This document shows positions 1 to 64,000 of a stretch of DNA of 64,000 bases, piece by piece. Below the pieces are notes generated by a model. That model was not told the DNA's origin and searched no databases. It worked only from the letters and a program-made list of their open reading frames with translations. Made by a program: the position numbers and the translations under genes. The stretch comes from Haloferula sp. BvORR071 (GTDB taxonomy: Bacteria > Verrucomicrobiota > Verrucomicrobiia > Verrucomicrobiales > Akkermansiaceae). Within the stretch, counting starts at the first letter, position 1, and each line of letters starts with the position of its first letter. The DNA lies in assembly GCF_000739615.1 (NCBI RefSeq), contig NZ_BATP01000021.1:1-64000 (forward strand), in the 5' to 3' direction.

Positions 1-428
1 TTCTCCGGGGTGTAGAGCACCGGGCCGGATTGGCCCACGCTCGGTCCGGGGATGACCCGGTTTCCGGCCCGGGTGCCTGCCCAGAAGCATAGCGCCATCC
101 CGGCCACCGCAGTGGTCGGCAGGAAGAAACGCCAGAAGCTGGAAAACCCGCTGCGCACGGCGGCGGCAGCCGCTGAGGGCCCCGTGACGGGCGCCGCACC
201 GGCAGCCTCCCGCGCGATCTCGCGGGAGATCCGGGAATTGAAGAAATCGGCATAGGGCGGCTCCACCGCGGCAGGCAGGTGCGCCCGCAGCAGCGATTTC
301 ATCTGCCGCGCCTGGTCGCGATGCTCCAGCCATTCCGGCTGGGTCGCAGCCCAAGCTTCGACAGTGGCGGCATCAGTGCCCTGCAGCTCATCTTCCACCC
401 ACAGGGCCAGCAGTTCTTCATCGGGCAT
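1..428 (-). CDS. Probable anti-sigma factor / membrane-anchored partner of ECF sigma factor (partial, C-terminus off the left edge)
   Basis: This reading frame is open from an ATG at 426-428 to the window edge, about 142 codons. It begins MPDEELLALWVEDELQGTD, an acidic, Leu-rich N-terminus typical of the short cytosolic domains that bind ECF sigma factors, although no HCC zinc motif is visible. A hydrophobic segment at about residues 105-122 (near FFLPTTAVAGMALCFWAGT) would cross the inner membrane. The start overlaps the sigma gene stop by 11 nt, which argues for translational coupling and for a sigma/anti-sigma pair. The anti-sigma role is inferred from position and architecture. The C-terminus is outside the window, so the size and the periplasmic part are unknown. 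Confidence 0.6.
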   Translation of the reverse strand, partial: MPDEELLALWVEDELQGTDAATVEAWAATQPEWLEHRDQARQMKSLLRAHLPAAVEPPYADFFNSRISREIAREAAGAAPVTGPSAAAAAVRSGFSSFWRFFLPTTAVAGMALCFWAGTRAGNRVIPGPSVGQSGPVLYTPE

Positions 429-1089
429 CGTATTCATCCTTGAGGAGGGATTGGAGTTTTTGTCGGGCGTAGAACAAACGGCTCATCACCGTGCCGAGCG
501 AGCAGCTCATCACCTCGGCGATTTCCTTATACGCCAAACCCTGGACGTCTTTCAAGATCACGGCTTCGCGATGTTCGGGGGATAATTTTTCCAGCGCGGC
601 TTCAATTTTCACCCGGAGCTCGTCCCCGACCAGCGCGTCGTCCGGACTTCGGGATTCGGCGGGAGTGGCCACCGCGGCAGGGTCGATCCGTTCACGGCTG
701 AGGAGTTCGTCGTTGATCTCGTCGCCCCCCTCGGGACGCCGTTTGCGGGTGAAATCATACACGCAGTTATGCGCGATCCGGTAGAGCCAGGTGGTGAAAC
801 GCGCCTTCGCCTCAAACCGTGGCAGAGCCTGCCACGCCTTGATAAAAGCCTCTTGAGAGAGGTCCCAAGCGTCGGTGTCGTTTTTGACCATATTGCGGAT
901 CATGGCGTAGATTCTTCCCCTATGCCGGGTGACCAATTCGTCATAGGCGCGGAGCTCGCCTGCTTGCGCGCGCAGCACCAAGGCCTCGTCATCCGGTTCG
1001 GCGGTTTCTCCGGGCATTCCGGAGGCGGCTCCGCCGGTCCCGGCTGGTCCCAGCACGGGGTTCGACGCGAGGCGCTGGAAAATATTCAT
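418..1089 (-). CDS. RNA polymerase sigma factor, ECF (RpoE-like) family
   Basis: This is a 223-aa ECF sigma factor. Region 2 lies at about residues 45-115 (YDELVTRHRGRIYAMIRNMV, then DLSQEAFIKAWQALPRF and TWLYRIAHN), a linker follows, and region 4 lies at about 160-215 (LSPEHREAVILKDVQGLAYK and EIAEVMSCSLGTVMSRLFYA, the helix-turn-helix). The N-terminal 24 residues before MPGETAEPDDEA are poorly conserved-looking and an internal Met could be the true start. It should direct RNA polymerase to a dedicated promoter set under control of the overlapping downstream membrane protein. It is divergent from the halogenase cluster, which it might control, but nothing in the sequence proves this. Confidence 0.93.
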   Translation of the reverse strand: MNIFQRLASNPVLGPAGTGGAASGMPGETAEPDDEALVLRAQAGELRAYDELVTRHRGRIYAMIRNMVKNDTDAWDLSQEAFIKAWQALPRFEAKARFTTWLYRIAHNCVYDFTRKRRPEGGDEINDELLSRERIDPAAVATPAESRSPDDALVGDELRVKIEAALEKLSPEHREAVILKDVQGLAYKEIAEVMSCSLGTVMSRLFYARQKLQSLLKDEYDAR

Positions 1090-1330
1090 GTTTTCGGGAA
1101 CCTGACGCGCGGCGGATTGGAGGAAGAAAATCGCCGCGGCAGCACCGACGGGATGCGCCGAAAGATGAGCAGCCCTTTTGACGCTGGCAACCTCATTCCC
1201 GGGGTCAGGAAACAGTCGTTTTAGATTCCTTGGCAGCGTGAGCCGGAGCCTATCTGAAAATTCCGCTCAGGGGCTAAATTGCATAATGCAATCCGATTAT
1301 AAAACGCCTCGACGCTGCGGCCCGCATCTT

Positions 1331-1349
1331 CGCACGAAATAATCGTGCG
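1331..1349 (+). promoter_or_regulatory. Short perfect hairpin in the halogenase leader
   Basis: CGCACGA and TCGTGCG form a perfect 7-bp inverted repeat with a 5-nt AT loop. A pyrimidine-rich tract follows, and the hairpin ends 24 nt before the first halogenase start. It could be an operator or a leader structure; no function is proven. The AT-rich patch upstream (1271-1304, with TTGCAT and TATAAA but only 13 nt apart) may hold the promoter. Confidence 0.3.
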
Positions 1350-1373
1350 CCTTTCTTCTGCGAGTCCCCGGTC

Positions 1374-2684
1374 ATGAGCTACGACGCGATCATCATCGGC
1401 GGCGGCCCCGGCGGCAGCACCGCGGGGAGTGTGCTGGCGCAGGCGGGCAAGAAGGTCCTGATTCTGGAGCGCGAGCGCTTTCCTCGTTTCCACGTGGGCG
1501 AGTCCCTGATCCCCTACGGCAACGATGTCCTTCGGGAGATCGGAGCCTGGGACAAGATGGTGGCCCACGGCTTCATGGAGAAGCTCGGCGCGGAGTTCGT
1601 GCTCGGGAACTCGAAGGCCGGGATCAACATCATCTTCGGCCGCTACCTGAATCCCCGCTACGCGCAGACATTCCAGGTGGAGCGCGCGAAGTTCGACAAC
1701 CTCTTGTTAGAGAACGCGGCCTCGCTGGGCTGCGAGGTCTGGCAGGAGACCAAGGTCAAGGAAGCCAAGGTCACGGACGAGGGGGTGAGCGTCACCTGCG
1801 AGAAGGACGGCCAGGTCCATGAAGTCTCCGCGCGCTGGATCATGGATGCCAGCGGGCGGGATGCCTTCCTCGGGCGGCAGATGAAGCTGCCGAAGACCGA
1901 CCTCGGCCTGCCAAAGAAGTTCGCGACCTTCGCGCACTTCCGCGGGGTGAAGCGCAACGATGCACCCTACCACGGGCACATCACCATCGTGCGCCTCGAT
2001 TTCGGCTGGTTCTGGATGATCCCGCTGGATGCGGAGAAGACCTCCATCGGACTGGTGCAGACCCTTGAGCACTTCAAGGCCACCGGCATGAATCCCGGCG
2101 AGTGCTTCGAGCACGTGGTGGCGAGTTCCACCGAACTCCAAAGCCGCATGGCCGGAGCGGAGCGTGTGACCGAATACAACTTCGCCGGAGACTACACCTA
2201 CCGCCACTTGCAGAATGCCGGGCCGCGCTGGCTCTTGATTGGCGATGCCGCGGGATTCATTGATCCGATTTTCTCCTCGGGTGTGATGCTCGCGATCCGC
2301 TCCGGCCACGCCGCGGCGAAGGAAGTGGTGGCTGCGGATGCGAAGGGCACGGCTCTCACGACCAAAGCCCAGAAGCGCTACACCAAACGGGTGGGCGAGA
2401 TGTGCGAGGTGTTCCTGAACATGATCAAGATGTTCTACAACAACGACTCCTTCGAGGTCTTCATGGACGAGCATCCTCCGAAGGGCATGGAGTGGGCGGT
2501 GAACAACCTGGTGGCGGGCAACACCCGCATGGGTTGGCGCCTGCGCTTCCACGTCTGGCTCTTCTACGCCGTGTGCACCATCCACCGCCGCAAGGCCATC
2601 GTGAAGAAGATCGACTTCTCCGATCCGCGGACGGCTGCGGCTCCGGCGGACGCGGAGGCCGAGGTCGCCACCCCAGTTTCTTGA
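1374..2684 (+). CDS. Flavin-dependent halogenase-like FAD oxidoreductase (phenol/pyrrole-type)
   Basis: This 436-aa Rossmann-fold flavoprotein has the FAD-binding GGGPGGS motif at residues 9-15, the VGESLIP motif at 41-47, and a halogenase-style GWFWMIPL segment (WxWxIP motif). It also has GDAAGFIDPIFSSG, the typical second FAD motif of pyrrole and phenol halogenases and related monooxygenases. Lys70 in EKLGAEF lies where the halogenase catalytic lysine normally sits. Such enzymes use FADH2 and O2 to make hypohalous acid that halogenates an aromatic or carrier-bound substrate. The substrate is unknown here. It is the first gene of a tight cluster (5 and 6 nt gaps) with a second homologue and an antiporter. 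A plain FAD hydroxylase or geranylgeranyl-reductase-like role is the main alternative. Confidence 0.85.
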   Translation: MSYDAIIIGGGPGGSTAGSVLAQAGKKVLILERERFPRFHVGESLIPYGNDVLREIGAWDKMVAHGFMEKLGAEFVLGNSKAGINIIFGRYLNPRYAQTFQVERAKFDNLLLENAASLGCEVWQETKVKEAKVTDEGVSVTCEKDGQVHEVSARWIMDASGRDAFLGRQMKLPKTDLGLPKKFATFAHFRGVKRNDAPYHGHITIVRLDFGWFWMIPLDAEKTSIGLVQTLEHFKATGMNPGECFEHVVASSTELQSRMAGAERVTEYNFAGDYTYRHLQNAGPRWLLIGDAAGFIDPIFSSGVMLAIRSGHAAAKEVVAADAKGTALTTKAQKRYTKRVGEMCEVFLNMIKMFYNNDSFEVFMDEHPPKGMEWAVNNLVAGNTRMGWRLRFHVWLFYAVCTIHRRKAIVKKIDFSDPRTAAAPADAEAEVATPVS

Positions 2685-2689
2685 TAGAC

Positions 2690-4246
2690 ATGGAAACCAC
2701 TCCTCTCTCCGACGAGTATGATGTGATCGTTCTCGGCGGCGCGCTTTCGGGTGCGGCCACCGCCACCTTGCTACTGCGCCACAATCCCGGCATCCGGGTG
2801 CTGATCATCGAGCGCACCGAGCGGCTCGGCCGCCGCGTGGGCGAGGCCACGGTGGAAGTCAGCGCCTACTTCATGGGCCGGGTGCTTGGCCTGACGCGCT
2901 ACCTGAACGAAAACCAGATCTGCAAGCAGGGCCTGCGCTTCTGGTTCAAGAACGACGAGGTGGAGAACATCTCCCAGGCCAGCGAACTCGGTGCGAAGTA
3001 TCAAGTACGCCTGCCCTCGTACCAGCTCGACCGCCAGACCTTCGATGAAGAGGTCCTGCGCCGCGCCGGCGAGGCGGGCGCGCAGATCCTGCGGCCCGCG
3101 GTGATCCGCAATGTCGAGCTCAATGCCTGCGGACTGCAAAGCGTGGAGCTGAAATACGCGGGCGAGGTGAAGACCGTGAAAGCCCGCTGGGTGGTGGATG
3201 CCTCCGGCGTGGCGGCGCTCCTCGCCCGCAAGAACGGCTGGTGGGTGCGCAATGACGAACACCCCACCGCCGCGGCTTGGTCGCGCTGGAGGGGCCTGAA
3301 GGATTGGGACGGCCGCGAGCTGGCGGAGAAGTATCCGGAGTGGTCGAAGCAATGCCACGGCGTGCGCGGCACCGCCACCAACCACATCATCGGCGACGGT
3401 TGGTGGAGCTGGTGGATCCCGCTCAAGGGCGGCGATACCAGCGTGGGCGTGGTCTTCGACCAGCGGATCGTGGAGTGGAAGGAAGGCGGCAAGGTCGCCG
3501 ATCGCCTGAAGGATTTCCTAATGGAGCACCCGGTTGCGCGCGAACTGCTTGCGGATGCCACCTACGACGAGGAGGACGTCCACTGGCGGCGCAACCTCGC
3601 CTACTACAGCACCACCTTCGCGGGCGATGGCTTTGTGCTGGTGGGCGATGCCGCGGCCTTCATGGATCCCTTCTACAGCCCGGGGATGGACTGGATCTCC
3701 TTCAGCACCACCAGTGCCGCGCATCTGATCACGCGCATCCGCAAGGGCGAGGCCGCGGAGGCATTGGTCGCGAAACACAACCGCGACTTCGCGACCTGCC
3801 ACCGCCGCTGGTTCGAGTCGGTTTACAAGGACAAGTACCACTACATGGCCGAGTACGACCTCATGAGCTTGGCCTTCCGCCTAGACCTCAGCCTCTACTA
3901 CTGGGGCGTGGTCGTGCCGCCCTTCGAGGAAGGCGAGATGGCACTGACCATGCCGCCGTTCTCACCGCCCAGCGGCAGGATCTTCGCCGCGCTGATGAGC
4001 TGCTACAACCGCCGCTTCGCCGCGATCGCAAAACGCCGCCGCAAGCACGGCCTATTAGGGAAGACGAACAAGGAAATGCGCTGCTTGCTGCCCGGCTTTA
4101 CCCTGGAGCGCAAGGACATGTTCCGGCTCTTCGGGATGCTTTTCGACTGGGCGAAGCTCGAGCTGCGCGAGGGCTTCTACACCTGGTTCGCACCGGATGA
4201 AGAAGATCCCTTGAGAAGCCCCGCGAAAACCGAAGCTCGCGCCTGA
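2690..4246 (+). CDS. Second flavin-dependent halogenase-like FAD oxidoreductase
   Basis: The chosen ATG, METTPLSDEYDVIVLGG, lies 5 nt after the upstream stop; the longer frame would overlap the first gene throughout. The product has 518 aa. An FAD motif GGALSGAA is at about residues 16-23 and a GEATV motif at 51-55. Lys79 in CKQGLRF aligns by eye with the catalytic Lys79 of RebH/PrnA. A GWWSWWIPL motif follows, and then GDAAAFMDPFYSPGMDW. The C-terminal 120 residues are basic and aromatic-rich and longer than in the first paralogue. It probably acts on a product or substrate of the first enzyme, possibly as a halogenase or monooxygenase pair; that is inference from adjacency and homology. Confidence 0.82.
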   Translation: METTPLSDEYDVIVLGGALSGAATATLLLRHNPGIRVLIIERTERLGRRVGEATVEVSAYFMGRVLGLTRYLNENQICKQGLRFWFKNDEVENISQASELGAKYQVRLPSYQLDRQTFDEEVLRRAGEAGAQILRPAVIRNVELNACGLQSVELKYAGEVKTVKARWVVDASGVAALLARKNGWWVRNDEHPTAAAWSRWRGLKDWDGRELAEKYPEWSKQCHGVRGTATNHIIGDGWWSWWIPLKGGDTSVGVVFDQRIVEWKEGGKVADRLKDFLMEHPVARELLADATYDEEDVHWRRNLAYYSTTFAGDGFVLVGDAAAFMDPFYSPGMDWISFSTTSAAHLITRIRKGEAAEALVAKHNRDFATCHRRWFESVYKDKYHYMAEYDLMSLAFRLDLSLYYWGVVVPPFEEGEMALTMPPFSPPSGRIFAALMSCYNRRFAAIAKRRRKHGLLGKTNKEMRCLLPGFTLERKDMFRLFGMLFDWAKLELREGFYTWFAPDEEDPLRSPAKTEARA

Positions 4247-4252
4247 TCCGTC

Positions 4253-5719
4253 ATGAATCGCAACACCATCTTCTATCTGGTCGTGCTGCTCGTCGTAGGC
4301 GGCGGCATTCTCGGTGTCATCAAGCTCGGCGCGGGACTTCCCGGCCCGACCCACACGGAGGCATCCCTGGCCGCAGAGGCCGCCCGCGCCGCATCAGCGA
4401 CTCACGCGGCTGCGACCGATTCGGCCTTCGGGGCCATGCTCGCCTCCCTGTCGGCGAACCTGAATGATCCGCTCAGCCGCCTTTTCATCCAGCTCCTCGT
4501 GATCATCGGTGCCTCGCGCGTGGTCGGCGGGATCTTCACCAAGCTTGGCCAACCAGCGGTGGTGGGCGAGATGGTGGCGGGTATCCTGCTCGGGCCCTCG
4601 CTGCTGGGCTGGGTTTCACCGGACATGTTCAAGTTCGTGTTTCCGGCGACCTCCCTCGGCACGCTGAAACTGCTCAGCCAGATCGGCGTGTGCCTCTTCA
4701 TGTTCACCGTGGGCATGGAGCTCGATGTCCGGCAGGTGCGCAACAAGGCGCATACCGCGGTGGTCGTCAGCCACGCCAGCATCGTCGCACCCTATTTCCT
4801 CGGCGTGGTGCTCGCCTACTTCCTTTATAGTAGCTTGGCCCAGCCGGGCACGAACTTCACGGCCTTCGCACTGTTCATGGGCATCTCCATGAGCATCACC
4901 GCCTTTCCGGTGTTGGCCCGGATCCTCCAGGAGCGCGGCATGACCCAGACTTACCTGGGAAATACGGCCGTGACCTGCGCCGCGGTGGATGATGTCACCG
5001 CTTGGAGCGCGCTGGCCTTTGTGGTCGCCATCGCTGGCTCGACCAGCGTGGCAGGCTCCGCGCTGAATCTCGCGCTGGTGCTGGCCTTCATCGTGGCCAT
5101 GGTCTGGGGACTGCGCCCTCTGCTGCCCCGCCTTTTCGGCTGCGGGGAACTGGAGCGAGCGGATCCCTCGAAGCGCACGCTCGCGATCACCATCTGCGCC
5201 GTGCTGGTCTCCGCCCTCTGCACCGAGCTGGTAGGCATCCACGCGCTCTTCGGCTCCTTTCTCGCGGGCGCGATCATGCCGGACATCGCCGGGTTCCGCC
5301 ACAAGCTGGCGGTGCGGGTGGAGAATTTCAGCACGGTGCTGCTTCTGCCGCTGTTCTTCGCCTTTACCGGCCTGCGGACCCAGATCGGACTCCTCAATGA
5401 CCTCAACGGCTGGCTGATCTGCCTCGCGATCATCGGTGTGGCCACCGCGGGAAAACTCGGCGGCAGCGCCCTCACGGCACGCTTCACCGGCATGAGCTGG
5501 CGCGACTCGCTGCAACTCGGCGCGCTGATGAATACACGCGGCTTGATGGAGCTGATCGCGCTGAACATCGGCTACGATCTGGGCATCCTCTCGCCGCGGA
5601 TCTTCGCGATGCTTGTCATCATGGCACTGGTTACCACCGCGATGACCGGACCGCTGCTGACTTGGTTCCAGCGGATGACAGTTCGCGAGGAAGTCCCGGA
5701 CGACCTCGTGCGGTCTTAA
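4253..5719 (+). CDS. Cation/proton antiporter, CPA2 (Kef/NapA-like) family
   Basis: This is a 488-aa inner-membrane protein with about 13 hydrophobic helices. An extra N-terminal helix and an Ala-rich linker precede the conserved core, which begins near LNDPLSRLFIQLLVIIGASR. Conserved CPA2 features include GQPAVVGEMVAGILLGPSLLG, the paired aspartates of AVDDVTAW in the ion-binding helix, and FAFTGLRTQIGLL. There is no RCK/TrkA-N domain. It starts 6 nt after the second halogenase gene, so it is very probably co-transcribed. A role in ion or pH homeostasis linked to the halogenase pathway is possible but unproven. Confidence 0.9.
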   Translation: MNRNTIFYLVVLLVVGGGILGVIKLGAGLPGPTHTEASLAAEAARAASATHAAATDSAFGAMLASLSANLNDPLSRLFIQLLVIIGASRVVGGIFTKLGQPAVVGEMVAGILLGPSLLGWVSPDMFKFVFPATSLGTLKLLSQIGVCLFMFTVGMELDVRQVRNKAHTAVVVSHASIVAPYFLGVVLAYFLYSSLAQPGTNFTAFALFMGISMSITAFPVLARILQERGMTQTYLGNTAVTCAAVDDVTAWSALAFVVAIAGSTSVAGSALNLALVLAFIVAMVWGLRPLLPRLFGCGELERADPSKRTLAITICAVLVSALCTELVGIHALFGSFLAGAIMPDIAGFRHKLAVRVENFSTVLLLPLFFAFTGLRTQIGLLNDLNGWLICLAIIGVATAGKLGGSALTARFTGMSWRDSLQLGALMNTRGLMELIALNIGYDLGILSPRIFAMLVIMALVTTAMTGPLLTWFQRMTVREEVPDDLVRS

Positions 5720-5742
5720 CCATGAAGCGACGAACGGTCCCC

Positions 5743-5926
5743 TATGGAGTGCGGTGGCACGACACCGCTTTGGCTGCTGGAGCGCTTGGTCTCCTCCAAT
5801 TTGTGGCCGCTTCCCGCGGCGCAACCGAAGCATCCACCGGATAGCTCACTCATCGCCAATCCGTGGCCGTCTACCGCAGCGACACCAACCCGAAGCCAAA
5901 GCGGTATCGTGCCACCGCACTCCATA
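5743..5926. repeat. 33-bp inverted-repeat element (MITE/REP-like) between antiporter and halogenase genes
   Basis: Positions 5743-5775 (starting TATGGAGTGCGGTGGCAC) and 5894-5926 are reverse complements over 33 nt with one mismatch (gacaccg versus gataccg). Inside are two imperfect direct repeats, at about 5796-5830 and 5856-5895, each containing CCAAT..GTGGCCG..CCGC.GC. The frames that cross it (for example one beginning MECGGTTPLWLLE) are products of the repeat and not genes. It resembles a small non-autonomous palindromic element. A duplicated target site could not be identified by eye. Confidence 0.75.
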
Positions 5927-6012
5927 AGCCGCTCTCACTACTCGAAAACCACCTTAAGTGAGTACCATTCGTCACTGCTCCTCTTCCCCAAAACCCCAAA
6001 ACCCAAAACCCC

Positions 6013-7512
6013 ATGATTCAAGAAGTCCTAGTCCTCGGCGGCGGTAGCGCCGGCTTCATCGCAGCGATCTCGATCAAGCGCAAGATCCCGCAGCTCAAGG
6101 TGCTGGTGGTGCGCAGCACCGCGATCGGCGTGATCGGTGTGGGTGAAAGCACGACCCCGAATTTCCCGCGCCACCTCTTCGAGTATCTCGGCATCTCGCG
6201 GAAGCGCTTCTACGAGCTGGCCCAACCGACCTGGAAGCTCGGTATCCGCTTCCTGTGGGGGGCACGCGGGAGCTTCGACTACACCTTTAACTTGCAACTC
6301 GATTCCCACTACGAGGACCTGCCCAAGCCCACCGGCTACTACTGTGACGACGACTTCAACGACGCCAGCCTGCCCGGCGCACTGATGCGCCGCGACATGG
6401 CCTTCCCCCGCCAGCAGGATGGATCGCCGGAAATTCATCCCTGGCACGCCTTCCACATCGAGAACAAGAAATTCATCGAGATCCTCGAGATCGTGGCGAA
6501 GGAAGAAGGGGTGGAAGTCACCGATGGCAAGGTCACCGGCACCGAGCGCGGCGACCAAGGCATCGCGGCGGTGCACCTGGAAGACGGCCGACGCCTCACC
6601 GCAGACTTGTTCATCGATGCCAGCGGCTTCCGCAGTGAGCTGTTAGGAAAGACTTTGGAGGAGCCTTTCGTCAGCTTCGACAAGTCACTCTTTTGCAGCA
6701 GGGCCGTGATCGGCGGCTGGGAACGTGGACCCGACGAACCGATCCTGCCCTACACCACCGCTGAAACGATGGACGCCGGCTGGGCCTGGCGCATCGACCA
6801 CGAGAAGCTGATCAATCGCGGCTACGTCTATTGCCCGGAGTATATCTCCGACGATGAGGCGGCAGCCGAGTTCCAGCGTAAGAACCCGCGGGCCAAAGTG
6901 GAACCGCGGATCGTGAACTTCCGTTCGGGCTTCTACCAACGCCAGTGGGTGGACAATGTGGTCGCCTTCGGCAATGCGGGCGGCTTCGTTGAACCGCTGG
7001 AGTCCACCGCGATCATGATCCTCTGCTCGCACATCCAGACCTTGGTGGACTTCCTCAAGCACGCCGACCTGCAGCCTACGCCGACGATGAAGCGGCTCTA
7101 CAATGACCTGACCGCGAACACCTGGGACGACATCCGGCAGTTCCTCTCCCTGCACTACAAGTTCAACGGCAAGCTGGATACGCCCTTCTGGAAGGTGGCC
7201 CGCGAGGAAACGGATGTCTCGGGCATCCAGGACTTCATCGACTTCTATCAGGAGAACGGCCCGACAGGCTTTGCCCGCTACCGGCTACCGCGCAGCCAGA
7301 ACGACTTCGGGCTCGAAGGCTTCATGGTGATGATGGTGGGCAACCAGGTGCCCTACAACAAGCGCCACAAGGCCACACCCCAGGAGCTCCAGATCTGGGC
7401 CCAGAAGAAGCAGCTATTCGCGCAACAAGCCAACCGGGGGATCCGCAGCGAGGAGGCGTTGGCCTACGTGAAGCACCATGGCTGGCAGTGGAATGCCGAT
7501 ACCCGGAAGTAG
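6013..7512 (+). CDS. Tryptophan halogenase family protein
   Basis: This 499-aa FADH2-dependent halogenase has GGGSAG at 9-14 and GVGESTTP at 42-49. Lys75 in TWKLGIRF matches the catalytic Lys79 of RebH/PrnA. DLFIDASGFRSELLG at about 198-212 corresponds to the FAD/substrate region. VEPLEST at 326-332 places Glu330 at the position of RebH Glu346. The signature WxWxIP motif is degenerate: GWAWRID at 256-262, with Asp where Pro is normal. The length fits the family (about 500-540). Substrate could be free tryptophan or another aromatic. The repeat element and a 290-nt gap separate it from the antiporter gene, so it may have its own promoter. Confidence 0.92.
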   Translation: MIQEVLVLGGGSAGFIAAISIKRKIPQLKVLVVRSTAIGVIGVGESTTPNFPRHLFEYLGISRKRFYELAQPTWKLGIRFLWGARGSFDYTFNLQLDSHYEDLPKPTGYYCDDDFNDASLPGALMRRDMAFPRQQDGSPEIHPWHAFHIENKKFIEILEIVAKEEGVEVTDGKVTGTERGDQGIAAVHLEDGRRLTADLFIDASGFRSELLGKTLEEPFVSFDKSLFCSRAVIGGWERGPDEPILPYTTAETMDAGWAWRIDHEKLINRGYVYCPEYISDDEAAAEFQRKNPRAKVEPRIVNFRSGFYQRQWVDNVVAFGNAGGFVEPLESTAIMILCSHIQTLVDFLKHADLQPTPTMKRLYNDLTANTWDDIRQFLSLHYKFNGKLDTPFWKVAREETDVSGIQDFIDFYQENGPTGFARYRLPRSQNDFGLEGFMVMMVGNQVPYNKRHKATPQELQIWAQKKQLFAQQANRGIRSEEALAYVKHHGWQWNADTRK

Positions 7513-7526
7513 CGCAAAAAGTGCAT

Positions 7527-7550
7527 GCCACCGCTAAGACAAACGGTGGC
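7527..7550 (+). terminator. Hairpin downstream of tryptophan halogenase
   Basis: GCCACCG and CGGTGGC pair as a 7-bp stem with a 10-nt loop, 15 nt after the halogenase stop. It is followed by TTGTATAG and not by a proper T tract, so it is a weak terminator candidate. Confidence 0.35.
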
Positions 7551-7594
7551 TTGTATAGCGTACCGCCGCGGGTGCTTTTCTATGCTCGCGGAGC

Positions 7595-7897
7595 GTGAGC
7601 CCGCGTCGAAATTTCCCCGATATCCGCGCCCTGAGGAAAGCCATCCAAGGCCGGCGGATCGTGTCCTTCTGGTGCAAGAACAACGCCTTCCGGATCGAGC
7701 CCTATGGATTGCTCCAAGCCAAATGCACCAAGGCCTGGGTCCTCGCCGGGTGGTGCCTGGAGCGGCAGTCGTGGCGCTTCTTCCGCTTCGCCGAACTTCG
7801 GGATGTGGTGATGCAGGAGGAGCGCTTCCCGCTGCGTGACGACTTCCCGATGGAGGTGCCGGACTGCCGGGGCGGCTGGCGGCGGCGGGAGGCTTGA
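7595..7897 (+). CDS. Small stand-alone WYL-domain-like protein
   Basis: This is a 100-aa frame with a GTG start (SPRRNFPDIRALRKAI follows). Its pattern matches a WYL domain: an N-terminal ALRKAIQGRRIVSFWCKN strand-helix, then FRIEPYGLLQ, then AWVLAGWCLERQSWRFFRF (WYL triad read as W-V-L), and ELRDVVMQEERF. WYL domains bind ligands or nucleic acid and usually follow an HTH; here there is no HTH, so it may be a free sensor domain. The start is uncertain and no clear ribosome binding site is visible. A conserved 3-prime element begins directly after the stop codon. Confidence 0.6.
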   Translation: MSPRRNFPDIRALRKAIQGRRIVSFWCKNNAFRIEPYGLLQAKCTKAWVLAGWCLERQSWRFFRFAELRDVVMQEERFPLRDDFPMEVPDCRGGWRRREA

Positions 7898-8104
7898 TGT
7901 CCGATTTTACCCCCATGATCGCGTGATTGGAGTCGGCGCAAAATCGGCCATGATCACTCCCGTAAGCCGAACGGTCCCCCCGCCGCGAGACTTGCAATCC
8001 CCCACCAAACAGACCCGCCCTTCCCCCCCCGAGGACGGAAGCCACCCCCAAGGGAAAACCCGCTGCCTTCGTTCCCCCAAACGGCGTTAGCGGGTTTTTC
8101 TTGT
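7898..8104 (+). ncRNA. Candidate structured 3-prime element A with C-rich-loop terminator (copy 1)
   Basis: This is a non-coding stretch directly after the WYL gene stop, with a diverged second copy after purL (11989-12212). CCGATTTT (7901-7908) can pair with AAAATCGG (7940-7947). The segment CGCAAAATCGGCCATGATC and the following CGTAAGCC are shared with copy 2. The element ends in a terminator: AAAACCCGCT (8055-8064) with AGCGGGTTTT (8089-8098), an inner CGTT/AACG stem with a CCCCCA loop, then a T-rich tail. It may be a 3-prime-UTR-derived small RNA or a dispersed structured terminator. I could not match it to a known RNA family. Confidence 0.5.
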
Positions 8105-8256
8105 ACAGGACAGGCCTCAGCAAAGCACACAACCCACTACATTACAATGTGATAAAGCGACCACCAATGCTCTCTCATGGCATTTCCGGGGACACCCGGC
8201 TTGCCCTCCGGGGGGTGGTAGCTAGCATTCAGCGCCTCCGCAGTCGCTGTCGCCCA

Positions 8257-11200
8257 ATGAACCGCATTTTCGTCGAAAAGAAGCCTGAATTCAACGCCGA
8301 GGCCCGCCACCTCTTGCATGATCTCAAGGAATCGCTCGGACTCCACGGCCTGGCCGGGGTGCGGGTGATCCAGCGCTACGATATCGACGGGCTTTCGGCG
8401 GAGGAATTCTCCCAGGCCGTGAGCCTGATCCTGTCCGAGCCACAAGTGGACCTGACCTACGCCGAACTGGTGCCGGCGGCGGACGAAACGGCCTTCGCCG
8501 TCGAGTATCTGCCGGGACAGTTCGACCAGCGCGCGGACTCCGCGGCACAGTGCGTGCAGATCCTGACCGGCAAGGAGCGCCCGCTGGTCGCCTCCGCAAA
8601 GGTGATCCTACTGAAGGGGGCCTTGTCCGCCGACGACGTGACCCGGGTGAAGGGCTACGTGATTAACGCAGTCGACTCACATGAGGCCGGCATGGCGGTG
8701 CCGCAGAGCCTGCAGCCGGTGATCCATGCGCCGGCGGACGTGGCGGTGCTGAGCAGCTTCACCAGCAAGAGCGCGGAGGAACTCGCCGAGCTGCGCAAGG
8801 AACTGGGCCTGGCGATGTCCGATGCCGACCTTGCCTTCTGCCAAACTTACTTCCGCGATGAGGAGAAGCGGGTGCCGACGATCACGGAGATCCGGATGCT
8901 GGACACCTACTGGTCGGACCACTGCCGCCACACGACCTTCCTGACGAAGATCACCCAGGTGCACTTCGACGACGGCACCGAAGCGATGGTGGCCGCATGG
9001 GACAGCTACATCGCCACGCGCGAAAAGCTCGGCCGCGACGACAAGCCGGTCACGCTGATGGACATCGCGCTGATCGGCATGCGCGAGCTGAAGGCCAGCG
9101 GCGAGCTCGATAACCTGGAAGTCTCCGAGGAAGTGAACGCCGCCTCGATCGTGGTGCCAGTGAGCATCGACGGAAAGCCGGAGGAGGAGTGGCTGGTGAT
9201 GTTCAAGAACGAGACGCACAACCACCCGACCGAGATCGAGCCCTTCGGCGGTGCGGCGACTTGCCTGGGTGGCTGCATCCGCGATCCGCTTTCGGGCCGC
9301 TCCTACGTCTATCAAGCGATGCGCGTGACCGGTGCGGGCAATCCCCTCACCCCCTTCGCCGAGACCCTGCCGGGCAAGCTGCCGCAGAAGAAGATCTGCC
9401 AGATCGCAGCGCACGGTTACTCGTCCTACGGCAACCAGATCGGCCTCGCGACCGGCCAGGTGGCGGAGGTCTATCACCCCGGCTACGTGGCCAAGCGCCT
9501 GGAGATCGGCGCGGTGGTGTCAGCAGCCCCGCGCTCGCAGGTTTTCCGCGGCTCGCCATCGGCGGGCGATGTAATCCTTTTGATCGGCGGTCGCACCGGC
9601 CGCGATGGTGTGGGCGGCGCGACGGGTTCCTCCAAGGAGCACACCGACACTGCACTGGAGAACTCCGCGGAAGTGCAGAAGGGCGATGCGCCGACCGAGC
9701 GCAAAATCCAGCGTCTCTTCCGCAATCCGGAGCTGACCAAGAAAATCAAGATCTGCAACGACTTCGGCGCTGGCGGCGTGTCGGTGGCGATCGGCGAGAT
9801 CGCGCCCTCGCTGGAGATCGATCTGGATGCGGTGCCGAAGAAGTACGAAGGCCTCGACGGCACCGAGCTGGCGATCTCCGAATCCCAGGAGCGCATGGCC
9901 GTGTGCATCGATCCACGCGATGCGGCTTACTTCATCGCGGAGTGCGACAAGGAGAACTTGGAGTGCGTGAAGGTGGCGGATGTCACCGAGACCGGCCGCC
10001 TGCGGATGAAGTGGCGCGGCAAGACAATCGTTGACCTCAGCCGCACCTTCCTGGACACGAACGGTGTGCAGCAGACGGCCGCGGTCCACGTGACCGCACC
10101 ACAGGGCGATTTCCATTCGGCCTTCAAGAGCGTGAGCGCGCCCTACGACCTGCTCGCGGATCTCAACCACTGCTCTCAGAAGGGCCTTGGCGAACGCTTC
10201 GATTCCTCGGTGGGCGCCAACACCATTCTCTGGCCCTTCGGCGGCAAGACCCAGACAACCGCACCGGATGCGATGGTGGCGGGCCTGCCCTTGTTAGAAG
10301 GTGAGACGGACACCTGCACTTACATGAGCTGGGGCTTCAATCCCCACCTCTCCGCATGGTCGCCCTTCCACGGTGCGGTCTACGCGGTGACGGAATCCGT
10401 GTGCAAGGCGGTGGCCGCCGGTGCCGAACTGGCGCAAGTGCGCCTGACCCTGCAGGAGTACTTCCCGAAGCTGGGTGGCGACGCGGTCCGTTGGGGCCTG
10501 CCCTTCGCAGCATTGCTCGGCGCTTGGCATGCACAGCACGGCCTGCGACTCGCCGCGATCGGTGGCAAGGACTCGATGTCCGGCTCCTTCAACGAGTTGG
10601 ATGTGCCGCCGACGCTGGTGTCCTTCGCACTGGCACCGGGCAAGGCAAGCCTCGCGCTGTCGCCTGAGTTCAAGAAGGCCGGCCACATGCTCTCGCTGGT
10701 GACGGTGCCGCGCGATGCCGACCAGCTCCCGAACTTCGCCGAGCTGCGCGAGATCGCCGCCGGGCTGCATGCCGCGAACACTGCGGGTAAGATCATCTCG
10801 ATGAAAGCGCTGGGCTCCGGCGGACTGATGCACGCGTTGGCGCTGTGCAGCTTCGGCAACCAGATCGGCGCGGAGATCACCACGGATGATGATCTCTATA
10901 GCGAGCGCTACTTCAGCTTCTTGGTGGAGCACGTCGATGAGTTGCCGGGGAGCCTCCACTTGCACAGCCGCCTGATCGGCCGGACGCGGGATGGCTGGAA
11001 GATCTCCGTGGGCGGCAAGAGCAACGATGCCGCGCTGCTGATGGAAGATTGGGCCGCCACCCTGGAGCCGATCTATCCGACCATCCCCGACAGCGGCGTG
11101 GGCCGCTGGGACGGTGAGGAGAACAACGGCCAGCTCAGCCTGAACGAGCGCCGCCCGGACCGCCGCAGCGCGGCCCTGCACAAGCTCGGCAAGCCGAAGG

Positions 11201-11988
11201 TGCTGATCCCCGCCTTCCCCGGCACGAACAGCGAATACGATTCCGCGAAGGCCTTCAACGAAGCCGGTGCGGAATCGCAGATCCTGGTCTTCCGCAATCT
11301 CACGCCGCGGCACCTGGAGGAGTCGCTCGAAGCCTTCGCCAAACAGATCCGCGAGTCGCAGATCCTGATGTTCCCCGGTGGCTTCAGCGCAGGCGATGAG
11401 CCGGATGGTTCGGCCAAGTTCATCGCCACCGTGATCCGCAACTCGCGGGTGGCGGATGCGATCATGGACCTGATCAAGAACCGCGAGGGCTTGATCCTCG
11501 GCGTCTGCAACGGCTTCCAGGCACTGATCAAGACCGGCCTGGTGCCCTACGGCGAGATCCGCGATCCGGATGCGAAGGCTCCGACGCTGACCTTCAACAC
11601 CATCGGCCGCCACGTCTCCAGCTTCGTGAATACCCGGATCGTCAGCACCACCTCGCCATGGATGGCGGGAATGACTGCGGGCGACATCCACACGCTGCCG
11701 GTCTCGCACGGCGAAGGCCGCTTCTTGGCCAGCCGCGAGGTGGTCATGGACCTCTCCGCGCACGGGCAGATCGCGACGCAGTATGTGGACCGCGAGGGCA
11801 AGCCCTCGATGCACATCCAGCACAACCCGAACGGCTCGGTCTATGCGATCGAAGGCATCACCAGCCCCTGCGGCAAGGTCTTCGGCAAGATGGCACACAC
11901 CGAACGCAGCGGCGCGCGGATCGCGAAGAACATCCCGGGAGTGAAGGTCCAGCCGATCTTCGCCGCAGGGGTGAAGTGGTTCGCGTGA
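8257..11988 (+). CDS. purL: Phosphoribosylformylglycinamidine synthase, single-chain form
   Basis: This enzyme converts FGAR, glutamine and ATP to FGAM in purine synthesis. The chosen ATG (MNRIFVEKKPEFNAEA) gives 1243 aa, the size of the large single-chain enzyme; the frame extends 52 codons upstream without family similarity. The N-terminal PurS-like domain covers about residues 1-150. The synthase core follows, with TYWSDHCRHTTF and FKNETHNHPTEIEPFGGAAT (ATP/substrate loop) and KICNDFGAGG. The C-terminal class I glutaminase domain begins near KPKVLIPAFPGTNSEYDS, with the nucleophile Cys1084 in GVCNGFQAL. A structured element flanks each end. Confidence 0.97.
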   Translation: MNRIFVEKKPEFNAEARHLLHDLKESLGLHGLAGVRVIQRYDIDGLSAEEFSQAVSLILSEPQVDLTYAELVPAADETAFAVEYLPGQFDQRADSAAQCVQILTGKERPLVASAKVILLKGALSADDVTRVKGYVINAVDSHEAGMAVPQSLQPVIHAPADVAVLSSFTSKSAEELAELRKELGLAMSDADLAFCQTYFRDEEKRVPTITEIRMLDTYWSDHCRHTTFLTKITQVHFDDGTEAMVAAWDSYIATREKLGRDDKPVTLMDIALIGMRELKASGELDNLEVSEEVNAASIVVPVSIDGKPEEEWLVMFKNETHNHPTEIEPFGGAATCLGGCIRDPLSGRSYVYQAMRVTGAGNPLTPFAETLPGKLPQKKICQIAAHGYSSYGNQIGLATGQVAEVYHPGYVAKRLEIGAVVSAAPRSQVFRGSPSAGDVILLIGGRTGRDGVGGATGSSKEHTDTALENSAEVQKGDAPTERKIQRLFRNPELTKKIKICNDFGAGGVSVAIGEIAPSLEIDLDAVPKKYEGLDGTELAISESQERMAVCIDPRDAAYFIAECDKENLECVKVADVTETGRLRMKWRGKTIVDLSRTFLDTNGVQQTAAVHVTAPQGDFHSAFKSVSAPYDLLADLNHCSQKGLGERFDSSVGANTILWPFGGKTQTTAPDAMVAGLPLLEGETDTCTYMSWGFNPHLSAWSPFHGAVYAVTESVCKAVAAGAELAQVRLTLQEYFPKLGGDAVRWGLPFAALLGAWHAQHGLRLAAIGGKDSMSGSFNELDVPPTLVSFALAPGKASLALSPEFKKAGHMLSLVTVPRDADQLPNFAELREIAAGLHAANTAGKIISMKALGSGGLMHALALCSFGNQIGAEITTDDDLYSERYFSFLVEHVDELPGSLHLHSRLIGRTRDGWKISVGGKSNDAALLMEDWAATLEPIYPTIPDSGVGRWDGEENNGQLSLNERRPDRRSAALHKLGKPKVLIPAFPGTNSEYDSAKAFNEAGAESQILVFRNLTPRHLEESLEAFAKQIRESQILMFPGGFSAGDEPDGSAKFIATVIRNSRVADAIMDLIKNREGLILGVCNGFQALIKTGLVPYGEIRDPDAKAPTLTFNTIGRHVSSFVNTRIVSTTSPWMAGMTAGDIHTLPVSHGEGRFLASREVVMDLSAHGQIATQYVDREGKPSMHIQHNPNGSVYAIEGITSPCGKVFGKMAHTERSGARIAKNIPGVKVQPIFAAGVKWFA

Positions 11989-12212
11989 GCTGATTTCTCC
12001 GTCCAGGGGAGAAGGTCCGCCGTCATCGCGTCCCCGCAATGACGTGATGGCGAGACGCCGCAAAATCGGACATGATCTTCCTCGTAAGCCAAGCCGATCC
12101 CCCCGCCGGCCGAGCTTGCGAAACCGACCCAATTCCCCCACCCAAGAAACCCAAAAGGTTCAACCCGCTGCTCGCGTTTCCCCCCGAACGCCTCCAGCGG
12201 GTTTTCCTTTTG
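11989..12212 (+). ncRNA. Candidate structured 3-prime element B with C-rich-loop terminator (copy 2)
   Basis: This is the homologue of the element at 7898-8104 and starts at the nucleotide after the purL stop. GCTGATTT (11989-11996) can pair with AAAATCGG (12062-12069), with G-U compensation relative to copy 1. It shares CGCAAAATCGG.CATGATC, CGTAAGCC and a GATCCCCCCGCCG-type C-rich patch. The terminator is AACCCGCTG (12162-12170) with CAGCGGGTT (12195-12203), an inner GCGTT/AACGC stem with a C-rich loop, then TTCCTTTTGT. At the least it should terminate purL. Confidence 0.5.
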
Positions 12213-12233
12213 TCAGGGGATGCAATGCCGCGC

Positions 12234-12266
12234 AAAAAAAGAAGCCCGGCACTGCTGCCGGGCTTC
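12234..12266 (-). terminator. Intrinsic terminator for the FKBP gene
   Basis: GAAGCCCGGCA (12241-12251) and TGCCGGGCTTC (12256-12266) form a perfect 11-bp stem with loop CTGC. On the minus strand it is followed by seven T (12234-12240). It ends transcription of the FKBP-type isomerase gene. Confidence 0.85.
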
Positions 12267-12311
12267 CGTTAGAACGGGAATCGAGAAGGACTCGCCTTCC
12301 CTAACAGACAA

Positions 12312-12791
12312 TCACTGTCCCTTGATGTCGAGCAGCTCGACTTCGAAGATCAGCGTGGCGTTCGACGGGATCTTCGGCGGACGACCGGCCTCGCCGTAGG
12401 CGAGCTTGCCCGGGATCTCGAACTTGAACTTGTCGCCCTTCACCATGAGCTGCACGCCCTCGGTCCAACCGGGGATCACAGCGTTCAGAGGAAAGCTGGC
12501 CGGCTGCTTGCGCTCCACGGAGCTGTCGAACACTTTGCCGTCCGGGAAGGTGCCATGGTAGTGCACGGTAACTGTGTCGGTGGCCTTCGGGTGGACGGTG
12601 CCGTCGCCCTTCTTGAGGACCCAGTACTTCAGGCCGCTCTTGGTGACGGTGGGCTCATCCTTCTTGGCCTCTTCCTTCTTCTCGGCAGGAGCCTTTTCCT
12701 CCTTCGGCGCGGCGGGAGTTTTTTCGGGCTCTGCCAAGAGCGGCAGGCAGACGGCCGCCAAGGCGGCGAGGGAGAATACGGTGGTCTTCAT
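12312..12791 (-). CDS. FKBP-type peptidyl-prolyl cis-trans isomerase, exported
   Basis: This is a 159-aa protein with a signal peptide (MKTTVFSLAALAAVCLPLLA) and a Lys/Glu/Ala-rich linker at about 22-48. One FKBP domain runs to the C-terminus: VHYHGTFPDGKVFDSSVER, FPLNAVIPGWTEGVQLM, GDKFKFEIPGKLAYGEAG, NATLIFEVELLDI. It should catalyse proline isomerisation of envelope proteins. A paralogue lies directly upstream with about 60-70 percent identity by eye in the FKBP domain. It has its own likely promoter (12822-12851) and terminator, so the two are probably transcribed separately. Confidence 0.95.
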   Translation of the reverse strand: MKTTVFSLAALAAVCLPLLAEPEKTPAAPKEEKAPAEKKEEAKKDEPTVTKSGLKYWVLKKGDGTVHPKATDTVTVHYHGTFPDGKVFDSSVERKQPASFPLNAVIPGWTEGVQLMVKGDKFKFEIPGKLAYGEAGRPPKIPSNATLIFEVELLDIKGQ

Positions 12792-12821
12792 GGTTGCTAG
12801 GTTTCCTAATGGAACAGTGGC

Positions 12822-12851
12822 AGAATCTTCCCCGGCATCGGCCTAGGTCAA
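12822..12851 (-). promoter_or_regulatory. Putative sigma-70 promoter of FKBP gene
   Basis: On the minus strand TTGACC (12846-12851) is followed after 18 nt by GATTCT (12822-12827). This puts transcription start about 24 nt before the ATG. A TTAGGAAA sequence lies between them as a plausible ribosome binding site. Confidence 0.45.
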
Positions 12852-12887
12852 GCCGGGACCTGCCTCCCGCCCATCCTCCTTCTTCCT

Positions 12888-13424
12888 TCAGTTGATCTTC
12901 AGCAGCTCGACCTCGAAGATAAGGGTGCTGTTCGGCGGGATCTGCGGACTTGGGCTCTGCTCGCCGTAGGCGAGATTGGCCGGGATCTCGAAGCGGAATT
13001 TGTCACCCTCCTTCATGAGCTGGAGGCCCTCCGTCCAGCCGGGAATCACGGCATTCAGCGGGAAGGCGGCAGGCTCCTTGCGCTCCACGGAGCTGTCGAA
13101 GACGGTGCCATCCTGCAAGGTGCCATGGTAGTGGACCTTCACCATATCGGTGGCCTTGGGGCTCACGGTGCCGCTGCCCTGCTTGAGGACCTTGTATTTG
13201 AGGCCGCTGGCCGTGGTCTTGGTTTCCTCCCGCGGCGGGCGCTCGCCAGACTTCGCGGAGACTCCTCCGTCGTAGGCCGTGCTGCCATCTGCATTCGGGG
13301 CGGCGCTTTCGGCCGTGTTCGCCGGTGCCGGTGGCGTGATCTTCTCGGCGGCCGACTTGTGGTCATCGCAGGCGGCCACGCAGAACGCGGCGACTGCGGC
13401 GGGGACAAAAGTAAGGCGTTTCAT
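12888..13424 (-). CDS. FKBP-type peptidyl-prolyl cis-trans isomerase, lipoprotein
   Basis: The chosen start is MKRLTFVPAAVAAFCVAACD, which gives a lipoprotein signal with the modified Cys at about residue 19 (VAAC). The protein has 178 aa. A variable linker at about 20-75 is followed by an FKBP domain (VHYHGTLQDGTVFDSSVER, FPLNAVIPGWTEGLQLM, LAYGEQSPSPQIPPN, LIFEVELLKIN). It is a paralogue of the downstream gene, anchored to a membrane where the other is soluble. The frame is open 15 codons further upstream, but that extension has no signal-peptide sense. Confidence 0.94.
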   Translation of the reverse strand: MKRLTFVPAAVAAFCVAACDDHKSAAEKITPPAPANTAESAAPNADGSTAYDGGVSAKSGERPPREETKTTASGLKYKVLKQGSGTVSPKATDMVKVHYHGTLQDGTVFDSSVERKEPAAFPLNAVIPGWTEGLQLMKEGDKFRFEIPANLAYGEQSPSPQIPPNSTLIFEVELLKIN

Positions 13425-13450
13425 CGGTGGTCGGGAAGAATTCAGACCAC

Positions 13451-13479
13451 AAGATCTGCCCGCAACCACCGCGGGTCAA
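13451..13479 (-). promoter_or_regulatory. Putative sigma-70 promoter of lipoprotein FKBP gene
   Basis: TTGACC (13474-13479, minus strand) and GATCTT (13451-13456) are separated by 17 nt. The implied start is about 20 nt before the ATG. The layout matches the promoter of the neighbouring FKBP gene. Confidence 0.45.
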
Positions 13480-13505
13480 GCCACGAACCCGGCCAGCCTT
13501 TCTGC

Positions 13506-13856
13506 TCATAATTCGTTGTATTTCAGGTTGTTGCCGCGCGCCTTGTCCTGCGGGTAGCGCGCCTCGTTACGGGCGATTTTGGCCTCCATGATCTCTCCCA
13601 GGTTCATCCCGAGCAGGTCCGCCATCTCGAAAAGCAGAATGCCGACATCCGCAATCTCCGAGGCGATCTCGTCACGCCGCTCGTCGGCACGCCGTTCGAC
13701 CTGGTCCGGCTGCTGCCAAACGAAGTGCTGCAAGAGCTCCCCCGCCTCCGCCGCGATGGCCACGGCCATGTCCTTCGGGTTGTGATATTGCTGCCACTCC
13801 CGTGCGGCGACAAAGGCACGGATGCGGTCGGTGAGGCCGGAAATCGAGTCGGACAT
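13506..13856 (-). CDS. MazG-like nucleotide pyrophosphohydrolase
   Basis: This 116-aa all-alpha NTP pyrophosphohydrolase has the metal-binding pattern EAGELLQHFVW and then EIASEIADVGIL (ExxE/ExxD), plus the NPKDMAVAIAAEAGE motif typical of small MazG-like or dCTPase proteins. It probably hydrolyses non-canonical or excess (d)NTPs to monophosphates in the cytosol. The length fits the single-domain family. It lies 81 nt upstream of the lipoprotein FKBP gene on the same strand. Confidence 0.92.
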   Translation of the reverse strand: MSDSISGLTDRIRAFVAAREWQQYHNPKDMAVAIAAEAGELLQHFVWQQPDQVERRADERRDEIASEIADVGILLFEMADLLGMNLGEIMEAKIARNEARYPQDKARGNNLKYNEL

Positions 13857-14334
13857 GGCCGCAGACTGAACTCCAGCCCCCGAACTTCAAAGGGAATCCG
13901 CAAAGTGACAGTCCGGTGAATTCGCGGTGAAACGGAATTCGGCGACTTGCATGCACGCTTGGCATGCGACATGATAGAACACCTGTATTACCCAGCTTTT
14001 TATGCACCCCTATGAACCAAGTTCACAATCGGACCCCTTGAAGTGCCATGTCGGCGATTGGGTCCCCGTTTCATCGCCCGCCGTCGCCGAGTGGCAGACC
14101 CGTAGCGGCATTTACTGGTATCTCGTCGGCGGCTTCGTGCGGCGGCGGATGCAGGGCGCGGGCCCGGTAAATCCGGCCGTCCCCTGGGGCTTCGAGCTGC
14201 GTCGAAACTTCGTCCCGGCTGGCGACGTATGGCTGCGCAGTTGCTGAGGTGAGGCAATGGCATGGAATGGCGACGCGGGATTGGAATTACCCCGCCCCTT
14301 GCATCCTCTCTCCTGCGTGCGTAGATCTGGTTCA
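13857..14334. other. Gap without a confident gene
   Basis: This is about 480 nt between divergent genes. A minor plus-strand frame at 14002-14247 (81 codons, beginning MHPYEPSSQSDPLKC) has no recognisable domain and is not called. A TTGCAT-N17-CATGAT promoter-like pair occurs around 13950-13980. Nothing else was recognised. Confidence 0.4.
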
Positions 14335-14925
14335 ATGAAATCCGCCCTGCCCCTGCTCGTGGCCGTCTCGGCCCTTTGCGCCTCTTGCACGGCGGAAGAA
14401 AAGAAGGAGAAGCCCATGGAAACCGCCAGCACCGCCCCACAACAGCCGACCGGCAAGGTCGAGAAGACCGAGGAGGAGTGGAAGAAGATCCTCACGCCGG
14501 AGCAGTACCGCATCTCTCGCCAGGCCGGCACCGAGCGGGCCAATGGCGACGTCTACAAGCAATTCAAGGATCAGGGAGCCGGGACCTACTACTGTGCGGC
14601 TTGCGGCGCTGAGCTTTTCACCTCGAACGAGAAGTTCGACAGCCACTGCGGCTGGCCTTCTTTCTACGACCCCTCCAAGGCCAAGAACGTCATTACCAAG
14701 GATGACTACTCCGGCGGCATGGTCCGCACCGAGGTAAACTGCGCCAAGTGCGGCGGCCACCTTGGCCACGTCTTCAAGGGCGAAGGCTTCGACACGCCGA
14801 CCGACCAGCGCTACTGCATCAATGGCACGGTGCTGAAATTCGTGCCCGCCGGTGGCGCGAAGCCGGAACCGAAGAAAGAGGAGCCGAAGAAAGAGGAGCC
14901 GAAGAAGGACGCGGAGAAGAAGTGA
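14335..14925 (+). CDS. msrB: Peptide-methionine (R)-S-oxide reductase MsrB, lipoprotein
   Basis: This protein reduces methionine-R-sulfoxide in envelope proteins. The chosen ATG ([18 protein letters not shown]) gives a lipoprotein signal with a Cys near 15-18, and the product has 196 aa. MsrB motifs are [20 protein letters not shown], zinc Cys87/Cys90 and Cys136/Cys139, HCGWPSF at 104-110, and the catalytic Cys161 in [11 protein letters not shown]. The C-terminus carries a repeated KKEEP charged tail absent from normal MsrB. Together with the FKBP genes it suggests an envelope protein-repair neighbourhood. The frame is open 26 codons upstream but the signal peptide fixes the start. Confidence 0.95.
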
Positions 14926-14939
14926 TCTGGAGGGACTGA

Positions 14940-15001
14940 GCCCGTGGATTGCCCGTCGATTCACGGGCGGTGTTCCCCTTTGCGGCTGCGCCGCAAAGGG
15001 G
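14940..15001 (+). terminator. Two tandem hairpins after msrB
   Basis: The first is GCCCGTGGAT (14940-14949) with ATTCACGGGC (to 14968), 10 bp with one G-U. The second is CCCCTTTGCGG (14975-14985) with CCGCAAAGGGG (14991-15001), a perfect 11 bp, followed by GCTGATTTTTAG. It can act in both directions between msrB and the convergent Hyi-like gene. The right arm of the second hairpin belongs to a 21-nt sequence that recurs at 34824-34844. Confidence 0.6.
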
Positions 15002-15074
15002 GCTGATTTTTAGCTAACAGTCTCCGCGGGTCGGGCAGGACACTCACAGCCGGAACTTTCAAAGTTACGCCACT

Positions 15075-15878
15075 TCACGCGGACGCCAGATCCACCTGAT
15101 AGAGCCGCTCCGCCGCACGGCGCGCATCACCCCCGAGCGGCAAGCACTCGGCACCGAATGGCACGGGCAGCATCAGCTCGCGGCAGCGCTTGAAGACCTC
15201 GCTGTAATTCACCTCGCCGGTGCTCGGCTCATTGCGGCCGGGCGAATCGGCGAACTGCACGTAGCCGATCCACTCGCGGTGCATCTCGAGGTTGTCGATG
15301 AGATTGCCCTCGTAGCGCTGCATGTGGAAGAGATCCCAGTTCAGGCGCACCCAGGGCGAGTTCACGGCCTGACAAATCGCCACGCCATCCGCGCTGCCGT
15401 AGAGACAGTGCCCGGGGTGGTTGTAGGGATTCATCGGCTCGAGGATCACCATCTTGCGCTTGGCCTCCAGCACCGGCACCGCCGCGCGCAGCTTCTCGAT
15501 CAACGCGGCGTGCATCTGTTCCTTGCTCAGGCCGGGAATATTATCGCCGCCGACCACAGTCATCATCTCGCAGCCGGGCAGCAGCGCCGCGGCGGCACAA
15601 GCGGCCTCGATCTCCGCGACGAAGTCCTGCACCGGGAAGTCCGGATGATTGACCTGCTGGCCGAAGCCCCACGCGGTGAACTGCGTGGCCGTCATGCCGT
15701 GCTTGCGCAGCGCCTCGCCACCGGCAGCAAGGTCCTTGTCGCGCCAGGTCCAGAGTTCGATCGCCGGGAAGCCCAGCGCCGCAGCCTGCTCGATCCGCGA
15801 GACGAAGTCGCCCTCGAACCACATCTCAATATTCACGGCGATGGGCGTGTGCGGCGTGCGTCCGGGCAATTCGGTCAT
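15075..15878 (-). CDS. Hydroxypyruvate isomerase-like TIM-barrel protein
   Basis: This 267-aa cytosolic sugar isomerase/epimerase-type TIM barrel begins with IAVNIEMWFEG and ends with the AECLPLGG segment. Candidate metal/catalytic acids are the Glu in VILEPMNPYNHPGH and the Glu in VPFGAECLP, and WVRLNWDLFHMQ supplies the conserved Asp-x-x-His. These match hydroxypyruvate isomerase (Hyi) and related AP-endonuclease-2 superfamily sugar enzymes. The exact substrate cannot be told from sequence. It is a single gene facing msrB convergently. Confidence 0.85.
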   Translation of the reverse strand: MTELPGRTPHTPIAVNIEMWFEGDFVSRIEQAAALGFPAIELWTWRDKDLAAGGEALRKHGMTATQFTAWGFGQQVNHPDFPVQDFVAEIEAACAAAALLPGCEMMTVVGGDNIPGLSKEQMHAALIEKLRAAVPVLEAKRKMVILEPMNPYNHPGHCLYGSADGVAICQAVNSPWVRLNWDLFHMQRYEGNLIDNLEMHREWIGYVQFADSPGRNEPSTGEVNYSEVFKRCRELMLPVPFGAECLPLGGDARRAAERLYQVDLASA

Positions 15879-15960
15879 GCGGGGAGGAGAATGAAGATCG
15901 CCCCGCTTGGCACGCGCAATTTTGGAACGAACGAAGCCAATGCGCCAAGAGCCCCAAGAT

Positions 15961-16269
15961 TCAAATCTTGGAGAGCTCGACTCCTGTGCAGCTCAACTCT
16001 CGGCGACCGGCATTCGTGCTCAGGTGGAGTCGGCTCCACCTGCCCTCGATCGCAACCACCTCTGCATCAAGAATCGTGCACGGACCGGCAAATGGCCCTT
16101 CGAAAACCTGGTAGCTGTGGACTTCACGAAACACCAACGAGCGCTTCTCGAACTCATTGCGCTCCCAATCCTTAGGGTAATCCACCTCCATGGTCAGCTC
16201 CCCCGAAACGCAGTCTTCAACGACGCTCAGGATCCGGGTATCGTGAAAATGAATCGCAGAGATGTCCAT
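15961..16269 (-). CDS. Conserved hypothetical protein
   Basis: The likely start is MDISAIHFHDTRILSVVEDC, which gives 102 aa; a longer in-frame start 29 codons upstream crosses a dispersed repeat. The protein is rich in beta-strand patterns with a central acidic/aromatic region (YPKDWERNEFEKRSLVF) and has no signal peptide or membrane segment. The organisation resembles small uncharacterised beta-sheet proteins. I do not recognise a family and assign no function. Confidence 0.6.
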   Translation of the reverse strand: MDISAIHFHDTRILSVVEDCVSGELTMEVDYPKDWERNEFEKRSLVFREVHSYQVFEGPFAGPCTILDAEVVAIEGRWSRLHLSTNAGRRELSCTGVELSKI

Positions 16270-16320
16270 AAGCGTGGCGAGCCCCGCTCCGACGCAAGGC
16301 ACCATGAGCCCAAAGTCCCA

Positions 16321-16388
16321 AAAACCTTGGCGAACTTGGCGCCTTGGCGGTTCCAATCAACGTCTTCCGCGCCTCCGCGGTTCGTTCC
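16321..16388. repeat. Dispersed repeat-like sequence (CTTGGCG.. / CCTCCGCGGTT)
   Basis: Three close TTGGCG units (CCTTGGCGAACTTGGCG, CCTTGGCGG) are followed by TCCGCGCCTCCGCGG. I believe this pattern recurs as a dispersed intergenic repeat in unrelated bacterial genomes, but no second copy is in this window, so the call rests on internal repetition. Confidence 0.35.
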
Positions 16389-16399
16389 ATCCAATCCGC

Positions 16400-16957
16400 T
16401 CAAGCCACGCCGCCGTGGTCACCCATGTCGCCGTGATCGCCGCCGCTGTCTGCCATGTGATCAAAATCCACCTCGCGCACGCGCTTTTTGTCGCGCAGCA
16501 TTTCCACCTGCTTGCGCAGATTCTCGCGGAGAGTGTCGCCATCGCTCACGGCCTTGATCTCGATCCGCGGCTGGGAGAGGTCCGAGGTCTCAATGACTAG
16601 GGTGGAGAGACCGAAGATGCGATACCAGAAGGGCCGCTCCATGGAGGTGTCTTTCACCCGGTAGAGTTCCACATCGTCCAGCTTGCGGTTGAAGATCCCC
16701 TGCTCCAAGCGGATCCGCTCAGTGGTCAGCTCGGTGCGGATACTGCGGGTCTGCATGTAGATCCAGATCGCCCAGATAATCGGGATGATCAGCGCCGCCC
16801 AGATAGGGAAGAAAAAGAAGCCGCCTACCCCGATGCCGATGGCCAGCAGGAGGACGAGGAGGTATTTGCCGAGATTCAGCACCTGCGAGGGGCTGCCTTT
16901 CCAGAGGACTTCTTCGCTCACCCCTGTAGACTGCACGATTTCCCGCTGGTTCAACAA
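16400..16957 (-). CDS. PH-domain (bPH2 / YdbS-like) membrane protein
   Basis: This 185-aa protein has two adjacent hydrophobic segments at about 30-68 (YLLVLLLAIGIGVGGFFFF and AALIIPIIWAIWIYM). A bacterial PH-like domain follows: RTELTTERIRLEQGIFNRKL, VELYRVKDTSMERPFWYRIF, TLVIETSDLSQPRIEI. The C-terminal tail is His/Gly/Asp-rich (DSGGDHGDMGDHGG) and could bind metal. The family is widespread and membrane-associated, with function not established. Confidence 0.88.
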   Translation of the reverse strand: MLNQREIVQSTGVSEEVLWKGSPSQVLNLGKYLLVLLLAIGIGVGGFFFFPIWAALIIPIIWAIWIYMQTRSIRTELTTERIRLEQGIFNRKLDDVELYRVKDTSMERPFWYRIFGLSTLVIETSDLSQPRIEIKAVSDGDTLRENLRKQVEMLRDKKRVREVDFDHMADSGGDHGDMGDHGGVA

Positions 16958-17110
16958 GTGGAGAAATGGTCAGGAATTGGAGGGGCACGGCCCCATCGAT
17001 TTCCTCGCCGTCGGCCCGGGGAATCCCAGTTTACCGAAAAATGGACGCGGAAGAAGCACTGGCAAGGCTGACCACAGGACCGCTCCACGCTGTCACCGCG
17101 CCTCCATTCC

Positions 17111-18208
17111 TCAGTTCGCCTTGATCGGCGCTTCCGAGATCTCGCCGGGAATGCCGCGGAGTTCCTTGTCCAGGAAGACCTTGATCCGCTGATTCAGCTC
17201 GTTGTTTTCAAAGCCGTGCCCCCCGCCCTGCATCTTCACCAGGTGGCTCTCGACCTTCGCTCCCTGCAGCGCGGCATGGATCTCCTCCGCCTGCGCATAG
17301 GGCACCAGGGTGTCATTGGTGCCGTGGGCGGTGAAGAAGGGCGCGTCATCCTTACTGATCCAAGTGACGGCTGAGGCCTGGCGGGCATTCTCCATCACCT
17401 CCTCCTTGTCCTTGCCCAGGAGCTGCTTGATCATGTTGCCAGTGCTAAGATTCTCGAAGCTGGTGTCCTTGCCATAGAAGCTCAGGAAGTCGGTGGGGCC
17501 GAAGAAATTCACCACGCACTGCACCCGGCTGCTGACCTTGCCGAAGCTGCCGAGCGAGCCTTCCAGCTTCGGCTCATCGCCGGAAGTGCCGAGCACCGAG
17601 ACGAGCTGGCCGCCGGCGGAGAGTCCCATCACGCCGATGTGGTCAGGATCGATGCCATACTCCGCGGCCTTGCCGCGCAGGAAGCGGATCGCCGCCTTGC
17701 AATCGTAGATCTGCGCTGGCCACATCGCCTCCTGGGTCAGGCGGTAGTTGATCGTAGCTGTCACATACTCGCCAGAGGAGGCGAGCAAGCGTGCGACGCT
17801 CAAGCAATCTTCCTTGCGGCCGGAAAGCCAACCGCCGCCGTGGATAAAGACCACCAGTGGGCGCTTCTTGGTGGCCGCATCCTTCGGCACTAACAGATCG
17901 AGCTTCTGCCGCGGATTGCTCCCTCCCACGTAGTCGATGTTCTTGAGCTGATCCAACTCCACGCCGGCCTTCGCCTCACCGCCGGTCTGCCCGGAGGCGA
18001 CTGCTAGGAATTCCTCCCGGCTCACGAACTTGTCGCCATTCTTGTCCGCCATGGAGAAATACTGGCGGAGCTGCTCCGGCACCTCGTCGAGCGAGAGCTT
18101 GCCGTCCTTGTTCGCATCGAAGTTCGCGAAAGGATCCGGCTGAGCCGGGGCTTGGGCAAGAGCCGCGGCAGGAGCGAGCAGGAGCAAGGAAAGCGGGAGC
18201 CAACGCAT
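17111..18208 (-). CDS. Exported esterase/lipase-type alpha/beta hydrolase with N-terminal EF-hands
   Basis: The chosen start is MRWLPLSLLLLAPAAALAQA (signal peptide), and the protein has 365 aa. Two EF-hand loops follow, at 31-42 (DANKDGKLSLDE) and 55-66 (DKNGDKFVSREE). An alpha/beta hydrolase of the carboxylesterase (BD-FAE/HSL-like) type comes after: HGGGW oxyanion motif at 123-127, nucleophile Ser197 in GLSAGG, Asp in GTNDTLVP and His in GGGHGF. It probably cleaves ester substrates, perhaps acetylated or feruloylated glycans, in the periplasm or outside in a Ca2+-dependent way. The combination of EF-hands and hydrolase on one chain is common in this phylum. Confidence 0.9.
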   Translation of the reverse strand: MRWLPLSLLLLAPAAALAQAPAQPDPFANFDANKDGKLSLDEVPEQLRQYFSMADKNGDKFVSREEFLAVASGQTGGEAKAGVELDQLKNIDYVGGSNPRQKLDLLVPKDAATKKRPLVVFIHGGGWLSGRKEDCLSVARLLASSGEYVTATINYRLTQEAMWPAQIYDCKAAIRFLRGKAAEYGIDPDHIGVMGLSAGGQLVSVLGTSGDEPKLEGSLGSFGKVSSRVQCVVNFFGPTDFLSFYGKDTSFENLSTGNMIKQLLGKDKEEVMENARQASAVTWISKDDAPFFTAHGTNDTLVPYAQAEEIHAALQGAKVESHLVKMQGGGHGFENNELNQRIKVFLDKELRGIPGEISEAPIKAN

Positions 18209-18486
18209 GCCGGAGAAAACACCGAAATCGCTTTCCTGTCGCGTCCAATTTCCACGGCTCTCCATAGCGTTGTAGCGGAGTGGCTGCGCCATTCCGGCTG
18301 GGAGAGTTCACTTTCCAGATCCCCGCGCCGCGCCACGCCCCCCTTGAAAAGGGCTCAGCCGCTCTTCCCGGCATCCTCCCCGAATGGCGCATTCATTGGA
18401 CAGATGGATTTTCGAACGCACCGGGAGCCTCACCTTTGCCGTTCTTAGAGATTGGCGCTAGTCCCCTGATATCATCTCATCCCCAA

Positions 18487-19617
18487 GTGAACGGCGTGGT
18501 CGAACTTCTCCAGCAATTGGTGCGCATCCCATCGGTGAACCCGGACAATCCGGCAGGCACCGACCGCACCGGCGAGGCGGAGATCGCCGCGTGGCTGAAG
18601 ACTTGGCTGGAGGAGGAGCTTGGTGCCCAGGTGGTGCTGGAGGAGATCCGGCCCGGCCGCCCGAACCTGATCGCCCGCTTCGCCCCGCGCGATGGCCGCC
18701 AGCGGATCCTGCTCGGTCCGCACCTTGATACCGTGGGCGTGGCTGCCATGACCGTCGATCCCTTCGCCGCGGAGCTGCGCGATGGCCGTCTCTGGGGCCG
18801 CGGTGCCTCAGATACCAAGGGCCCGATGGCCGCGATGCTCTGGGGCCTGAAGCAAAACGCCGCGATCCTCAAGGACCTGCCCATCGCCGTCGACTTCGTC
18901 GCCTTCATGGGCGAGGAGTCCAGCCAGTGGGGCTCGAAGGACTTCGCCAAGCACCACGGTCACGACTACTCCTTCGCGATCGTCGGCGAGCCGACTTCCC
19001 TCGACATCGTTTACACCACCAAGGGCTCCCTCTGGTCCACCCTGCGCGCCACCGGCAAGGCCGCCCACTCTTCCCAACCCGAGCGCGGCGAGAACGCCGC
19101 CATGAAGCTCGCCCGCGCTCTCGATGTGTTAGAGCGTGAGATGACGCCCAAGCTCGCCGGCTACACCCATCCCGTGCTCGGCCGCTCGACCTTGAATGTC
19201 GGCGTCCTGCGCAGCGGCTCGCGGCCCAACATCGTGCCGGATCTTGCCGAGGCGGAGATCGATATCCGCATCACCCCCGCCCTGCGCGATGCCGGTGGTG
19301 CCCTTGCGCTCTTGAAGGCGGAGATCGGTCGCCTTGACCTGCCTCTGGAGATCGTGCGCCCGCACGAAAACCCGCCGATGGAGATGCCCGCCAGCCACCC
19401 CTGGATTGAACGCATCCGCCACGTCCGCGAGGCCTGCAAGCCTGTCGGGGCGCCTTGGTTCTCGGATGCCGCCCACCTTTCCAGCGCCGGTGTTCCTTCC
19501 GTCTGCATGGGCCCCGGCTCGATCGATCAGGCGCACACCTGTGATGAGTTCATCGACATCGCGGCGCTGGAAGAGGGCGCTGCCTTCTTCACGGACTTCG
19601 TGAAATCGCAGGCATGA
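18487..19617 (+). CDS. M20-family metallopeptidase / acetylornithine deacetylase-like amidohydrolase
   Basis: The chosen GTG start (VNGVVELLQQLVRIPSVNPD) begins the conserved domain and gives 376 aa. The frame is open 69 codons upstream but that part overlaps the divergent gene start and looks random. Metal ligands are visible: His79/Asp81 (GPHLDTVG), Asp109 (GRGASDTKG), Glu143-Glu144 (MGEESS, catalytic base plus ligand), Glu in GEPTSLD and His in AHTCDEF. It is a cytosolic Zn2+ hydrolase of N-acyl amino acids or peptides; candidates are ArgE, DapE or a carboxypeptidase. A lipoprotein gene overlaps its stop. Confidence 0.9.
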   Translation: MNGVVELLQQLVRIPSVNPDNPAGTDRTGEAEIAAWLKTWLEEELGAQVVLEEIRPGRPNLIARFAPRDGRQRILLGPHLDTVGVAAMTVDPFAAELRDGRLWGRGASDTKGPMAAMLWGLKQNAAILKDLPIAVDFVAFMGEESSQWGSKDFAKHHGHDYSFAIVGEPTSLDIVYTTKGSLWSTLRATGKAAHSSQPERGENAAMKLARALDVLEREMTPKLAGYTHPVLGRSTLNVGVLRSGSRPNIVPDLAEAEIDIRITPALRDAGGALALLKAEIGRLDLPLEIVRPHENPPMEMPASHPWIERIRHVREACKPVGAPWFSDAAHLSSAGVPSVCMGPGSIDQAHTCDEFIDIAALEEGAAFFTDFVKSQA

Positions 19618-20069
19618 GACGCGCCGCTATCCTGCTCATCGCAGCAGCACTCCACGCCGCTTGCGCCTCCTCGCCATCAGCGTCGTCATCCGCCCTGCCG
19701 GAGCCCTATCCTGAAGTGGAAGGCGGCCCCAGCCTGCACGGCCAGACCTACATGAAGAATCCAGGCATCCCGGATGCCGCGGAGATCCATCACATCTTCT
19801 TCGCCGCCTACTCCCGCTCCCGCATCAAAATGCGTGGCGGCGAGGACCTCGAGACGATCGCCCTCAACCTCGCCGAATTGCGCACCCGCCTCGGCGATGA
19901 GGCCTTCGCCGCTGCATTGACCAAGGAACACCCCGCCGTGGTCTCCGCCGTGGCTAGTCACTTCGGCCGGGAGGAAGCCCGCAACCCGGCCTTCCCTCTT
20001 ACCGCCAAACTCATCGCCGATAGCCCCCACTACGATCTCGAACTCAATCAGGCCGAGAGAGAGTCTTAG
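19614..20069 (+). CDS. Hypothetical exported protein, possible lipoprotein
   Basis: This is a 151-aa protein whose ATG overlaps the peptidase stop (ATGA), so it is translationally coupled to it. The N-terminus MRRAAILLIAAALHAACASS is a signal sequence with a weak lipobox (HAAC). The remainder is a predicted helical domain (DAAEIHHIFFAAYSRSRIKM, LETIALNLAELRTRLGDEAF) with no recognised family. Its role is unknown; envelope location is inferred. Confidence 0.7.
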   Translation: MRRAAILLIAAALHAACASSPSASSSALPEPYPEVEGGPSLHGQTYMKNPGIPDAAEIHHIFFAAYSRSRIKMRGGEDLETIALNLAELRTRLGDEAFAAALTKEHPAVVSAVASHFGREEARNPAFPLTAKLIADSPHYDLELNQAERES

Positions 20070-20216
20070 CCGGGTCCGGGGCTTCATAATTCCGCGCTTT
20101 CGTCTGATTTCGCCGTCAAAACCAGACTCCTCTCCACCCCGCGGAGCTGAGGAAGAGGCGCTTTCTCCACTCCGGTCTTGCGTCTGGTGCCTTCCCGTCT
20201 TTCGTCTTCAGCCCGC

Positions 20217-21065
20217 ATGACCACCGTCCTCGAGACCCTCGACAAGGGCACCAGCTACCTCACAAAAAAGGGCATCGAGGACGCCCGGCGCAACATGCAG
20301 ATGCTCGTCGCCCACCAGCTCGCCTGCACCCGCATGGACCTCTACCTGCGCTTCGACCAGCCGCTGGAAGAGAGCGACTTGGCTCCCCTGCGCGAGCTGC
20401 TCAAGAAACGCGGCGAGGGCGTGCCAATCCAGCACCTCGTCGGGCTGGTCACCTTCCACCGCCGCGACTTCAAGTGCGACGGCCGCGGCCTGATCCCCCG
20501 CCCCGAGACCGAGGAACTCGCCGAGTGGCTGCTCAAAAACGCCTGCCCTACCCTCCCTGCCAGCCCGCGCATCCTCGATATGGGCTGCGGCAGCGGCGTG
20601 CTCGGCCTGACCCTGGCTGCGGAAATCCCCGCCGCCGCCGTCACTTTGGCAGACCTTTCCCCCGATGCCTTGGCCCTCAGCCGCGAAAACGCTGCCGAAC
20701 TCGAAGTCACCAACGCCCGCTTCGTCGAAAGCGACCTGTTTTCCGCCCTCGGCGAGGAAACCTACGACCTCATCGTCGCCAATCTCCCCTACGTTCCGGA
20801 GGCCGACCGCCCGACCCTCGCCCGCGAGCTGGCCCACGACCCCGCACTCGCCCTTTTCGGCGGACCGGACGGCATGGACATTATCCGCAAATTCGTCCCG
20901 GAGGCCGCCCGCAGGCTCGCCCCGGGGGGATGGCTTGCCTTGGAGATCGGCATCGACCAAGCTCCCGAGAGCGAAGCGCTGCTGGGCACCGCCGGCCTGA
21001 CCGAGGTGAAGACCCTCAATGACTTGTCGGGAATCGCCCGATTCCCGACCGCCCGCCGTGCCTGA
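20217..21065 (+). CDS. prmC: Peptide chain release factor N5-glutamine methyltransferase
   Basis: This SAM-dependent enzyme methylates the GGQ glutamine of RF1/RF2. The start MTTVLETLDKGTSYLTKKGI gives 282 aa, the usual length. An N-terminal helical RF-binding domain covers about 1-85 (GVPIQHLVGLVTFHRRDFK). The methyltransferase fold follows: LIPRPETEELAEWLL, ILDMGCGSGVLGLTLA (SAM motif I) and the substrate-binding VANLPYVPEADR (NLPY variant of NPPY). murA follows 28 nt downstream on the same strand, so the two are probably co-transcribed. Confidence 0.95.
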   Translation: MTTVLETLDKGTSYLTKKGIEDARRNMQMLVAHQLACTRMDLYLRFDQPLEESDLAPLRELLKKRGEGVPIQHLVGLVTFHRRDFKCDGRGLIPRPETEELAEWLLKNACPTLPASPRILDMGCGSGVLGLTLAAEIPAAAVTLADLSPDALALSRENAAELEVTNARFVESDLFSALGEETYDLIVANLPYVPEADRPTLARELAHDPALALFGGPDGMDIIRKFVPEAARRLAPGGWLALEIGIDQAPESEALLGTAGLTEVKTLNDLSGIARFPTARRA

Positions 21066-21093
21066 ACCTTTTCCGACCTTTTCCCACTTCTCA

Positions 21094-22362
21094 ATGGACA
21101 AACTCATCGTTCACGGCGGCACGCCGATCCACGGCGCGATCACCGTTTCCGGTTCCAAGAACGCCTCCCTGCCGATTCTTGCCGCCACCCTCCTGACCGA
21201 GGAAGACTGCGTGATCCGCCGCGTCCCGGACGTCTCCGACACCAACTACATGGTGCAAATCCTCACCGGCCTCGGCGCCGATGTGGAACGCTTCTCGGGC
21301 ACCGTCCGCGTGACCGCTGCGGATATTTCCGACACCGCCCCTTACGAGATCGTCCGCCGCATGCGCGCCTCCGTCTGCGTGATGGGCCCGCTGCTTGCCC
21401 GCATGCGCAAGTGCGTGGTCGCCCTGCCCGGCGGCTGCATCATCGGCGACCGCCCGGTGGACCTCCACATCCGCGGCCTCGAAGCTCTCGGCGCGAAGGC
21501 CGAGATCGAAGGCGGCAATGTCACCCTCACCGCGCCGGATGGCCTCAAGGGCGCCACCGTCGACCTCTGCGGTCCCTCGGGCCCGACCGTCCTCGGCACG
21601 GACAACGTGATGATGGCCGCCACCCTCGCGGAGGGCATCACCACCATCACCTCCGCCGCCTGTGAGCCGGAGGTCGTGGACCTCGCCGATTTCCTGAATG
21701 CGATGGGTGCCAAGATCACCGGTGCCGGCACCTCCGTCATCACCATCGAAGGCGTGTCGAAGCTGAAGGGCTGCGTCCACAACGTCATCCCCGACCGCAT
21801 CGAGGCCGGCACCTTCATGGCTGCCGCCGCCCTCGCCGGTGAAGGCGTGACCCTGCGCCGCATCCGCCACGAGCACCTCACCGCGATCACCTCCGCGCTG
21901 CGCAAGGCTGGCCACCAGGTCCACTTCAATGACGTCGGCGACGCCTGCACCGTGCATCGCGGTGATACCCCGATGTCCGCGGAGATCGTCACCGAGCCCT
22001 ACCCCGGCTACCCCACCGACATGCAGGCGCAGATGACCGCGCTCTTCGTGACCACGCCGGGCACCAGCATCGTGATGGACACCATCTTCCCGCAGCGCTT
22101 CATGCACTGCGCCGAGCTCAAGCGCATGGGCGCCGATATCCAAGTCAGCGAAGGCAAGGCCGTGATCAAGGGCGTGGAGCAACTCAGCGCCGCCCCCGTG
22201 ATGGCCAGTGACCTCCGCGCCTCCGCCGCCCTCGTGCTCGCCGCTCTAACCGCTAAAGGCTCCACCGAGATCCGCCGCCTCTATCACATCGACCGCGGCT
22301 ACGAGCACATCGACGAGAAGCTCCTCGCCCTCGGCGCGCACGTCGAGCGCGTGCGGGAGTAA
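21094..22362 (+). CDS. murA: UDP-N-acetylglucosamine 1-carboxyvinyltransferase
   Basis: This enzyme catalyses the first committed step of peptidoglycan synthesis, enolpyruvyl transfer from PEP to UDP-GlcNAc. The ATG at MDKLIVHGGTPIHGAITVSG gives 422 aa, a standard length. Lys22 and Asn23 (GSKN) and the catalytic Cys115 (LPGGCIIGDRPVDLHIRGL) are present, so the enzyme should be fosfomycin-sensitive. PDRIEAGTFMAAAALAG and the C-terminal RIRHEHLTAITSALR also match the family. The frame is open 25 codons upstream inside prmC; the conserved N-terminus fixes the start. Confidence 0.98.
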   Translation: MDKLIVHGGTPIHGAITVSGSKNASLPILAATLLTEEDCVIRRVPDVSDTNYMVQILTGLGADVERFSGTVRVTAADISDTAPYEIVRRMRASVCVMGPLLARMRKCVVALPGGCIIGDRPVDLHIRGLEALGAKAEIEGGNVTLTAPDGLKGATVDLCGPSGPTVLGTDNVMMAATLAEGITTITSAACEPEVVDLADFLNAMGAKITGAGTSVITIEGVSKLKGCVHNVIPDRIEAGTFMAAAALAGEGVTLRRIRHEHLTAITSALRKAGHQVHFNDVGDACTVHRGDTPMSAEIVTEPYPGYPTDMQAQMTALFVTTPGTSIVMDTIFPQRFMHCAELKRMGADIQVSEGKAVIKGVEQLSAAPVMASDLRASAALVLAALTAKGSTEIRRLYHIDRGYEHIDEKLLALGAHVERVRE

Positions 22363-22403
22363 GGGCTGACCTCACGGCAAAGCCCGCCATTCTGGAAAGT
22401 AGT

Positions 22404-22436
22404 GTCCGGCACCCCTCCCATAAAGGGGTGCCGGAC
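22404..22436. terminator. Bidirectional hairpin between murA and the beta-strand repeat gene
   Basis: GTCCGGCACCCCT (22404-22416) and AGGGGTGCCGGAC (22424-22436) are perfectly complementary over 13 bp with a 7-nt loop. It lies between convergent genes. No long T tract follows on either strand. Confidence 0.6.
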
Positions 22437-22480
22437 CTCCGGTTTCACCGGTGACCTCCTGGAGAGCTATCGATCCAATA

Positions 22481-25400
22481 TCAGGGCAGGATCACTTTCA
22501 GCCGCGCGAAGGTCTTGCGCGCGCTGGCCGGCAGCGTGAATTGCACGCTGGTCCCGCTATCCACCACTCCCGTGATCGCCGGAATCCAAGCCGCCAGATC
22601 TTCCGAGGTCTGCACCTCATAGGTGCAGGAAGCCTGCGGATCCTTCGGCCAGGTCACCTTGCCCCCGATGATCGGCGGATTCACGGTGAAGGAAGAACCC
22701 GTCTGCCCCATGAAGAACTCCACGGCATTCGCCACGCCATCATGATCGTAGTCGGCATCCGCTCCGCCACCGCCGGCATTCGCTGCGGCCCAGCCAGCGT
22801 AATTACCCCCTTGTGACACCGTCAGTGTCACCGCCTTGCCGCCATAGGCCGGATCATCGTAGTCCAGCACGAAGAGCTGGCTGCCGACCGTGATCGTGTC
22901 GCCATCTTCAATCACATCACCATTCGCGTTGCTGAAGACGCCCGCCAAGGAACCTCCGCTATACTGGATCATTACGAACTTGCTTCCCGCCGCCAAGCTT
23001 GCCTGACCCAGATTGTCATCCACCACCGTCAGCACGCTGCCACCGAGCTCCATCGCACCGCTGGCCGTTATCTTGCCCGCTTGCACCAGCGAGCCGTCGT
23101 AGTGGAACTCGAAGCCTGCCGTCGACCCGAAGTAGCCCAGCTCGCCATTCGCCATCACCAGCTTCGCATTGCCATCATGCGGCACGCGGAATTTCACGCC
23201 GTTCGCGGTCACCCCGCCACCGGGCAGATTCGTGATCGTGCCATTCTCCCAGCTCAGGATTCGATTGCCCGTGCCGGTGCCAGCGCTGATCGCAGTCGTC
23301 GCCAGGCTCGCGTTCGACCTCAGGTTCGCCGTGGCATTCAGGGCACCATTCGTGCGGCTGCCGAAGTTCAGCGAGGGCGTCTTCACCGTGCCGCCTTCCA
23401 CCGTCAGCGTCGCGTTCAGCACGCCGTTGTTGCCGTTGTTGTTGTAGATGTTGCCCAGGATGATCTCGCTTGCATCCAGTGTCCCCGCACCCATCACAAA
23501 GCTGGCGTTCTGGATCTGGTTCAAGCCGCGGCCGTAGTCGCCGATCTTCAGCGAGCCCACCAGCGCATCCAGGGTCGAGCCGGTGGTGCCGGCCAAAAGG
23601 TCAATGGTCACGTTTTGCGTCGGACCGTAGGCCGTCCCGCGGCTACCCATGTTGATGTTGGTCCGGCTGCTACCATCCGTGCCGCGAATCACCAGCGAGG
23701 GATTCGTCGCACCGTTCGAATGCACGAGCGCCGCATTGTCGCGCGTGAGGCCCATGTTGATCGTGTCCGCACGCAGCGTCGTGCTGACACCAAGCTGCAA
23801 GGTGCCCGAGGCGATGTTCGTATTGTTGGCCGGCACCGCACCGTTCACCGTCTGAATGTTCAGGGTTGCCGCCGTCAGGCTCGAGGTGGCTGGCAGTAGC
23901 AGCGTGGCACTGCGGGTTGCGCCATTCGCGCTCTGTGAGCCCACGTTGATCGTGCCGGAGGGCACATTGTAGGTGAAGGACGGGAGGTAGCTCAGGTCCA
24001 GCACGTGGCTGGAGTCAGTGGTCGGGCCCGTGCTGAAATTGCCGCCGCCCACCGCGAGCGCAGCATCGCTGACGATCGTGTTAGATCCTCCGCCCGGACC
24101 CACGGCACGCAGGCTAGACACCGACGTCAGAGCATTGTTCGAGGCCTGCACCAGGCCATTGCCCGCGGTGAAGGCCAACGCACCGCCAGCCGGAAGGTGC
24201 GAACTCGCATCAAGCACCAGCGTGCCCGGGCCCACCCGCGTTTCACCTGTGTAGCTCATCGTCCCGCCGAAGCGCAGGCTCCCGATACCCGCATGGCTGA
24301 AGGCACCACTGCCGTAAACCGGATTGGAGAAGGTCACATCATCGCTGCGGTTGATCGCCAGCGTGCCGTAGTTCACCACCGCGCCGAGCAAGGAGCCCGC
24401 GACATCGCCATTGCCGAGCTGCAGGGTGCCGCCATTGATTGTCGTACCTCCGGTGTAGTTCGCATCAGCTGCCAGGATCGTCGTCCCCGGCCCGTTCTCC
24501 ACCACGCTGCCGCTACCGCCGACTGCCGCGAAGATCAGCAAACTTCCGTCCCGATTGAAGGCCAGCGTGCCGTTGTTGGTGATCACGGAAGTATTGCCTA
24601 GGGAGCCGGTCGCGCCACCCGCGCCCACCTGCAATTTGCCGGCGCTGATCGTGGTGCTGCCATCGTAGCTGTTATCGCCGGTTAGAATCGTCGTGCCGCT
24701 GCCAAGCTGCGCGATTGCACCCGCACCACTGATGACATTCGGGAAGGTAAAGCTGTCCGAGCGGTTGAAGGCCAGCGTGCCGCCATTCTGCACCTCGCCC
24801 GTGCCCAGGCTGCCGCTGGTGCCGCCCGACCCCACGGTCAGGGTGCCCGCGGCGATTAGATTGATCCCGCTATGGCTGTTCGTCGTACCGAGGATCACAT
24901 TGCCACTGCCGGTCTTGTCGATGCCGGTGACGCCGGAGATCGCCCCGCTGCCGGTGATCGTGTAGCTCTTGCTGTTGTTCGCAAAGGTCACGGAACCCGG
25001 CGTGACCGTCTCGTTCAGCGTGATGCTGGTAGTCCCCGTCGCGCTATCGTCGAAGGTGGCGGCGTCGAACTGGAAGTAGTTGTCGGTGCTGCCGCCCTTG
25101 CTCCAGTTGCTGCCAGCGCCGCTGGCCCACACCGCACCCGGAGTGCCCTTCCAGCTCACTGCCGCCGGCGCGCCACTGAAGCTCACGCTGATCGCGGAAT
25201 TACTACCAGTGCCGTAGTCCACGCTCGGGGTCACCCGGCTGCCGCTCAGCCCATTGAAAACCACCGGCGGATTACCGCTCAGGGTGCCTTGGTAAGTCAC
25301 CAGCGTGTAGGGCGTGCCTAGGGTCGGCGGCGAGGTGACCTGCACCGCGATGTTCCCCGCGCTGCGGGTATAGTTGCCCGCGATCACCGCTTGATCGTTG

Positions 25401-26539
25401 GAAGAAGTGCCTAGGTTCAGCAGCAGCGAGCCGCCATTCTGCACCACCGGGCCGCTGGTCGAACTGCCCCAGCCGAGGCCGCCGTTCGCGATTGTCAGCG
25501 GCACGCCGGTATTCAGCACTCCGGTCAGATAGAGTTTGGCCGGCCCGTCCTTCACGAAGGTCAGCGCATTGCCCGCGGTGAAGCCCAGCGCACCAGCATA
25601 GGTGCCATCCGCGGTCTGGTTCACCGTCAAAGCGGAGGAGGCGCCGATCCCTTGGATCGTGCCCGCCGCACCGCTCAGGTTGCCGATCGAGGAGGCCGCA
25701 TTGCCCACGCTCACAGTGCCGTTCGTCACGGTCAGTGCGCCGGCCGTATTGTTCCAGGCATTCGTCAGCACCAGCCGCGAAGCCGCATTCACCAGCGTGA
25801 TCGCGGACGAAGCATCGAGGCCGCCGGCCACGTTATTGTTCAGGCTCCAGCCGTTGCGGATCTCATAAGAAGCGGTGCCCAGCGAACTGCCGAGGTTGAA
25901 ATTCGAGACCCCGCCATTCGAGGTGCTGGCGGTATTCAGGACCACCGCGCCGCTGTAGGCATTCGCCAAGCCGCTGGCGATGTTCACAAAGCGGCTTGCA
26001 CCACTGCCGTTGTTCGTGAAGTTCACGGTCAGCGTGCCGCTGCCGTAGATCGCACGGTTGAAGTTCTGGTTCTGGGTGAAATTTGAGCCTGTGCGCTCGA
26101 TGATGTTGTTGCCCGTGAAGTTCAGGCGCGCGTTGACCGCCTTGGTCGTGCCATTGGTCGAGACGAAGCTCAGCGTGCTGTTGCTCACCTGCACCGCGGT
26201 GGCCGGATCGGTCGCGGTGGTCGAGCCAAGTTCACCGCCGCTGAAAGTATAAGTGTGCGTCACCGTTCCACCGCTCGATCCCGGAAAGGAGAGCGTGCCA
26301 CCACTGACCGAGAGATTGCCACCCGCGAAGATCGAGGTGGCGGTGGTCGTCAGGCTCGGCGAGGCAAGGGTCTTGGAACTGACCCCGTAGTCATTCGCCG
26401 GATCAGGCGCGAGGCTATTGCTCCAGATGGCACCATCGGTCCAAGTGCCGCCGCTGGCACCGGTCATGGTCACCGATTCGGCGAGCGCGGGGGAAACAAG
26501 GAGGGAGGAAGCAAGAATGGGGAAGACGCTGTATTTCAT
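22481..26539 (-). CDS. Giant autotransporter-associated beta-strand repeat (PATR) surface protein
   Basis: This 1352-aa exported protein has the signal peptide MKYSVFPILASSLLVSPALA. Gly/Ser/Thr/Asn-rich parallel beta-helix-type sequence runs to about residue 1200. PATR-like units are clear between about 540 and 780 (NSHSGINLIAAGTLTVGSGG, DNSYDGSTTISAGKLQVGAG, NYTGGTTINGGTLQLG, SYTGETRVGPGTLVLD). The C-terminal 150 residues have an Asp-rich hinge (GGGADADYDHDGVANAVEFF, Ca2+-binding-like) and a final domain TYEVQTSEDLAAWIPAITGV like those seen C-terminally in other verrucomicrobial surface proteins. No autotransporter beta-barrel is present, so secretion must use another route. It is divergent from a sugar-sensor-type regulator. 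It could be an adhesin or glycan-binding protein; function not proven. Confidence 0.9.
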   Translation of the reverse strand: MKYSVFPILASSLLVSPALAESVTMTGASGGTWTDGAIWSNSLAPDPANDYGVSSKTLASPSLTTTATSIFAGGNLSVSGGTLSFPGSSGGTVTHTYTFSGGELGSTTATDPATAVQVSNSTLSFVSTNGTTKAVNARLNFTGNNIIERTGSNFTQNQNFNRAIYGSGTLTVNFTNNGSGASRFVNIASGLANAYSGAVVLNTASTSNGGVSNFNLGSSLGTASYEIRNGWSLNNNVAGGLDASSAITLVNAASRLVLTNAWNNTAGALTVTNGTVSVGNAASSIGNLSGAAGTIQGIGASSALTVNQTADGTYAGALGFTAGNALTFVKDGPAKLYLTGVLNTGVPLTIANGGLGWGSSTSGPVVQNGGSLLLNLGTSSNDQAVIAGNYTRSAGNIAVQVTSPPTLGTPYTLVTYQGTLSGNPPVVFNGLSGSRVTPSVDYGTGSNSAISVSFSGAPAAVSWKGTPGAVWASGAGSNWSKGGSTDNYFQFDAATFDDSATGTTSITLNETVTPGSVTFANNSKSYTITGSGAISGVTGIDKTGSGNVILGTTNSHSGINLIAAGTLTVGSGGTSGSLGTGEVQNGGTLAFNRSDSFTFPNVISGAGAIAQLGSGTTILTGDNSYDGSTTISAGKLQVGAGGATGSLGNTSVITNNGTLAFNRDGSLLIFAAVGGSGSVVENGPGTTILAADANYTGGTTINGGTLQLGNGDVAGSLLGAVVNYGTLAINRSDDVTFSNPVYGSGAFSHAGIGSLRFGGTMSYTGETRVGPGTLVLDASSHLPAGGALAFTAGNGLVQASNNALTSVSSLRAVGPGGGSNTIVSDAALAVGGGNFSTGPTTDSSHVLDLSYLPSFTYNVPSGTINVGSQSANGATRSATLLLPATSSLTAATLNIQTVNGAVPANNTNIASGTLQLGVSTTLRADTINMGLTRDNAALVHSNGATNPSLVIRGTDGSSRTNINMGSRGTAYGPTQNVTIDLLAGTTGSTLDALVGSLKIGDYGRGLNQIQNASFVMGAGTLDASEIILGNIYNNNGNNGVLNATLTVEGGTVKTPSLNFGSRTNGALNATANLRSNASLATTAISAGTGTGNRILSWENGTITNLPGGGVTANGVKFRVPHDGNAKLVMANGELGYFGSTAGFEFHYDGSLVQAGKITASGAMELGGSVLTVVDDNLGQASLAAGSKFVMIQYSGGSLAGVFSNANGDVIEDGDTITVGSQLFVLDYDDPAYGGKAVTLTVSQGGNYAGWAAANAGGGGADADYDHDGVANAVEFFMGQTGSSFTVNPPIIGGKVTWPKDPQASCTYEVQTSEDLAAWIPAITGVVDSGTSVQFTLPASARKTFARLKVILP

Positions 26540-26648
26540 GGCTTTTCCCGCAGGTTATATGACAAATTCTGCGCAAAAAGGTGCAAGCCGACACGAAATC
26601 TGCACAATTTTCTTCAGCAGATGAATCACACTTGTTAAGCCTTGCCGC

Positions 26649-27743
26649 ATGCTCGAAATCGCACGCATCGGCTTGGCCCAATCCACCGCGGATGCCATCC
26701 ATGCCCAGATCAAGGCCGGCCGCTGGCAAGACCGTCTGCCGGGTGCGCGTCGCCTGGCGGAAGAGAGCGGCGTAAGCCAACCCACTGTTCTAACAGCCCT
26801 CAGCCTGCTCGCGGAACAAGGCGTCATCACCGGTGGCAATCGTCAAGCCTATCGCATCATTGCGGTGCCAGCGAACACCGGGCCGGTCACACCGCCGGAA
26901 GACCCGCGCCGCGTGATCATCCTCACCCACGTCGATGTCGGCGAACTACCCGCCACCGCACGTCATGGCATTGATGCCATCCGCGCACTCTTGATCCGCC
27001 GCAAGTGGGTGGTCGAGATCCGCAGCTTCGATTTCGTCCATGCCAAGCGCCCGCGCCGGGCATGGGATCATCTCGTGCCACTCGATCCGCGCATCCCGCT
27101 CATCGGTGTCTTCGGTCGGCCGCCACTCGCCCAGTGGGCCGCGCGCCATGGCATGCGCATCGCCTTCTTCGGCGGCATCCGCACGGAGCTGGAAGTACCT
27201 ATGGTCGCGGTGAAGTCGTCACTGCTGGTGCAGGAAGCCGTCGCCCGCCTAACAGGCCTTGGGCACTCGCGCATCGTCATGCCCCTCTGCGAGCGCCCGC
27301 CCTCTTTCCGCACTTCCCTGCAGCATGCCATGCGCGAGCAGTTGGAAGCCGCGGGCACCTCTTTCGTGCCCTCCTATCATACGCCGGACAGCGACTACAT
27401 GACACCCGAAGTCCTCTGGCGCATCCTCGAAGGCGTCTTCTCCCGTGCCCGGCCCACCGCACTGGTCTTCCTCGATTGGAAGGAAATGGTCACCGCCACC
27501 TGTCTGCTCTCCAAGCTCGGCCTTCGCGTCCCGCAGGACATCTCGCTGATCCTTCTCAATGAACAGATGGAAGCGGATTGGTTCATCCCCAAGCTCACCT
27601 GCTTCCGCTTCCCCGTCCGCCGCATGGCCACGATCCTCGCCGACTGGGTCGACGGTAAACCAAGCAGCAGCGCTGGCCCGCTCGCTCCCATGGGCGCGCA
27701 ATTTGATCCCGGCGCCACAATCGCCCCGCCGCGCGATGCATAA
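26649..27743 (+). CDS. GntR-type HTH / LacI-type sensor transcriptional regulator
   Basis: This is a 364-aa regulator. A winged HTH of GntR type occupies about residues 8-75 (ADAIHAQIKAGRWQDRLPGA, RLAEESGVSQPTVLTALSLL). A periplasmic-binding-protein-like ligand domain of the LacI/XylR kind follows (VIILTHVDVGELPATARHGI, PLIGVFGRPPLAQWAARHGM, GHSRIVMPLCERPPSF, PQDISLILLNEQMEADWF). The architecture is frequent in Verrucomicrobiota for carbohydrate control. It is divergently transcribed from the giant surface protein, 109 nt apart, and probably regulates that gene and itself. The ligand is unknown. Confidence 0.9.
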   Translation: MLEIARIGLAQSTADAIHAQIKAGRWQDRLPGARRLAEESGVSQPTVLTALSLLAEQGVITGGNRQAYRIIAVPANTGPVTPPEDPRRVIILTHVDVGELPATARHGIDAIRALLIRRKWVVEIRSFDFVHAKRPRRAWDHLVPLDPRIPLIGVFGRPPLAQWAARHGMRIAFFGGIRTELEVPMVAVKSSLLVQEAVARLTGLGHSRIVMPLCERPPSFRTSLQHAMREQLEAAGTSFVPSYHTPDSDYMTPEVLWRILEGVFSRARPTALVFLDWKEMVTATCLLSKLGLRVPQDISLILLNEQMEADWFIPKLTCFRFPVRRMATILADWVDGKPSSSAGPLAPMGAQFDPGATIAPPRDA

Positions 27744-27950
27744 AGGGCAACCCGACTACCCCGGGAGTCCGACCCATCCTCCAGCAAATATCTTAATCTG
27801 CCAGCACCCCGGATCAATGACTCCGGAGCCTACGAACCCAACCCGGGGGGCCGGCCAATCCGCGTCTACACGACCTTGGACAACCGGATCATGTTCGAGG
27901 ACTTCTACGCCAAGGTAACTGCCTTCGATGACCCCGGCGCCGCGAAATAG
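27744..27950 (+). pseudogene. Possible remnant of a protein C-terminus
   Basis: A frame without start codon runs from after the regulator stop to TAG at 27948-27950. Its last 47 codons read like real protein: RINDSGAYEPNPGGRPIR, then VYTTLDNRIMFEDFYAKVTA, then FDDPGAAK. There is no start and no ribosome site, and the upstream part looks random. I interpret it as the tail of a decayed or displaced gene, with low confidence. Confidence 0.35.
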
Positions 27951-27967
27951 GCAGGCACCACCTCAGC

Positions 27968-28753
27968 TCACCGCCGCCGCCTCACCAACAAAAGCAACCC
28001 TGCCGCGCCCAACAAAGCCGCACCCGGTTCCGGCACTGCCGCCACATCCACGATCTGGATCCCATTGATCGCCGCGAAGCGCGAGTTCGCGCCATCCGTA
28101 TCCACCGTGACATTGCCACCCGGACCGGAGACCACGTTCTGCCAGATGAAGGCGATTTCACCGTTCACATCGGCATTCACCGAGTATTTCACATACTCCA
28201 CGCCCTCTGTTAGAACCCCATTGCCACCGGCGATACCATCCCAAGACGTCTGCTTGGCGATGCCATTCAGCGTGAAGAGCGTGTTCTGCCCCTCGGAGTA
28301 GAGGATCTCGCTGAACTTGTCTCCCTGGCCGTAGAGGTAGACGTCGTAAAGCTTGCCCGCATCGAGACCAGTGATCGTCCCGGCTTTGGTCACGATGTCA
28401 GTCGTGGTCGGCGAGGATAGATACACATAGTCTCCCATCAATCCTGCGAATTGGCTCGCGGCTCCAAGCTCCTGCTCGCCCGGCGTGCTCAGAAAGCTGC
28501 CATCGATCCCCAAACTCAAACCGACACCCGTGGTCTGGCCATCGGAATCGAGCAAGTTCACTGCGGCAATCGAACTCCCGGCCGCGGTAACGCTATTCCA
28601 AATGGCCGTCGCGCCCGATGGATCTGAAGCCGCAGCCAAGCCTTGGTAAGACACAATCGAGCCCGCCTTGTCGAAATCGATGTTGATGACCTGCGCTCCC
28701 GCAAGACCTGCGGCAGCGAGGAAGGCAGTGGCCAGAAGGGGTGCGATTCGCAT
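27968..28753 (-). CDS. PEP-CTERM sorting domain protein
   Basis: This 261-aa exported protein has the signal peptide MRIAPLLATAFLAAAGLAGA. A beta-rich body of about 210 residues starts with QVINIDFDKAGSIVSYQGLA and contains GKLYDVYLYGQGDKFSEILY. The C-terminal sorting signal consists of VPEP, a hydrophobic helix and four arginines. Such proteins are processed by an exosortase and attached to or released from the outer surface, often linked with exopolysaccharide. Ligand and role are unknown. It is a lone gene on the minus strand, upstream of nothing obvious. Confidence 0.92.
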   Translation of the reverse strand: MRIAPLLATAFLAAAGLAGAQVINIDFDKAGSIVSYQGLAAASDPSGATAIWNSVTAAGSSIAAVNLLDSDGQTTGVGLSLGIDGSFLSTPGEQELGAASQFAGLMGDYVYLSSPTTTDIVTKAGTITGLDAGKLYDVYLYGQGDKFSEILYSEGQNTLFTLNGIAKQTSWDGIAGGNGVLTEGVEYVKYSVNADVNGEIAFIWQNVVSGPGGNVTVDTDGANSRFAAINGIQIVDVAAVPEPGAALLGAAGLLLLVRRRR

Positions 28754-29079
28754 GAGCCTGAAAAGGGGTGAAGGCTGTTAAGGCCAATCGGCTAACATTT
28801 ACAAAATACCCCGTCAATGCCCGCGCTCAGGCGACCTTCGGCGCGCGCAATCGCGCGGAAACCCCTGTCCCTCACCTGCATCCTTCACGGGAATTTCACA
28901 CGCGGCAGGCCTAATCCCGTTGCCCCTCAGGAGGCGGATACTCATCGGCATCGAACCCAGGGTTGCGCTCGCTAAGGCTCGCTGACCCTGGGCTATCTCC
29001 CGACCGCCCCTTTTGGGGCTTTGGAACAAGGGACCACTTTTATTGAGTCTTCTCACCCACCGGCGTCCGTAGCTTCGCC
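28754..29079. other. Intergenic stretch holding a dispersed repeat
   Basis: No gene was recognised in these 326 nt. The right half contains one copy of a repeat pair (see 28950-29026). A GCGCGCGCAATCGCGCG palindrome occurs near 28840-28857. Confidence 0.5.
28950..29026. repeat. Dispersed repeat, copy 1 (CCAGGG..CCCTGGGCTATCTCC..GCCCC)
   Basis: It shares with 42262-42332 the blocks AACCCAGGG.TGCGCT, CCCTGGGCTATCTCC, and CCGCCCCTTT(T)GGGGCT.TGGAA. Both copies can fold: CCCAGGG with CCCTGGG, and CGCCCC with GGGGC. It is a non-coding, probably dispersed, palindromic repeat. Confidence 0.7.
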
Positions 29080-29532
29080 TCAATTGTGGCTCTTGTTGAT
29101 GATCGCCCGCGATTCAGCCGGGAGATAAATCACCGTGATGCCGCCGCTGTTTTTGTGGATGACTTCATACCACAAGCAGGGGCCGAACTTTCGTGATTTG
29201 GTGGTGTCCTTTGCGGCCCAGTCAGAGGGCAAGAGTGAGCGGACATCGCCGCGGACTTCCCCATTCTCCGAGAGGTCCCAGCCCTGCTCCGCGGCAAATT
29301 TGCGGAACTCCGCTTCATCAATCGTGTAGCTAACAGAAACGACACCACTGAAGTCGCGGCTCTCGAAGTAATCGATCGAACGGGCGGAAGCCGGTGCCAG
29401 TTCGTGACTCGCCGCACCCGTGACATAGACTGAATGATCGGCTGACATCGACCAGACCACGAAGCCCACCACCAAGACAGCAAGCACGAGCAAACCAGCG
29501 CAACCGGTCAGCAATGCCTTCTTCGCCTTCAT
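29080..29532 (-). CDS. Hypothetical single-pass membrane protein
   Basis: This is a 150-aa protein with an N-terminal membrane helix (ALLTGCAGLLVLAVLVVGFV) and a soluble domain of about 110 residues (SIDYFESRDFSGVVSVSYTI, FRKFAAEQGWDLSENGEVRG, GPCLWYEVIHKNSGGITVIY). It lies 3 nt after lipA on the same strand and is probably co-transcribed. No family is recognised and no link with lipoate is evident. Confidence 0.75.
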   Translation of the reverse strand: MKAKKALLTGCAGLLVLAVLVVGFVVWSMSADHSVYVTGAASHELAPASARSIDYFESRDFSGVVSVSYTIDEAEFRKFAAEQGWDLSENGEVRGDVRSLLPSDWAAKDTTKSRKFGPCLWYEVIHKNSGGITVIYLPAESRAIINKSHN

Positions 29533-29535
29533 GGC

Positions 29536-30549
29536 TCAGGCCACCGAAGCCCGCACGATCGCCGGCCGCGCCGCCGGAATCGGCAGGTCCTCCGGCTGCA
29601 GATCGAGGCCATGCAGCGGCGTGACCTTCTCGATCTCGTCCATGATATCCAGCTCCGGACGGAAGTCCGCGGCGTGATAGGAGCTCCGCACCAGCGGTCC
29701 GCTGGCCACATGGCGGAAGCCCTTCTCCAGCGCGATCTGCTTCAGCTCATCGAAGGCCGCCGGCTCGACGTATTCCACCACTGGCAAGTGCCGCGGCGTC
29801 GGCCGCAGGTATTGGCCCATGGTCAGCACCGTCACGTCCGCTTCTAACAAATCATCCATCGCCCGCAGGATCTCGTCCTTGGTCTCGCCCAGGCCGAGCA
29901 TGATGCCGCTCTTGGTCGCCACCTTGCCGTTCACCATCGCCTTGGCCTTCTTCAGGACGGCGAGGCTGCGGTGATACTTTGCGCGCGAGCGCACCAGCGG
30001 GGTCAGCCGCTCGACGGTTTCCAGGTTGTGGTTGAAGATGTGCGGGCGCGCATCCATCACCATCTGAAGGGCCCAGTCGCGGTCGTTGAAATCGGGAACC
30101 AGCACCTCGATCACGATGCCGGGGTTCACCGCCCGCACCGCCTCGATGGTCTGCTGGAAATGCTGCGCACCGCCGTCACGGAGATCGTCGCGGGCCACCG
30201 CGGTGATCACCACGTGCTTGAGCTTCATCCGGCGGGTCGCCTCAGCCACCCGCACCGGCTCGTCCGCCTCCAGCGCATCCGGCTTGGCGGTCTTGACCGC
30301 GCAGAATCCGCAGGCGCGGGTGCACTTTTCACCCGCGATCATGAAGGTCGCCGTGCCTTGGCCCCAGCATTCCCAGCGGTTCGGGCACTGGGCTTCCTCG
30401 CACACCGTCACCAGCTTCAGGTCGGTGATCAGTGACTTCGTGGACCAGAAAACCGGATTATTCGGCAGCCGCACCTTGATCCAGGACGGTTTCTTGTCCT
30501 GGTGCAGGGCAGGATCCATCTTCATCTGGGGACCGTGGCAGCCGCTCAT
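29536..30549 (-). CDS. lipA: Lipoyl synthase
   Basis: This radical SAM enzyme inserts two sulfurs into the octanoyl chain of lipoyl proteins such as PDH E2 and GcvH. It has 337 aa. The auxiliary cluster cysteines lie in CEEAQCPNRWECWGQGTATF, the radical SAM motif is CTRACGFCAV, and the C-terminal RSSYHA serine ligand motif is present. All are conserved. The first Met is used here; a Met 8 codons later is also possible. The divergent upstream gene starts 181 nt away. Confidence 0.97.
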   Translation of the reverse strand: MSGCHGPQMKMDPALHQDKKPSWIKVRLPNNPVFWSTKSLITDLKLVTVCEEAQCPNRWECWGQGTATFMIAGEKCTRACGFCAVKTAKPDALEADEPVRVAEATRRMKLKHVVITAVARDDLRDGGAQHFQQTIEAVRAVNPGIVIEVLVPDFNDRDWALQMVMDARPHIFNHNLETVERLTPLVRSRAKYHRSLAVLKKAKAMVNGKVATKSGIMLGLGETKDEILRAMDDLLEADVTVLTMGQYLRPTPRHLPVVEYVEPAAFDELKQIALEKGFRHVASGPLVRSSYHAADFRPELDIMDEIEKVTPLHGLDLQPEDLPIPAARPAIVRASVA

Positions 30550-30730
30550 TTCGCGCGGAAACTAGGGGCCCCGCCTCCCCCCGTCAACCGCGCGGACCGA
30601 TTTGGACCGGAAGGACCGCCCCGAGTGACCGTCCCGGCAAAACACTCCACTTGCCACCACCCCGGCCGGGAGCCCCGCCGGACCACAATCCCCATGGCAT
30701 CGGAAAAGCACTCATGATAGGACTGCCGCC

Positions 30731-31246
30731 ATGAACTCCTCCCCGTCCCCCTCATCCTCCTCCTCAATTTCGGTGGTCTTGTGGGTCTTCTTTGTCGCCG
30801 CGCTGGCGCTCGGCGGCACGGTGATCTGGACCTTGCAGCAGAGAAAACCCGCAGCAACCCAGGTTGAGGTGCAGACGAAGCGCGCCGGGGAGGCGGAGTT
30901 CCAAAAGACCACCGAAAAGCTAGTGGGAATGCGCGAGCTCTCGGAAGTCATGAACCGCCAGTTGGAATTGATCGGGTCGCTAAAGAAGGCGCGCGCCGAC
31001 CGGAAAGCAGCCAAGCAAGACGGGCGGCTCCCCGAACTAATCGACGAACTCGATCGCACCGACGCCGCAATCCGGGAGCAGCATGTCAGGCTTACCGAAT
31101 CCCTGGAGCCCTTTCTGAAAATGAAAGGCCAGGATTTCGACCAGCACATCGACAACGCGATGAAGACCAACTCAAAGGTGGCCGCACTTCTGGAAATGCA
31201 GAAGGGACTCGCAAAAGAGGACCGGGCCTTGGTGGACTCGAAATAA
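30731..31246 (+). CDS. Hypothetical membrane-anchored coiled-coil protein
   Basis: This is a 171-aa protein with a Ser/Pro-rich start, one membrane helix at about 13-35 (ISVVLWVFFVAALALGGTVI) and a charged helical region of about 120 residues (RELSEVMNRQLELIGSLKKA, LIDELDRTDAAIREQHVRLT) predicted to form coiled coil. There are no catalytic motifs. It is a single gene between divergent lipA and a convergent methyltransferase. Function is unknown. Confidence 0.75.
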   Translation: MNSSPSPSSSSSISVVLWVFFVAALALGGTVIWTLQQRKPAATQVEVQTKRAGEAEFQKTTEKLVGMRELSEVMNRQLELIGSLKKARADRKAAKQDGRLPELIDELDRTDAAIREQHVRLTESLEPFLKMKGQDFDQHIDNAMKTNSKVAALLEMQKGLAKEDRALVDSK

Positions 31247-31280
31247 GCCCCACACCCGAATCACAAGTCACTTGGGACGC

Positions 31281-32183
31281 CTACTTCTTCTCACAGAGGA
31301 TCGCCATGAACACCGGGAACTCCTGCACCGCGCGGTTCTCGCCCTTCGCCCGCGGGCCCGGCTGAGAGCGGCGGTGGCTAAAGAGTTCCTCGCACACAGT
31401 GACCCCCAATCCCGCCTGCCCGAAGGCGGTGAGCACCTGCCCCACCGGCCGGTGATAGAAAGTGGTGGTGTCTCCCCCGCCCTGCCCGGGGTGGGTCACG
31501 ATGGGGATTTCCTGCGGCACCGCATAGCGGTCCACGCGGCGGAATTGCAGCTTCCGTCCCTCGTCCCAGCCCCAGTGCGATTGCTGCGGGATACGGAAGC
31601 AGGGGTGCATGAAGATCGCCACAAAGCGGCCGCCCGGCTTGAGCGCCGCCGCCGTCTGCTTCGCCATCGCGGGAAGATCCGGCACATCGTGCACCGCCAT
31701 GATACAGGCGGCGGCATCGTGTGAGCCATCGGCCCAAGGGCCCGGCGCGCAGGCATCCGCCACCAGAAAGTTCACCCGCTTCTCGTTCTCGAAGCGCCGC
31801 TTGGCGGACTCGATCAGGCGCGGGCTCGCATCCACCGCCGTCACACCCGCCACCTTCGCCTCCAAGAGGAGCGGCACCAGCACCCCCTGCCCGCAGCACA
31901 GGTCGAGGACCTTCTCCCCGGCCCCCGGGGCCAGCAGGCGCAGCGCCGCCGGCAGGATCACATTGCGGTGATAGTCCGAGCCCTTGTCGCCGACCAGTTT
32001 GTCGTACCAGCCCGCGACCTGATCCCAGCCCTGCTCCTGGCCATGGCCGCCACCCTTGCGGGCTGCAGGCTTGGGCCCCGATCGCGGTGGAAATGGCCCC
32101 TTGCCCGGTCCCCGCGAATCTTTGGCCTCCCAAGGCTTCTTGCCGCCTTGGAAGTTCGGTCGCTTGCGGGGTGGCTGGGGCAT
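31281..32183 (-). CDS. Class I SAM-dependent methyltransferase
   Basis: The chosen start is MPQPPRKRPNFQGGKKPWEA, giving 300 aa; the frame is open 24 codons upstream through an AT-rich direct repeat and is unlikely to be coding there. A Pro/Lys/Gly-rich basic N-terminus of about 45 residues is followed by a Rossmann methyltransferase: EKVLDLCCGQGVLVPLLLEA (motif I), VTAVDASPRLIESA and LKPGGRFVAIFMHPCFR. The basic tail suggests an RNA or ribosomal substrate, but the substrate is unknown. It lies downstream of recR on the same strand. Confidence 0.88.
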   Translation of the reverse strand: MPQPPRKRPNFQGGKKPWEAKDSRGPGKGPFPPRSGPKPAARKGGGHGQEQGWDQVAGWYDKLVGDKGSDYHRNVILPAALRLLAPGAGEKVLDLCCGQGVLVPLLLEAKVAGVTAVDASPRLIESAKRRFENEKRVNFLVADACAPGPWADGSHDAAACIMAVHDVPDLPAMAKQTAAALKPGGRFVAIFMHPCFRIPQQSHWGWDEGRKLQFRRVDRYAVPQEIPIVTHPGQGGGDTTTFYHRPVGQVLTAFGQAGLGVTVCEELFSHRRSQPGPRAKGENRAVQEFPVFMAILCEKK

Positions 32184-32226
32184 TTGAAATATGAAATCTG
32201 AGATTTGAAATATGAGATAGGAAATC

Positions 32227-32826
32227 TCACATGCCGCGTCGGCCTTCCAGCGCACGGGCGAGGGTCAGGGCATCGGCATGCTCCAATCCACCACCCGCTG
32301 GCAAGCCTTGGGCAATCCGGCTGACCTGCACCTTCCCCCGCAAGATGCTGGCGAGGTAGTTGGCGGTCGCCTCCCCCTCCACATCCGAGCCAGGCGCGAG
32401 GATCACCTCCGGGACTCCTTCCGCTTCAAGGCGCCGCAAGAGCGAACCGATCCGCAGGTCCTCGGGAGTCACATTGTCCAAGGGCGAGAGCTTCCCTCCA
32501 AGGCAGTGGTAGCGGCCCTTGAAGGCCCCGGAGCGCTCCAGTGGCAGGACATCCGTGGCCTGCTCGACCACACAGATCACCGGCTCGCGGGAGTGGTCAG
32601 CGCAAATCGCGCAGCGCTCGGCGGTTGCGAAGAATCCACAGACCGGGCAGGCGATCACCTCGGCCTTCGCCTGTTCCAGCGCCGCGGAGAGCGCCAGTGG
32701 GTCTGCTTTCGCGCTCTGCAGCAGCCAGATGGCCATCCGCTCCGCGCTGCGCGGCCCTACTCCGGGCAGCCGCCGCAGTTCCTCCACCAGCTTGCCGACC
32801 GCTTCCGGGTAATCGATGCGCGCCAT
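32227..32826 (-). CDS. recR: Recombination mediator protein RecR
   Basis: This 199-aa protein acts in RecFOR gap repair. An N-terminal HhH (VEELRRLPGVGPRSAERMAI) is followed by a zinc finger of four cysteines in CPVCGFFATAERCAIC, a Toprim domain (ICVVEQATDVLPLERSGAF, KGRYHCLGGKLSPLDNVTPE, DVEGEATANYLA) and a C-terminal Walker-B-like stretch (VSRIAQGLPAGGGLEHADAL). The length is standard. A membrane protein gene precedes it by 9 nt, suggesting an operon with the downstream methyltransferase. Confidence 0.97.
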   Translation of the reverse strand: MARIDYPEAVGKLVEELRRLPGVGPRSAERMAIWLLQSAKADPLALSAALEQAKAEVIACPVCGFFATAERCAICADHSREPVICVVEQATDVLPLERSGAFKGRYHCLGGKLSPLDNVTPEDLRIGSLLRRLEAEGVPEVILAPGSDVEGEATANYLASILRGKVQVSRIAQGLPAGGGLEHADALTLARALEGRRGM

Positions 32827-32835
32827 GGTGTTCTT

Positions 32836-33279
32836 TTAGTCCGCGGAATGGGGCTCCCCTCCCGGTTCTTGGTGGCGCTTCGCGTAAATCATCGTCCACA
32901 GCCCGCACCAAATCAGCGCCACCAGCGGCACCGTGATCGCCGGGCGATAGGCCGCCAGCGCCAGCACTGGCACCCAGCCGAGGGTCAGTACCAGCACGGA
33001 AATCCACAGCACCGCGCGGCGCCAGTCGCGGCGCGAGGCGAGCATCGCCGCTGCCAGCCCGAAGACCAGCACCACGGTCCAAGCCCAAGCCCACATCGGC
33101 GGCAAATCCCGCGGCTGCCCTTCCAAGCCGATCTTCGAGACCCAAGAGGCCACCGCCCCATCAAGCCGGGTGGTGAAGCCCATGATCTGGACCGCCATGG
33201 AGAGTACCAGCGACATCCCGCCGATCGCCAGCACGGCGGCGGTTGGATGAGCGGCGGGTTTTGACAAGGAATTCGCCAT
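32836..33279 (-). CDS. Hypothetical integral membrane protein
   Basis: This 147-aa protein has about four hydrophobic helices (AAVLAIGGMSLVLSMAVQIM, MWAWAWTVVLVFGLAAAML, AVLWISVLVLTLGWVPVLA, ITVPLVALIWCGLWTMIYA) and a polar C-terminus. It is 9 nt upstream of recR and probably in the same transcript. No family is recognised. Confidence 0.75.
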   Translation of the reverse strand: MANSLSKPAAHPTAAVLAIGGMSLVLSMAVQIMGFTTRLDGAVASWVSKIGLEGQPRDLPPMWAWAWTVVLVFGLAAAMLASRRDWRRAVLWISVLVLTLGWVPVLALAAYRPAITVPLVALIWCGLWTMIYAKRHQEPGGEPHSAD

Positions 33280-33358
33280 GCGGGTGGTCGTGGGCGGAGA
33301 TTAGAGGACTCCTTGCGGAAAGCTCAACAAGGAAGGCGGGAGCTGCGGGAATGCTGCA

Positions 33359-33829
33359 TTACTTGAGAGCCGCCACCAGCTTCGCCAGATGCTCGTCCGG
33401 CTTCACCTTCTCCAGTACCGCCGCGATCCGGCCATCGGTGCCGATGACGAAGGTGCTGCGCTCGGTGCCCATGAAGGTCTTGCCATACATCGATTTCTCC
33501 ACCCAGACGCCGTAGGCATCGACGATGCTCTGGTCTTCATCAGCAATCAGCGGGTAGGGCAGTTCATGTTTGGAAATGAACTTCTTGTGGCTTTTCACCG
33601 GGTCGATGCTGACGCCGTAGATCTTGGCCAGGCCACGGACTTCGTCCCAGCCGTCACGGAGGGCGCAGGCCTGGGTGGTGCAACCGGGAGTGTCGTCCTT
33701 CGGGTAAAAGACCAGCACCACCCGCTCCCCGAGCAGGGCGGAAAGGGTCACGGTCGTCCCTTCCGACTCCCCGCCGCCGACAATCGGGGCAGTGAAATCC
33801 GGGGCCATTTCTCCGACTTGAGGTTTCAT
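33359..33829 (-). CDS. bcp: Thioredoxin-dependent peroxiredoxin, Bcp/PrxQ type
   Basis: The start MKPQVGEMAPDFTAPIVGGG gives 156 aa; 12 extra in-frame codons upstream do not fit the family. The peroxidatic Cys50 and resolving Cys55 are in DDTPGCTTQACALRD, the PrxQ spacing of five residues. Phe-Tyr-Pro-Lys (FYPK) precedes them, and RSTFVIGTDGRIAAV closes the fold. It reduces hydrogen peroxide and alkyl hydroperoxides with thioredoxin in the cytosol. It is divergent from rpsU. Confidence 0.95.
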   Translation of the reverse strand: MKPQVGEMAPDFTAPIVGGGESEGTTVTLSALLGERVVLVFYPKDDTPGCTTQACALRDGWDEVRGLAKIYGVSIDPVKSHKKFISKHELPYPLIADEDQSIVDAYGVWVEKSMYGKTFMGTERSTFVIGTDGRIAAVLEKVKPDEHLAKLVAALK

Positions 33830-33902
33830 GGCGGCCGAGATGACAGGCGCAGAGACGGTGGGCAAGCCCCTCGAAAAGCCGTAAAAATCGCCAACTCCCG
33901 GA

Positions 33903-33931
33903 TTGACAAGCTCCCTAGGCCGACTCAGCGT
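33903..33931 (+). promoter_or_regulatory. Putative promoter of rpsU
   Basis: TTGACA (33903-33908), a 17-nt spacer and CAGCGT (33926-33931) precede rpsU. Spacer and downstream bases (AGC.CCC.., GGCCG, TCCGCGCCC) closely match the promoter-like sequence at 39833-39861, suggesting a shared promoter type with a -10 of the form CAnnnT. Confidence 0.5.
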
Positions 33932-33971
33932 CCGCGCCCCGACTTTTCCGGAGAACTATAATTTAGATCGA

Positions 33972-34235
33972 ATGAGCGAGCGTAGCATGCGTGGAGTAAT
34001 GGTGAAAAAGGGCGAGCCAGTGGATCGCGCCCTCAAGCGCCTCAAAACCAAACTCGATACCGAGGGCATCCTCGAAGAAATGCGCCGCCGTCGCGCATTT
34101 GAGTCCCCTGCCGCACGCAAGATCCGCAAGGCCCGCACCGCGCCGAAGCGTCACAAAGTTCGCTGGCGCTACACCAGCCCCGCCCAAGCCGCCAAGGCTG
34201 AAGAAGCAGCCGCTGCTGCCGCCGCGAACGCCTGA
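33972..34235 (+). CDS. rpsU: Small ribosomal subunit protein bS21
   Basis: This is a basic 87-aa protein. The start MSERSMRGVMVKKGEPVDRA is chosen; the next Met, 5 codons later, is equally plausible. The S21 core is complete: ALKRLKTKLDTEGILEEMRR, RRAFESPAARKIRKARTAPK, RHKVRWRY. The C-terminus is extended by an Ala/Glu-rich tail of about 20 residues (SPAQAAKAEEAAAAAAANA). bS21 binds near the anti-Shine-Dalgarno region of 16S rRNA. It has its own promoter-like sequence and a strong terminator. Confidence 0.95.
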   Translation: MSERSMRGVMVKKGEPVDRALKRLKTKLDTEGILEEMRRRRAFESPAARKIRKARTAPKRHKVRWRYTSPAQAAKAEEAAAAAAANA

Positions 34236-34271
34236 AGCACTTTCCGTTTTCCGGAACCAAGTCGATACGAG

Positions 34272-34304
34272 ACGGACGCCCACAAGGCGTCCGTTTTTGT
34301 TTGT
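34272..34304 (+). terminator. Intrinsic terminator of rpsU
   Basis: ACGGACGCC (34272-34280) pairs perfectly with GGCGTCCGT (34286-34294) around loop CACAA, followed by TTTTGTTTGT. Confidence 0.92.
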
Positions 34305-34386
34305 ACGCGAGCCGCCTTCCTGATGCCTGGGCCTACCACCACGTCCCTCTGACAATTTCCACGCCCGGCGGCTTTGTAGTTCTCGG

Positions 34387-34707
34387 ATGGAGGAACCGAG
34401 CGCCACCCCTGATGATCCGTACCGTGTCGGCGCTCAGCACGAAGAGGAACCTGCCCCGAAGCAGGAGTTCCCGAGCCTGAAGCAGCAGATCTCGCGGGAT
34501 TTGTTGAGAGCGTTCTGGGGTGGTTTGCTGACCGTGGCGCTGTGGGGTGCCACCAGCCTGCTCAGAAGCATCGGGACTACGGAGGGGTATTGGGGATATT
34601 GGCTGTCCGGCTTACCATTCCATCTCGGCGTACTGAGTGCTCTGTTCAGCCTTTGGAGCCTCGTTCGCGCGGCCATTGCGGGCTTCACCTTGAGATGGCG
34701 GATCTAG
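34387..34707 (+). CDS. Hypothetical small membrane protein
   Basis: This is a 106-aa protein with an acidic N-terminus (MEEPSATPDDPYRVGAQHEE), an amphipathic helix (PSLKQQISRDLLRAFWGGLL) and two hydrophobic segments (LLTVALWGATSLLRSI and FHLGVLSALFSLWSLVRAAI). It is a single gene with a hairpin downstream. No family is recognised. Confidence 0.65.
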   Translation: MEEPSATPDDPYRVGAQHEEEPAPKQEFPSLKQQISRDLLRAFWGGLLTVALWGATSLLRSIGTTEGYWGYWLSGLPFHLGVLSALFSLWSLVRAAIAGFTLRWRI

Positions 34708-34716
34708 TGGTGAGAC

Positions 34717-34735
34717 AACACCTCCCGGGGGTGTT
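34717..34735 (+). terminator. Hairpin after small membrane protein gene
   Basis: AACACC (34717-34722) pairs with GGTGTT (34730-34735). With a G-U and a G-C pair inside, the stem is 8 bp. A short T-rich stretch follows. Confidence 0.4.
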
Positions 34736-34823
34736 TGGTAAGGGCGGATCGGCCTAGAACTTGAGTGGCGGCGATTGGGGATACCTCGCATGGAAAGCGG
34801 CGATGCTCGCACGCACTCCAAAA

Positions 34824-34844
34824 GCGGCTGCGCCGCAAAGGGGG
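34824..34844. repeat. 21-nt repeat GCGGCTGCGCCGCAAAGGGGG, second copy
   Basis: It is identical over 21 nt to 14982-15002 in the msrB terminator region. Here the left arm of that hairpin is changed (CCAAAAGCGG), so only the inner GCGG/CCGC stem remains. Confidence 0.6.
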
Positions 34845-34862
34845 TGGATCTTATCGTGGAGA

Positions 34863-35774
34863 TCAATCGCCGACGCGGGTCACGCGCCAGTATTGCGTGG
34901 GCGCTGTGGAGCGTGGAGCGGTGAAGAGTGAGCTGCCGCGATCAGGGCGGGCGATGACGGTTTGCACCGGGGTCCAGTTGGCCAGGCTGGTGCTGGTTTC
35001 GATCTGGTAGCTACGGCCCGGGTTGCTCTCCCATTCGAGTTCGCAGGTAGTCGCGGTGACGACGCTTGGGAACATGCGGAAGTCGCCAGTGTTCTGATTG
35101 ATCACGCCGATGGCTTCCAGGTCGAAGCCTGCGGAGCCGGTGGTTGGATAGGGATCGAGGATCGTGCGATTCGAGCTGTCCTTGGCACTGCCATCGCCAA
35201 CGATGTCGATCAGACGCACGAAGCACACGTGGTCGCGATCGAGGAGTGGAGAGGCTGGCAAGGAGGCGAGATCGAAGGGCGTGCCGAAGCCCACCTTATG
35301 CTTGCCGGCGAAGCCGCTGATATTGGTCGCATCCACCGAGCCGAAGCCGCCGACGGTGCCGGTGCTGAGTGAGGCATTCGGGAAGCGGACGAAGTTCACG
35401 CCGTCACTCGAGACCTCCACGAAGGCGAGCTCCAGGAAAGTGGCGCTGAAGGAGTTCTCGAAGACCGCGAAGTCCGCGCCTTCTCCATCGCGGATCGGGT
35501 GCGGGAAGAAGAGGGTGATCTTGCCGTTGTCCCCGAGGCAGACGATGTCGAGGGTATCGGTCGTGGCCGGGCCATAGGCCTTCGCTGGCGTGCGCCATTG
35601 GGCAACGACGCTGGTGCCGAAGGCGTAGTCGAGATGGCCGCTTGCCCAGTTCACGAAGCGCGCGTCGTTGTAGACGATCGCATCACTACCGGCGGTGCCA
35701 GCGGGACCGGGATAGGGCCCGGCGATTGCCAGGGGCGCACTGAGAACGAGAAGGAGTGGCAGGAAGCGGATCAT
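34863..35774 (-). CDS. Exported protein of the cobalamin-uptake operon
   Basis: This 303-aa protein has the signal peptide MIRFLPLLLVLSAPLAIA. The body is beta-rich (LGDNGKITLFFPHPIRDGEG, ADFAVFENSFSATFLELAFV, VEVSSDGVNFVRFPNASLS) and resembles cell-surface proteins encoded beside B12 receptors in several phyla. The last 80 residues (SYQIETSTSLANWTPVQTV) resemble the terminal domain seen on other exported proteins here. Its start shares one nucleotide with the receptor stop (TGATG), so it is coupled. A role in capturing or handing over corrinoids is inferred from the riboswitch-led operon. Confidence 0.8.
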   Translation of the reverse strand: MIRFLPLLLVLSAPLAIAGPYPGPAGTAGSDAIVYNDARFVNWASGHLDYAFGTSVVAQWRTPAKAYGPATTDTLDIVCLGDNGKITLFFPHPIRDGEGADFAVFENSFSATFLELAFVEVSSDGVNFVRFPNASLSTGTVGGFGSVDATNISGFAGKHKVGFGTPFDLASLPASPLLDRDHVCFVRLIDIVGDGSAKDSSNRTILDPYPTTGSAGFDLEAIGVINQNTGDFRMFPSVVTATTCELEWESNPGRSYQIETSTSLANWTPVQTVIARPDRGSSLFTAPRSTAPTQYWRVTRVGD

Positions 35775-37771
35775 CAGAGTTCGCGGCGGATGCCAACAAT
35801 GAACTGGCGCCCGGCCGCAGGATACCAGATCCCGCTGTATTTCACCGTGGCGTAGTTCTTGTCGAAGAGATTGTTCACCCGCGCATAGATCGAGAGTCCC
35901 GGGCGCGGTTCGTAGCGGAGCAGCAGATTGGTCACGGCGTATGAGGGCAACTTCTCCTGCACGTTCTGGAAGTCGTTCCCCTCAAAAGCATCGCCGGTGT
36001 ATTGATACTCCGCTTGGACCGTCACGCAGTCCAAGGGGCGGCAGGAGATTGTGGCGGACAACGCGCGGTTCGGGACGAGGTAGACTTCCTTCCCGGCATA
36101 GGGACCACTCTCATACTCCGCATGGAGCAAGGTATAGTGGAGATCCGCGCTCCAGCGCTCTGCGTGGTAGCCGGTGGAAAGCTCGACACCGCTGCGCTTG
36201 GTGTCAGCGAGGTTCACGTTCAGATTCCGCAGGTAGTCGTAGGCGATCTCCCCTTCCATCCACTGCAGGAAGCCGTTCACGCGCAGGCTCCAGTTGCCCG
36301 GGTTCCACTCCGCGCCGAGCTCCACATTGTCGCCGGTCTCCGCGTGCAGTTGATCATTGAAGGGCACGCTCAAGGGAAAGCCCTGATACGAGGCAATCTC
36401 ATCCATCGAGGGCAGGCGATAGAGCCGGTCATAGCGCAGCCAGGTGGAGAGATCCTTGCGTGCATCCCAGCGCAGGCCGACCTGGTAGGCTTGGTTGTCC
36501 CCATCATTGCCGCGGTCGAAGTTGAGCGCGGGATCGGAGGGAAAGGTGAAGCTGCGCGCATTGGCGTCCACTTCCGACTGAGCCCAACGTGCGGCGGCGG
36601 ATAGATGCCAATCCTTCCAAGGCTCCCAGTCCGCATTGGCATGGAGGCCGAGGATCTCCCGATCCAGGGCTGCCTGGCCCGTGCGATGGATCCGTGCGAT
36701 CTCCGCATACTGCTGGAGGTCCAGCGTATCGCGGCTGAAGTCGAGCCCGGCCTGCGCGGACCATGATTCACCCCGGGCATCGAAGTGCGGTGAGAGCGTG
36801 ATCGTCTCCAGCAAATTGTCGGTGTGAAAGCCGGGCCCGAAGTTCCACTGCAAGTCGCGCTGATAGAAGCTCAGCGGAATCGCGAAGGAATAGTCGCTGC
36901 CCTTGCCGAGCAGCAGAGTGCCATCCGCGGTATAGCGGTTCTGCTCGCTGAAGTACTGATCCGCCTGCCCGGCCAACGCGTAGATCGATTCGCGGGGATT
37001 GAGGAGGAAGCGGTCCTTGGTCAGCGGCCCGGGGAAGCCGCCTTCCTCATCGGCCCAAGAGACGCCGAAGTCTGTGGCGATGCCAGGAGTGAGGTCACGG
37101 CCCCAGCGAAAGGCGGCGCTCTCCAGCTCATTGTAGGAATTGTCGCGCCAGCCGTCGGTGAAATTGTGCTCAAGGTCGAAGGCAACGCGATTCCCCGCCC
37201 AAGTGTCCTGATGACTCAGGCGCGCAAGCATGTAGCCATCGCTGCCGCCCGCGCCTTCGACAACCGTGGCGGCCTTACCACCGTCCTTCGTGACCAGATT
37301 GATCACACCACCCACCGCGTGGTCGCCGAAGCGCGCGGTCTGGCTGCCGCTGAGGATCTCCACGTGATCGAGCCTGGCGATGGGAATCTCCAGCCAGGAG
37401 ACGCCCGCCATGTCCGGGCGATTGACCGGACGACCGTCGACCAGCACGAGCACTCGCGAGGAAGAATTCTCACCGAAGCCGCGCATGTGGACGGCGGAAT
37501 CGGAGCTATTGCCGCTGGTGCTGGTCAGACGGATGCCGCCCTGCGCGGCAAGCAGGTCCGCGACCGAGCGCACGCCGGACTTCGCGATCTGCTCGCTGTC
37601 GATGACCGTGGCGCTGCCGGCGAAATGCGGCGGCAGCACGCTATCGTCATCCTTGGCATCGGCTTCCACCACCACATCGGTGAGATCCTCGGCACGCAGG
37701 TTCACGGCGCCGCCCAAGGACAGCGCCGCAAGCCAGACGAGGATGAAGCGGTCGGATTTCACCGGTGCCAT
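35774..37771 (-). CDS. btuB: TonB-dependent outer-membrane receptor, BtuB-like
   Basis: This 665-aa protein has a signal peptide (FILVWLAALSLGGAVNLRA). A TonB-box-like acidic stretch (DVVVEADAKDDD) follows, then a plug domain at about 45-170 (GVRSVADLLAAQGGIRLTST, VLVLVDGRPVNRPDM, HVEILSGSQTARFGDHAVGG, VINLVTKDGG) and a 22-strand-type barrel ending in IWYPAAGRQFIVGIRREL. Plug sequence and length resemble BtuB. The upstream cobalamin riboswitch strongly supports B12 transport. It lies between a PEP-CTERM protein and a secreted protein in one unit. Confidence 0.9.
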   Translation of the reverse strand: MAPVKSDRFILVWLAALSLGGAVNLRAEDLTDVVVEADAKDDDSVLPPHFAGSATVIDSEQIAKSGVRSVADLLAAQGGIRLTSTSGNSSDSAVHMRGFGENSSSRVLVLVDGRPVNRPDMAGVSWLEIPIARLDHVEILSGSQTARFGDHAVGGVINLVTKDGGKAATVVEGAGGSDGYMLARLSHQDTWAGNRVAFDLEHNFTDGWRDNSYNELESAAFRWGRDLTPGIATDFGVSWADEEGGFPGPLTKDRFLLNPRESIYALAGQADQYFSEQNRYTADGTLLLGKGSDYSFAIPLSFYQRDLQWNFGPGFHTDNLLETITLSPHFDARGESWSAQAGLDFSRDTLDLQQYAEIARIHRTGQAALDREILGLHANADWEPWKDWHLSAAARWAQSEVDANARSFTFPSDPALNFDRGNDGDNQAYQVGLRWDARKDLSTWLRYDRLYRLPSMDEIASYQGFPLSVPFNDQLHAETGDNVELGAEWNPGNWSLRVNGFLQWMEGEIAYDYLRNLNVNLADTKRSGVELSTGYHAERWSADLHYTLLHAEYESGPYAGKEVYLVPNRALSATISCRPLDCVTVQAEYQYTGDAFEGNDFQNVQEKLPSYAVTNLLLRYEPRPGLSIYARVNNLFDKNYATVKYSGIWYPAAGRQFIVGIRREL

Positions 37772-37801
37772 GGAAGCCTTTTGCGGCTCCGTTTGCCAGC
37801 A

Positions 37802-38380
37802 TCAGCGCCGGCGCTTCAGGAATGCAAGCAGGCCGCCGAGAGCGAGCAGGGCGGAGGCCGGTTCCGGGACCGGATTGACACCCGGAGCCAGCGAGCCATC
37901 GCCGAAGACGAGACCATCCCAAGAGCCCGGTTCGACCACGCGGGAAGGAGCGGAGAGACCGCTGCCAAAGGTCCAAGTGCCAGCAGGCACCGGCGAGGCG
38001 GCCGGGAAACCTGCTTGGCCACCGGCGACGAACTGGCCCCAGTAGGCGCTGAAGTCCTCGGCATTCGTCTCCGTGACGCCCTGCCAGGTGATCGAATTCA
38101 CAAAGTAGTTCGGTGCTTCCTCCGAGCCGAAGTTGAAGGCCAGGACACTCAGGTTGGGCTCGAAGGCATCGACCATCTGGAGCAGGTCATAGCCATCAAG
38201 AGGTTCCGACACATTGTTGTCGAAGTGGATCTCGTAGGTGCGGCTGCCGATATTGGCGGATTCCAGCACGAAGAACGCGCTGTCCGCTCCACTGCCGATG
38301 CTGATCACGGCGGCCCCGGCTTGTGCGGCTGCGGCGAGGAGGCTTGCGAGGGCAAGCGCCACGAATGGTTTCAATTTCAT
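37802..38380 (-). CDS. PEP-CTERM protein, first gene of the cobalamin riboswitch operon
   Basis: This 192-aa exported protein has a signal peptide (FVALALASLLAAAAQAGA). A compact beta-rich domain (VISIGSGADSAFFVLESANI, SRTYEIHFDNNVSEPLDGYD, NYFVNSITWQGVTETNAEDF, SWDGLVFGDGSLAPG) precedes a PEP-CTERM signal (VPEP, hydrophobic helix, KRRR). It directly follows the riboswitch, so its expression should fall when B12 is plentiful. Surface capture of corrinoids, analogous to accessory B12-binding lipoproteins of Bacteroides, is a reasonable inference. It lies 30 nt upstream of btuB. Confidence 0.88.
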   Translation of the reverse strand: MKLKPFVALALASLLAAAAQAGAAVISIGSGADSAFFVLESANIGSRTYEIHFDNNVSEPLDGYDLLQMVDAFEPNLSVLAFNFGSEEAPNYFVNSITWQGVTETNAEDFSAYWGQFVAGGQAGFPAASPVPAGTWTFGSGLSAPSRVVEPGSWDGLVFGDGSLAPGVNPVPEPASALLALGGLLAFLKRRR

Positions 38381-38502
38381 CTGATCTTTCTCTTCTTCAA
38401 TCGGTATTGCCCGAAGAGAAGGGAGGCCCGCTCCGGAGACAGGATATGCCGCCGGCGATGGAACTTCCCTCCCGTCACCTTCCTTGCGCGGAAAGGTTCT
38501 CG

Positions 38503-38530
38503 CGGTGCCGCATTCGGAGGAACGGCACCG
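38503..38530 (-). promoter_or_regulatory. Hairpin in the riboswitch leader (possible expression platform)
   Basis: CGGTGCCG (38503-38510) and CGGCACCG (38523-38530) form an 8-bp stem just downstream of the riboswitch on the minus strand. It lacks a strong T tract, so it could act by terminator-like pausing or by alternative pairing with the aptamer. Confidence 0.4.
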
Positions 38531-38544
38531 GGACGAGCGAGGCG

Positions 38545-38735
38545 GGACGAAGTATTCGGGCTCCCGACTGTGAGGTAGCAGCTTTCGCCGTCCCCTCGCC
38601 TCCTTCCCGCCTTCACCCGGACTGGCGTCCGGATTGGCTGTGTGGGAAGTCGTTCATCGGATACCGCAGCGCGACTGCTCCGGGCTCTCACCGGATTCCA
38701 TGCGCCCGCATCGGGTCATCGGCGCGGAGTGAAAA
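38545..38735 (-). ncRNA. Cobalamin (AdoCbl) riboswitch
   Basis: Read on the minus strand, 38699-38662 is the core GGAATCCGGTGAGAGCCCGG followed by AGCAGTCGCGCTGCGGTA, matching the conserved GGGAAUCCGGUGAGAAUCCGG/CGCGC..CUGUA block. 38640-38611 gives AGCCAATCCGGACGCCAGTC with CGGGTGAAG. A B12-box-like AGTCGGGAGCCCGAAT lies at 38569-38554. The order and spacing fit the cobalamin family, and the downstream btuB-like gene supports it. The boundaries are approximate. Confidence 0.88.
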
Positions 38736-39074
38736 CAGGGGGCCGGGGGCGTGGCAAGGAAAAGGACCGGGATACATGGGATGAAGGCGGGAGGAACCAC
38801 GCATCAACAGCCAATCCACTCGAATGAAAGGCTAGGGAGCTGCTACGAAGATTCGGCGAATTCAGAGTTCCAGCCTTTCTCCTGTCCGAGGCCGTACGCT
38901 TGAAATTTTGAACAGGAGGAAGGCAAGAGAAAGGCAGGAGGAAAGACATGATCACCAAGAGTCTTCCTTCATGCCCGTGGGTGTTCATTCACGATTGACG
39001 GCCTCCTGCTAAAATCCCCTCTCCCATCCCATTCATCCTATCCATCCCGGCCCCCATCCGCTCAAGTCACGCCC
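38736..39074. other. Intergenic region between the B12 operon and the spermidine-synthase-like gene
   Basis: It must contain the divergent promoters, but I cannot place them firmly. A direct repeat (ACAGGAGGAAGGCAAG and GCAGGAGGAAAGAC) occurs at 38911-38950. No gene was seen. Confidence 0.4.
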
Positions 39075-39836
39075 ATGCGTCTGAGTTGCCATGCCGTTGT
39101 CGATACTGCCTATCAGCAGGTGCAAATCTGGAAGTCGGACAAGCAGTGCGAGTTCCGGGTGGCGGGGGCGATCCATGCCTGGTGGCATGAGAAGAAGTTC
39201 CTGACGGGTCTGGCCTGGGACAATATCGCAGCGGCGGCACTGCTGCGGCCGGCGCGCCCGCCGCAGTCTGTACTGATGTTGGGGCTGGCCGGAGGGACTT
39301 CGACCCGAGTCCTGCGGCACCTGCTGCCGGAGGCGCGGCTGGTGGCGGTGGACATCGATTCGGAGATCGTGGCGCTGGCGGAGCTGAACATGCACCTCGA
39401 CAAGCTGGGCCTAGAGATCCATTTCGCGGATGCCTACGAGTGGGTGGCGAAGTGCCGGGAGAAATTCGACGTGGTGATCGACGACGTCTATCTGGCGGGG
39501 CGGGACGATGTCTTCCGGCCGGGGAAATCCGACGCCGGGCAAATTGCAGCGCTGAAGCGGCTGTTGAAGCCGGGCGGGCTGCTGCTGGCGAATCTGGTGA
39601 ACGGTCCGGGCCACCGGGCGATGCAGATGCGGACGCGGGCGGCCTTCCGCGAGGGCTTTCCGGTGGTGCGCTCGGTGACCACGCCTGACAGCATGAATGA
39701 GACCCTGGTGGGCGGGAAAGACGTCCTAGCCGGGTCGGCGCTGACCCCGTGGACTCGTAATTTCCCGGAATTGGCGGACCGGAAACTGTGGCAAAGGCTG
39801 AAAGTCAGGCGTCTAACCCCTGCGCCGCCGCGTTGA
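39075..39836 (+). CDS. Spermidine synthase-like / polyamine aminopropyltransferase-fold protein
   Basis: This 253-aa protein has a SAM-binding Rossmann fold: SVLMLGLAGGTSTRVLRHLL, ARLVAVDIDSEIVALAELNM, FDVVIDDVYLAGRDDVF and LKPGGLLLANLVNG. An N-terminal beta region (YQQVQIWKSDKQCEFRVAGA) resembles spermidine synthase. The catalytic Asp region is altered (VVIDDVYL and not the usual D-x-x-D/E-P motif), so it may be a methyltransferase-like paralogue instead of a true aminopropyltransferase. It lies 33 nt upstream of a separately promoted gene. Confidence 0.75.
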   Translation: MRLSCHAVVDTAYQQVQIWKSDKQCEFRVAGAIHAWWHEKKFLTGLAWDNIAAAALLRPARPPQSVLMLGLAGGTSTRVLRHLLPEARLVAVDIDSEIVALAELNMHLDKLGLEIHFADAYEWVAKCREKFDVVIDDVYLAGRDDVFRPGKSDAGQIAALKRLLKPGGLLLANLVNGPGHRAMQMRTRAAFREGFPVVRSVTTPDSMNETLVGGKDVLAGSALTPWTRNFPELADRKLWQRLKVRRLTPAPPR

Positions 39837-39861
39837 CAAGCCGCCCGGGGCCGCACAACCT
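39833..39861 (+). promoter_or_regulatory. Putative promoter giving a near-leaderless transcript
   Basis: TTGACA (39833-39838), a 17-nt spacer and CAACCT (39856-39861) precede the ATG at 39870 by 8 nt. Transcription start would fall almost at the start codon. The sequence matches the rpsU promoter at several spacer positions and shares TCCGCGCCC downstream. Confidence 0.5.
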
Positions 39862-39869
39862 CCGCGCCC

Positions 39870-40556
39870 ATGGACACGCTGAAGATTTTGCTCGCCGCCA
39901 CGGTCGCGCTGCTGCTCGGAGCGCTAGCCGTCTCCTACAAGGATGGTTCGACCTCCAAGACGGCGGTGAAGGAGGAACTCGCTGCCATGGAGCAGAAGCT
40001 CGAACGCCTGCGCCTGGAGCAGGATGGTCTGGCCCGCGAGCGTGAGCTGCAGATGCTGCGTGACGCCGCCAACAAGGCCGCGGCGGTCGCTCCAGTGGCA
40101 CCTCCGGCTCCTCTCCAGACCGCCGACATGGCCGCGATGCAGGATCAGATCGCGAAGCTGGAGGCCGAGAAGGCCGCTGCCGACGCCAAGACCGCCAAGG
40201 CCGAGCGCAAGGCTGATACTTACAATGAAGAAGCTGCCTTCGTGGGCGGCCAGATGCTGGAGCACCGCGACAACGAGCTGCGCCGCGCCCGCCTGATCAA
40301 GGATGCAATGCCGATTGGCCGGGTGAAGGAGTGGGTGGAAGATCCGCAGAACGGTTCCTTCGCAGTGATCGAGGTCCTGATGGCGGAAAACGTGCAGGAA
40401 GAAACCGTGCTCTGCGTGCGCCGCAACACCGGCATCCTCGGCAAGGTCAAGGTCGGCCAAATCAGCATCGAAGGTGCGATCGGTTCTCCCACCACCGCTT
40501 TCAGCGAGCTGAAGCCGCAGCCAGGTGATGACCTGATCATGGACCCGACCGAGTGA
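39870..40556 (+). CDS. Membrane-anchored coiled-coil protein of unknown function
   Basis: This 228-aa protein has an N-terminal membrane helix (LLAATVALLLGALAVSY). An Ala/Glu/Lys-rich coiled coil covers about 30-130 (VKEELAAMEQKLERLRLEQD, MQDQIAKLEAEKAAADAKTA). A C-terminal beta-rich domain follows (RARLIKDAMPIGRVKEWVED, SFAVIEVLMAENVQEETVLC, GKVKVGQISIEGAIGSPTTA). The last domain has the look of a small OB/SH3-like fold. It may be an envelope scaffold. rimO follows after a terminator-like hairpin. Confidence 0.75.
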   Translation: MDTLKILLAATVALLLGALAVSYKDGSTSKTAVKEELAAMEQKLERLRLEQDGLARERELQMLRDAANKAAAVAPVAPPAPLQTADMAAMQDQIAKLEAEKAAADAKTAKAERKADTYNEEAAFVGGQMLEHRDNELRRARLIKDAMPIGRVKEWVEDPQNGSFAVIEVLMAENVQEETVLCVRRNTGILGKVKVGQISIEGAIGSPTTAFSELKPQPGDDLIMDPTE

Positions 40557-40586
40557 TCGTCGCCTCCAGCATTTCCTGATTTTTCT

Positions 40587-40612
40587 GGCCCCCCGCGCAA
40601 TCGCCGGGGGCC
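40587..40612 (+). terminator. GC-rich hairpin before rimO
   Basis: GGCCCCCCGCG and CGCCGGGGGCC pair with one C-C mismatch around loop CAAT, followed by GCTTTGTCTCT. Confidence 0.55.
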
Positions 40613-40656
40613 GCTTTGTCTCTTCCTCTTTCGATATACCGCTTACCTCGCTCATC

Positions 40657-42060
40657 ATGTCCACCACGGTTGGTCTCATTTCCCTTGGCTGCGCGAAGAA
40701 CCTCATCGACTCCGAAGTGATGATGGGTCACCTCGCGGAAGCCGGCATGGCGCTCACCTCCGAAGCCGAACTGGCCGACGTGCTGATCGTGAACACCTGC
40801 TCCTTCATCGACATGGCGAAGCAGGAGTCGATCGATGCGGTCTTCGGTGCGGTGAATGCGCGTAGCGAGGACCCGGACCGGGCGCGGCAGAAGATCATCG
40901 TGGCCGGCTGCCTGTCGCAGCGTTTCGCCAAGGATCTGCCGGGGATCATGCCGGAAGTGGATGCCTTCATCGGCCTGGACCAGATCACCAAGGTGGCGCC
41001 GATCATCGAGAACCTGCTGGGCAAGAAGAACGCCGCCGAGGTGGCGAAGACCGAAGGCCCGGCAGCAACGGAAGACCCGCGCGACTTCGTGACTCTGAAG
41101 CCGAAGTATGTGCCGGACTACACCACGCCGCGCTTCCGCCTGACGCCGGAGCACTTCGCCTATGTGAAGATCGCGGAGGGCTGCAACCACACCTGTACCT
41201 TCTGCATCATCCCGAAGATCCGCGGCATGCACCGCTCCCGCACGCAGGAATCGGTGGTGAAGGAAGTGGAAGCCCTGGTGAAGTCCGGGGTGAAGGAGAT
41301 CAACCTGATCTCGCAGGACACGACCTACTTCGGGATGGACAACTGGGAGGGCGAGCGGCCGAAGCCGAACTCACCGGTGAACTCCGAGCGCGGTGAATCG
41401 CTCAGCACGCTGCTGCGCGAGATCAACAAGATCGAGGGCGACTTCTGGGTTCGCCTGCTCTACACCCACCCGGCACACTGGTCCGACGAGCTGATCCGGA
41501 CGATCGCCGAGTGCGACAAGGTGGCGAAGTATGTCGACATCCCGCTGCAACACATCTCCGACCGGATGCTGACCGCGATGAAGCGGGTGACCACCGGCGG
41601 CTACATCCGCGACCTGCTGCGCCGCATGCGCGCGGGCATTCCGGGACTGGGGATTCGTACGACGTTCATCGTAGGTTTCCCGGGTGAGACGGAGGAGGAT
41701 TTCGAGGAGCTGCTGGAATTCATCCGCGAGTTCCGCTTCGAGCGGGCCGGTGTGTTCCAGTATTCGAAGGAAGAAGGGACCCGCGCCTACAAGATGGACG
41801 GGCACCTGCACCACATGACCCGCAAGAGCCGCTGGAGCCGCGCGATGGCGGAACTGCAGAAGGTCGCCGGCGAGGTGAACCAAGAGCAAGTGGGCAAGAA
41901 GGTCCGTGTGCTGGTGGAGGAAAAGGGTGTCGGCCGCACCGAGTGGGATGCTCCGGAAATCGACGGCTCCGTGCACGTGGATGAGAACATCCCGGTGGGG
42001 AACTTCGCCGATGTGACGATCGGGGATTGGCGCGGGTACGATCTTGTGGCGGCGAGGTGA
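40657..42060 (+). CDS. rimO: Ribosomal protein uS12 methylthiotransferase
   Basis: This radical SAM enzyme modifies the conserved Asp of uS12. It has 467 aa. The N-terminal UPF0004 domain carries three cluster cysteines (LGCAKNLIDSE, VNTCSFIDMA, VAGCLSQRF). The radical SAM domain has GCNHTCTFCIIPKIRGMHRS, and GFPGETEEDFEELL is present. A C-terminal TRAM domain follows (VRVLVEEKGVGRTEWDAPEI). The KIRG..RSR motif distinguishes the RimO/MiaB family, and overall form and the short N-terminus fit RimO. Confidence 0.94.
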   Translation: MSTTVGLISLGCAKNLIDSEVMMGHLAEAGMALTSEAELADVLIVNTCSFIDMAKQESIDAVFGAVNARSEDPDRARQKIIVAGCLSQRFAKDLPGIMPEVDAFIGLDQITKVAPIIENLLGKKNAAEVAKTEGPAATEDPRDFVTLKPKYVPDYTTPRFRLTPEHFAYVKIAEGCNHTCTFCIIPKIRGMHRSRTQESVVKEVEALVKSGVKEINLISQDTTYFGMDNWEGERPKPNSPVNSERGESLSTLLREINKIEGDFWVRLLYTHPAHWSDELIRTIAECDKVAKYVDIPLQHISDRMLTAMKRVTTGGYIRDLLRRMRAGIPGLGIRTTFIVGFPGETEEDFEELLEFIREFRFERAGVFQYSKEEGTRAYKMDGHLHHMTRKSRWSRAMAELQKVAGEVNQEQVGKKVRVLVEEKGVGRTEWDAPEIDGSVHVDENIPVGNFADVTIGDWRGYDLVAAR

Positions 42061-42170
42061 GAAGAAGTGCCGAGTAATCGGTGATCGGCGAAAGGCAGGA
42101 TGAAGCGCAACGCTGGCAGCGGTGGGCGTTACGCCGACGCGAGTTGTAGCGGCGGCGCGTCCAGATTCTA

Positions 42171-42247
42171 CGCCCTGTAGGGGCGCAGGTAGGTCGCGGA
42201 TGGAAATACGCGGAGTATCACCACGCTCCCTGCGCCCCTACAGGGCG
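42171..42247. repeat. Perfect 19-bp inverted repeat
   Basis: CGCCCTGTAGGGGCGCAGG (42171-42189) and its exact reverse complement (42229-42247) enclose 39 nt. It could be a REP-like or MITE-like palindrome or a transcript-end structure between the convergent genes rimO and the ketosynthase-like gene. Confidence 0.8.
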
Positions 42248-42261
42248 CCATTCTTCTCTCG

Positions 42262-42332
42262 GTCGGAAACCCAGGGCTGCGCTATCGCTTGCCCTGGGCT
42301 ATCTCCGTGCCGCCCCTTTGGGGCTCTGGAAA
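42262..42332. repeat. Dispersed repeat, copy 2
   Basis: This is the partner of the repeat at 28950-29026: AACCCAGGGCTGCGCT, GCCCTGGGCTATCTCC, GCCGCCCCTTTGGGGCTCTGG. The CCCAGGG/CCCTGGG and GCCCC/GGGGC pairs are maintained. Confidence 0.7.
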
Positions 42333-42376
42333 TCGGCCACCATAAACACCGGAGATCTGACGGCAGCACTCCCCCC

Positions 42377-43402
42377 CTACCCGCGCTGGATCACGCAGCC
42401 TGCGGCTTGTTCGTTGCCACCGAGGGTGGCGATGAGGGCCCGGCTTGCATCGCCGCGGACGAGTTTTTGCACGGCTGCTACGATCTGCAGGCCCGAGGAT
42501 GCGGTGAAGGATTCACCGAGAGTCCGGCGAACGGAGAGTTGCGGGCCTTGCCAATTGGCGTAGGCTTCATCCTCGGCGTGGTCGAGACGCGAGACGCCGT
42601 TGCGGCTGTCCGCTAGAAGCGTGGTGCTGTCGGTGGTGGCTGCGCAGGCGCCAAGCAGTTGCTTGAGCGCGGAGGCTCGATTGCAGCCCGGTGCCAGCGC
42701 AATGGGATCGGGCACGCTGAGGAGTTGCGGACCATCGCCATCGAGCTCGAGGTAGAGCGCGGCGGCACCTTCCGCGGGAATGGCTTCGCTGGCGTAGAGG
42801 CGGAGAGCTTCGGAGGAGAGCCAGTCGAGTTCTTCCGGCGCAACGACGAGTACGCCATCGCAATCCCCGCGCAGGAGCCACTCGGTGGCGATTTCCAGTG
42901 CGGTGTAAATCTCCGCGGTATCGCCCAAGAGCGTGTCGTTCGGCGCGGTGGAATTGAAGAGCGAGGAGAGGTGGCTGGAGGGCGCGTTGAAGACGGTCTC
43001 CGGAAAAAGGATCGGGCTGGCCACCGTGGGATCGGCGAGGACTTCGCCGAAGAAGCGGTTCGAATAGTTCACGCAGCCGTTCATCAGCGGGCAGAGGATG
43101 CCGAGGCGGAGTTCGCCGGAAGCGACCTTCGCGATGCGTTCTTCGCCGAGTGCCTCGATGGCGGCGGCTACGGCGAACTTCGAAACCGGGCTGACGCGGC
43201 GCAAGCGCGGGCTCTTGGGCAAAGTCGGTGGTGCAGGCGGAACGCGCAGGACTGGCGTGACGACTGCGGCGGCATCCTTGCGCTCACGCACCAAGTCAGC
43301 AGTGGCAAGTGGAGTGCCGGCATCGAGCGCCTGCATGAAGGGCTCCACTCCCCAGCCGGCGGGGGTGACAGCTCCGGTGCCGGTAATGGTGATCTTCGTC
43401 AT
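42377..43402 (-). CDS. Beta-ketoacyl synthase-like protein lacking the catalytic triad (chain-length-factor-like)
   Basis: This is a 341-aa thiolase-fold protein. It begins ITITGTGAVTPAGWGVEPFM like ketosynthases. The active-site region reads SLFNSTAPNDTLLGDTAEIY, with no nucleophilic Cys, and no HGTGT or K..IGH histidines exist. LLRGDCDGVLVVAPEELDWL corresponds to the helix after the active site. Loss of the triad plus overlap (ATGA, 43399-43402) with an intact KS gene suggests a KS/CLF heterodimer as in type II PKS or aryl-polyene systems. It is shorter than typical CLF (about 400 aa). Confidence 0.8.
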   Translation of the reverse strand: MTKITITGTGAVTPAGWGVEPFMQALDAGTPLATADLVRERKDAAAVVTPVLRVPPAPPTLPKSPRLRRVSPVSKFAVAAAIEALGEERIAKVASGELRLGILCPLMNGCVNYSNRFFGEVLADPTVASPILFPETVFNAPSSHLSSLFNSTAPNDTLLGDTAEIYTALEIATEWLLRGDCDGVLVVAPEELDWLSSEALRLYASEAIPAEGAAALYLELDGDGPQLLSVPDPIALAPGCNRASALKQLLGACAATTDSTTLLADSRNGVSRLDHAEDEAYANWQGPQLSVRRTLGESFTASSGLQIVAAVQKLVRGDASRALIATLGGNEQAAGCVIQRG

Positions 43403-44634
43403 CGCTCTTGTTGGAAGATCAGCGTCGCATTCGCACCGCCGAAGCCGAAGGAGTTGGTGAGAACGGTCTGCACCGCAGTTTCACGCGGGGTCTGCACGAG
43501 GTCGAACTTCACCGCGGGATCGATTTCGCGGACACCGAGACTGGCGGGGAGGAATTGCTCCTTCAGGGCGATCAGGCAGATGACGGACTCCACCGAACCG
43601 GCGCCGCCTAACAGGTGACCGATGGCCGACTTGGTGGAGGACAGCTTGATTTTGCCCGCTGCCTCACCGGCCCAGCGGGTAATCGCGTTTGCTTCCGCAA
43701 CGTCGTTCAGCGGGGTGCCGGTGCCGTGGGAGTTGATGTAGTCGATCTGCTCCGGCACGAGGCCCGCGGCACGGGTGGCGCGCCCCATGGTGGCCAGTGC
43801 GGCATCGCCCTCCGGATGCGGCTGGGTGAGATGGTGGATGTCCGTGGCCGCAGCGTAGGAGAGGATGCGGGCGAGAGGTTCCGCTCCGCGGGCCTTGGCG
43901 GCATCGAGCGACTCCACCACGACGAAGCCAGCGCCTTCACCAATCGCGAGGCCATCGCGCACTGCATCGAAGGGGCGCGGGATGCCGGAGGGTGAGAGCG
44001 CTTGGAGCGAATCGAAGCCGGCGAAGACCAACTGGCAGAGTGCATCGTAGCCACCGGCGAGCACGCGATCCGTCTTGCCTTCCGAGACCATCTGGAAGGC
44101 ATGGCCGATCGCATTTGCCCCGGAGGCGCAAGCATTCGAAACAATGCGGAGCGGACCTTGCACGTCCAGCGCGCGCATCATGGCCGCCATCTGGTACTGC
44201 GGCTGATAGGTTTCGACGCGGGAGAGCTGGCGGCGCTGCGAAGTGCCCGTGGTGGCCTGGAGATAGTATTGCTCGCCCACCGGCATGGCGGCGGCGGAGG
44301 TGCCGACGACAACGGGCATCGCACCGCCGGAGAGTCCAGCCATGGCAAGGGCCTCCTGACAGGCAATGAGAGCCATGCGGGTGCCGCGGTCCATGCGCAG
44401 CCATTCGCGGCGGCCGATGCCCGGCAAGCTATCCGGCAGATCCACCTGGCCCGCGGTGCCGACACGCTGGCGCGAGACATCGAAAAGAGTCACCGGGCGG
44501 AAGGCGGTGCGCCCGGCGCGGAAGCCCGCGGCATTCCCCGCCCAATCCGCGCCCATGGAAGTCAGGATGCCCGCGCCAGTAATGGCGACGGGTCGCAGGC
44601 CCGGAGGATGAGGTCGATCGGCGTGATAGGCCAC
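43399..44634 (-). CDS. 3-oxoacyl-ACP synthase, FabF-like ketosynthase
   Basis: This 411-aa ketosynthase has a full triad: Cys169 (SNACASGANAIGHAF), His303 (NSHGTGTPLND) and His340 (TKSAIGHLLGGAG). GAGFVVVESLDAAKARGAE and NSFGFGGANATLIF complete the family pattern. It catalyses decarboxylative Claisen condensation of malonyl-ACP with an acyl chain. The start is GTG. A TTGACA-N17-CTAGCT promoter-like sequence lies at 44663-44691 on the minus strand. With the triad-less partner it forms a two-gene unit; no ACP, ketoreductase or dehydratase genes are adjacent. Confidence 0.92.
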   Translation of the reverse strand: MAYHADRPHPPGLRPVAITGAGILTSMGADWAGNAAGFRAGRTAFRPVTLFDVSRQRVGTAGQVDLPDSLPGIGRREWLRMDRGTRMALIACQEALAMAGLSGGAMPVVVGTSAAAMPVGEQYYLQATTGTSQRRQLSRVETYQPQYQMAAMMRALDVQGPLRIVSNACASGANAIGHAFQMVSEGKTDRVLAGGYDALCQLVFAGFDSLQALSPSGIPRPFDAVRDGLAIGEGAGFVVVESLDAAKARGAEPLARILSYAAATDIHHLTQPHPEGDAALATMGRATRAAGLVPEQIDYINSHGTGTPLNDVAEANAITRWAGEAAGKIKLSSTKSAIGHLLGGAGSVESVICLIALKEQFLPASLGVREIDPAVKFDLVQTPRETAVQTVLTNSFGFGGANATLIFQQER

Positions 44635-44662
44635 GTGCTAAAAGAGGGAAGAAACCGGAGGC

Positions 44663-44691
44663 AGCTAGGCAACGCACCGGCGGATTGTCAA
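44663..44691 (-). promoter_or_regulatory. Putative promoter of the ketosynthase pair
   Basis: TTGACA (44686-44691, minus strand) is followed after 17 nt by CTAGCT (44663-44668). The implied start is about 22 nt before the GTG start codon. Confidence 0.4.
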
Positions 44692-44714
44692 AGCGAATGG
44701 CAGCGCTTATCCGC

Positions 44715-46070
44715 TCATTTCCCGAAGTCCGGGCCGGGACCGAAGTAGTCGGCATTCCGCCGCTCCGCGTCCTTTTTCTCCTGGATGATACGGTCGCGGA
44801 AGGCTGTGTCCGAGATCGCCGCGGTGAGGGCGGCAAACTCCTCATCATTCAACGAGCCATACGTGGCGGCTCCGGCGATGAAGGCATCGCGGCCAGGCCC
44901 CACCGGGATCGCTCGTGCGACTTCCAGATAATCCTCCGGCCGGGTTTGCATCCAGCGCGTGCCCGCGGCCATGAGTACCTGGGTGCGCTGCTCCGGGTCC
45001 GCGACAGCATTCAATTCCCCGATGAGATCGTGGGGTGGCCGATAGGGATTCCAGATGCGGTCCATGAGATTCACCAATTGCCCGCGATAGCCCCCTGCCC
45101 CGTCGTCCTCCATCTGCTCCCACAGCGAGGATGATCCGGTCGCATTCATCAGGCCTGCGATGCTGGGGAGATCCTGGAGTTGAGCATCGCCGAGAAGCTG
45201 GCGGAGAGCTTTTCCCCGGAGATCTTCCGGCAACCCGGTCAAACGGCTGGCCATCTGATCCGGGCTCAGGCTCGCGAGATCACGGGATACCCACTGCTGG
45301 CAGAGCGCCTCGCGCAGGTAGGGGTTTTGCTCGTTGCCTAACAGGACTTTCAGGTCACCGTCACTCACCGCGGCCATGCGCTTGGCATAGTAATCCATCA
45401 GCGAGCTGAGGTTTGAATTCTCCGCCACGGGGCCTTCAAGCATGGTGCGCAGGCTCTTCAGATCCTCCGTCCCGGCACCGGCGCAAAGCGCGACGAAGAG
45501 GTCGTGCTGCTCGATCGGGCTGGCCGTCGCAACCGCAGCCATTGCAGGCTCGCGCTGGCCCGCAGCCAGCAGGGCCTTGGTCCAGAGCTCGGTCACATCG
45601 CGGCGGGCGAAGCCATAGCGACCGCTGCGGATCCACTCCCACACTTCATCCGGATGGCGGAGCATCTCCTCCTTCACCAGCTCCGGCTGGGCATAGCCGG
45701 GCAGCATATCGCCGTAGCGGCTACGGGTGGCCGGGCTGAAGACCAAGTCCAAGGCCGTGCGCAAGTCGCGGCGAATCCAATCGCGCATCAGTTCGCGCAG
45801 GGCGTCCTGCTTTTGCTCTTTTGTTAGATCCTTGGAAGCCAGCAGGGCCCCCACCATCCGCTCGAGCTGGCTGGATGCGGTGCCGCCACTGGTATGGGTA
45901 TCCGGACCGCGGTCGTGCGACTTCGCGGCAGCAGTCATGGCTCCTGCGGCTGCTGGAGATGCAACTCCACCCGCCGCGCTGTCGACGCTTCCGCCATGTG
46001 GCGCGAGGAAGTAAAGCGCGGCATGGCTCGCTAGCAGCGCGGGCACCCAGATGATCCAGCGCCGTTTCAT
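44715..46070 (-). CDS. A-type member of the paired anchored-protein array (pair 5)
   Basis: This is a 451-aa protein. One N-terminal membrane helix contains the [ST]-H motif (PALLASHAALYFLAP). A low-complexity Ala/Ser/Gly linker runs to about residue 70 and a helical domain to the end. Signatures shared with other A members are LMRDWIRRDLRTALDLVF, VWEWIRSGRYGFARRDVTEL, and TGLPEDLRGKALRQLL near the LP-D-R motif. It is the most diverged A member: it lacks the GETDP..R motif form (NEQNPYLREAL) and has a longer C-terminus. It overlaps its B partner by ATGA. No enzyme motifs; function unknown. Export with an N-terminal anchor is inferred. Confidence 0.8.
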   Translation of the reverse strand: MKRRWIIWVPALLASHAALYFLAPHGGSVDSAAGGVASPAAAGAMTAAAKSHDRGPDTHTSGGTASSQLERMVGALLASKDLTKEQKQDALRELMRDWIRRDLRTALDLVFSPATRSRYGDMLPGYAQPELVKEEMLRHPDEVWEWIRSGRYGFARRDVTELWTKALLAAGQREPAMAAVATASPIEQHDLFVALCAGAGTEDLKSLRTMLEGPVAENSNLSSLMDYYAKRMAAVSDGDLKVLLGNEQNPYLREALCQQWVSRDLASLSPDQMASRLTGLPEDLRGKALRQLLGDAQLQDLPSIAGLMNATGSSSLWEQMEDDGAGGYRGQLVNLMDRIWNPYRPPHDLIGELNAVADPEQRTQVLMAAGTRWMQTRPEDYLEVARAIPVGPGRDAFIAGAATYGSLNDEEFAALTAAISDTAFRDRIIQEKKDAERRNADYFGPGPDFGK

Positions 46071-47416
46071 CGGCCATCCTCCTCGTCTTCTCCCACCGCC
46101 GATTGCTCCAGCGCTTGCCGCAGCGGTCCTGCTGGCAGTTTACCAACCGCGTCCCGCCATGCCTCAGGGTCGTCTCTATAAATGCCGGCGAAACTGGATT
46201 CGATCTTGTTCAAGCCTGTGCGGTCCTGCGGCAAGCCATCCGCCCAAGCTTGGGCTGCGATCGTCGCCAGCATCTCCGGCACCGGGACTGAGTCCGGCTT
46301 CGCCGTCATGTAAGTTGTGAACGCCGTGCCCCAATCCGGCACGGACTTCTGCGCCCAAGCCATTCCGGCCCGAGGGTCAACTTGCATCATCTGGCTGAAG
46401 ACCATTTGAAGCAAGGACGCATCGCTGACATCCGGGCCTGCAGCATCCTTCAGCCGCTCGTAATATTCCTGCGGGCCGATGCTTCCCTGCCAGAGTTCCG
46501 TGTCAGCTTCCGACTGCCCATCGGGGTCGGTCCAAACGATATCGTCCCCTCCGGCTGCGCTTTTGCTTTCCTTTGCGGCAGCTTTCTTCGCCTCCGTCTC
46601 GAAGCGCTCCACGATATCGGGCGGGAAGCCCGTCGCGTGCAGCTCGCCTAACAGGTCGAGCGCGCCCTTGCTGTCCCAGATCTTGCTCAGGAAAAGAATC
46701 GCATCGGCATCGCCGAGAGAGGTGCGGATGGCGGCGAGATTTCCCGCCAGCTCTTCGGGAGACCCCATGATGCTGTTGAATAGGTCCACGCGTTCGGATC
46801 CGGACTTCAGCATGGCCGCGACCCGCAGCAACTCATCGCGATCCTTCCGATCCTCCAAGGCTGCGTGGATGCTGCCCATCATGGCATCCCGTCCGATGCC
46901 CGCCGCTGCCATCATCTCCTCCAATTGGCCAAAGCCGGAGCGGGTGAAGTGGTGCCACAACTCCTCGTCGAACTTGCCGCGTGCTTGGTCCTTCGCGAAC
47001 TTCCCGAACCAACGGATCGCCGCCAGCGGATCGCGATCCAGCCACACCCCGAAGGCGGCGTAGCTTTCCAAGGGAATCTCGGCATTCGGATTCGCGGTGC
47101 CTGCCAGCACCATCGCCACGACATCGGAATTCGGATCCGCCGTGAGCCGCGCCCGGATCTCCGCGAGCCGGGTTTCTTCGTCCGGTCCAGTCTCTGCCGC
47201 TTCCTTCTGATCCCGCGCCGCGCCGCGCTCGGCATAGCCACGCAGCTTCGCGAGCAGCTCCGCAGCCTCATCAGCCGGGGCTGAGGACGACACTTGGAGC
47301 GGCTTCCCTTCGTCGCCAGCCAACGCTGACGCGGCCAACGGCAGCCGCCGAGTCCCCAGCCAGAGGGCAAGCCCATGACTTAGAACCAACAGAGTAACAA
47401 CAGATCCGCGCCGCAC
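46067..47416 (-). CDS. B-type member of the paired anchored-protein array (pair 5)
   Basis: This is a 449-aa protein with a GTG start (RRGSVVTLLVLSHGLALWLG), whose membrane helix carries the S-H motif. A charged linker and helical repeats follow: EIPLESYAAFGVWLDRDPLA, AIRWFGKFAKDQ, MMQVDPRAGMAWAQKSVPDW and the closing DPEAWRDAVGKLPAGPLRQA, which matches the W-x3-DP..A..LP-G-x-x-R pattern of all B members. The 4-nt overlap with the A partner indicates coupled, roughly equal synthesis. A promoter-like TTGACC/ATCTCT lies directly upstream. Confidence 0.8.
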   Translation of the reverse strand: MRRGSVVTLLVLSHGLALWLGTRRLPLAASALAGDEGKPLQVSSSAPADEAAELLAKLRGYAERGAARDQKEAAETGPDEETRLAEIRARLTADPNSDVVAMVLAGTANPNAEIPLESYAAFGVWLDRDPLAAIRWFGKFAKDQARGKFDEELWHHFTRSGFGQLEEMMAAAGIGRDAMMGSIHAALEDRKDRDELLRVAAMLKSGSERVDLFNSIMGSPEELAGNLAAIRTSLGDADAILFLSKIWDSKGALDLLGELHATGFPPDIVERFETEAKKAAAKESKSAAGGDDIVWTDPDGQSEADTELWQGSIGPQEYYERLKDAAGPDVSDASLLQMVFSQMMQVDPRAGMAWAQKSVPDWGTAFTTYMTAKPDSVPVPEMLATIAAQAWADGLPQDRTGLNKIESSFAGIYRDDPEAWRDAVGKLPAGPLRQALEQSAVGEDEEDGR

Positions 47417-47422
47417 GGCTCC

Positions 47423-47451
47423 AGAGATCGCCTGAACTTCCCGCGGGTCAA
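47423..47451 (-). promoter_or_regulatory. Putative promoter of pair 5, possibly leaderless
   Basis: TTGACC (47446-47451, minus strand), a 17-nt spacer and ATCTCT (47423-47428) precede the start codon at 47414-47416 by only 6 nt. If used, the transcript would be leaderless. Confidence 0.4.
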
Positions 47452-47473
47452 GATTTCGTCGTTGGATCGACCC

Positions 47474-50400
47474 TCACTCAATTTCCACCACCCGATAGAA
47501 TCTCCGGTTCGATTCTCCCGGCAGTGCTACCGTTTGTGGTGGTCCTTCATCGGTCCACTGCACACGATTGCCGCCCGCCTCGATCAGCTCCGGAACCGGG
47601 GTCCAGTGCTCCGAGTCCGCGCTGTATTCCACCCGGTAATGATGGCCGGCCAAGGAAGGAAAACCCAAGACCACGCCGCCCGCCGCGGTGCGCTCGAATT
47701 GGTCAATCGCAAAGGGTGGCGGAGCCCACTGGACCGGCAATGTGGGTAGCATTGAAATCTCCGGGGCAAAGGTTGCCAGCTCAGGCGCCGGACTCCCTGC
47801 CGCCAAATCGAAGCGCAGCGTCATCAGTGCCGTCGCCCCCGGCGCCAAGGCTCCCACATCGGCCAACAAGCCGCCAGACGCCGTACCGCCACGCAGGGTC
47901 ATCCCGGCCGGGAGATTCGCCACTTGGACCGCAAAGTTGGCAAGGGTGTGGGCACCGGGATTGAGCAGGGTCACCACGAGCTCATAGGCTCCGGTTTGCG
48001 GGTTATAGCTCAGCGTCCCCGCGTCCCAAGATGCCACGGGAATATTCACCCATGGCAGAAGCTTCAGTTCCACCGGTGCAACCTGCTGAGTGGCGGATGA
48101 GACCCGCAATACGACCGGCGCGCTCGCCATCACCGGCACCTTGCGAGTGATGGTGAACGTCGTCGTCCCGTCTCTTGTCAGCGAGGCGGCCATTCCCGCG
48201 GTAGAAAGCTGATAGCCCGCCGCATCCGGGGGATCCAGCCTCACCTGAAGCCCCTGAAGTTGCTCTTGGCCCTCATTGCGGATCACGATGGTCTTTGTAT
48301 CCGGAACGCTGGGATCCGGATTCCACTCCAGACGGGCGCCGGTGGACGGCAGGCCCTGGCCATTCGACAACTCCAAGGCGATCCGCGGATTCAAATCCAG
48401 CGCCCATAGCTCACGCCCGTATTCGACGTTGCTCACCAACATTAGGATCTTGCCCGGTATTGAAAACATCCTCTCCACCCGCGCGCCCATGGATTGCCCA
48501 GGCAGTTGGTCGGGCAGCCGCGTGGTTCCGGCAGAGCTGCCGTCACTACTCCAGAGTAGGAACGGGCCGGCGTCCGTCTCCTTGGCGAGGAAATACAGCC
48601 GCTCCGGCGTGTCCACCAACTGTAAGGGAGTCCGCGGGCCGCCCAAACTCACCTGGCGGACCTTTGTTGTTCCGGAACTCGTGCCATCGCTCTTCCACAG
48701 CTCAGTCAGGCTAAAAGTCGGTGTCGATGCAGTGAAATAGAGCCGATCCCCATGGATGGTGAACTGCAGTGGCGATCCAGAGGCACTCCCGCTGAGGGTG
48801 TCCCTGACCAAGTGCGTGTTGGCAGCCGTGCCGTCCGTGGACCACAGCTCTTTTCCATACATGCCGTCATCGGCCGAGAAGAGCATAATATTCCCCAGCG
48901 CCGCAGACGCACTAGCGTTACTAGAGCCAGTGCCCGGGTAAATATCCTTCACCACCGCGGACGCAATGCCATTACTCACCCACAGCTCTACCCCCTGCAG
49001 GGGCGTTTCCGCGAAGTAGCAGACCACCTTGCCGACCAAAGTCACGCCACGCGGAATCGAATCCCCCTGTCCAATCGCACTGTCTTGCACCATGCGGGTT
49101 CCATCCGTCGTTCCATCGCTGCGCCACAGCTCAGTGCCGTAGGTAGGAGAGATTCCTGCGAACCAGAAATAGTCCCCCGCTACCCCTGGGCCGCTATACA
49201 AGGTACGCAGGCCACCGGAGGCATCCTTAATGACCTCAGTGCCCGCGTCGGTGCCATCGCTTCGCCACAATTCGCTGCTAATCTCCAGCTGGCCGTTGAC
49301 GCCGTTGCCGTCGTGCTTGAAGTAGAGTTTCCCTTGATAGGCAACGCAGTAGGAAACGCTCGAGCTTTCCGGCCCTGGGGTTATCTCCTTTACCAGCACG
49401 GTGCCTGCTGCGGTGCCGTCCGTTTTCCACAGTTCCTTCCCGATCCCCGGGCTGTAGGCCATGAAGAACAAGGTGTCCCCTACCACCGTGAGTTCGGTGG
49501 GGCCTGCATTCGCGGCACCGGGGTTGACATCCGCCACCATCACCGTTCCCGCCGCCGTGCCGTCGCTGCGCCAGAGCTCCGAGCCATGGGCCCCATCGGA
49601 GGCCGCGAAATACATGCTCTGGCCCATCACTACCCACTCACTCAGATTCTCGGCCAGGCTGCTCGCCGCAGCAGGATCCACATCACACACCAGCATCGTC
49701 CCCGCCGCCGTGCCATTCGATTTCCACAGCTCCACGCCGTGGACACCATCATCCGCGGCGAAGAGGATGCCATCTTTGAAGGCGGTCAACACCGTCGGGG
49801 TGCTGGAGGCGCTGCCGGGACAGATATCCGCCACCCGGAAGGTCCCGCCCGGGCTGCCGTCGCTTCGCCAGAGCTCGACACCACTGCTGGAGTCCGCGGT
49901 GGAAAAATAGAGGAGATTGCCGGATACCTCGTAGTCCTTGATCGTGATGCCGACGCCGGGGTTGATGTCGGGCAAGGTCTTGGTGCCGCCTGCCGTGCCA
50001 TCGGTGACGCACAAACTCCAGCCCACGCCCATCACGTTCGGATTGGTGGCGAAGAAGAGCCGCGAGCCGGCCGCTCCCAGCAGCTTGGGATTACTGCCCC
50101 CGGCTCCCGGGTTCAGGTCCTTGACCATGACCGTGCCCCCTTCGCTGCCATCGCTCTTCCACAACTCCAACCCCATGCCGGGAGCATACGCACTGAAGTA
50201 GATCGCATCACCCGCCACCATCAGGGCACCCGGGGCGTTGGCACTGAACGACGAAGTGACACCGGGATTGATGTCCTTCACCACGGAAGTACCCGCCGCC
50301 GTCCCATCGCTGGCCCACAACTCGGTGCCACTGACACCATCATTCGCGATGAAGTAGATCTTGCCACCAAAAGCGGTCAACGAAACCGGTACCTGCTGGT

Positions 50401-51139
50401 TCGAGGTCGGCGCGATGGCCTTGACCATGACCGTCCCTGCCGGGGTGCCGTCACTCTTCCACAGCTCCCTGCCATTTACCCCGTCGTCCGCTACGAAATA
50501 GAGCGTATTCCCCACCATCGTCAGCTCTTGGGGATAGGAGCTGCCCGAGCCGGGGCAAATATCCTTCAAGATCGAGGTTCCAGCAGCGCTTCCATCGCTG
50601 CGATAGAGTTCGGTCCCACGGTTATTTTCGGTAGCGATAAAGTAGACTACTCCGTCCCCGGGAGTAAGATAGCCCGGCGAGGAACCGGTGACGGAATTCA
50701 GGTCCTTCACCAGCATGGTGCCCTCGGCCGTGCCGTCCGTCTTCCAAAGTTCCGAACTGAGGCCGCCGGAGGAGTAGAAGATCGTGCTGCCTAAGCGGGC
50801 CAAGCCATTGGGCGCGGCATCCACGCTCACGTTCTCACCTCGGGGCCGGATGAGCCGCGTGCCGGCTGTAGTCCCGTCCGTCTGCCGCACTTGGTAGCCA
50901 TTCACCGCATCGCCCGCCACGAAGTAGGCGAGGTCACCCGCGGCCAAGATCTCGACCGGATTCGAGCCGGTATTCCCCGAGCCTGGGTGGATGTCCATGA
51001 CCAGATACGGTGCGGCGGCGTGGACCTGACTCAGTCCCCCCGCCGCGAGTCCGAGCAAAGAGGCTGCGCCCAAAAGCAAGCCGCCCAAACGGCGGGTTCG
51101 GAGACAGGTTGAGAAGTGCACCGGACGGCGGTAGGGCAT
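47474..51139 (-). CDS. Exported ELWxSDGTxxGT-repeat protein
   Basis: This 1221-aa protein has a signal peptide (about residues 18-42, LGGLLLGAASLLGLAAGGLS). About 17 tandem repeats of roughly 45-50 residues follow, each with a form of ELWKSDGTAAGTVMVKDINP and YFVADDGVNG. A C-terminal region of Ig-like or DUF11-like character covers about 890-1130. A final domain (HHYRVEYSADSEHWTPVPEL) resembles the end of the giant PATR protein and of the B12 operon protein. The ELW repeats probably form a beta-propeller-like or solenoid surface structure. Repeats 7 (SLCVTDG) and 14 (ELWVSNGIAS) are degenerate. Ligand unknown. Confidence 0.9.
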   Translation of the reverse strand: MPYRRPVHFSTCLRTRRLGGLLLGAASLLGLAAGGLSQVHAAAPYLVMDIHPGSGNTGSNPVEILAAGDLAYFVAGDAVNGYQVRQTDGTTAGTRLIRPRGENVSVDAAPNGLARLGSTIFYSSGGLSSELWKTDGTAEGTMLVKDLNSVTGSSPGYLTPGDGVVYFIATENNRGTELYRSDGSAAGTSILKDICPGSGSSYPQELTMVGNTLYFVADDGVNGRELWKSDGTPAGTVMVKAIAPTSNQQVPVSLTAFGGKIYFIANDGVSGTELWASDGTAAGTSVVKDINPGVTSSFSANAPGALMVAGDAIYFSAYAPGMGLELWKSDGSEGGTVMVKDLNPGAGGSNPKLLGAAGSRLFFATNPNVMGVGWSLCVTDGTAGGTKTLPDINPGVGITIKDYEVSGNLLYFSTADSSSGVELWRSDGSPGGTFRVADICPGSASSTPTVLTAFKDGILFAADDGVHGVELWKSNGTAAGTMLVCDVDPAAASSLAENLSEWVVMGQSMYFAASDGAHGSELWRSDGTAAGTVMVADVNPGAANAGPTELTVVGDTLFFMAYSPGIGKELWKTDGTAAGTVLVKEITPGPESSSVSYCVAYQGKLYFKHDGNGVNGQLEISSELWRSDGTDAGTEVIKDASGGLRTLYSGPGVAGDYFWFAGISPTYGTELWRSDGTTDGTRMVQDSAIGQGDSIPRGVTLVGKVVCYFAETPLQGVELWVSNGIASAVVKDIYPGTGSSNASASAALGNIMLFSADDGMYGKELWSTDGTAANTHLVRDTLSGSASGSPLQFTIHGDRLYFTASTPTFSLTELWKSDGTSSGTTKVRQVSLGGPRTPLQLVDTPERLYFLAKETDAGPFLLWSSDGSSAGTTRLPDQLPGQSMGARVERMFSIPGKILMLVSNVEYGRELWALDLNPRIALELSNGQGLPSTGARLEWNPDPSVPDTKTIVIRNEGQEQLQGLQVRLDPPDAAGYQLSTAGMAASLTRDGTTTFTITRKVPVMASAPVVLRVSSATQQVAPVELKLLPWVNIPVASWDAGTLSYNPQTGAYELVVTLLNPGAHTLANFAVQVANLPAGMTLRGGTASGGLLADVGALAPGATALMTLRFDLAAGSPAPELATFAPEISMLPTLPVQWAPPPFAIDQFERTAAGGVVLGFPSLAGHHYRVEYSADSEHWTPVPELIEAGGNRVQWTDEGPPQTVALPGESNRRFYRVVEIE

Positions 51140-51271
51140 GGCAGCGGATATTGCCCTGATGCGCTACCGGAAGAGGCTGACGGCGTCAAACCCGCAAGGT
51201 CAGGCATCTGCCCCGGATAGGATCAAAATTTCCCGTAACCCGGTGCGTGCCACGGTTCAGGAAAGCAGTGT

Positions 51272-53935
51272 ATGGATACGCATATGCCTTCTCCCGAGTG
51301 CCCGCAGTGTGGCACCCCGCTTGCGCCGGGGGCCGCGCAGGGTCTCTGCCCGCGCTGCCTGATGGCCGCGGCCGCGCTGCCGAGCGAACCGGTGGTGGCG
51401 GACACCCCGCCGGAGCTGGAGCAGGTGGCGGCGGCCTTCCCGCAGTTGGAGGTGCTGGGTTTGATCGGCCGCGGCGGGATGGGATCGGTCTTCAAGGTGC
51501 GCCAGCCGAAGCTCAACCGCTTGGCTGCGCTGAAGCTGCTGCCGCACTCGCTGGCGGAGGATCCGGCCTTCGCCGGCCGCTTCGAGCGCGAGGCGCAGTT
51601 GCTGGCGCGGCTGAATCACCCGAACATCGTGGCGGTCTATGACTACGGTCTGACCGCCGGTTTCTTCTATCTGCTGATGGAGTTCGTGGATGGCGTGAAT
51701 CTGCGTCAGGCGATGCGGGCGGCACGTTTCACTCCAGCTCAGGCCTTGGGCATCGTGCCAAAGATCTGCGAGGCGCTGCAGTTCGCCCATGAGGAGGGAA
51801 TCCTCCACCGCGACATCAAGCCGGAGAATCTGCTGCTAGACGCGAAGGGGCGGGTGAAGCTCGCTGACTTCGGAATCGCCAAAATCGCCGCGGAGAGCGA
51901 GGCCGCGGGTGGCAGCGTGCCGCACATCGATCCGCTGCTGACCCAAGCTGGCAGCGCGCTCGGCACGCCTGACTATATGGCGCCGGAGCAGAGGGAGCGG
52001 CCCGGGGAGGTCGATCACCGCGCGGACATCTATTCGCTGGGCGTGGTCTTCTACGAGATCCTCACCGGGGAATTGCCGCGCCCGGGTGCTTTTGTTCCGC
52101 CCTCCGGGGTGTCGGCGGTAGGTCCGCGCGTCGATGCCATCGTACGGCAGGCACTGGAGAGCGAGCGCGAGCGGCGCCAGGCAAGCGCGGAGGAGATGAA
52201 GACACAGGTGGAGAACGCGGGCACCCGCGAGCAGGTCCCTCCACCACGGGCCACAGGCGAAACCAGCGGAGTCAAACTGGGACGGCAGAAGGTGAAATTC
52301 ACCTCGCCTCGCGAGCATCCCCGCACGGAGGGCACGGCCAACGCCGGTGCCGGTGCGAGCGTCGCCTCCAGTCTCGCGGTTCTGTTAGGTTTGGCCGGGA
52401 CCTGGAAACAACATCTCATCGAAGAGCCCGATTCCCCGAGCAAGGTTCCCGTGCGGATCACGCAAATCGGAGCTGGCGATCCCTGGCTGCGCGAGGTGCG
52501 CTGGATGACGGAAGGATCCGTCCTCGATGCCCGGGTTGAAGTGGGCGGCATCCACTTCAACGGGCCGCCATCGCAACTTTCCGGCTTGGCCATGGTCGGG
52601 GCCGGCTTCTGCTGGTTCGTATGGCTCCTCCTCAAACGCCGGGCCGGAAAGCGCCTCGACTCCTTCCTCTCGGATAGCAGCGGATCGCCGCCACTGGGCA
52701 CCATCTTCTTCGGTGTGGCGGTCTGTTCGTTCTGCCTGTGGTTGTGCTTCACACTGGCCGCGATGGCGATTGCGGTTTCTTCAGCGGCTTCGATGCGACC
52801 GCTCGGTCCCTTCTCGCTGAACGCCGTCCATTGGATCGCCATCGTGCTCGGAATCGCGTGGACCTTCCGCGCGATTTCCATTCAACCCCACAGCCCGGAA
52901 GATTCCAGAAACAGCCTGGAAGCCCCTGCCAACGCGTGGGCTAGCTGTTTGTTCCGCCTGGCGCTGTTGGTTTGCCTGCTTCCACTTCTTGCCTTAGTGA
53001 CTTTCTTCGGTCTGGCCCAGGCCTGGAAGTCGAAATCGCCCAAGCTACCGCCTGGTCTTGATACCGCGTTTGGAGAGCACTCCACCGCCACCCCCATCCC
53101 TGCTACCCCGTCTACCGTGCCGGGGGCTCCCGCCACCGACGTGCGCCTGGAGCTCATCGAGAAGACCAGCGTCACGGAGGGGGAGGACAAACGCCAGGTC
53201 CGGCAAGTCGCCATCATCGCGGAGAAGCCGGGCTATCTGCATTTCTGGATCTACGGCCGCGAGCCATTGACCGTACCGCTCCTCCCTGAGGCAGATGGCA
53301 AGGGCTATCGCCGCAACCTGTTTTACTCCGTCAACGCGGCGGAGCGCCCGGTGCTGTACTACTCGGTAATCACGGACAACACGCAGCCCAAGACCGCCGA
53401 CTCGCTGGACCTGGCGAACCTCAACATCAGCTACGAGACGATCGCCGCCGAGATGTGCCAGATTGCGGATCCCAGCGGCAAGTGCTTGCGTGGCCTGCCG
53501 CTCGATCTTCTGCTCGTCGGCAGCGCCCCCCTGCTCATCGCTGTCACGGACGACGAAAAGATGCCCGAGCCCGAGCAGCTCTATCTGCATATCTGGCACC
53601 CCACCTACTACACTGAGCCGCCGCAGCTCCCCGCGGGACTCCTTACCTCAGGCATCCGGATTGGCTATCCGATCCGCAGCGGTGAAATCCTGGTCGGCCG
53701 CATCTCGCAACGCGACGGGAGAATGATCGCCGATCTGACCTACAATTCCGCGACATATCGCGGTGCCATGGTGCCGGAGCAGATTGTGGAGCCCCAGTTT
53801 TACTGGGTCTCAAGCATCCTTTGGAACATGCACATGGTGCTGAGCAAGCAGCCCGAGGTCACCCCCTTCCTCCTGCGGCAAGTGGATGAGGACCGCCAGA
53901 AATACGAAGAGGCGCAACGAAGGCGGAACAAATGA
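51272..53935 (+). CDS. Membrane Ser/Thr protein kinase with zinc ribbon
   Basis: This is an 887-aa protein. An N-terminal zinc ribbon (Cys10, Cys13, Cys26, Cys29) is followed by a Hanks-type kinase domain at about 60-315: GRGGMGSVFKV at 66-76, ATP lysine Lys88, HRDIKPEN at 179-186, DFG at 199-201, and the APEQ activation segment end. Hydrophobic segments at about 437-455, 477-503, 520-535 and 558-582 cross the membrane. The C-terminal 300 residues (IIAEKPGYLHFWIYGREPLT, LLVGSAPLLIAVTDDEKMPE) are a probable extracytoplasmic sensor. The stop overlaps the ECF sigma start (ATGA). It probably signals to that sigma factor, by analogy with kinase-regulated ECF groups. Confidence 0.93.
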   Translation: MDTHMPSPECPQCGTPLAPGAAQGLCPRCLMAAAALPSEPVVADTPPELEQVAAAFPQLEVLGLIGRGGMGSVFKVRQPKLNRLAALKLLPHSLAEDPAFAGRFEREAQLLARLNHPNIVAVYDYGLTAGFFYLLMEFVDGVNLRQAMRAARFTPAQALGIVPKICEALQFAHEEGILHRDIKPENLLLDAKGRVKLADFGIAKIAAESEAAGGSVPHIDPLLTQAGSALGTPDYMAPEQRERPGEVDHRADIYSLGVVFYEILTGELPRPGAFVPPSGVSAVGPRVDAIVRQALESERERRQASAEEMKTQVENAGTREQVPPPRATGETSGVKLGRQKVKFTSPREHPRTEGTANAGAGASVASSLAVLLGLAGTWKQHLIEEPDSPSKVPVRITQIGAGDPWLREVRWMTEGSVLDARVEVGGIHFNGPPSQLSGLAMVGAGFCWFVWLLLKRRAGKRLDSFLSDSSGSPPLGTIFFGVAVCSFCLWLCFTLAAMAIAVSSAASMRPLGPFSLNAVHWIAIVLGIAWTFRAISIQPHSPEDSRNSLEAPANAWASCLFRLALLVCLLPLLALVTFFGLAQAWKSKSPKLPPGLDTAFGEHSTATPIPATPSTVPGAPATDVRLELIEKTSVTEGEDKRQVRQVAIIAEKPGYLHFWIYGREPLTVPLLPEADGKGYRRNLFYSVNAAERPVLYYSVITDNTQPKTADSLDLANLNISYETIAAEMCQIADPSGKCLRGLPLDLLLVGSAPLLIAVTDDEKMPEPEQLYLHIWHPTYYTEPPQLPAGLLTSGIRIGYPIRSGEILVGRISQRDGRMIADLTYNSATYRGAMVPEQIVEPQFYWVSSILWNMHMVLSKQPEVTPFLLRQVDEDRQKYEEAQRRRNK

Positions 53936-54621
53936 CCCGCTCCTTTCACACCACACGCTGGACTCTGGTCCACAATGCCCATGGCGACACCGCGGAAGCC
54001 CGCGATGCCCTGGCGCAGCTCTGCGAATTCTACTACGGCCCGGTCCTGGCCTTCCTGCGCCGCGAGGGCCGGGATGAAGACAAGGCGAAGGAACTGGCCC
54101 ACGGCTTCTTCAACAAGATCCTCGCCGGGGACTTCCTGGAAGACGCGGGCCGTGACCGCGGGCGCTTCCGCAGCTACCTGCTAGGGGCTCTCAAGCACTT
54201 CCTGATGAATTGCCGCCGCGATGAAGCGCGGGCCAAGCGCGGCGGTGAGATCGAGCATCTGCCGCTGGAGGATGATGACTGGCAGGCACCTCCCGCTTCG
54301 GATGCCTTCTTTGACCGCGAGTGGGCGCTTTCGATCGTCGAGCATGCCCTCCACACAGTAGAGCAGGAGGAAATCGCCGCGGGCAAGGCGGCTCAGTTTG
54401 CAGCGCTGAAGCCATGGCTCGATGCTGGCGGCACCGCCGGGAGCCAGGAAGACTGCGCACGAGAGCTAGGCATCAGCACTGGAGCGCTCAAGGTGGCGAT
54501 CCACCGGCTACGAAAGCGCTTTCGCGAGCTGGTGAGGCAAGAGGTCGCGGCGACGCTGCATGATCCGATAGATTTGGACGAGGAGATGCGGCATCTGGTG
54601 GAGGCGTTGGCGGCGAGGTAG
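53932..54621 (+). CDS. ECF sigma factor coupled to Ser/Thr kinase
   Basis: This is a 229-aa sigma factor of the planctomycete/verrucomicrobial type. Region 2 has RWTLVHNAHG, LAQLCEFYYGPVLAFLRREG, ELAHGFFNKILAGDFLED and GRFRSYLLGALKHFLMNC. Region 4 has SQEDCARELGISTGALKVAI and HRLRKRFRELVRQEVA. The usual acidic D-A-E-D core-binding motif of region 2.2 is replaced by DKAKELAH, which in known kinase-controlled ECF factors goes with phospho-activation. The 4-nt overlap with the kinase stop supports direct coupling. Targets are unknown; the flanking A/B gene array is a natural candidate. Confidence 0.9.
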   Translation: MTRSFHTTRWTLVHNAHGDTAEARDALAQLCEFYYGPVLAFLRREGRDEDKAKELAHGFFNKILAGDFLEDAGRDRGRFRSYLLGALKHFLMNCRRDEARAKRGGEIEHLPLEDDDWQAPPASDAFFDREWALSIVEHALHTVEQEEIAAGKAAQFAALKPWLDAGGTAGSQEDCARELGISTGALKVAIHRLRKRFRELVRQEVAATLHDPIDLDEEMRHLVEALAAR

Positions 54622-54650
54622 AGCCTCACCCCCAAACCTCTCACGTCCGC

Positions 54651-55913
54651 CTACTTCCCCAGATCTGGAAATTTCTTCAGCAGCTCCTCCCGCTTCCCCG
54701 GATCACCGATCCTCCCGAGATTCTTCTTTGCCAGATCCTTCTTTGTCGACACTTGCGCCTGCACCATGCCGGCCAGACAGGCGTCGCGCTCCAGCCCAGC
54801 GGGGAGCACCTCCAGCATTCCTGCGAGAGCTTCAGCATCCTTCTGCCCTCCACTCATTCCCCGGCCCGCCGATTCTAACAGAATCGCGCGCGCCTCCCCA
54901 TCACTAATCGCCGCCAGCGTTCCAAGAAACTCCCCGGGATTTCCGGATGCCTTTCCAGCGAGGTAGCGGACCGACTCCTGCCCTGCATCGCCCGACATCT
55001 CCTTCCAAAGGCCAAGTCGGTTCATCTCGACCAATGCCGGCATAAAGCTGGCCAGGCCATGGTCATCGTAGTTGTTGATCAGATTGGAAACCGCAAGGCC
55101 CCGCGCATCTGCCGGCAGCTCCATGATCTCGTTGAGCCGGTCCACCGGCGGAGGATAACCGATCCGCTGCTGGAGCCACGCCGCCCCTAGGCCCTCGCGC
55201 ACCCCGGGATCCGTCTCGCCTTGGAACAGCGCCTGGACATTCCCCGCCGCCAGCTCCGCCTGCCGCCGCGCGTACGATTGGTTAATCAAACCCCAACGCT
55301 GGGGATCGTCCTTGTACCAACCCAGCAGTGCATCCCGGACTTCCTTGAGCAAGGACCCATCCGCCTGGTCACAAAGAGCGTGCAAGGCCCAGCGTTTCTC
55401 GTAGGGGCTCGCTTGCGGCAGCGAAGCTAGGACAAACCCCGCTTGTCCCCCATCCCGCATCGCCGAGAACCAAGCACTGAATGCCTCCTGCCGGTTCGAG
55501 CCAAAGCGCCCGCTACGGATCCAGTCCCAGACCTGCTCCTTTTGTTTGACCATCTCCGCGACCACCTCATCGCTCGCGTGGGTGCCGAGCCCAAGTCTCG
55601 CACGCGGTCCCCACATCTGGTCCAGCAGCGCCCCCAGATCACGCCGGGCCCAGTCGCCAAGCAACTTGCCCTTGGCCCGCAAGAGCTCCTCTTCGCTGAG
55701 ACCGGCCGCGCGCGATAGCTTCCCGTAGAGCTGCGCATGACTGAGCCCGCCGCTGTCGCGCGGCACGGACTTCGCCTCACGCGCCACGCCACCACCTTGA
55801 GGCATCGCGGCTCCGCTTTTGCCAATAGCGGGCCCTTGCATCGCGGCCATGAAAACCGCGGCATGGGTCAGCACCAGCACTCCCGCGAGCAGCAGTTTGC
55901 TGGAGCGCTTCAT
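54651..55913 (-). CDS. A-type member of the paired array (pair 4)
   Basis: The start MKRSSKLLLAGVLVLTHAAV is chosen because it aligns with the other A members and overlaps the B stop by ATGA; the frame is open 35 codons further. The product has 420 aa. The membrane helix carries T-H. Shared A signatures are LLGDWARRDLGALLDQMWGP, VWDWIRSGRFGSNRQEAFSA, ALFQGETDPGVREGLGAAWL and DRLNEIMELPADARGLAVSN. The C-terminal motif is MLEVLPAGLERDACLAGMVQ. It converges on the sigma gene with a 29-nt gap. Function unknown. Confidence 0.8.
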   Translation of the reverse strand: MKRSSKLLLAGVLVLTHAAVFMAAMQGPAIGKSGAAMPQGGGVAREAKSVPRDSGGLSHAQLYGKLSRAAGLSEEELLRAKGKLLGDWARRDLGALLDQMWGPRARLGLGTHASDEVVAEMVKQKEQVWDWIRSGRFGSNRQEAFSAWFSAMRDGGQAGFVLASLPQASPYEKRWALHALCDQADGSLLKEVRDALLGWYKDDPQRWGLINQSYARRQAELAAGNVQALFQGETDPGVREGLGAAWLQQRIGYPPPVDRLNEIMELPADARGLAVSNLINNYDDHGLASFMPALVEMNRLGLWKEMSGDAGQESVRYLAGKASGNPGEFLGTLAAISDGEARAILLESAGRGMSGGQKDAEALAGMLEVLPAGLERDACLAGMVQAQVSTKKDLAKKNLGRIGDPGKREELLKKFPDLGK

Positions 55914-57280
55914 CGGCGGGCCTCCTCCTTCGAAATCTTTTCCAGCAGCGAGTCCCTCAAGGGGCTGGCGTGCAAGCGCTCCACCGCCGCCTTGCAATTC
56001 TCGGGATCCCGCTCCCACCAGCTTTCAAGCTGCACTAGCATTGCGTTTTTCAAGCCGCTAGCCTCCGCATCCTTGGCGGACATGGATCCCGCGAGGTCGA
56101 GATACTCCTCGAAGCTCGCAGCCCTCACCTCCTTCTCCAGCATCGCTTTCGCCACCGGCTGCCAATCGGCCTGGCCTGCTTGCAACCAGTTCAGCGCCGC
56201 GGGCGCATCAAGCGGGAAAAGCTTCGCAAAAAGATAGCTCCTGAGTTGCGGCTCGACCGCCTCGCTGCCCGGCACGCCGGCCTTCAGCTTCCCGTATATC
56301 TCGTCCGCATCCAGCCTCGCCCCCTTGAAATCCTTATACCAATCGCTCAAGTCTGGAAGCGCCTCCGCCATGCTCCGATCGAGATCCTCCCGATCCTTGC
56401 TCTCGCGGATGCGCTCCGCGAGCGGAAGCGACTCCACACGCCATTTCTCCGCATTCTCCCCCACCTTCTCGTCAAAGGCCTTCACCGCAGCTTCCGGGAA
56501 TCCGGCAGCATGTACAGCCTCGCTTAGATCGCCCGCATGCTCCGTGCTGGCGATATTCGACAAGAATTCATACATCCCCCGCTCGTCCATCATGGCACGC
56601 AAGGCGGGCAAGTGCGGCGCCAAACCCTCCGCCGAGCGAATCCCATAACGGATCACGTCGTAGCGGTTGTTCCCTTGGCTCAATCCGCCGGCCAAGGCCA
56701 CCACCTGATCCAGTCCTTTCTTCTGCGCGGCAAAGAGCGCGGGCATTAAGATACTGTGTCCCACCTCGGGATCCTCAACCATCAGCCGGTCCAAGTCCGC
56801 CGTGCTCCGGCGGTCGAGGAAGTAGCGCTCGCTGATATTGAAGGTGCTCAATGAGCCACCCCGCTCTTGCTCCCAGCTCATGTGCCAACGCAAGGCCGCC
56901 AGCGGATCGCGCATCAGCCACACCGCGTAGGCCGCTTCCACTTCCATTCCGGGATACTTGTCCTTGTCCGTGCTGCTGCCCGCCTTCACGAGCGCGGCCA
57001 CATCCGTATCCGCCGGGATCGCTTCCACCATCCTCGCGAATTTTTCCTCATACTCGCGCTGCGCCTTCTCACTGGCCTCCGGCGATTCTTCCTCTTCTTC
57101 CTCCGCCGGATCACGGGGGATGCGGACGATGAACTGGCCCAATTCCAGCCGCCTCGGTGGCTCCGTCACCGCGGCAATGGCTGTAGGCGCCACAACCTCC
57201 TTCCCGCGCAATGCAAGCCCCAAGCCCAGCGCCACGCCGTGACTGGCGATGAGCATCAAGATGAAGCGTCCGCGGGTCAC
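55910..57280 (-). CDS. B-type member of the paired array (pair 4)
   Basis: The GTG start (TRGRFILMLIASHGVALGLG follows) is preferred because it aligns with the other B starts; an ATG 20 codons upstream (57340), 4 nt after the previous stop, is the alternative. The product has 456 aa. The membrane helix carries S-H. The acidic linker (EEEEEESPEASEKAQREYEE-like) is followed by AAYAVWLMRDPLAALRWHMS, a middle helical block, WYKDFKGARLDADEIYGKLK, LDAPAALNWLQAGQADWQPV and the final WERDPENCKAAVERLHASPL. Full-length B architecture. Confidence 0.78.
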   Translation of the reverse strand: MTRGRFILMLIASHGVALGLGLALRGKEVVAPTAIAAVTEPPRRLELGQFIVRIPRDPAEEEEEESPEASEKAQREYEEKFARMVEAIPADTDVAALVKAGSSTDKDKYPGMEVEAAYAVWLMRDPLAALRWHMSWEQERGGSLSTFNISERYFLDRRSTADLDRLMVEDPEVGHSILMPALFAAQKKGLDQVVALAGGLSQGNNRYDVIRYGIRSAEGLAPHLPALRAMMDERGMYEFLSNIASTEHAGDLSEAVHAAGFPEAAVKAFDEKVGENAEKWRVESLPLAERIRESKDREDLDRSMAEALPDLSDWYKDFKGARLDADEIYGKLKAGVPGSEAVEPQLRSYLFAKLFPLDAPAALNWLQAGQADWQPVAKAMLEKEVRAASFEEYLDLAGSMSAKDAEASGLKNAMLVQLESWWERDPENCKAAVERLHASPLRDSLLEKISKEEARR

Positions 57281-57344
57281 GATATCAAAAGCTCTAAGAT
57301 CACGGCGGGTGGAAAGCAGAAATACCGCATGCCCAGGCATCCAT

Positions 57345-58613
57345 TCACTCGGCCAGTTTGGGCATCTCCCGCAGGAGCCGCTGCCTCAATGCTTCATTCC
57401 CGATATTCTCCCAGCCTTGCCGCGCCGCGTCCGGGTTCTTCTTCCAAAGTGCACTCACCATCCCCGCGAGGCAGGCATCGCGCTCCGCGCCCTGCGGCAA
57501 TGACTCCAAGCGGCTGAATGGATCTCCTGCTCCCTCCGCCCCTGCGATCCCCCTGCCTGCCGCCTCTAACAACTTCCCCCGGGCTCCGGCATCACTGACA
57601 GCCGCCAGCGCGGGCAGCAGGCCATCGCGGGAAGCAGAAGGAGGCTGCGCCAGAATGGCCGCGACCAAGCGCTGGCAGCCCTCACCCGCAAGCACACTCC
57701 ACATGCCGTGGCGCTCCAGTTCCGCCAAAGTTTCACTTACACCCTCCACCCCGCTCCTTCTGAAATCCGGAATCACCTCGGCTGCCGCAGCTTCACGCAC
57801 ATCCTCCGGCAACTCCAACAATCTCACCAGACGATCGACCCGCGGCGGGAAATTCACGCGATTTTGAAACCATGCCTTCGCCAGCTCTGCACGGAATCCC
57901 TCGTCTTTCTCATCCTTGAACAAGGCCGCCGCATCATCGCCCGCCCATGTCGCGGTTCGCCGGGCATACTCGATCACCGTGCGCTCATAGTTGGGATCGC
58001 CCGGGCTCCAGTTCGCCAGCTCGGCCCGAACCGCGCGCAGGTCCGCGGGACTCCCTTCGTATGCAAGAGAACCCACCGCCTCGCGGCGCTCCGCAGGTGT
58101 AGCGGCATCCAGCGATGCCAGGATCAACTCGCTCTGGCCGCTCTTCAGCATGGCCCGCTGCCAAACGCCATACATCAGACCGCGATTCGACCCGAATGCG
58201 CCATCACGGATCCATGCCAGCACCTCGTGCGGCTGCTTGGCGATAAACTCATCGTAGTCGTTCGTCGGGAAGAAGCGGCACATCGTCGCCGGTGCTTGCG
58301 GGCTGTAGATCAATTCAAGCACGGCGGGCAGGTCCTTTTGCGCCCAATCCTTGAGCAACTTGCTGCGACTCTTCTCGAAATCCTCACGACTCAGGTCCGC
58401 CTCTAGCAACTTTTGCCAGAGCCGCGCATGCTGCGTCCTTTCACCTGCCGTCCTGGTTTCGGCTTTCCCTGCGTGTCCGGCGCTTATCGTGGAGATTCCA
58501 TCCGCCGCATTCTCCGCGATGCCCGATCCATCCTCGCGATGCCCAAGCAGGAAGAGCCCGAGATGAGTTCCCAGCAGCAGCGTCACCAGGGCCATGCGCT
58601 TGCTCCCACTCAT
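57345..58613 (-). CDS. A-type member of the paired array (pair 3)
   Basis: This is a 422-aa protein whose ATG overlaps the B stop (58610-58613). The N-terminal helix is MALVTLLLGTHLGLFLLGHR, with T-H. Signatures are HARLWQKLLEADLSREDFEK, LLKDWAQKDLPAVLELIYSP, VLAWIRDGAFGSNRGLMYGV, ALFKDEKDEGFRAELAKAWF and LELPEDVREAAAAEVIPDF. The end, RLESLPQGAERDACLAGMVS, matches the other A members. Closest in form to pairs 1 and 2. Confidence 0.82.
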   Translation of the reverse strand: MSGSKRMALVTLLLGTHLGLFLLGHREDGSGIAENAADGISTISAGHAGKAETRTAGERTQHARLWQKLLEADLSREDFEKSRSKLLKDWAQKDLPAVLELIYSPQAPATMCRFFPTNDYDEFIAKQPHEVLAWIRDGAFGSNRGLMYGVWQRAMLKSGQSELILASLDAATPAERREAVGSLAYEGSPADLRAVRAELANWSPGDPNYERTVIEYARRTATWAGDDAAALFKDEKDEGFRAELAKAWFQNRVNFPPRVDRLVRLLELPEDVREAAAAEVIPDFRRSGVEGVSETLAELERHGMWSVLAGEGCQRLVAAILAQPPSASRDGLLPALAAVSDAGARGKLLEAAGRGIAGAEGAGDPFSRLESLPQGAERDACLAGMVSALWKKNPDAARQGWENIGNEALRQRLLREMPKLAE

Positions 58614-59992
58614 CGCTTGCCTCCCTTCCTTTTCATCTCCTCCTGCTTCTGCCGCTCTTTCAAGAGCTCATGCTCAACCTCCTGCTTCAAGGGGCCATCC
58701 GGCAATCGTCGCGCCGCTGCGGCAGCGCTTTCAAAATCGCGTCCTGCCCAGCTTCCGTAGCGGCTGACCAGCCCGCCCTTCACCCCGCTGGCCGCCATCT
58801 CATCATCCGACATCGTGCCAGCGGCCGCTTCCAATACTTCAAGGCTAGGACCCTCTTCCCACAAGGCATCTTGCACCGCCGCTTGCCAAGCCCCGGCATC
58901 ACCCGGCACTTGCCGCCGCCACTGGATTGCCGCCGCCGGGTTCATGGCGAAGAGTTGCTGAAAGGCGAAGCTGTCCAAGGTGGCGTCCAACTTGCCACCA
59001 CCCACCGCCGTTTGGAGCCGTTCCATCACCTCATCCGCACTCATTCGCGAATCACCGAAATCGCGGCACCAGTCATCGAATTCAGGCACGCCTTCATTCA
59101 AGGCGTAGCCGATCTGAGTGGCATCTCCCGCATTGGCCCGGATCTTCTCCAGCAGCGGTAGAGCTTTCACACGCTGCTCCTCGGCTTCAGCAGCTGCCCA
59201 ACTCTCAAACTGCGTGAGCGACTCCTCGGGAAAGCCCGCCGCCGTCAGAGCCGGGAGCAACTCGCCCGCCTTCTCCAGACGCGACAGGCGTTGCAGGAAC
59301 CTACCCACGCCGGCTTCATTCAGCAGGCTTCGGATCGCCGGCAAATGAGCAGCCAAACCCTCCGTCGAGCGCAGCCCGAAGGAGATCATTTCGTTGCGGT
59401 CCTCCGCCCGGCTCATGCCCCCGGCCATCGCCATCACCGTGTCGATCCCCTTGAAGTGGGCAGCCAACGCCGCGGCATAAAACAAGGTCCTGCCTGACTC
59501 ATCCGCACCCATGATCGCGCGGTCCAACTCTGCCGGCGAATGATTCAGAGCGAAGTACTGCAAGCTCTTGTCAAAGGCGGAAGTCATGGTCCGGCGTCCG
59601 AGCGCCCACTCCCGCCGCCATGCGAGCGCCGCCACGGGGTCGCGGTCCAGCCACGCGGCAAATGCCACTTCCGCCTCATCCGTGACATCCCCTTCCGGAT
59701 CCGGAGCACCAGCCTTCACGATCGCCGCCACATCTGCATCCGTTGGCACCGCGGCCACCTTCTGCGCAAAGATCTCTTCATGGCTCGGTCCCTGCCTCGG
59801 CCTGTCGCCATCGCTCTCCGGCTTGGTGCGGACAATGAAGTCTGCCAGCTTGAGCTTATCCTCCGGCTCGCGCTTCGCGGGCTGAATGACTGCGGCAGTC
59901 ACATTCGGCTTGGGGCGCGTGGCCATCCCGAGGCCCAGCGCCAGCAAGTGGCTCGCGACGAACGCCGGCATCCATTTCATCCTGCGACTCAT
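58610..59992 (-). CDS. B-type member of the paired array (pair 3)
   Basis: This is a 460-aa full-length B protein. The membrane helix MKWMPAFVASHLLALGLGMA carries S-H. DEAEVAFAAWLDRDPVAALA, a middle block (TMAGGMS-like VMAMAGGMSRAEDRNEMISF), WCRDFGDSRMSADEVMERLQ, NPAAAIQWRRQVPGDAGAWQ and the C-terminal RDFESAAAAARRLPDGPLKQ follow. It lies 7 nt downstream of the pair 2 A gene. The C-terminus is basic (KERQKQEEMKRKGGKR). Confidence 0.82.
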   Translation of the reverse strand: MSRRMKWMPAFVASHLLALGLGMATRPKPNVTAAVIQPAKREPEDKLKLADFIVRTKPESDGDRPRQGPSHEEIFAQKVAAVPTDADVAAIVKAGAPDPEGDVTDEAEVAFAAWLDRDPVAALAWRREWALGRRTMTSAFDKSLQYFALNHSPAELDRAIMGADESGRTLFYAAALAAHFKGIDTVMAMAGGMSRAEDRNEMISFGLRSTEGLAAHLPAIRSLLNEAGVGRFLQRLSRLEKAGELLPALTAAGFPEESLTQFESWAAAEAEEQRVKALPLLEKIRANAGDATQIGYALNEGVPEFDDWCRDFGDSRMSADEVMERLQTAVGGGKLDATLDSFAFQQLFAMNPAAAIQWRRQVPGDAGAWQAAVQDALWEEGPSLEVLEAAAGTMSDDEMAASGVKGGLVSRYGSWAGRDFESAAAAARRLPDGPLKQEVEHELLKERQKQEEMKRKGGKR

Positions 59993-59999
59993 GGTTCTT

Positions 60000-61256
60000 C
60001 TATTTCTCCAGTTCCGGCATCCGCCTCAATAACTCTGCCTTTAATCCTTGGTCCGCGATACCCTGAAAGCCGAGCTTCGCAGGCCCCTTGTCTCCGCGTT
60101 CCCACATCGCATTCACAATTCCCGCCAGGCAGTTGTCGCGATCTGAGCCTGCGGGCAGCGCCTCATAAACTGCCTCAAACGAGGCCTCACCCCAACCGCC
60201 CATCCCCATCCCTTTGCCCGCCGAGGCGAATAGCTTCGTGCGCGCTCCATCATCGGAGATTCCTTTCAACGATTCCAGCAACTGGCGCTGCTCACCGCGC
60301 ACCTCGGCGCATACCAGCACCGCCTGCCGCGCACCATCGCTGGCCAATTCGCCCCACATCTGAAGGCGATTCATTTCCTCCAGTGCCGGCCCCACCCCTG
60401 CCAAGTGCCGGTCAGCGAAATAATTCATCACAGACTCCACCGCCAGCGAGCGCGCGTCCTCCGGCAACTCCCGCAATTCACCGATCCGCTCCGCCGTCGG
60501 CTTGAAAGCGAACCGCGCCTCTACCCAGCCTTCCCCCAGAGCCTTGCGTAGCCCGGGATCGGTTTCTCCCACAAACAAGGCCGCCGTCTCCCCTTTCGCC
60601 AGATCCACCTTCTTTCGACCGTAAACCTTCAACAGACCCGCTTGCCGCGGATCGTCTCGATACCAGCCTAACAATGCCGAGCGCACCTGATCCAGCACTG
60701 CGATCTTGTCCGTCGCGACGATGCAGGAAAATGCCCAGCTCTTCTCATAGCTGGTCGCCTGTGGCAGGGCCGCGAGGATCAGATCCTGCCGTTCCATCCG
60801 CACCAGCGCGCTATACCAGCGGGAGAACATCTCCTGTCGGCGGGAACCAAAGCGACCTTCGCGAATCCAGCGGATGACTTCTTCCTGCTGCTTCGCGATC
60901 TGCTGGTCCAAAGTTTCACCGAGAGGCGTATTACCGAAATTCGGCGAAGCATCCGGACCGTAGATCAGGTCCAGCACCGCGCCCAGATCACGGATCATCC
61001 ATTCCTTCAACAGATCCTCCCGCGCCTTCTCGAAGTCCGCACGGCCAACGCGCTTCTCCAACAACTTTTGCCAGAGACGTCCATGCGGGCTCGCCATTCT
61101 ATCGCGATCCCCTGACTTGCCCTTACTCACGGCGGCCGTCGCCCCCGCCTCAATCGGGACCGCCGAAACCGGGCTGGAATGCTTTGCCGCCAAGTAGACA
61201 GCCGCGTGCGTGAGCACCAGCGCCAGGACCACAGTGATGCCTTTCCCCCTGCTCAT
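60000..61256 (-). CDS. A-type member of the paired array (pair 2)
   Basis: This is a 418-aa protein overlapping its B partner by ATGA (61253-61256). The N-terminal helix is ITVVLALVLTHAAVYLAAKH, with T-H. Signatures are HGRLWQKLLEKRVGRADFEK, LLKEWMIRDLGAVLDLIYGP, VIRWIREGRFGSRRQEMFSR, ALFVGETDPGLRKALGEGWV and ERIGELRELPEDARSLAVES. The C-terminal motif is YEALPAGSDRDNCLAGIVNA. Confidence 0.82.
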   Translation of the reverse strand: MSRGKGITVVLALVLTHAAVYLAAKHSSPVSAVPIEAGATAAVSKGKSGDRDRMASPHGRLWQKLLEKRVGRADFEKAREDLLKEWMIRDLGAVLDLIYGPDASPNFGNTPLGETLDQQIAKQQEEVIRWIREGRFGSRRQEMFSRWYSALVRMERQDLILAALPQATSYEKSWAFSCIVATDKIAVLDQVRSALLGWYRDDPRQAGLLKVYGRKKVDLAKGETAALFVGETDPGLRKALGEGWVEARFAFKPTAERIGELRELPEDARSLAVESVMNYFADRHLAGVGPALEEMNRLQMWGELASDGARQAVLVCAEVRGEQRQLLESLKGISDDGARTKLFASAGKGMGMGGWGEASFEAVYEALPAGSDRDNCLAGIVNAMWERGDKGPAKLGFQGIADQGLKAELLRRMPELEK

Positions 61257-61993
61257 GGCATTGGCCTCATTTCGGCGATCCGTTTCAGCATCCGCTCCTT
61301 CAGGGGGCCTGCCGGGAGGCCTTGCACCGCGGACATGCAGTTGTCCGGATCACGCTGCCGCCAGCTGCTGATGTTATTCGAAAGGCAACCTTCCACCCCG
61401 CTCGCCTCCATCTCGGGGAAGCTCATTCCTTCCGCACACTGGAACATCCTCTCAATCGAGATCTCATGCAGGGATTCCTCCGCAGCCAGCTTGGTGAGAC
61501 CTTGCCAATTGTCCTGGCGATGCAAGCGCAGCCAATCCACCGCCGCCACAGGCTGCATGGGGAACAAGCGGCGGAATAGGTACTCACGCAGCGCGCCATC
61601 GGCATCTTCCGTCTCGCCAAATGCTGTTAGGACCCGCTTTAGAACTTCATCCGGGGTCATCCGCGAATCCGCGAAGTCCTTGCACCAATCCTTGAACTCG
61701 GGGAAGCCGGCATCCATCCGGCTATTCAACTGGGCAAGATCCCTCGCCCCGCGCGCAGCCCGGATTGCCGCGATCAATTCCTCACCATCCGCCACCGGAT
61801 TCGCCTCGATGCTGCTGCCGCGCTCCATCCCTTGCAGGAAGCGCCCGACATCCACCCGCTCCTCGGTGGCGTGGCTGGCCGCCGGCCTAGGTTCGATGTT
61901 CCCCTCCTCCTTTGACCGGGACGCCAAGCCCCACGCGAGCGCCACCCCGTGGCTCGCGATCAAGGCTAAGATCCAGGTGGGGCCTCGCTTCAT
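61253..61993 (-). CDS. Short B-type member of the paired array (pair 2), middle block missing
   Basis: The start MKRGPTWILALIASHGVALA aligns with the other B members; the frame is open 6 codons more. The product has only 246 aa against about 450-460. N-terminal anchor with S-H, a short linker and the C-terminal half are present: WCKDFADSRMTPDEVLKRVL, MQPVAAVDWLRLHRQDNWQG and DPDNCMSAVQGLPAGPLKER. About 190 residues corresponding to the AVWLDRDPLAALRW block and the middle helical block are absent. The junction is in frame and no stop or frameshift is seen, so it appears to be a functional short form. Confidence 0.8.
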   Translation of the reverse strand: MKRGPTWILALIASHGVALAWGLASRSKEEGNIEPRPAASHATEERVDVGRFLQGMERGSSIEANPVADGEELIAAIRAARGARDLAQLNSRMDAGFPEFKDWCKDFADSRMTPDEVLKRVLTAFGETEDADGALREYLFRRLFPMQPVAAVDWLRLHRQDNWQGLTKLAAEESLHEISIERMFQCAEGMSFPEMEASGVEGCLSNNISSWRQRDPDNCMSAVQGLPAGPLKERMLKRIAEMRPMP

Positions 61994-62011
61994 CTCAACA
62001 ACATGCGGCAA

Positions 62012-62150
62012 GCGGGCCCAACGTCGTCACGTCTTTATTCGCGTCCATTGGCGTCCATTCGCGGTTTAAATCCCTGGCTTTGGCGGCGAGCAGGAGTGCC
62101 CGCCCTCCACAGGGCACAGGCCACTTCGATCCAGCTCTCCTCATCCGCAC
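62012..62150. repeat. Intergenic segment with GTCCATTGGCGTCCATTCGCGG repeat-like sequence
   Basis: The 139-nt gap between pair 1 and pair 2 is the largest gap inside the array. It contains two close copies of GCGTCCATT (about 62041-62060) and GCGGTTTAAAT. I believe this kind of sequence recurs as an intergenic repeat in other genomes, but only the internal duplication is seen here. The rest shows nothing clear. Confidence 0.35.
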
Positions 62151-63440
62151 TCATTCGTGGTTCCCGTCCTTCTTCGCTTCCAGCTCCTTCAGCATCTGCG
62201 CCTGCAAGTCCGCGTTCCCGATCCGTGCGATCCCGGCCCGCGCCAGTTCCAGATTCTTCCGCATCGCCAAGGACCGCGCCATCCCTGCCAGATAGCCATC
62301 CAGCTCCGGCCCCGGGTCCAACACCTCCGCCGCTTGATCAAAGACGTCCTCGCCGGCATTCTCCGGTACCGATCCTCCGCCGACAGCTTGCATCAGCAGT
62401 GCGCGAGTCGCAGGATCGCTGATCCTCATCACCGTCTCGAAGGTTTCGGTACCACCCTTGGCCTTTTCCTTCCCCGCCGACAGTAGCACTGCCCTGCGCG
62501 TCCCCTCCGCCGTCAGCTCGCTCCACATTTCCTGACGGGCTAACTCCTCCAGCGGCCGCTTCACCCCGGCGATCCCCTGGTCATCGAAGACACCCATCAG
62601 TTCACCGATCGCCGTCGCGCGCGTCGCTTCGGGTAACTCGCGGATCTCCCCCAGCCGCTCCGCCGTCGGCGGATAGCCGAAGCGAAAGCGCGTCCAGTCC
62701 TTCGCCAGCTGTCCCATGATCAGCGGATCGGTCTCGCCCTCGAATAGCTTGTTAGGATCATTCCCATACAAGCGCACGAGGTTGTGGGTGTAGCCGAAGA
62801 TCACATTCATGCGCTCGCTGCCCTGCTGATACCAAGTTCCCAGCGCCTCGCGGATCGAGGTTAGCACCACCTCGCTCTTGTCGTTCGTCGCCATGTCGCG
62901 CATCAGGTTCTTGCGGCTCTCCTCATTCATCCCGCGTAGGGCGATGAAGATCTTGTCGTATTGGCCCGCCTCGCGCAGCGCATGGGTCCATAGCTCTTCC
63001 ACCTGCTCGCGCTTCGATCCGAAGCGCCCACTGTGGATCCACTCCAGCACTTCGTCCGGGTTGCGCAGGATCTCATCCATCAACACCCGCGTGGAGGCCC
63101 CGTTCTGGATTCCGGGCAAGCTGTCGGGTCCGTAGACCAGATCCAGCACCGCCCGCAGGTCATGCTTCGCCCAATCATTGAGCAAGCGCGCCCGCGCCCT
63201 TTCGAAGTCCGCGCGTGACAGATCCGCTTCCATCAGCTTCTGCAGCAGCCGCGCGTGCGGCGTGCCATCCCGTTCGCGTCCGGACGACTTGCCCTTGGAT
63301 GATGCCGCCAGCGCGGCAGCCTGACCTTCCGCTGCCGAGGCCTGCGCCACCGAGCTTCCCCGGGCACCACGGGCTAACAGGAAGGCCGCGGCATGCGTGG
63401 CGTCCAGCAAGGCGATCCATGCCATGGTCCGCGCCTTCAC
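62151..63440 (-). CDS. A-type member of the paired array (pair 1)
   Basis: The GTG start (KARTMAWIALLDATHAAAFL follows) overlaps the B stop as GTGA (63437-63440), mirroring the other pairs; the frame is open 26 codons further. The product has 429 aa. The membrane helix carries T-H. Signatures are HARLLQKLMEADLSRADFER, LLNDWAKHDLRAVLDLVYGP, VLEWIHSGRFGSKREQVEEL, KLFEGETDPLIMGQLAKDW and ERLGEIRELPEATRATAIGE. It ends AEVLDPGPELDGYLAGMARS and a basic tail. Confidence 0.8.
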   Translation of the reverse strand: MKARTMAWIALLDATHAAAFLLARGARGSSVAQASAAEGQAAALAASSKGKSSGRERDGTPHARLLQKLMEADLSRADFERARARLLNDWAKHDLRAVLDLVYGPDSLPGIQNGASTRVLMDEILRNPDEVLEWIHSGRFGSKREQVEELWTHALREAGQYDKIFIALRGMNEESRKNLMRDMATNDKSEVVLTSIREALGTWYQQGSERMNVIFGYTHNLVRLYGNDPNKLFEGETDPLIMGQLAKDWTRFRFGYPPTAERLGEIRELPEATRATAIGELMGVFDDQGIAGVKRPLEELARQEMWSELTAEGTRRAVLLSAGKEKAKGGTETFETVMRISDPATRALLMQAVGGGSVPENAGEDVFDQAAEVLDPGPELDGYLAGMARSLAMRKNLELARAGIARIGNADLQAQMLKELEAKKDGNHE

Positions 63441-64000
63441 CGGCCACCTCCTTTCAGGGATGCCAGCAAGCGATCCTTCAGCGGCCCGGCGGGCAAGCGC
63501 TCTACCGAGCGCAGGCAATCCTCCGGATCCTCCTTATGCCACACCTTGTAGATCTCCATCAAGCGCCGGCTCATGCCAGTGGCCTCTTGCTCTTCCGGGC
63601 TTAGGCTCTCGGTCGCATTCCAGTAGGCTTCCGGTTTGATCTTCTGCATGTCCATGTCGCTCTGCGACACGCCGGGCGCCGCATCCTTAACCATGCCCTG
63701 CCAATCTGCTTCTTCCTGTTTCAGCCAATCGATGGCCGCCGCCGGATTCATCGGATAGATCTTCTTGAAGAGATATTCGTGCATCGGCCGATCAATCCCG
63801 TCCGGGTTGCCGAGCGCCTCGCGGAACTTGGCCATCACCTCCGTGCCATCCAGCCGTTCATCCGCAAAGTCCTTGCACCAGCTCTCGAACTCGGGTGCTT
63901 CCTTCATCAACCGCGGATCCTCGCGATCGAAGGTCATAGGAGGCGGTCCTGCATTCCCGGCGCGAATCCGGTCGGCCATCGTAAGCGCTTCATCCGCTTT
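63437..64000 (-). CDS. B-type member of the paired array (pair 1), partial: N-terminus off the right edge
   Basis: The frame is open to the window end (KADEALTMADRIRAG precedes the first in-window Met), so 188 codons of a longer gene are visible. The C-terminal B half is present: FESWCKDFADERLDGTEVMA, MNPAAAIDWLKQEEADWQGM and DPEDCLRSVERLPAGPLKDR. The residues before this half resemble those of the short member of pair 2 more than those of the long ones. Whether it is long or short cannot be decided here. Confidence 0.78.
   Translation of the reverse strand, partial: KADEALTMADRIRAGNAGPPPMTFDREDPRLMKEAPEFESWCKDFADERLDGTEVMAKFREALGNPDGIDRPMHEYLFKKIYPMNPAAAIDWLKQEEADWQGMVKDAAPGVSQSDMDMQKIKPEAYWNATESLSPEEQEATGMSRRLMEIYKVWHKEDPEDCLRSVERLPAGPLKDRLLASLKGGGR

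Follow-up and report, generated by a model that had tools for sequence, protein, structure and literature searches.

What are the two related stretches of DNA that lie 3′ of the genes ending at 7897 and 11988 in the window (the whole 64,000-nucleotide stretch of Haloferula sp. BvORR071 that we analyzed)? The original prediction held that the sequences following the WYL stop and the purL stop are related, and this was borne out: copies 1 and 2 are identical at 138 of 201 aligned bases, and a blastn search of the 7.8 Mb genome with copy 1 as the query recovered copy 2 at an E value of 1.8e-9. The elements predicted to be common to them (CGCAAAATCGG.CATGATC, CGTAAGCC, and C-rich patches) were in place in both copies, as was the proposed two-level terminator (AACCCGCT..CGTT-C5/6-AACG..AGCGGGTT). 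On the basis of sequence comparison, both stretches are members of a multicopy bacterial small-RNA family with C-rich loops. The features of the locus are as follows.

7595–7897, plus strand: gene for a WYL-domain protein, upstream of copy 1 (GTG start, 100 aa; Pfam PF13280 WYL, E 4.6e-8)
7897–7908, minus strand: inverted copy of the promoter motif, AAAATCGGACAT, containing CCGATTTT (pattern match on the minus strand)
7913–7927, plus strand: operator of copy 1 (L076), two mismatches to ACGYGATNRCGTRAT (by alignment; center at −39 from model position 1; score 10/14)
7940–7955, plus strand: promoter-like element of copy 1, AAAATCGG-N-CATGAT (match to the pattern AAAATCGGNCAT)
7961–8102, plus strand: small RNA copy 1 (predicted start; match to covariance model R1 at 7958–8105, E 6.5e-22)
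8057–8102, plus strand: two-level terminator of copy 1, CCCCC loop (helices 3 and 4 of the covariation structure; sequence)
8257–11988, plus strand: gene between the copies, putative purL as labeled in the original prediction (long ORF ending at 11988; the ATG start at 8257 is our choice)
12034–12048, plus strand: operator of copy 2, two mismatches to ACGYGATNRCGTRAT (by alignment)
12062–12077, plus strand: promoter-like element of copy 2, AAAATCGGACATGATC (pattern match)
12083–12210, plus strand: small RNA copy 2 (predicted start; R1 match at 12080–12212, E 2.8e-22)
12162–12208, plus strand: two-level terminator of copy 2, CCCCCC loop (helices 3 and 4 of the covariation structure; sequence)

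Copy 1 comprises a 5′ hairpin (CGUAAG..CUUGC) with a CCCCCC loop, an internal C-rich hairpin, and the terminator; copy 2 comprises a 5′ hairpin (CGUAAGC..GCUUGCG) with CCCCCC in its loop, a C-rich and unstructured middle, and the terminator. The top operator score of copy 2 (10/14) was located at −54, elsewhere than its aligned operator. A simple terminator scan (rule: a stem with a loop of 3–8) listed neither of the two terminators, and a consensus scan for sigma-70 promoters found none. Two similar neighboring ORFs (159 and 193 aa), which we take to resemble FKBP-type isomerases, occupy 12312–13469 on the minus strand, and a cobalamin riboswitch at 38552–38699 on the minus strand is the sole Rfam match at gathering score within the window. 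The short WYL-domain gene (7595–7897) stands immediately 5′ of copy 1, and a study of the WYL regulator PafBC brings up 6C RNA with regard to RNA as a possible activating ligand (PMC6789036); this juxtaposition is likely a coincidence.

Further homologues were detected in the same genome by blastn, on contigs C37 (two, with 81% and 77% identity) and C60 using copy 1 and on C8 using copy 2. The covariance model R1, which covers the RNA only and was built on 24 sequences with the window copies among them, identified six full copies in this genome with E values of 7.3e-12 or better. Copy 1 matched 9 of the 18 genomes of the genus by blastn (E up to 0.01). When R1 was used to search 145 genomes of the family (E up to 1e-3), 20 gave matches. 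Eleven were among the 18 genomes of the genus and 6 belonged to the genus designated g13; the other 3, outside both genera (L098, L102, and L103), were unconvincing by eye and were not counted. The five matching genomes among 387 of the phylum (E up to 1e-4) were all within the genus. A second model, R2, built from five g13 copies, recovered 34 of the order's 386 genomes (E up to 1e-3): 7 belonged to the genus and 26 to g13, and 1 weak match came from a different family (G187); 20 of its loci were read, others were fetched by place, and the weak matches were partly inspected. R2 yielded up to nine matches per genome and added three genus members that R1 had missed (G003, G005, and G009), the G005 match being without a clear operator. 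The copies occupy differing sites and several are in tandem (G014:C23, G002:C3, G001:C13, and G105:C1). Covariance modeling and genome searching thus placed copies in the Luteolibacter group genus and in one further genus, and the proposal of a structured family with homologues and covariation stands.

None of the window copies was matched by any model of Rfam release 15, 6C RNA included, when the whole window was searched at gathering score. The 6C model also gave no match in 7800–12300 at E values up to 5 or in seven loci of other copies at E values up to 1, and the leads CC0196, ylbH, isrP, and others were all rejected as being below the gathering score. Titles and abstract openings retrieved for C-rich decoys, for Verrucomicrobia, and for translation that is leaderless or independent of Shine-Dalgarno sequences likewise mention no sRNA family of this design in Verrucomicrobiota. 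We regard the family as real and absent from Rfam, with a known kind of loop in a new family, a new phylum, and a new regulatory setting.

Several additional RNAs were observed near this family. A second subtype with the same promoter region has the 5′ sequence CGTAAGGGATAGTTGCACAGCCCCC, the terminator CCCCGGACACTGGAACGGTTCCCCCCTCTAGTGTCCGGGG, and tandem copies; its loci are G000:C16 (L033, two copies), C61:33047 (L034), and L071 in G004. At L246 (C10:157974) and L340 (G008), downstream of the operator lies a strong hairpin (GTAAG..CTTAC or GTAAG..CTTAT) whose loop, CCCTCCCC or CTCCTCCCC, resembles the anti-Shine-Dalgarno core, along with further C-rich hairpins; these two loci likely encode another RNA type. 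Hairpin RNAs rich in C6 at L155 (G010:C8), L161 (G001:C4), and G000:C47 near 82128 are possibly a third type, with no operator (7/14) at L155 and L161. A repeated unit ending in a terminator (GGTGCAGGTGTGGTTCGCC...) is found at contig ends in G000:C44:60-700 and at the end of C45 (L013–L015).

Alignment of 28 copies, together with folding, revealed a typical order in which the operator ACGYGATNRCGTRAT near −42 is followed by a promoter-like element (consensus AAAATCGGNCATGAT) and an RNA of 110–205 nt, for which we infer a start near CGTAAGC. The RNA consists of a 5′ hairpin (consensus GTAAG-(N)-GCCG-CCCCCC-CGGC-CTTGC), zero to four small hairpins (such as GTC-UCCCCCC-GGAC), and the two-level terminator, mostly with a C5–C6 loop. 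Five of the 28 copies, all from G007 and G014, are missing AAAATCGG and retain the operator. For 24 RNAs, the stated structure was paired in 93.7% of cells compared to 33–50% for slid versions. Changes on both sides of a pair were noted for 9 pairs versus 2.4 in shuffles (a level reached in 0 of 500), and further pair types numbered 19 versus 16.6 (19 of 500), with the caveat that the structure was drawn from the same 24 sequences and that their shared ancestry makes the shuffle test look stronger than it is. On its own, RNAalifold predicted 15 pairs, and its covariation term was close to zero (−0.15). Folding against dinucleotide-shuffled sequences gave z −5.6 for copy 2 (0 of 200 shuffles folding as well; z −3.4 without the terminator) and z −2.3 for copy 1 (4 of 200); copy 1 is weakly structured outside the terminator because its z was only −0.9 once the terminator was removed. 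As read from these alignments, covariation supports the helices. The long-range stems that had been suggested, CCGATTTT/AAAATCGG and GCTGATTT/AAAATCGG, fared otherwise: AAAATCGG is situated 5′ of the probable RNA start and the pairing is not conserved, with a complementary 7–8-mer located at most 120 nt upstream in just 4 of the 23 copies possessing the AAAATCGG element (29 copies checked). The CCGATTTT sequence at 7897–7908 is part of the inverted promoter motif.

For the cytosine runs, a total of 70 of 81 RNAs was examined after 11 doubtful or cut RNAs were set aside, and these contained 268 tracts with at least five C (C5+), an average of 3.8 per RNA, with three to five tracts in 63 of the 70. 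Among all tracts of four or more C in the same RNAs, 195 of 296 were exactly six long. At least two C5+ tracts, as in the two stem-loops with about six C that characterize 6C RNA, were present in 69 of the 70. Predicted hairpin loops accounted for 186 of the 268 C5+ tracts, and stems of at least four pairs surrounded 111 of 268 compared to 27 of 307 random six-base loops, the stem sequences themselves being variable. The internal loops of G002 are CUCUCCCC in the three copies examined; therefore, C6 is not absolute.

We derived the operator consensus, TACGYGATCRCGTA, from the earliest alignments and loci. Within 80 nt upstream, 69 of 81 RNA-model matches scored at least 11/14, compared to a single match in either of two control windows (1/81 each), the 81 copies being related, partly in tandem, and hence not independent. 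These represent a subset of the R1 and R2 rows (82 matches, with L105 dropped for its short flank) that left out short-flank loci (e.g., L139, L142, and L149), L098/L102/L103, L097/L101/L112, L147, L156–L158, L162, and rows for which no DNA had been retrieved. In 62 copies, the operator center fell between −38 and −41 relative to model position 1, about −42 from CGTAAG. Of 39 loci fetched by place and scored, 36 reached 11, one of them (L203) having already been seen as L090. With one mismatch allowed, the Haloferula sp. BvORR071 genome contains 36 sites versus 3 for the reversed pattern, and exact sites in the genus numbered 65 versus 0, distributed over 16 of 18 genomes. The search of g13 returned 28 sites, in 5 of 5 genomes, and that of g3, a genus without the RNAs, returned none in its five genomes, with 1 site for the reversed control across these ten genomes. 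The sites at L244, L341, L342, L364, and L370 fall inside a conserved coding sequence, presumably nadB-like, and were excluded as coding coincidences. The geometry, two 5-bp half sites separated by N6 and centered near −42, is like that of CRP/FNR-type sites. A candidate for the factor that binds it is the product of the MarR-type gene located behind the operator. The pattern AAAATCGGNCAT occurs 15 times in the genome versus once when reversed: 7 sites precede RNA copies, 1 is the inverted copy at 7897–7908, and 7 are elsewhere. Because of the upstream operator (69/81), the varied sites, and the tandem arrangements, we hold the earlier suggestion of 3′-UTR-derived RNAs to be less likely, but both window copies do follow a gene on the same strand.

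The operator also precedes protein-coding genes. We read 58 of the 65 exact genus sites, from which 9 had been excluded beforehand (4 RNA copies and 5 coding); the remaining 49 comprised 18 with an ATG ORF assigned by rule and 31 with no qualifying ORF. Of the 18 operator-linked genes, 12 (7 of 10 protein groups) had a C5+ tract in the 45 nt preceding the ATG, compared to 51 of 607 genes of the Haloferula sp. BvORR071 genome (Fisher p 4.6e-9; 4.4e-6 by protein group), where the background is from that genome only and the 18 genes are from several, the gene starts were called by a simple procedure of ours and are probably wrong in places (e.g., L360, L366, and L378), and the single-member groups L250, L358, and L361 may form one protein family. 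The operator-linked groups lacking C5 are L251/L359/L366/L378, L253, and L338. At sites with no qualifying ORF, C-rich leaders were seen by eye at L334, L355, and L374; other such sites had none. A weight-matrix scan of 1.26 Mb of the same genome gave no significant coupling between operator and C5 leader (3/17 versus 45/573, p 0.15) at a threshold score of 8, with just 2 genes above 20.

Nine selected operator-linked proteins were compared to Pfam, of which four (L256, L262, L264, and L268) are encoded behind one-mismatch sites and are outside the 18. Seven matched (MarR, two glycosyltransferases, a borderline N-methylation pilin motif, MBOAT, Wzz, and an autotransporter) and two did not. The MarR-gene leader ends in CATCCCCCC-ATG in all four genes from four genomes; a fifth MarR-like leader (L353) diverges before the ATG. 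The prepilin mRNA contains the hairpin ACCGCA-YCCCCCC-TGCGGT from codon 3 in all four orthologues (L264, L360, L371, and L372), and RNAfold formed this C-loop hairpin in three of the four, L264 being the exception. Third codon positions were identical in 6 of 7 cases in codons 3–9 versus 31 of 137 later (p 0.001, for a range picked post hoc).

The RNA family invites comparison with several known systems. We take RF01066 to be the Rfam accession of the actinobacterial 6C RNA, or B11; GlxR is a CRP-type regulator. 6C RNA is an independent sRNA that owes its name to two stem-loops, typically with six cytosines, and is reported to belong to the GlxR network in Corynebacterium (PMC4046766). The Verrucomicrobiota RNAs are likewise predicted to be independent sRNAs with C6 stem-loops, but they differ in phylum, the lack of an Rfam match, the average of 3.8 C5+ tracts per RNA, the several gene copies, a distinct 5′ domain, and the C runs in operator-linked mRNAs. 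Repression via G tracts has been demonstrated for B11 (PMC10470900). The sX13 RNA of Xanthomonas is described as Hfq-independent with three stems bearing apical C-rich loops, and its repressed mRNAs have G-rich motifs (PMC3771888). Compared by description only, the loops there are C4/C5, whereas here they are mostly C6, often arrayed, and carried by several copies per genome. The cuckoo/mmgR-type RNAs, which are multicopy in alphaproteobacteria and use a C-rich loop as the functional seed, and HPnc5490 of H. pylori, which we take to be RepG, differ from the Verrucomicrobiota family in sequence, structure, and phylum. The latter RNA is described in the same paper as sX13 (PMC3771888). The likeness to both, again by description only, is the C-rich loop as functional seed.

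A fourth comparison is with CsrB/CsrC and RsmY/RsmZ, in which hairpin-loop motifs are arrayed and also occur at mRNA starts, there are often several RNAs per genome, and a shared regulator and surface and biofilm-type genes are involved. The RNAs described here also have a repeated hairpin-loop motif that recurs at the starts of mRNAs, their probable targets; the loop tracts are C runs, mostly of six, rather than GGA, and no homology is claimed. The same C-run motif in the RNAs and the co-regulated mRNAs cannot self-pair, so a common binder is the simplest reading, and this leads to a decoy model. We favor, with a probability of roughly 45%, the view that the RNAs are multivalent, CsrB-like decoys that titrate a putative C6-binding factor. 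The family would then consist of small RNAs with their own transcription and intrinsic termination, each built around a C6-loop hairpin as its functional unit. The palindrome ACGYGATNRCGTRAT near −42 would be bound by a shared transcription factor, which would activate both these RNAs and a set of mRNAs. Many of these mRNAs apparently serve surface functions, and most bear the C-run motif within the leader or, at the start codon, a hairpin with a C6 loop. With typically three to five C5+ tracts per molecule and several gene copies, the RNAs would titrate the C6-binding factor, which in turn would control how C6-marked mRNAs are translated or how stable they are; this would mirror the logic of CsrB/RsmZ versus CsrA with C6 as the motif instead of GGA. 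The transcription start and activation, the C6-binding factor, and the direction of its effect enter this scheme by inference, and we know of no C6-binding protein.

The decoy model was weighed against antisense action of the 6C/sX13 kind, in which the C-rich loops would pair with G runs near the starts of trans targets and block translation, as in the original proposal that such loops pair with G-rich ribosome-binding sites. In design, the loops resemble those of 6C/B11 and sX13, two RNAs with experimentally supported regulation via G-rich mRNA sites, and several separate loops fit several targets. Among 607 predicted genes with their own leader (1.26 Mb of the Haloferula sp. BvORR071 genome), however, the −20 to 0 interval contained G5 in 6 and G6 in none (C6 in 10), no Shine-Dalgarno peak of GGAGG before the ATG was evident in samples from this genome, G132 (g13), or G043 (g3), and the operator-linked genes that so often carry C5 had G5 within −45 to +33 in just 1 of 18. 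Pairing with ribosome sites is thus conceivable but doubtful. We retain the antisense model because G4 sites do exist (32 of the 607 genes in the same interval), avoidance of pairing with the C-loop RNAs could explain the scarcity of G runs at starts, and B11 and sX13 use G-rich sites; we consider it somewhat less probable than the decoy model.

Part of the C-run pattern in operator-linked mRNAs may be background because C runs before the ATG generally outnumber G runs here, and C tracts near starts might even be a general feature of translation in this lineage, with the RNAs titrating or mimicking that site at the ribosome itself. On the basis of one genome sampled per genus, CCCC exceeded GGGG in the −20 to 0 interval for both RNA-bearing genera (84 versus 32 of 607 genes in Haloferula sp. 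BvORR071; 30 versus 5 of 175 in G132) and not for G043, which has no RNA match (8 versus 12 of 175). This ribosome-based explanation is improbable, given that the operator-linked frequency of C5+ leaders lies far above the genome level. Least probable of all, and in our judgment very unlikely, is that the stretches are simply duplicated terminator regions with no regulatory RNA. For several copies the blastn similarity to copy 1 is indeed confined to the terminator part, but the operator lies at a fixed distance, the 5′ hairpin exhibits covariation, and the C6 loops are kept although the second genus has a different terminator stem sequence.

Returning to the decoy model, its extension to a complete Csr-like circuit seems to us only slightly less probable: a single transcription factor may control C6-marked surface, pilus, and polysaccharide mRNAs as well as multicopy C6-loop decoys, with a putative C6-loop-binding protein acting between them, in bacteria that seldom rely on Shine-Dalgarno sequences. 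A candidate regulon is in hand, comprising an operator, RNAs, and mRNAs with one common motif. The results raise the question of how C-rich-loop sRNAs operate in bacteria whose ribosome sites lack G-rich character, and whether control by RNA sponges arose repeatedly, on different motifs. Together with 6C RNA, RNAs with C6 loops would span at least two phyla.
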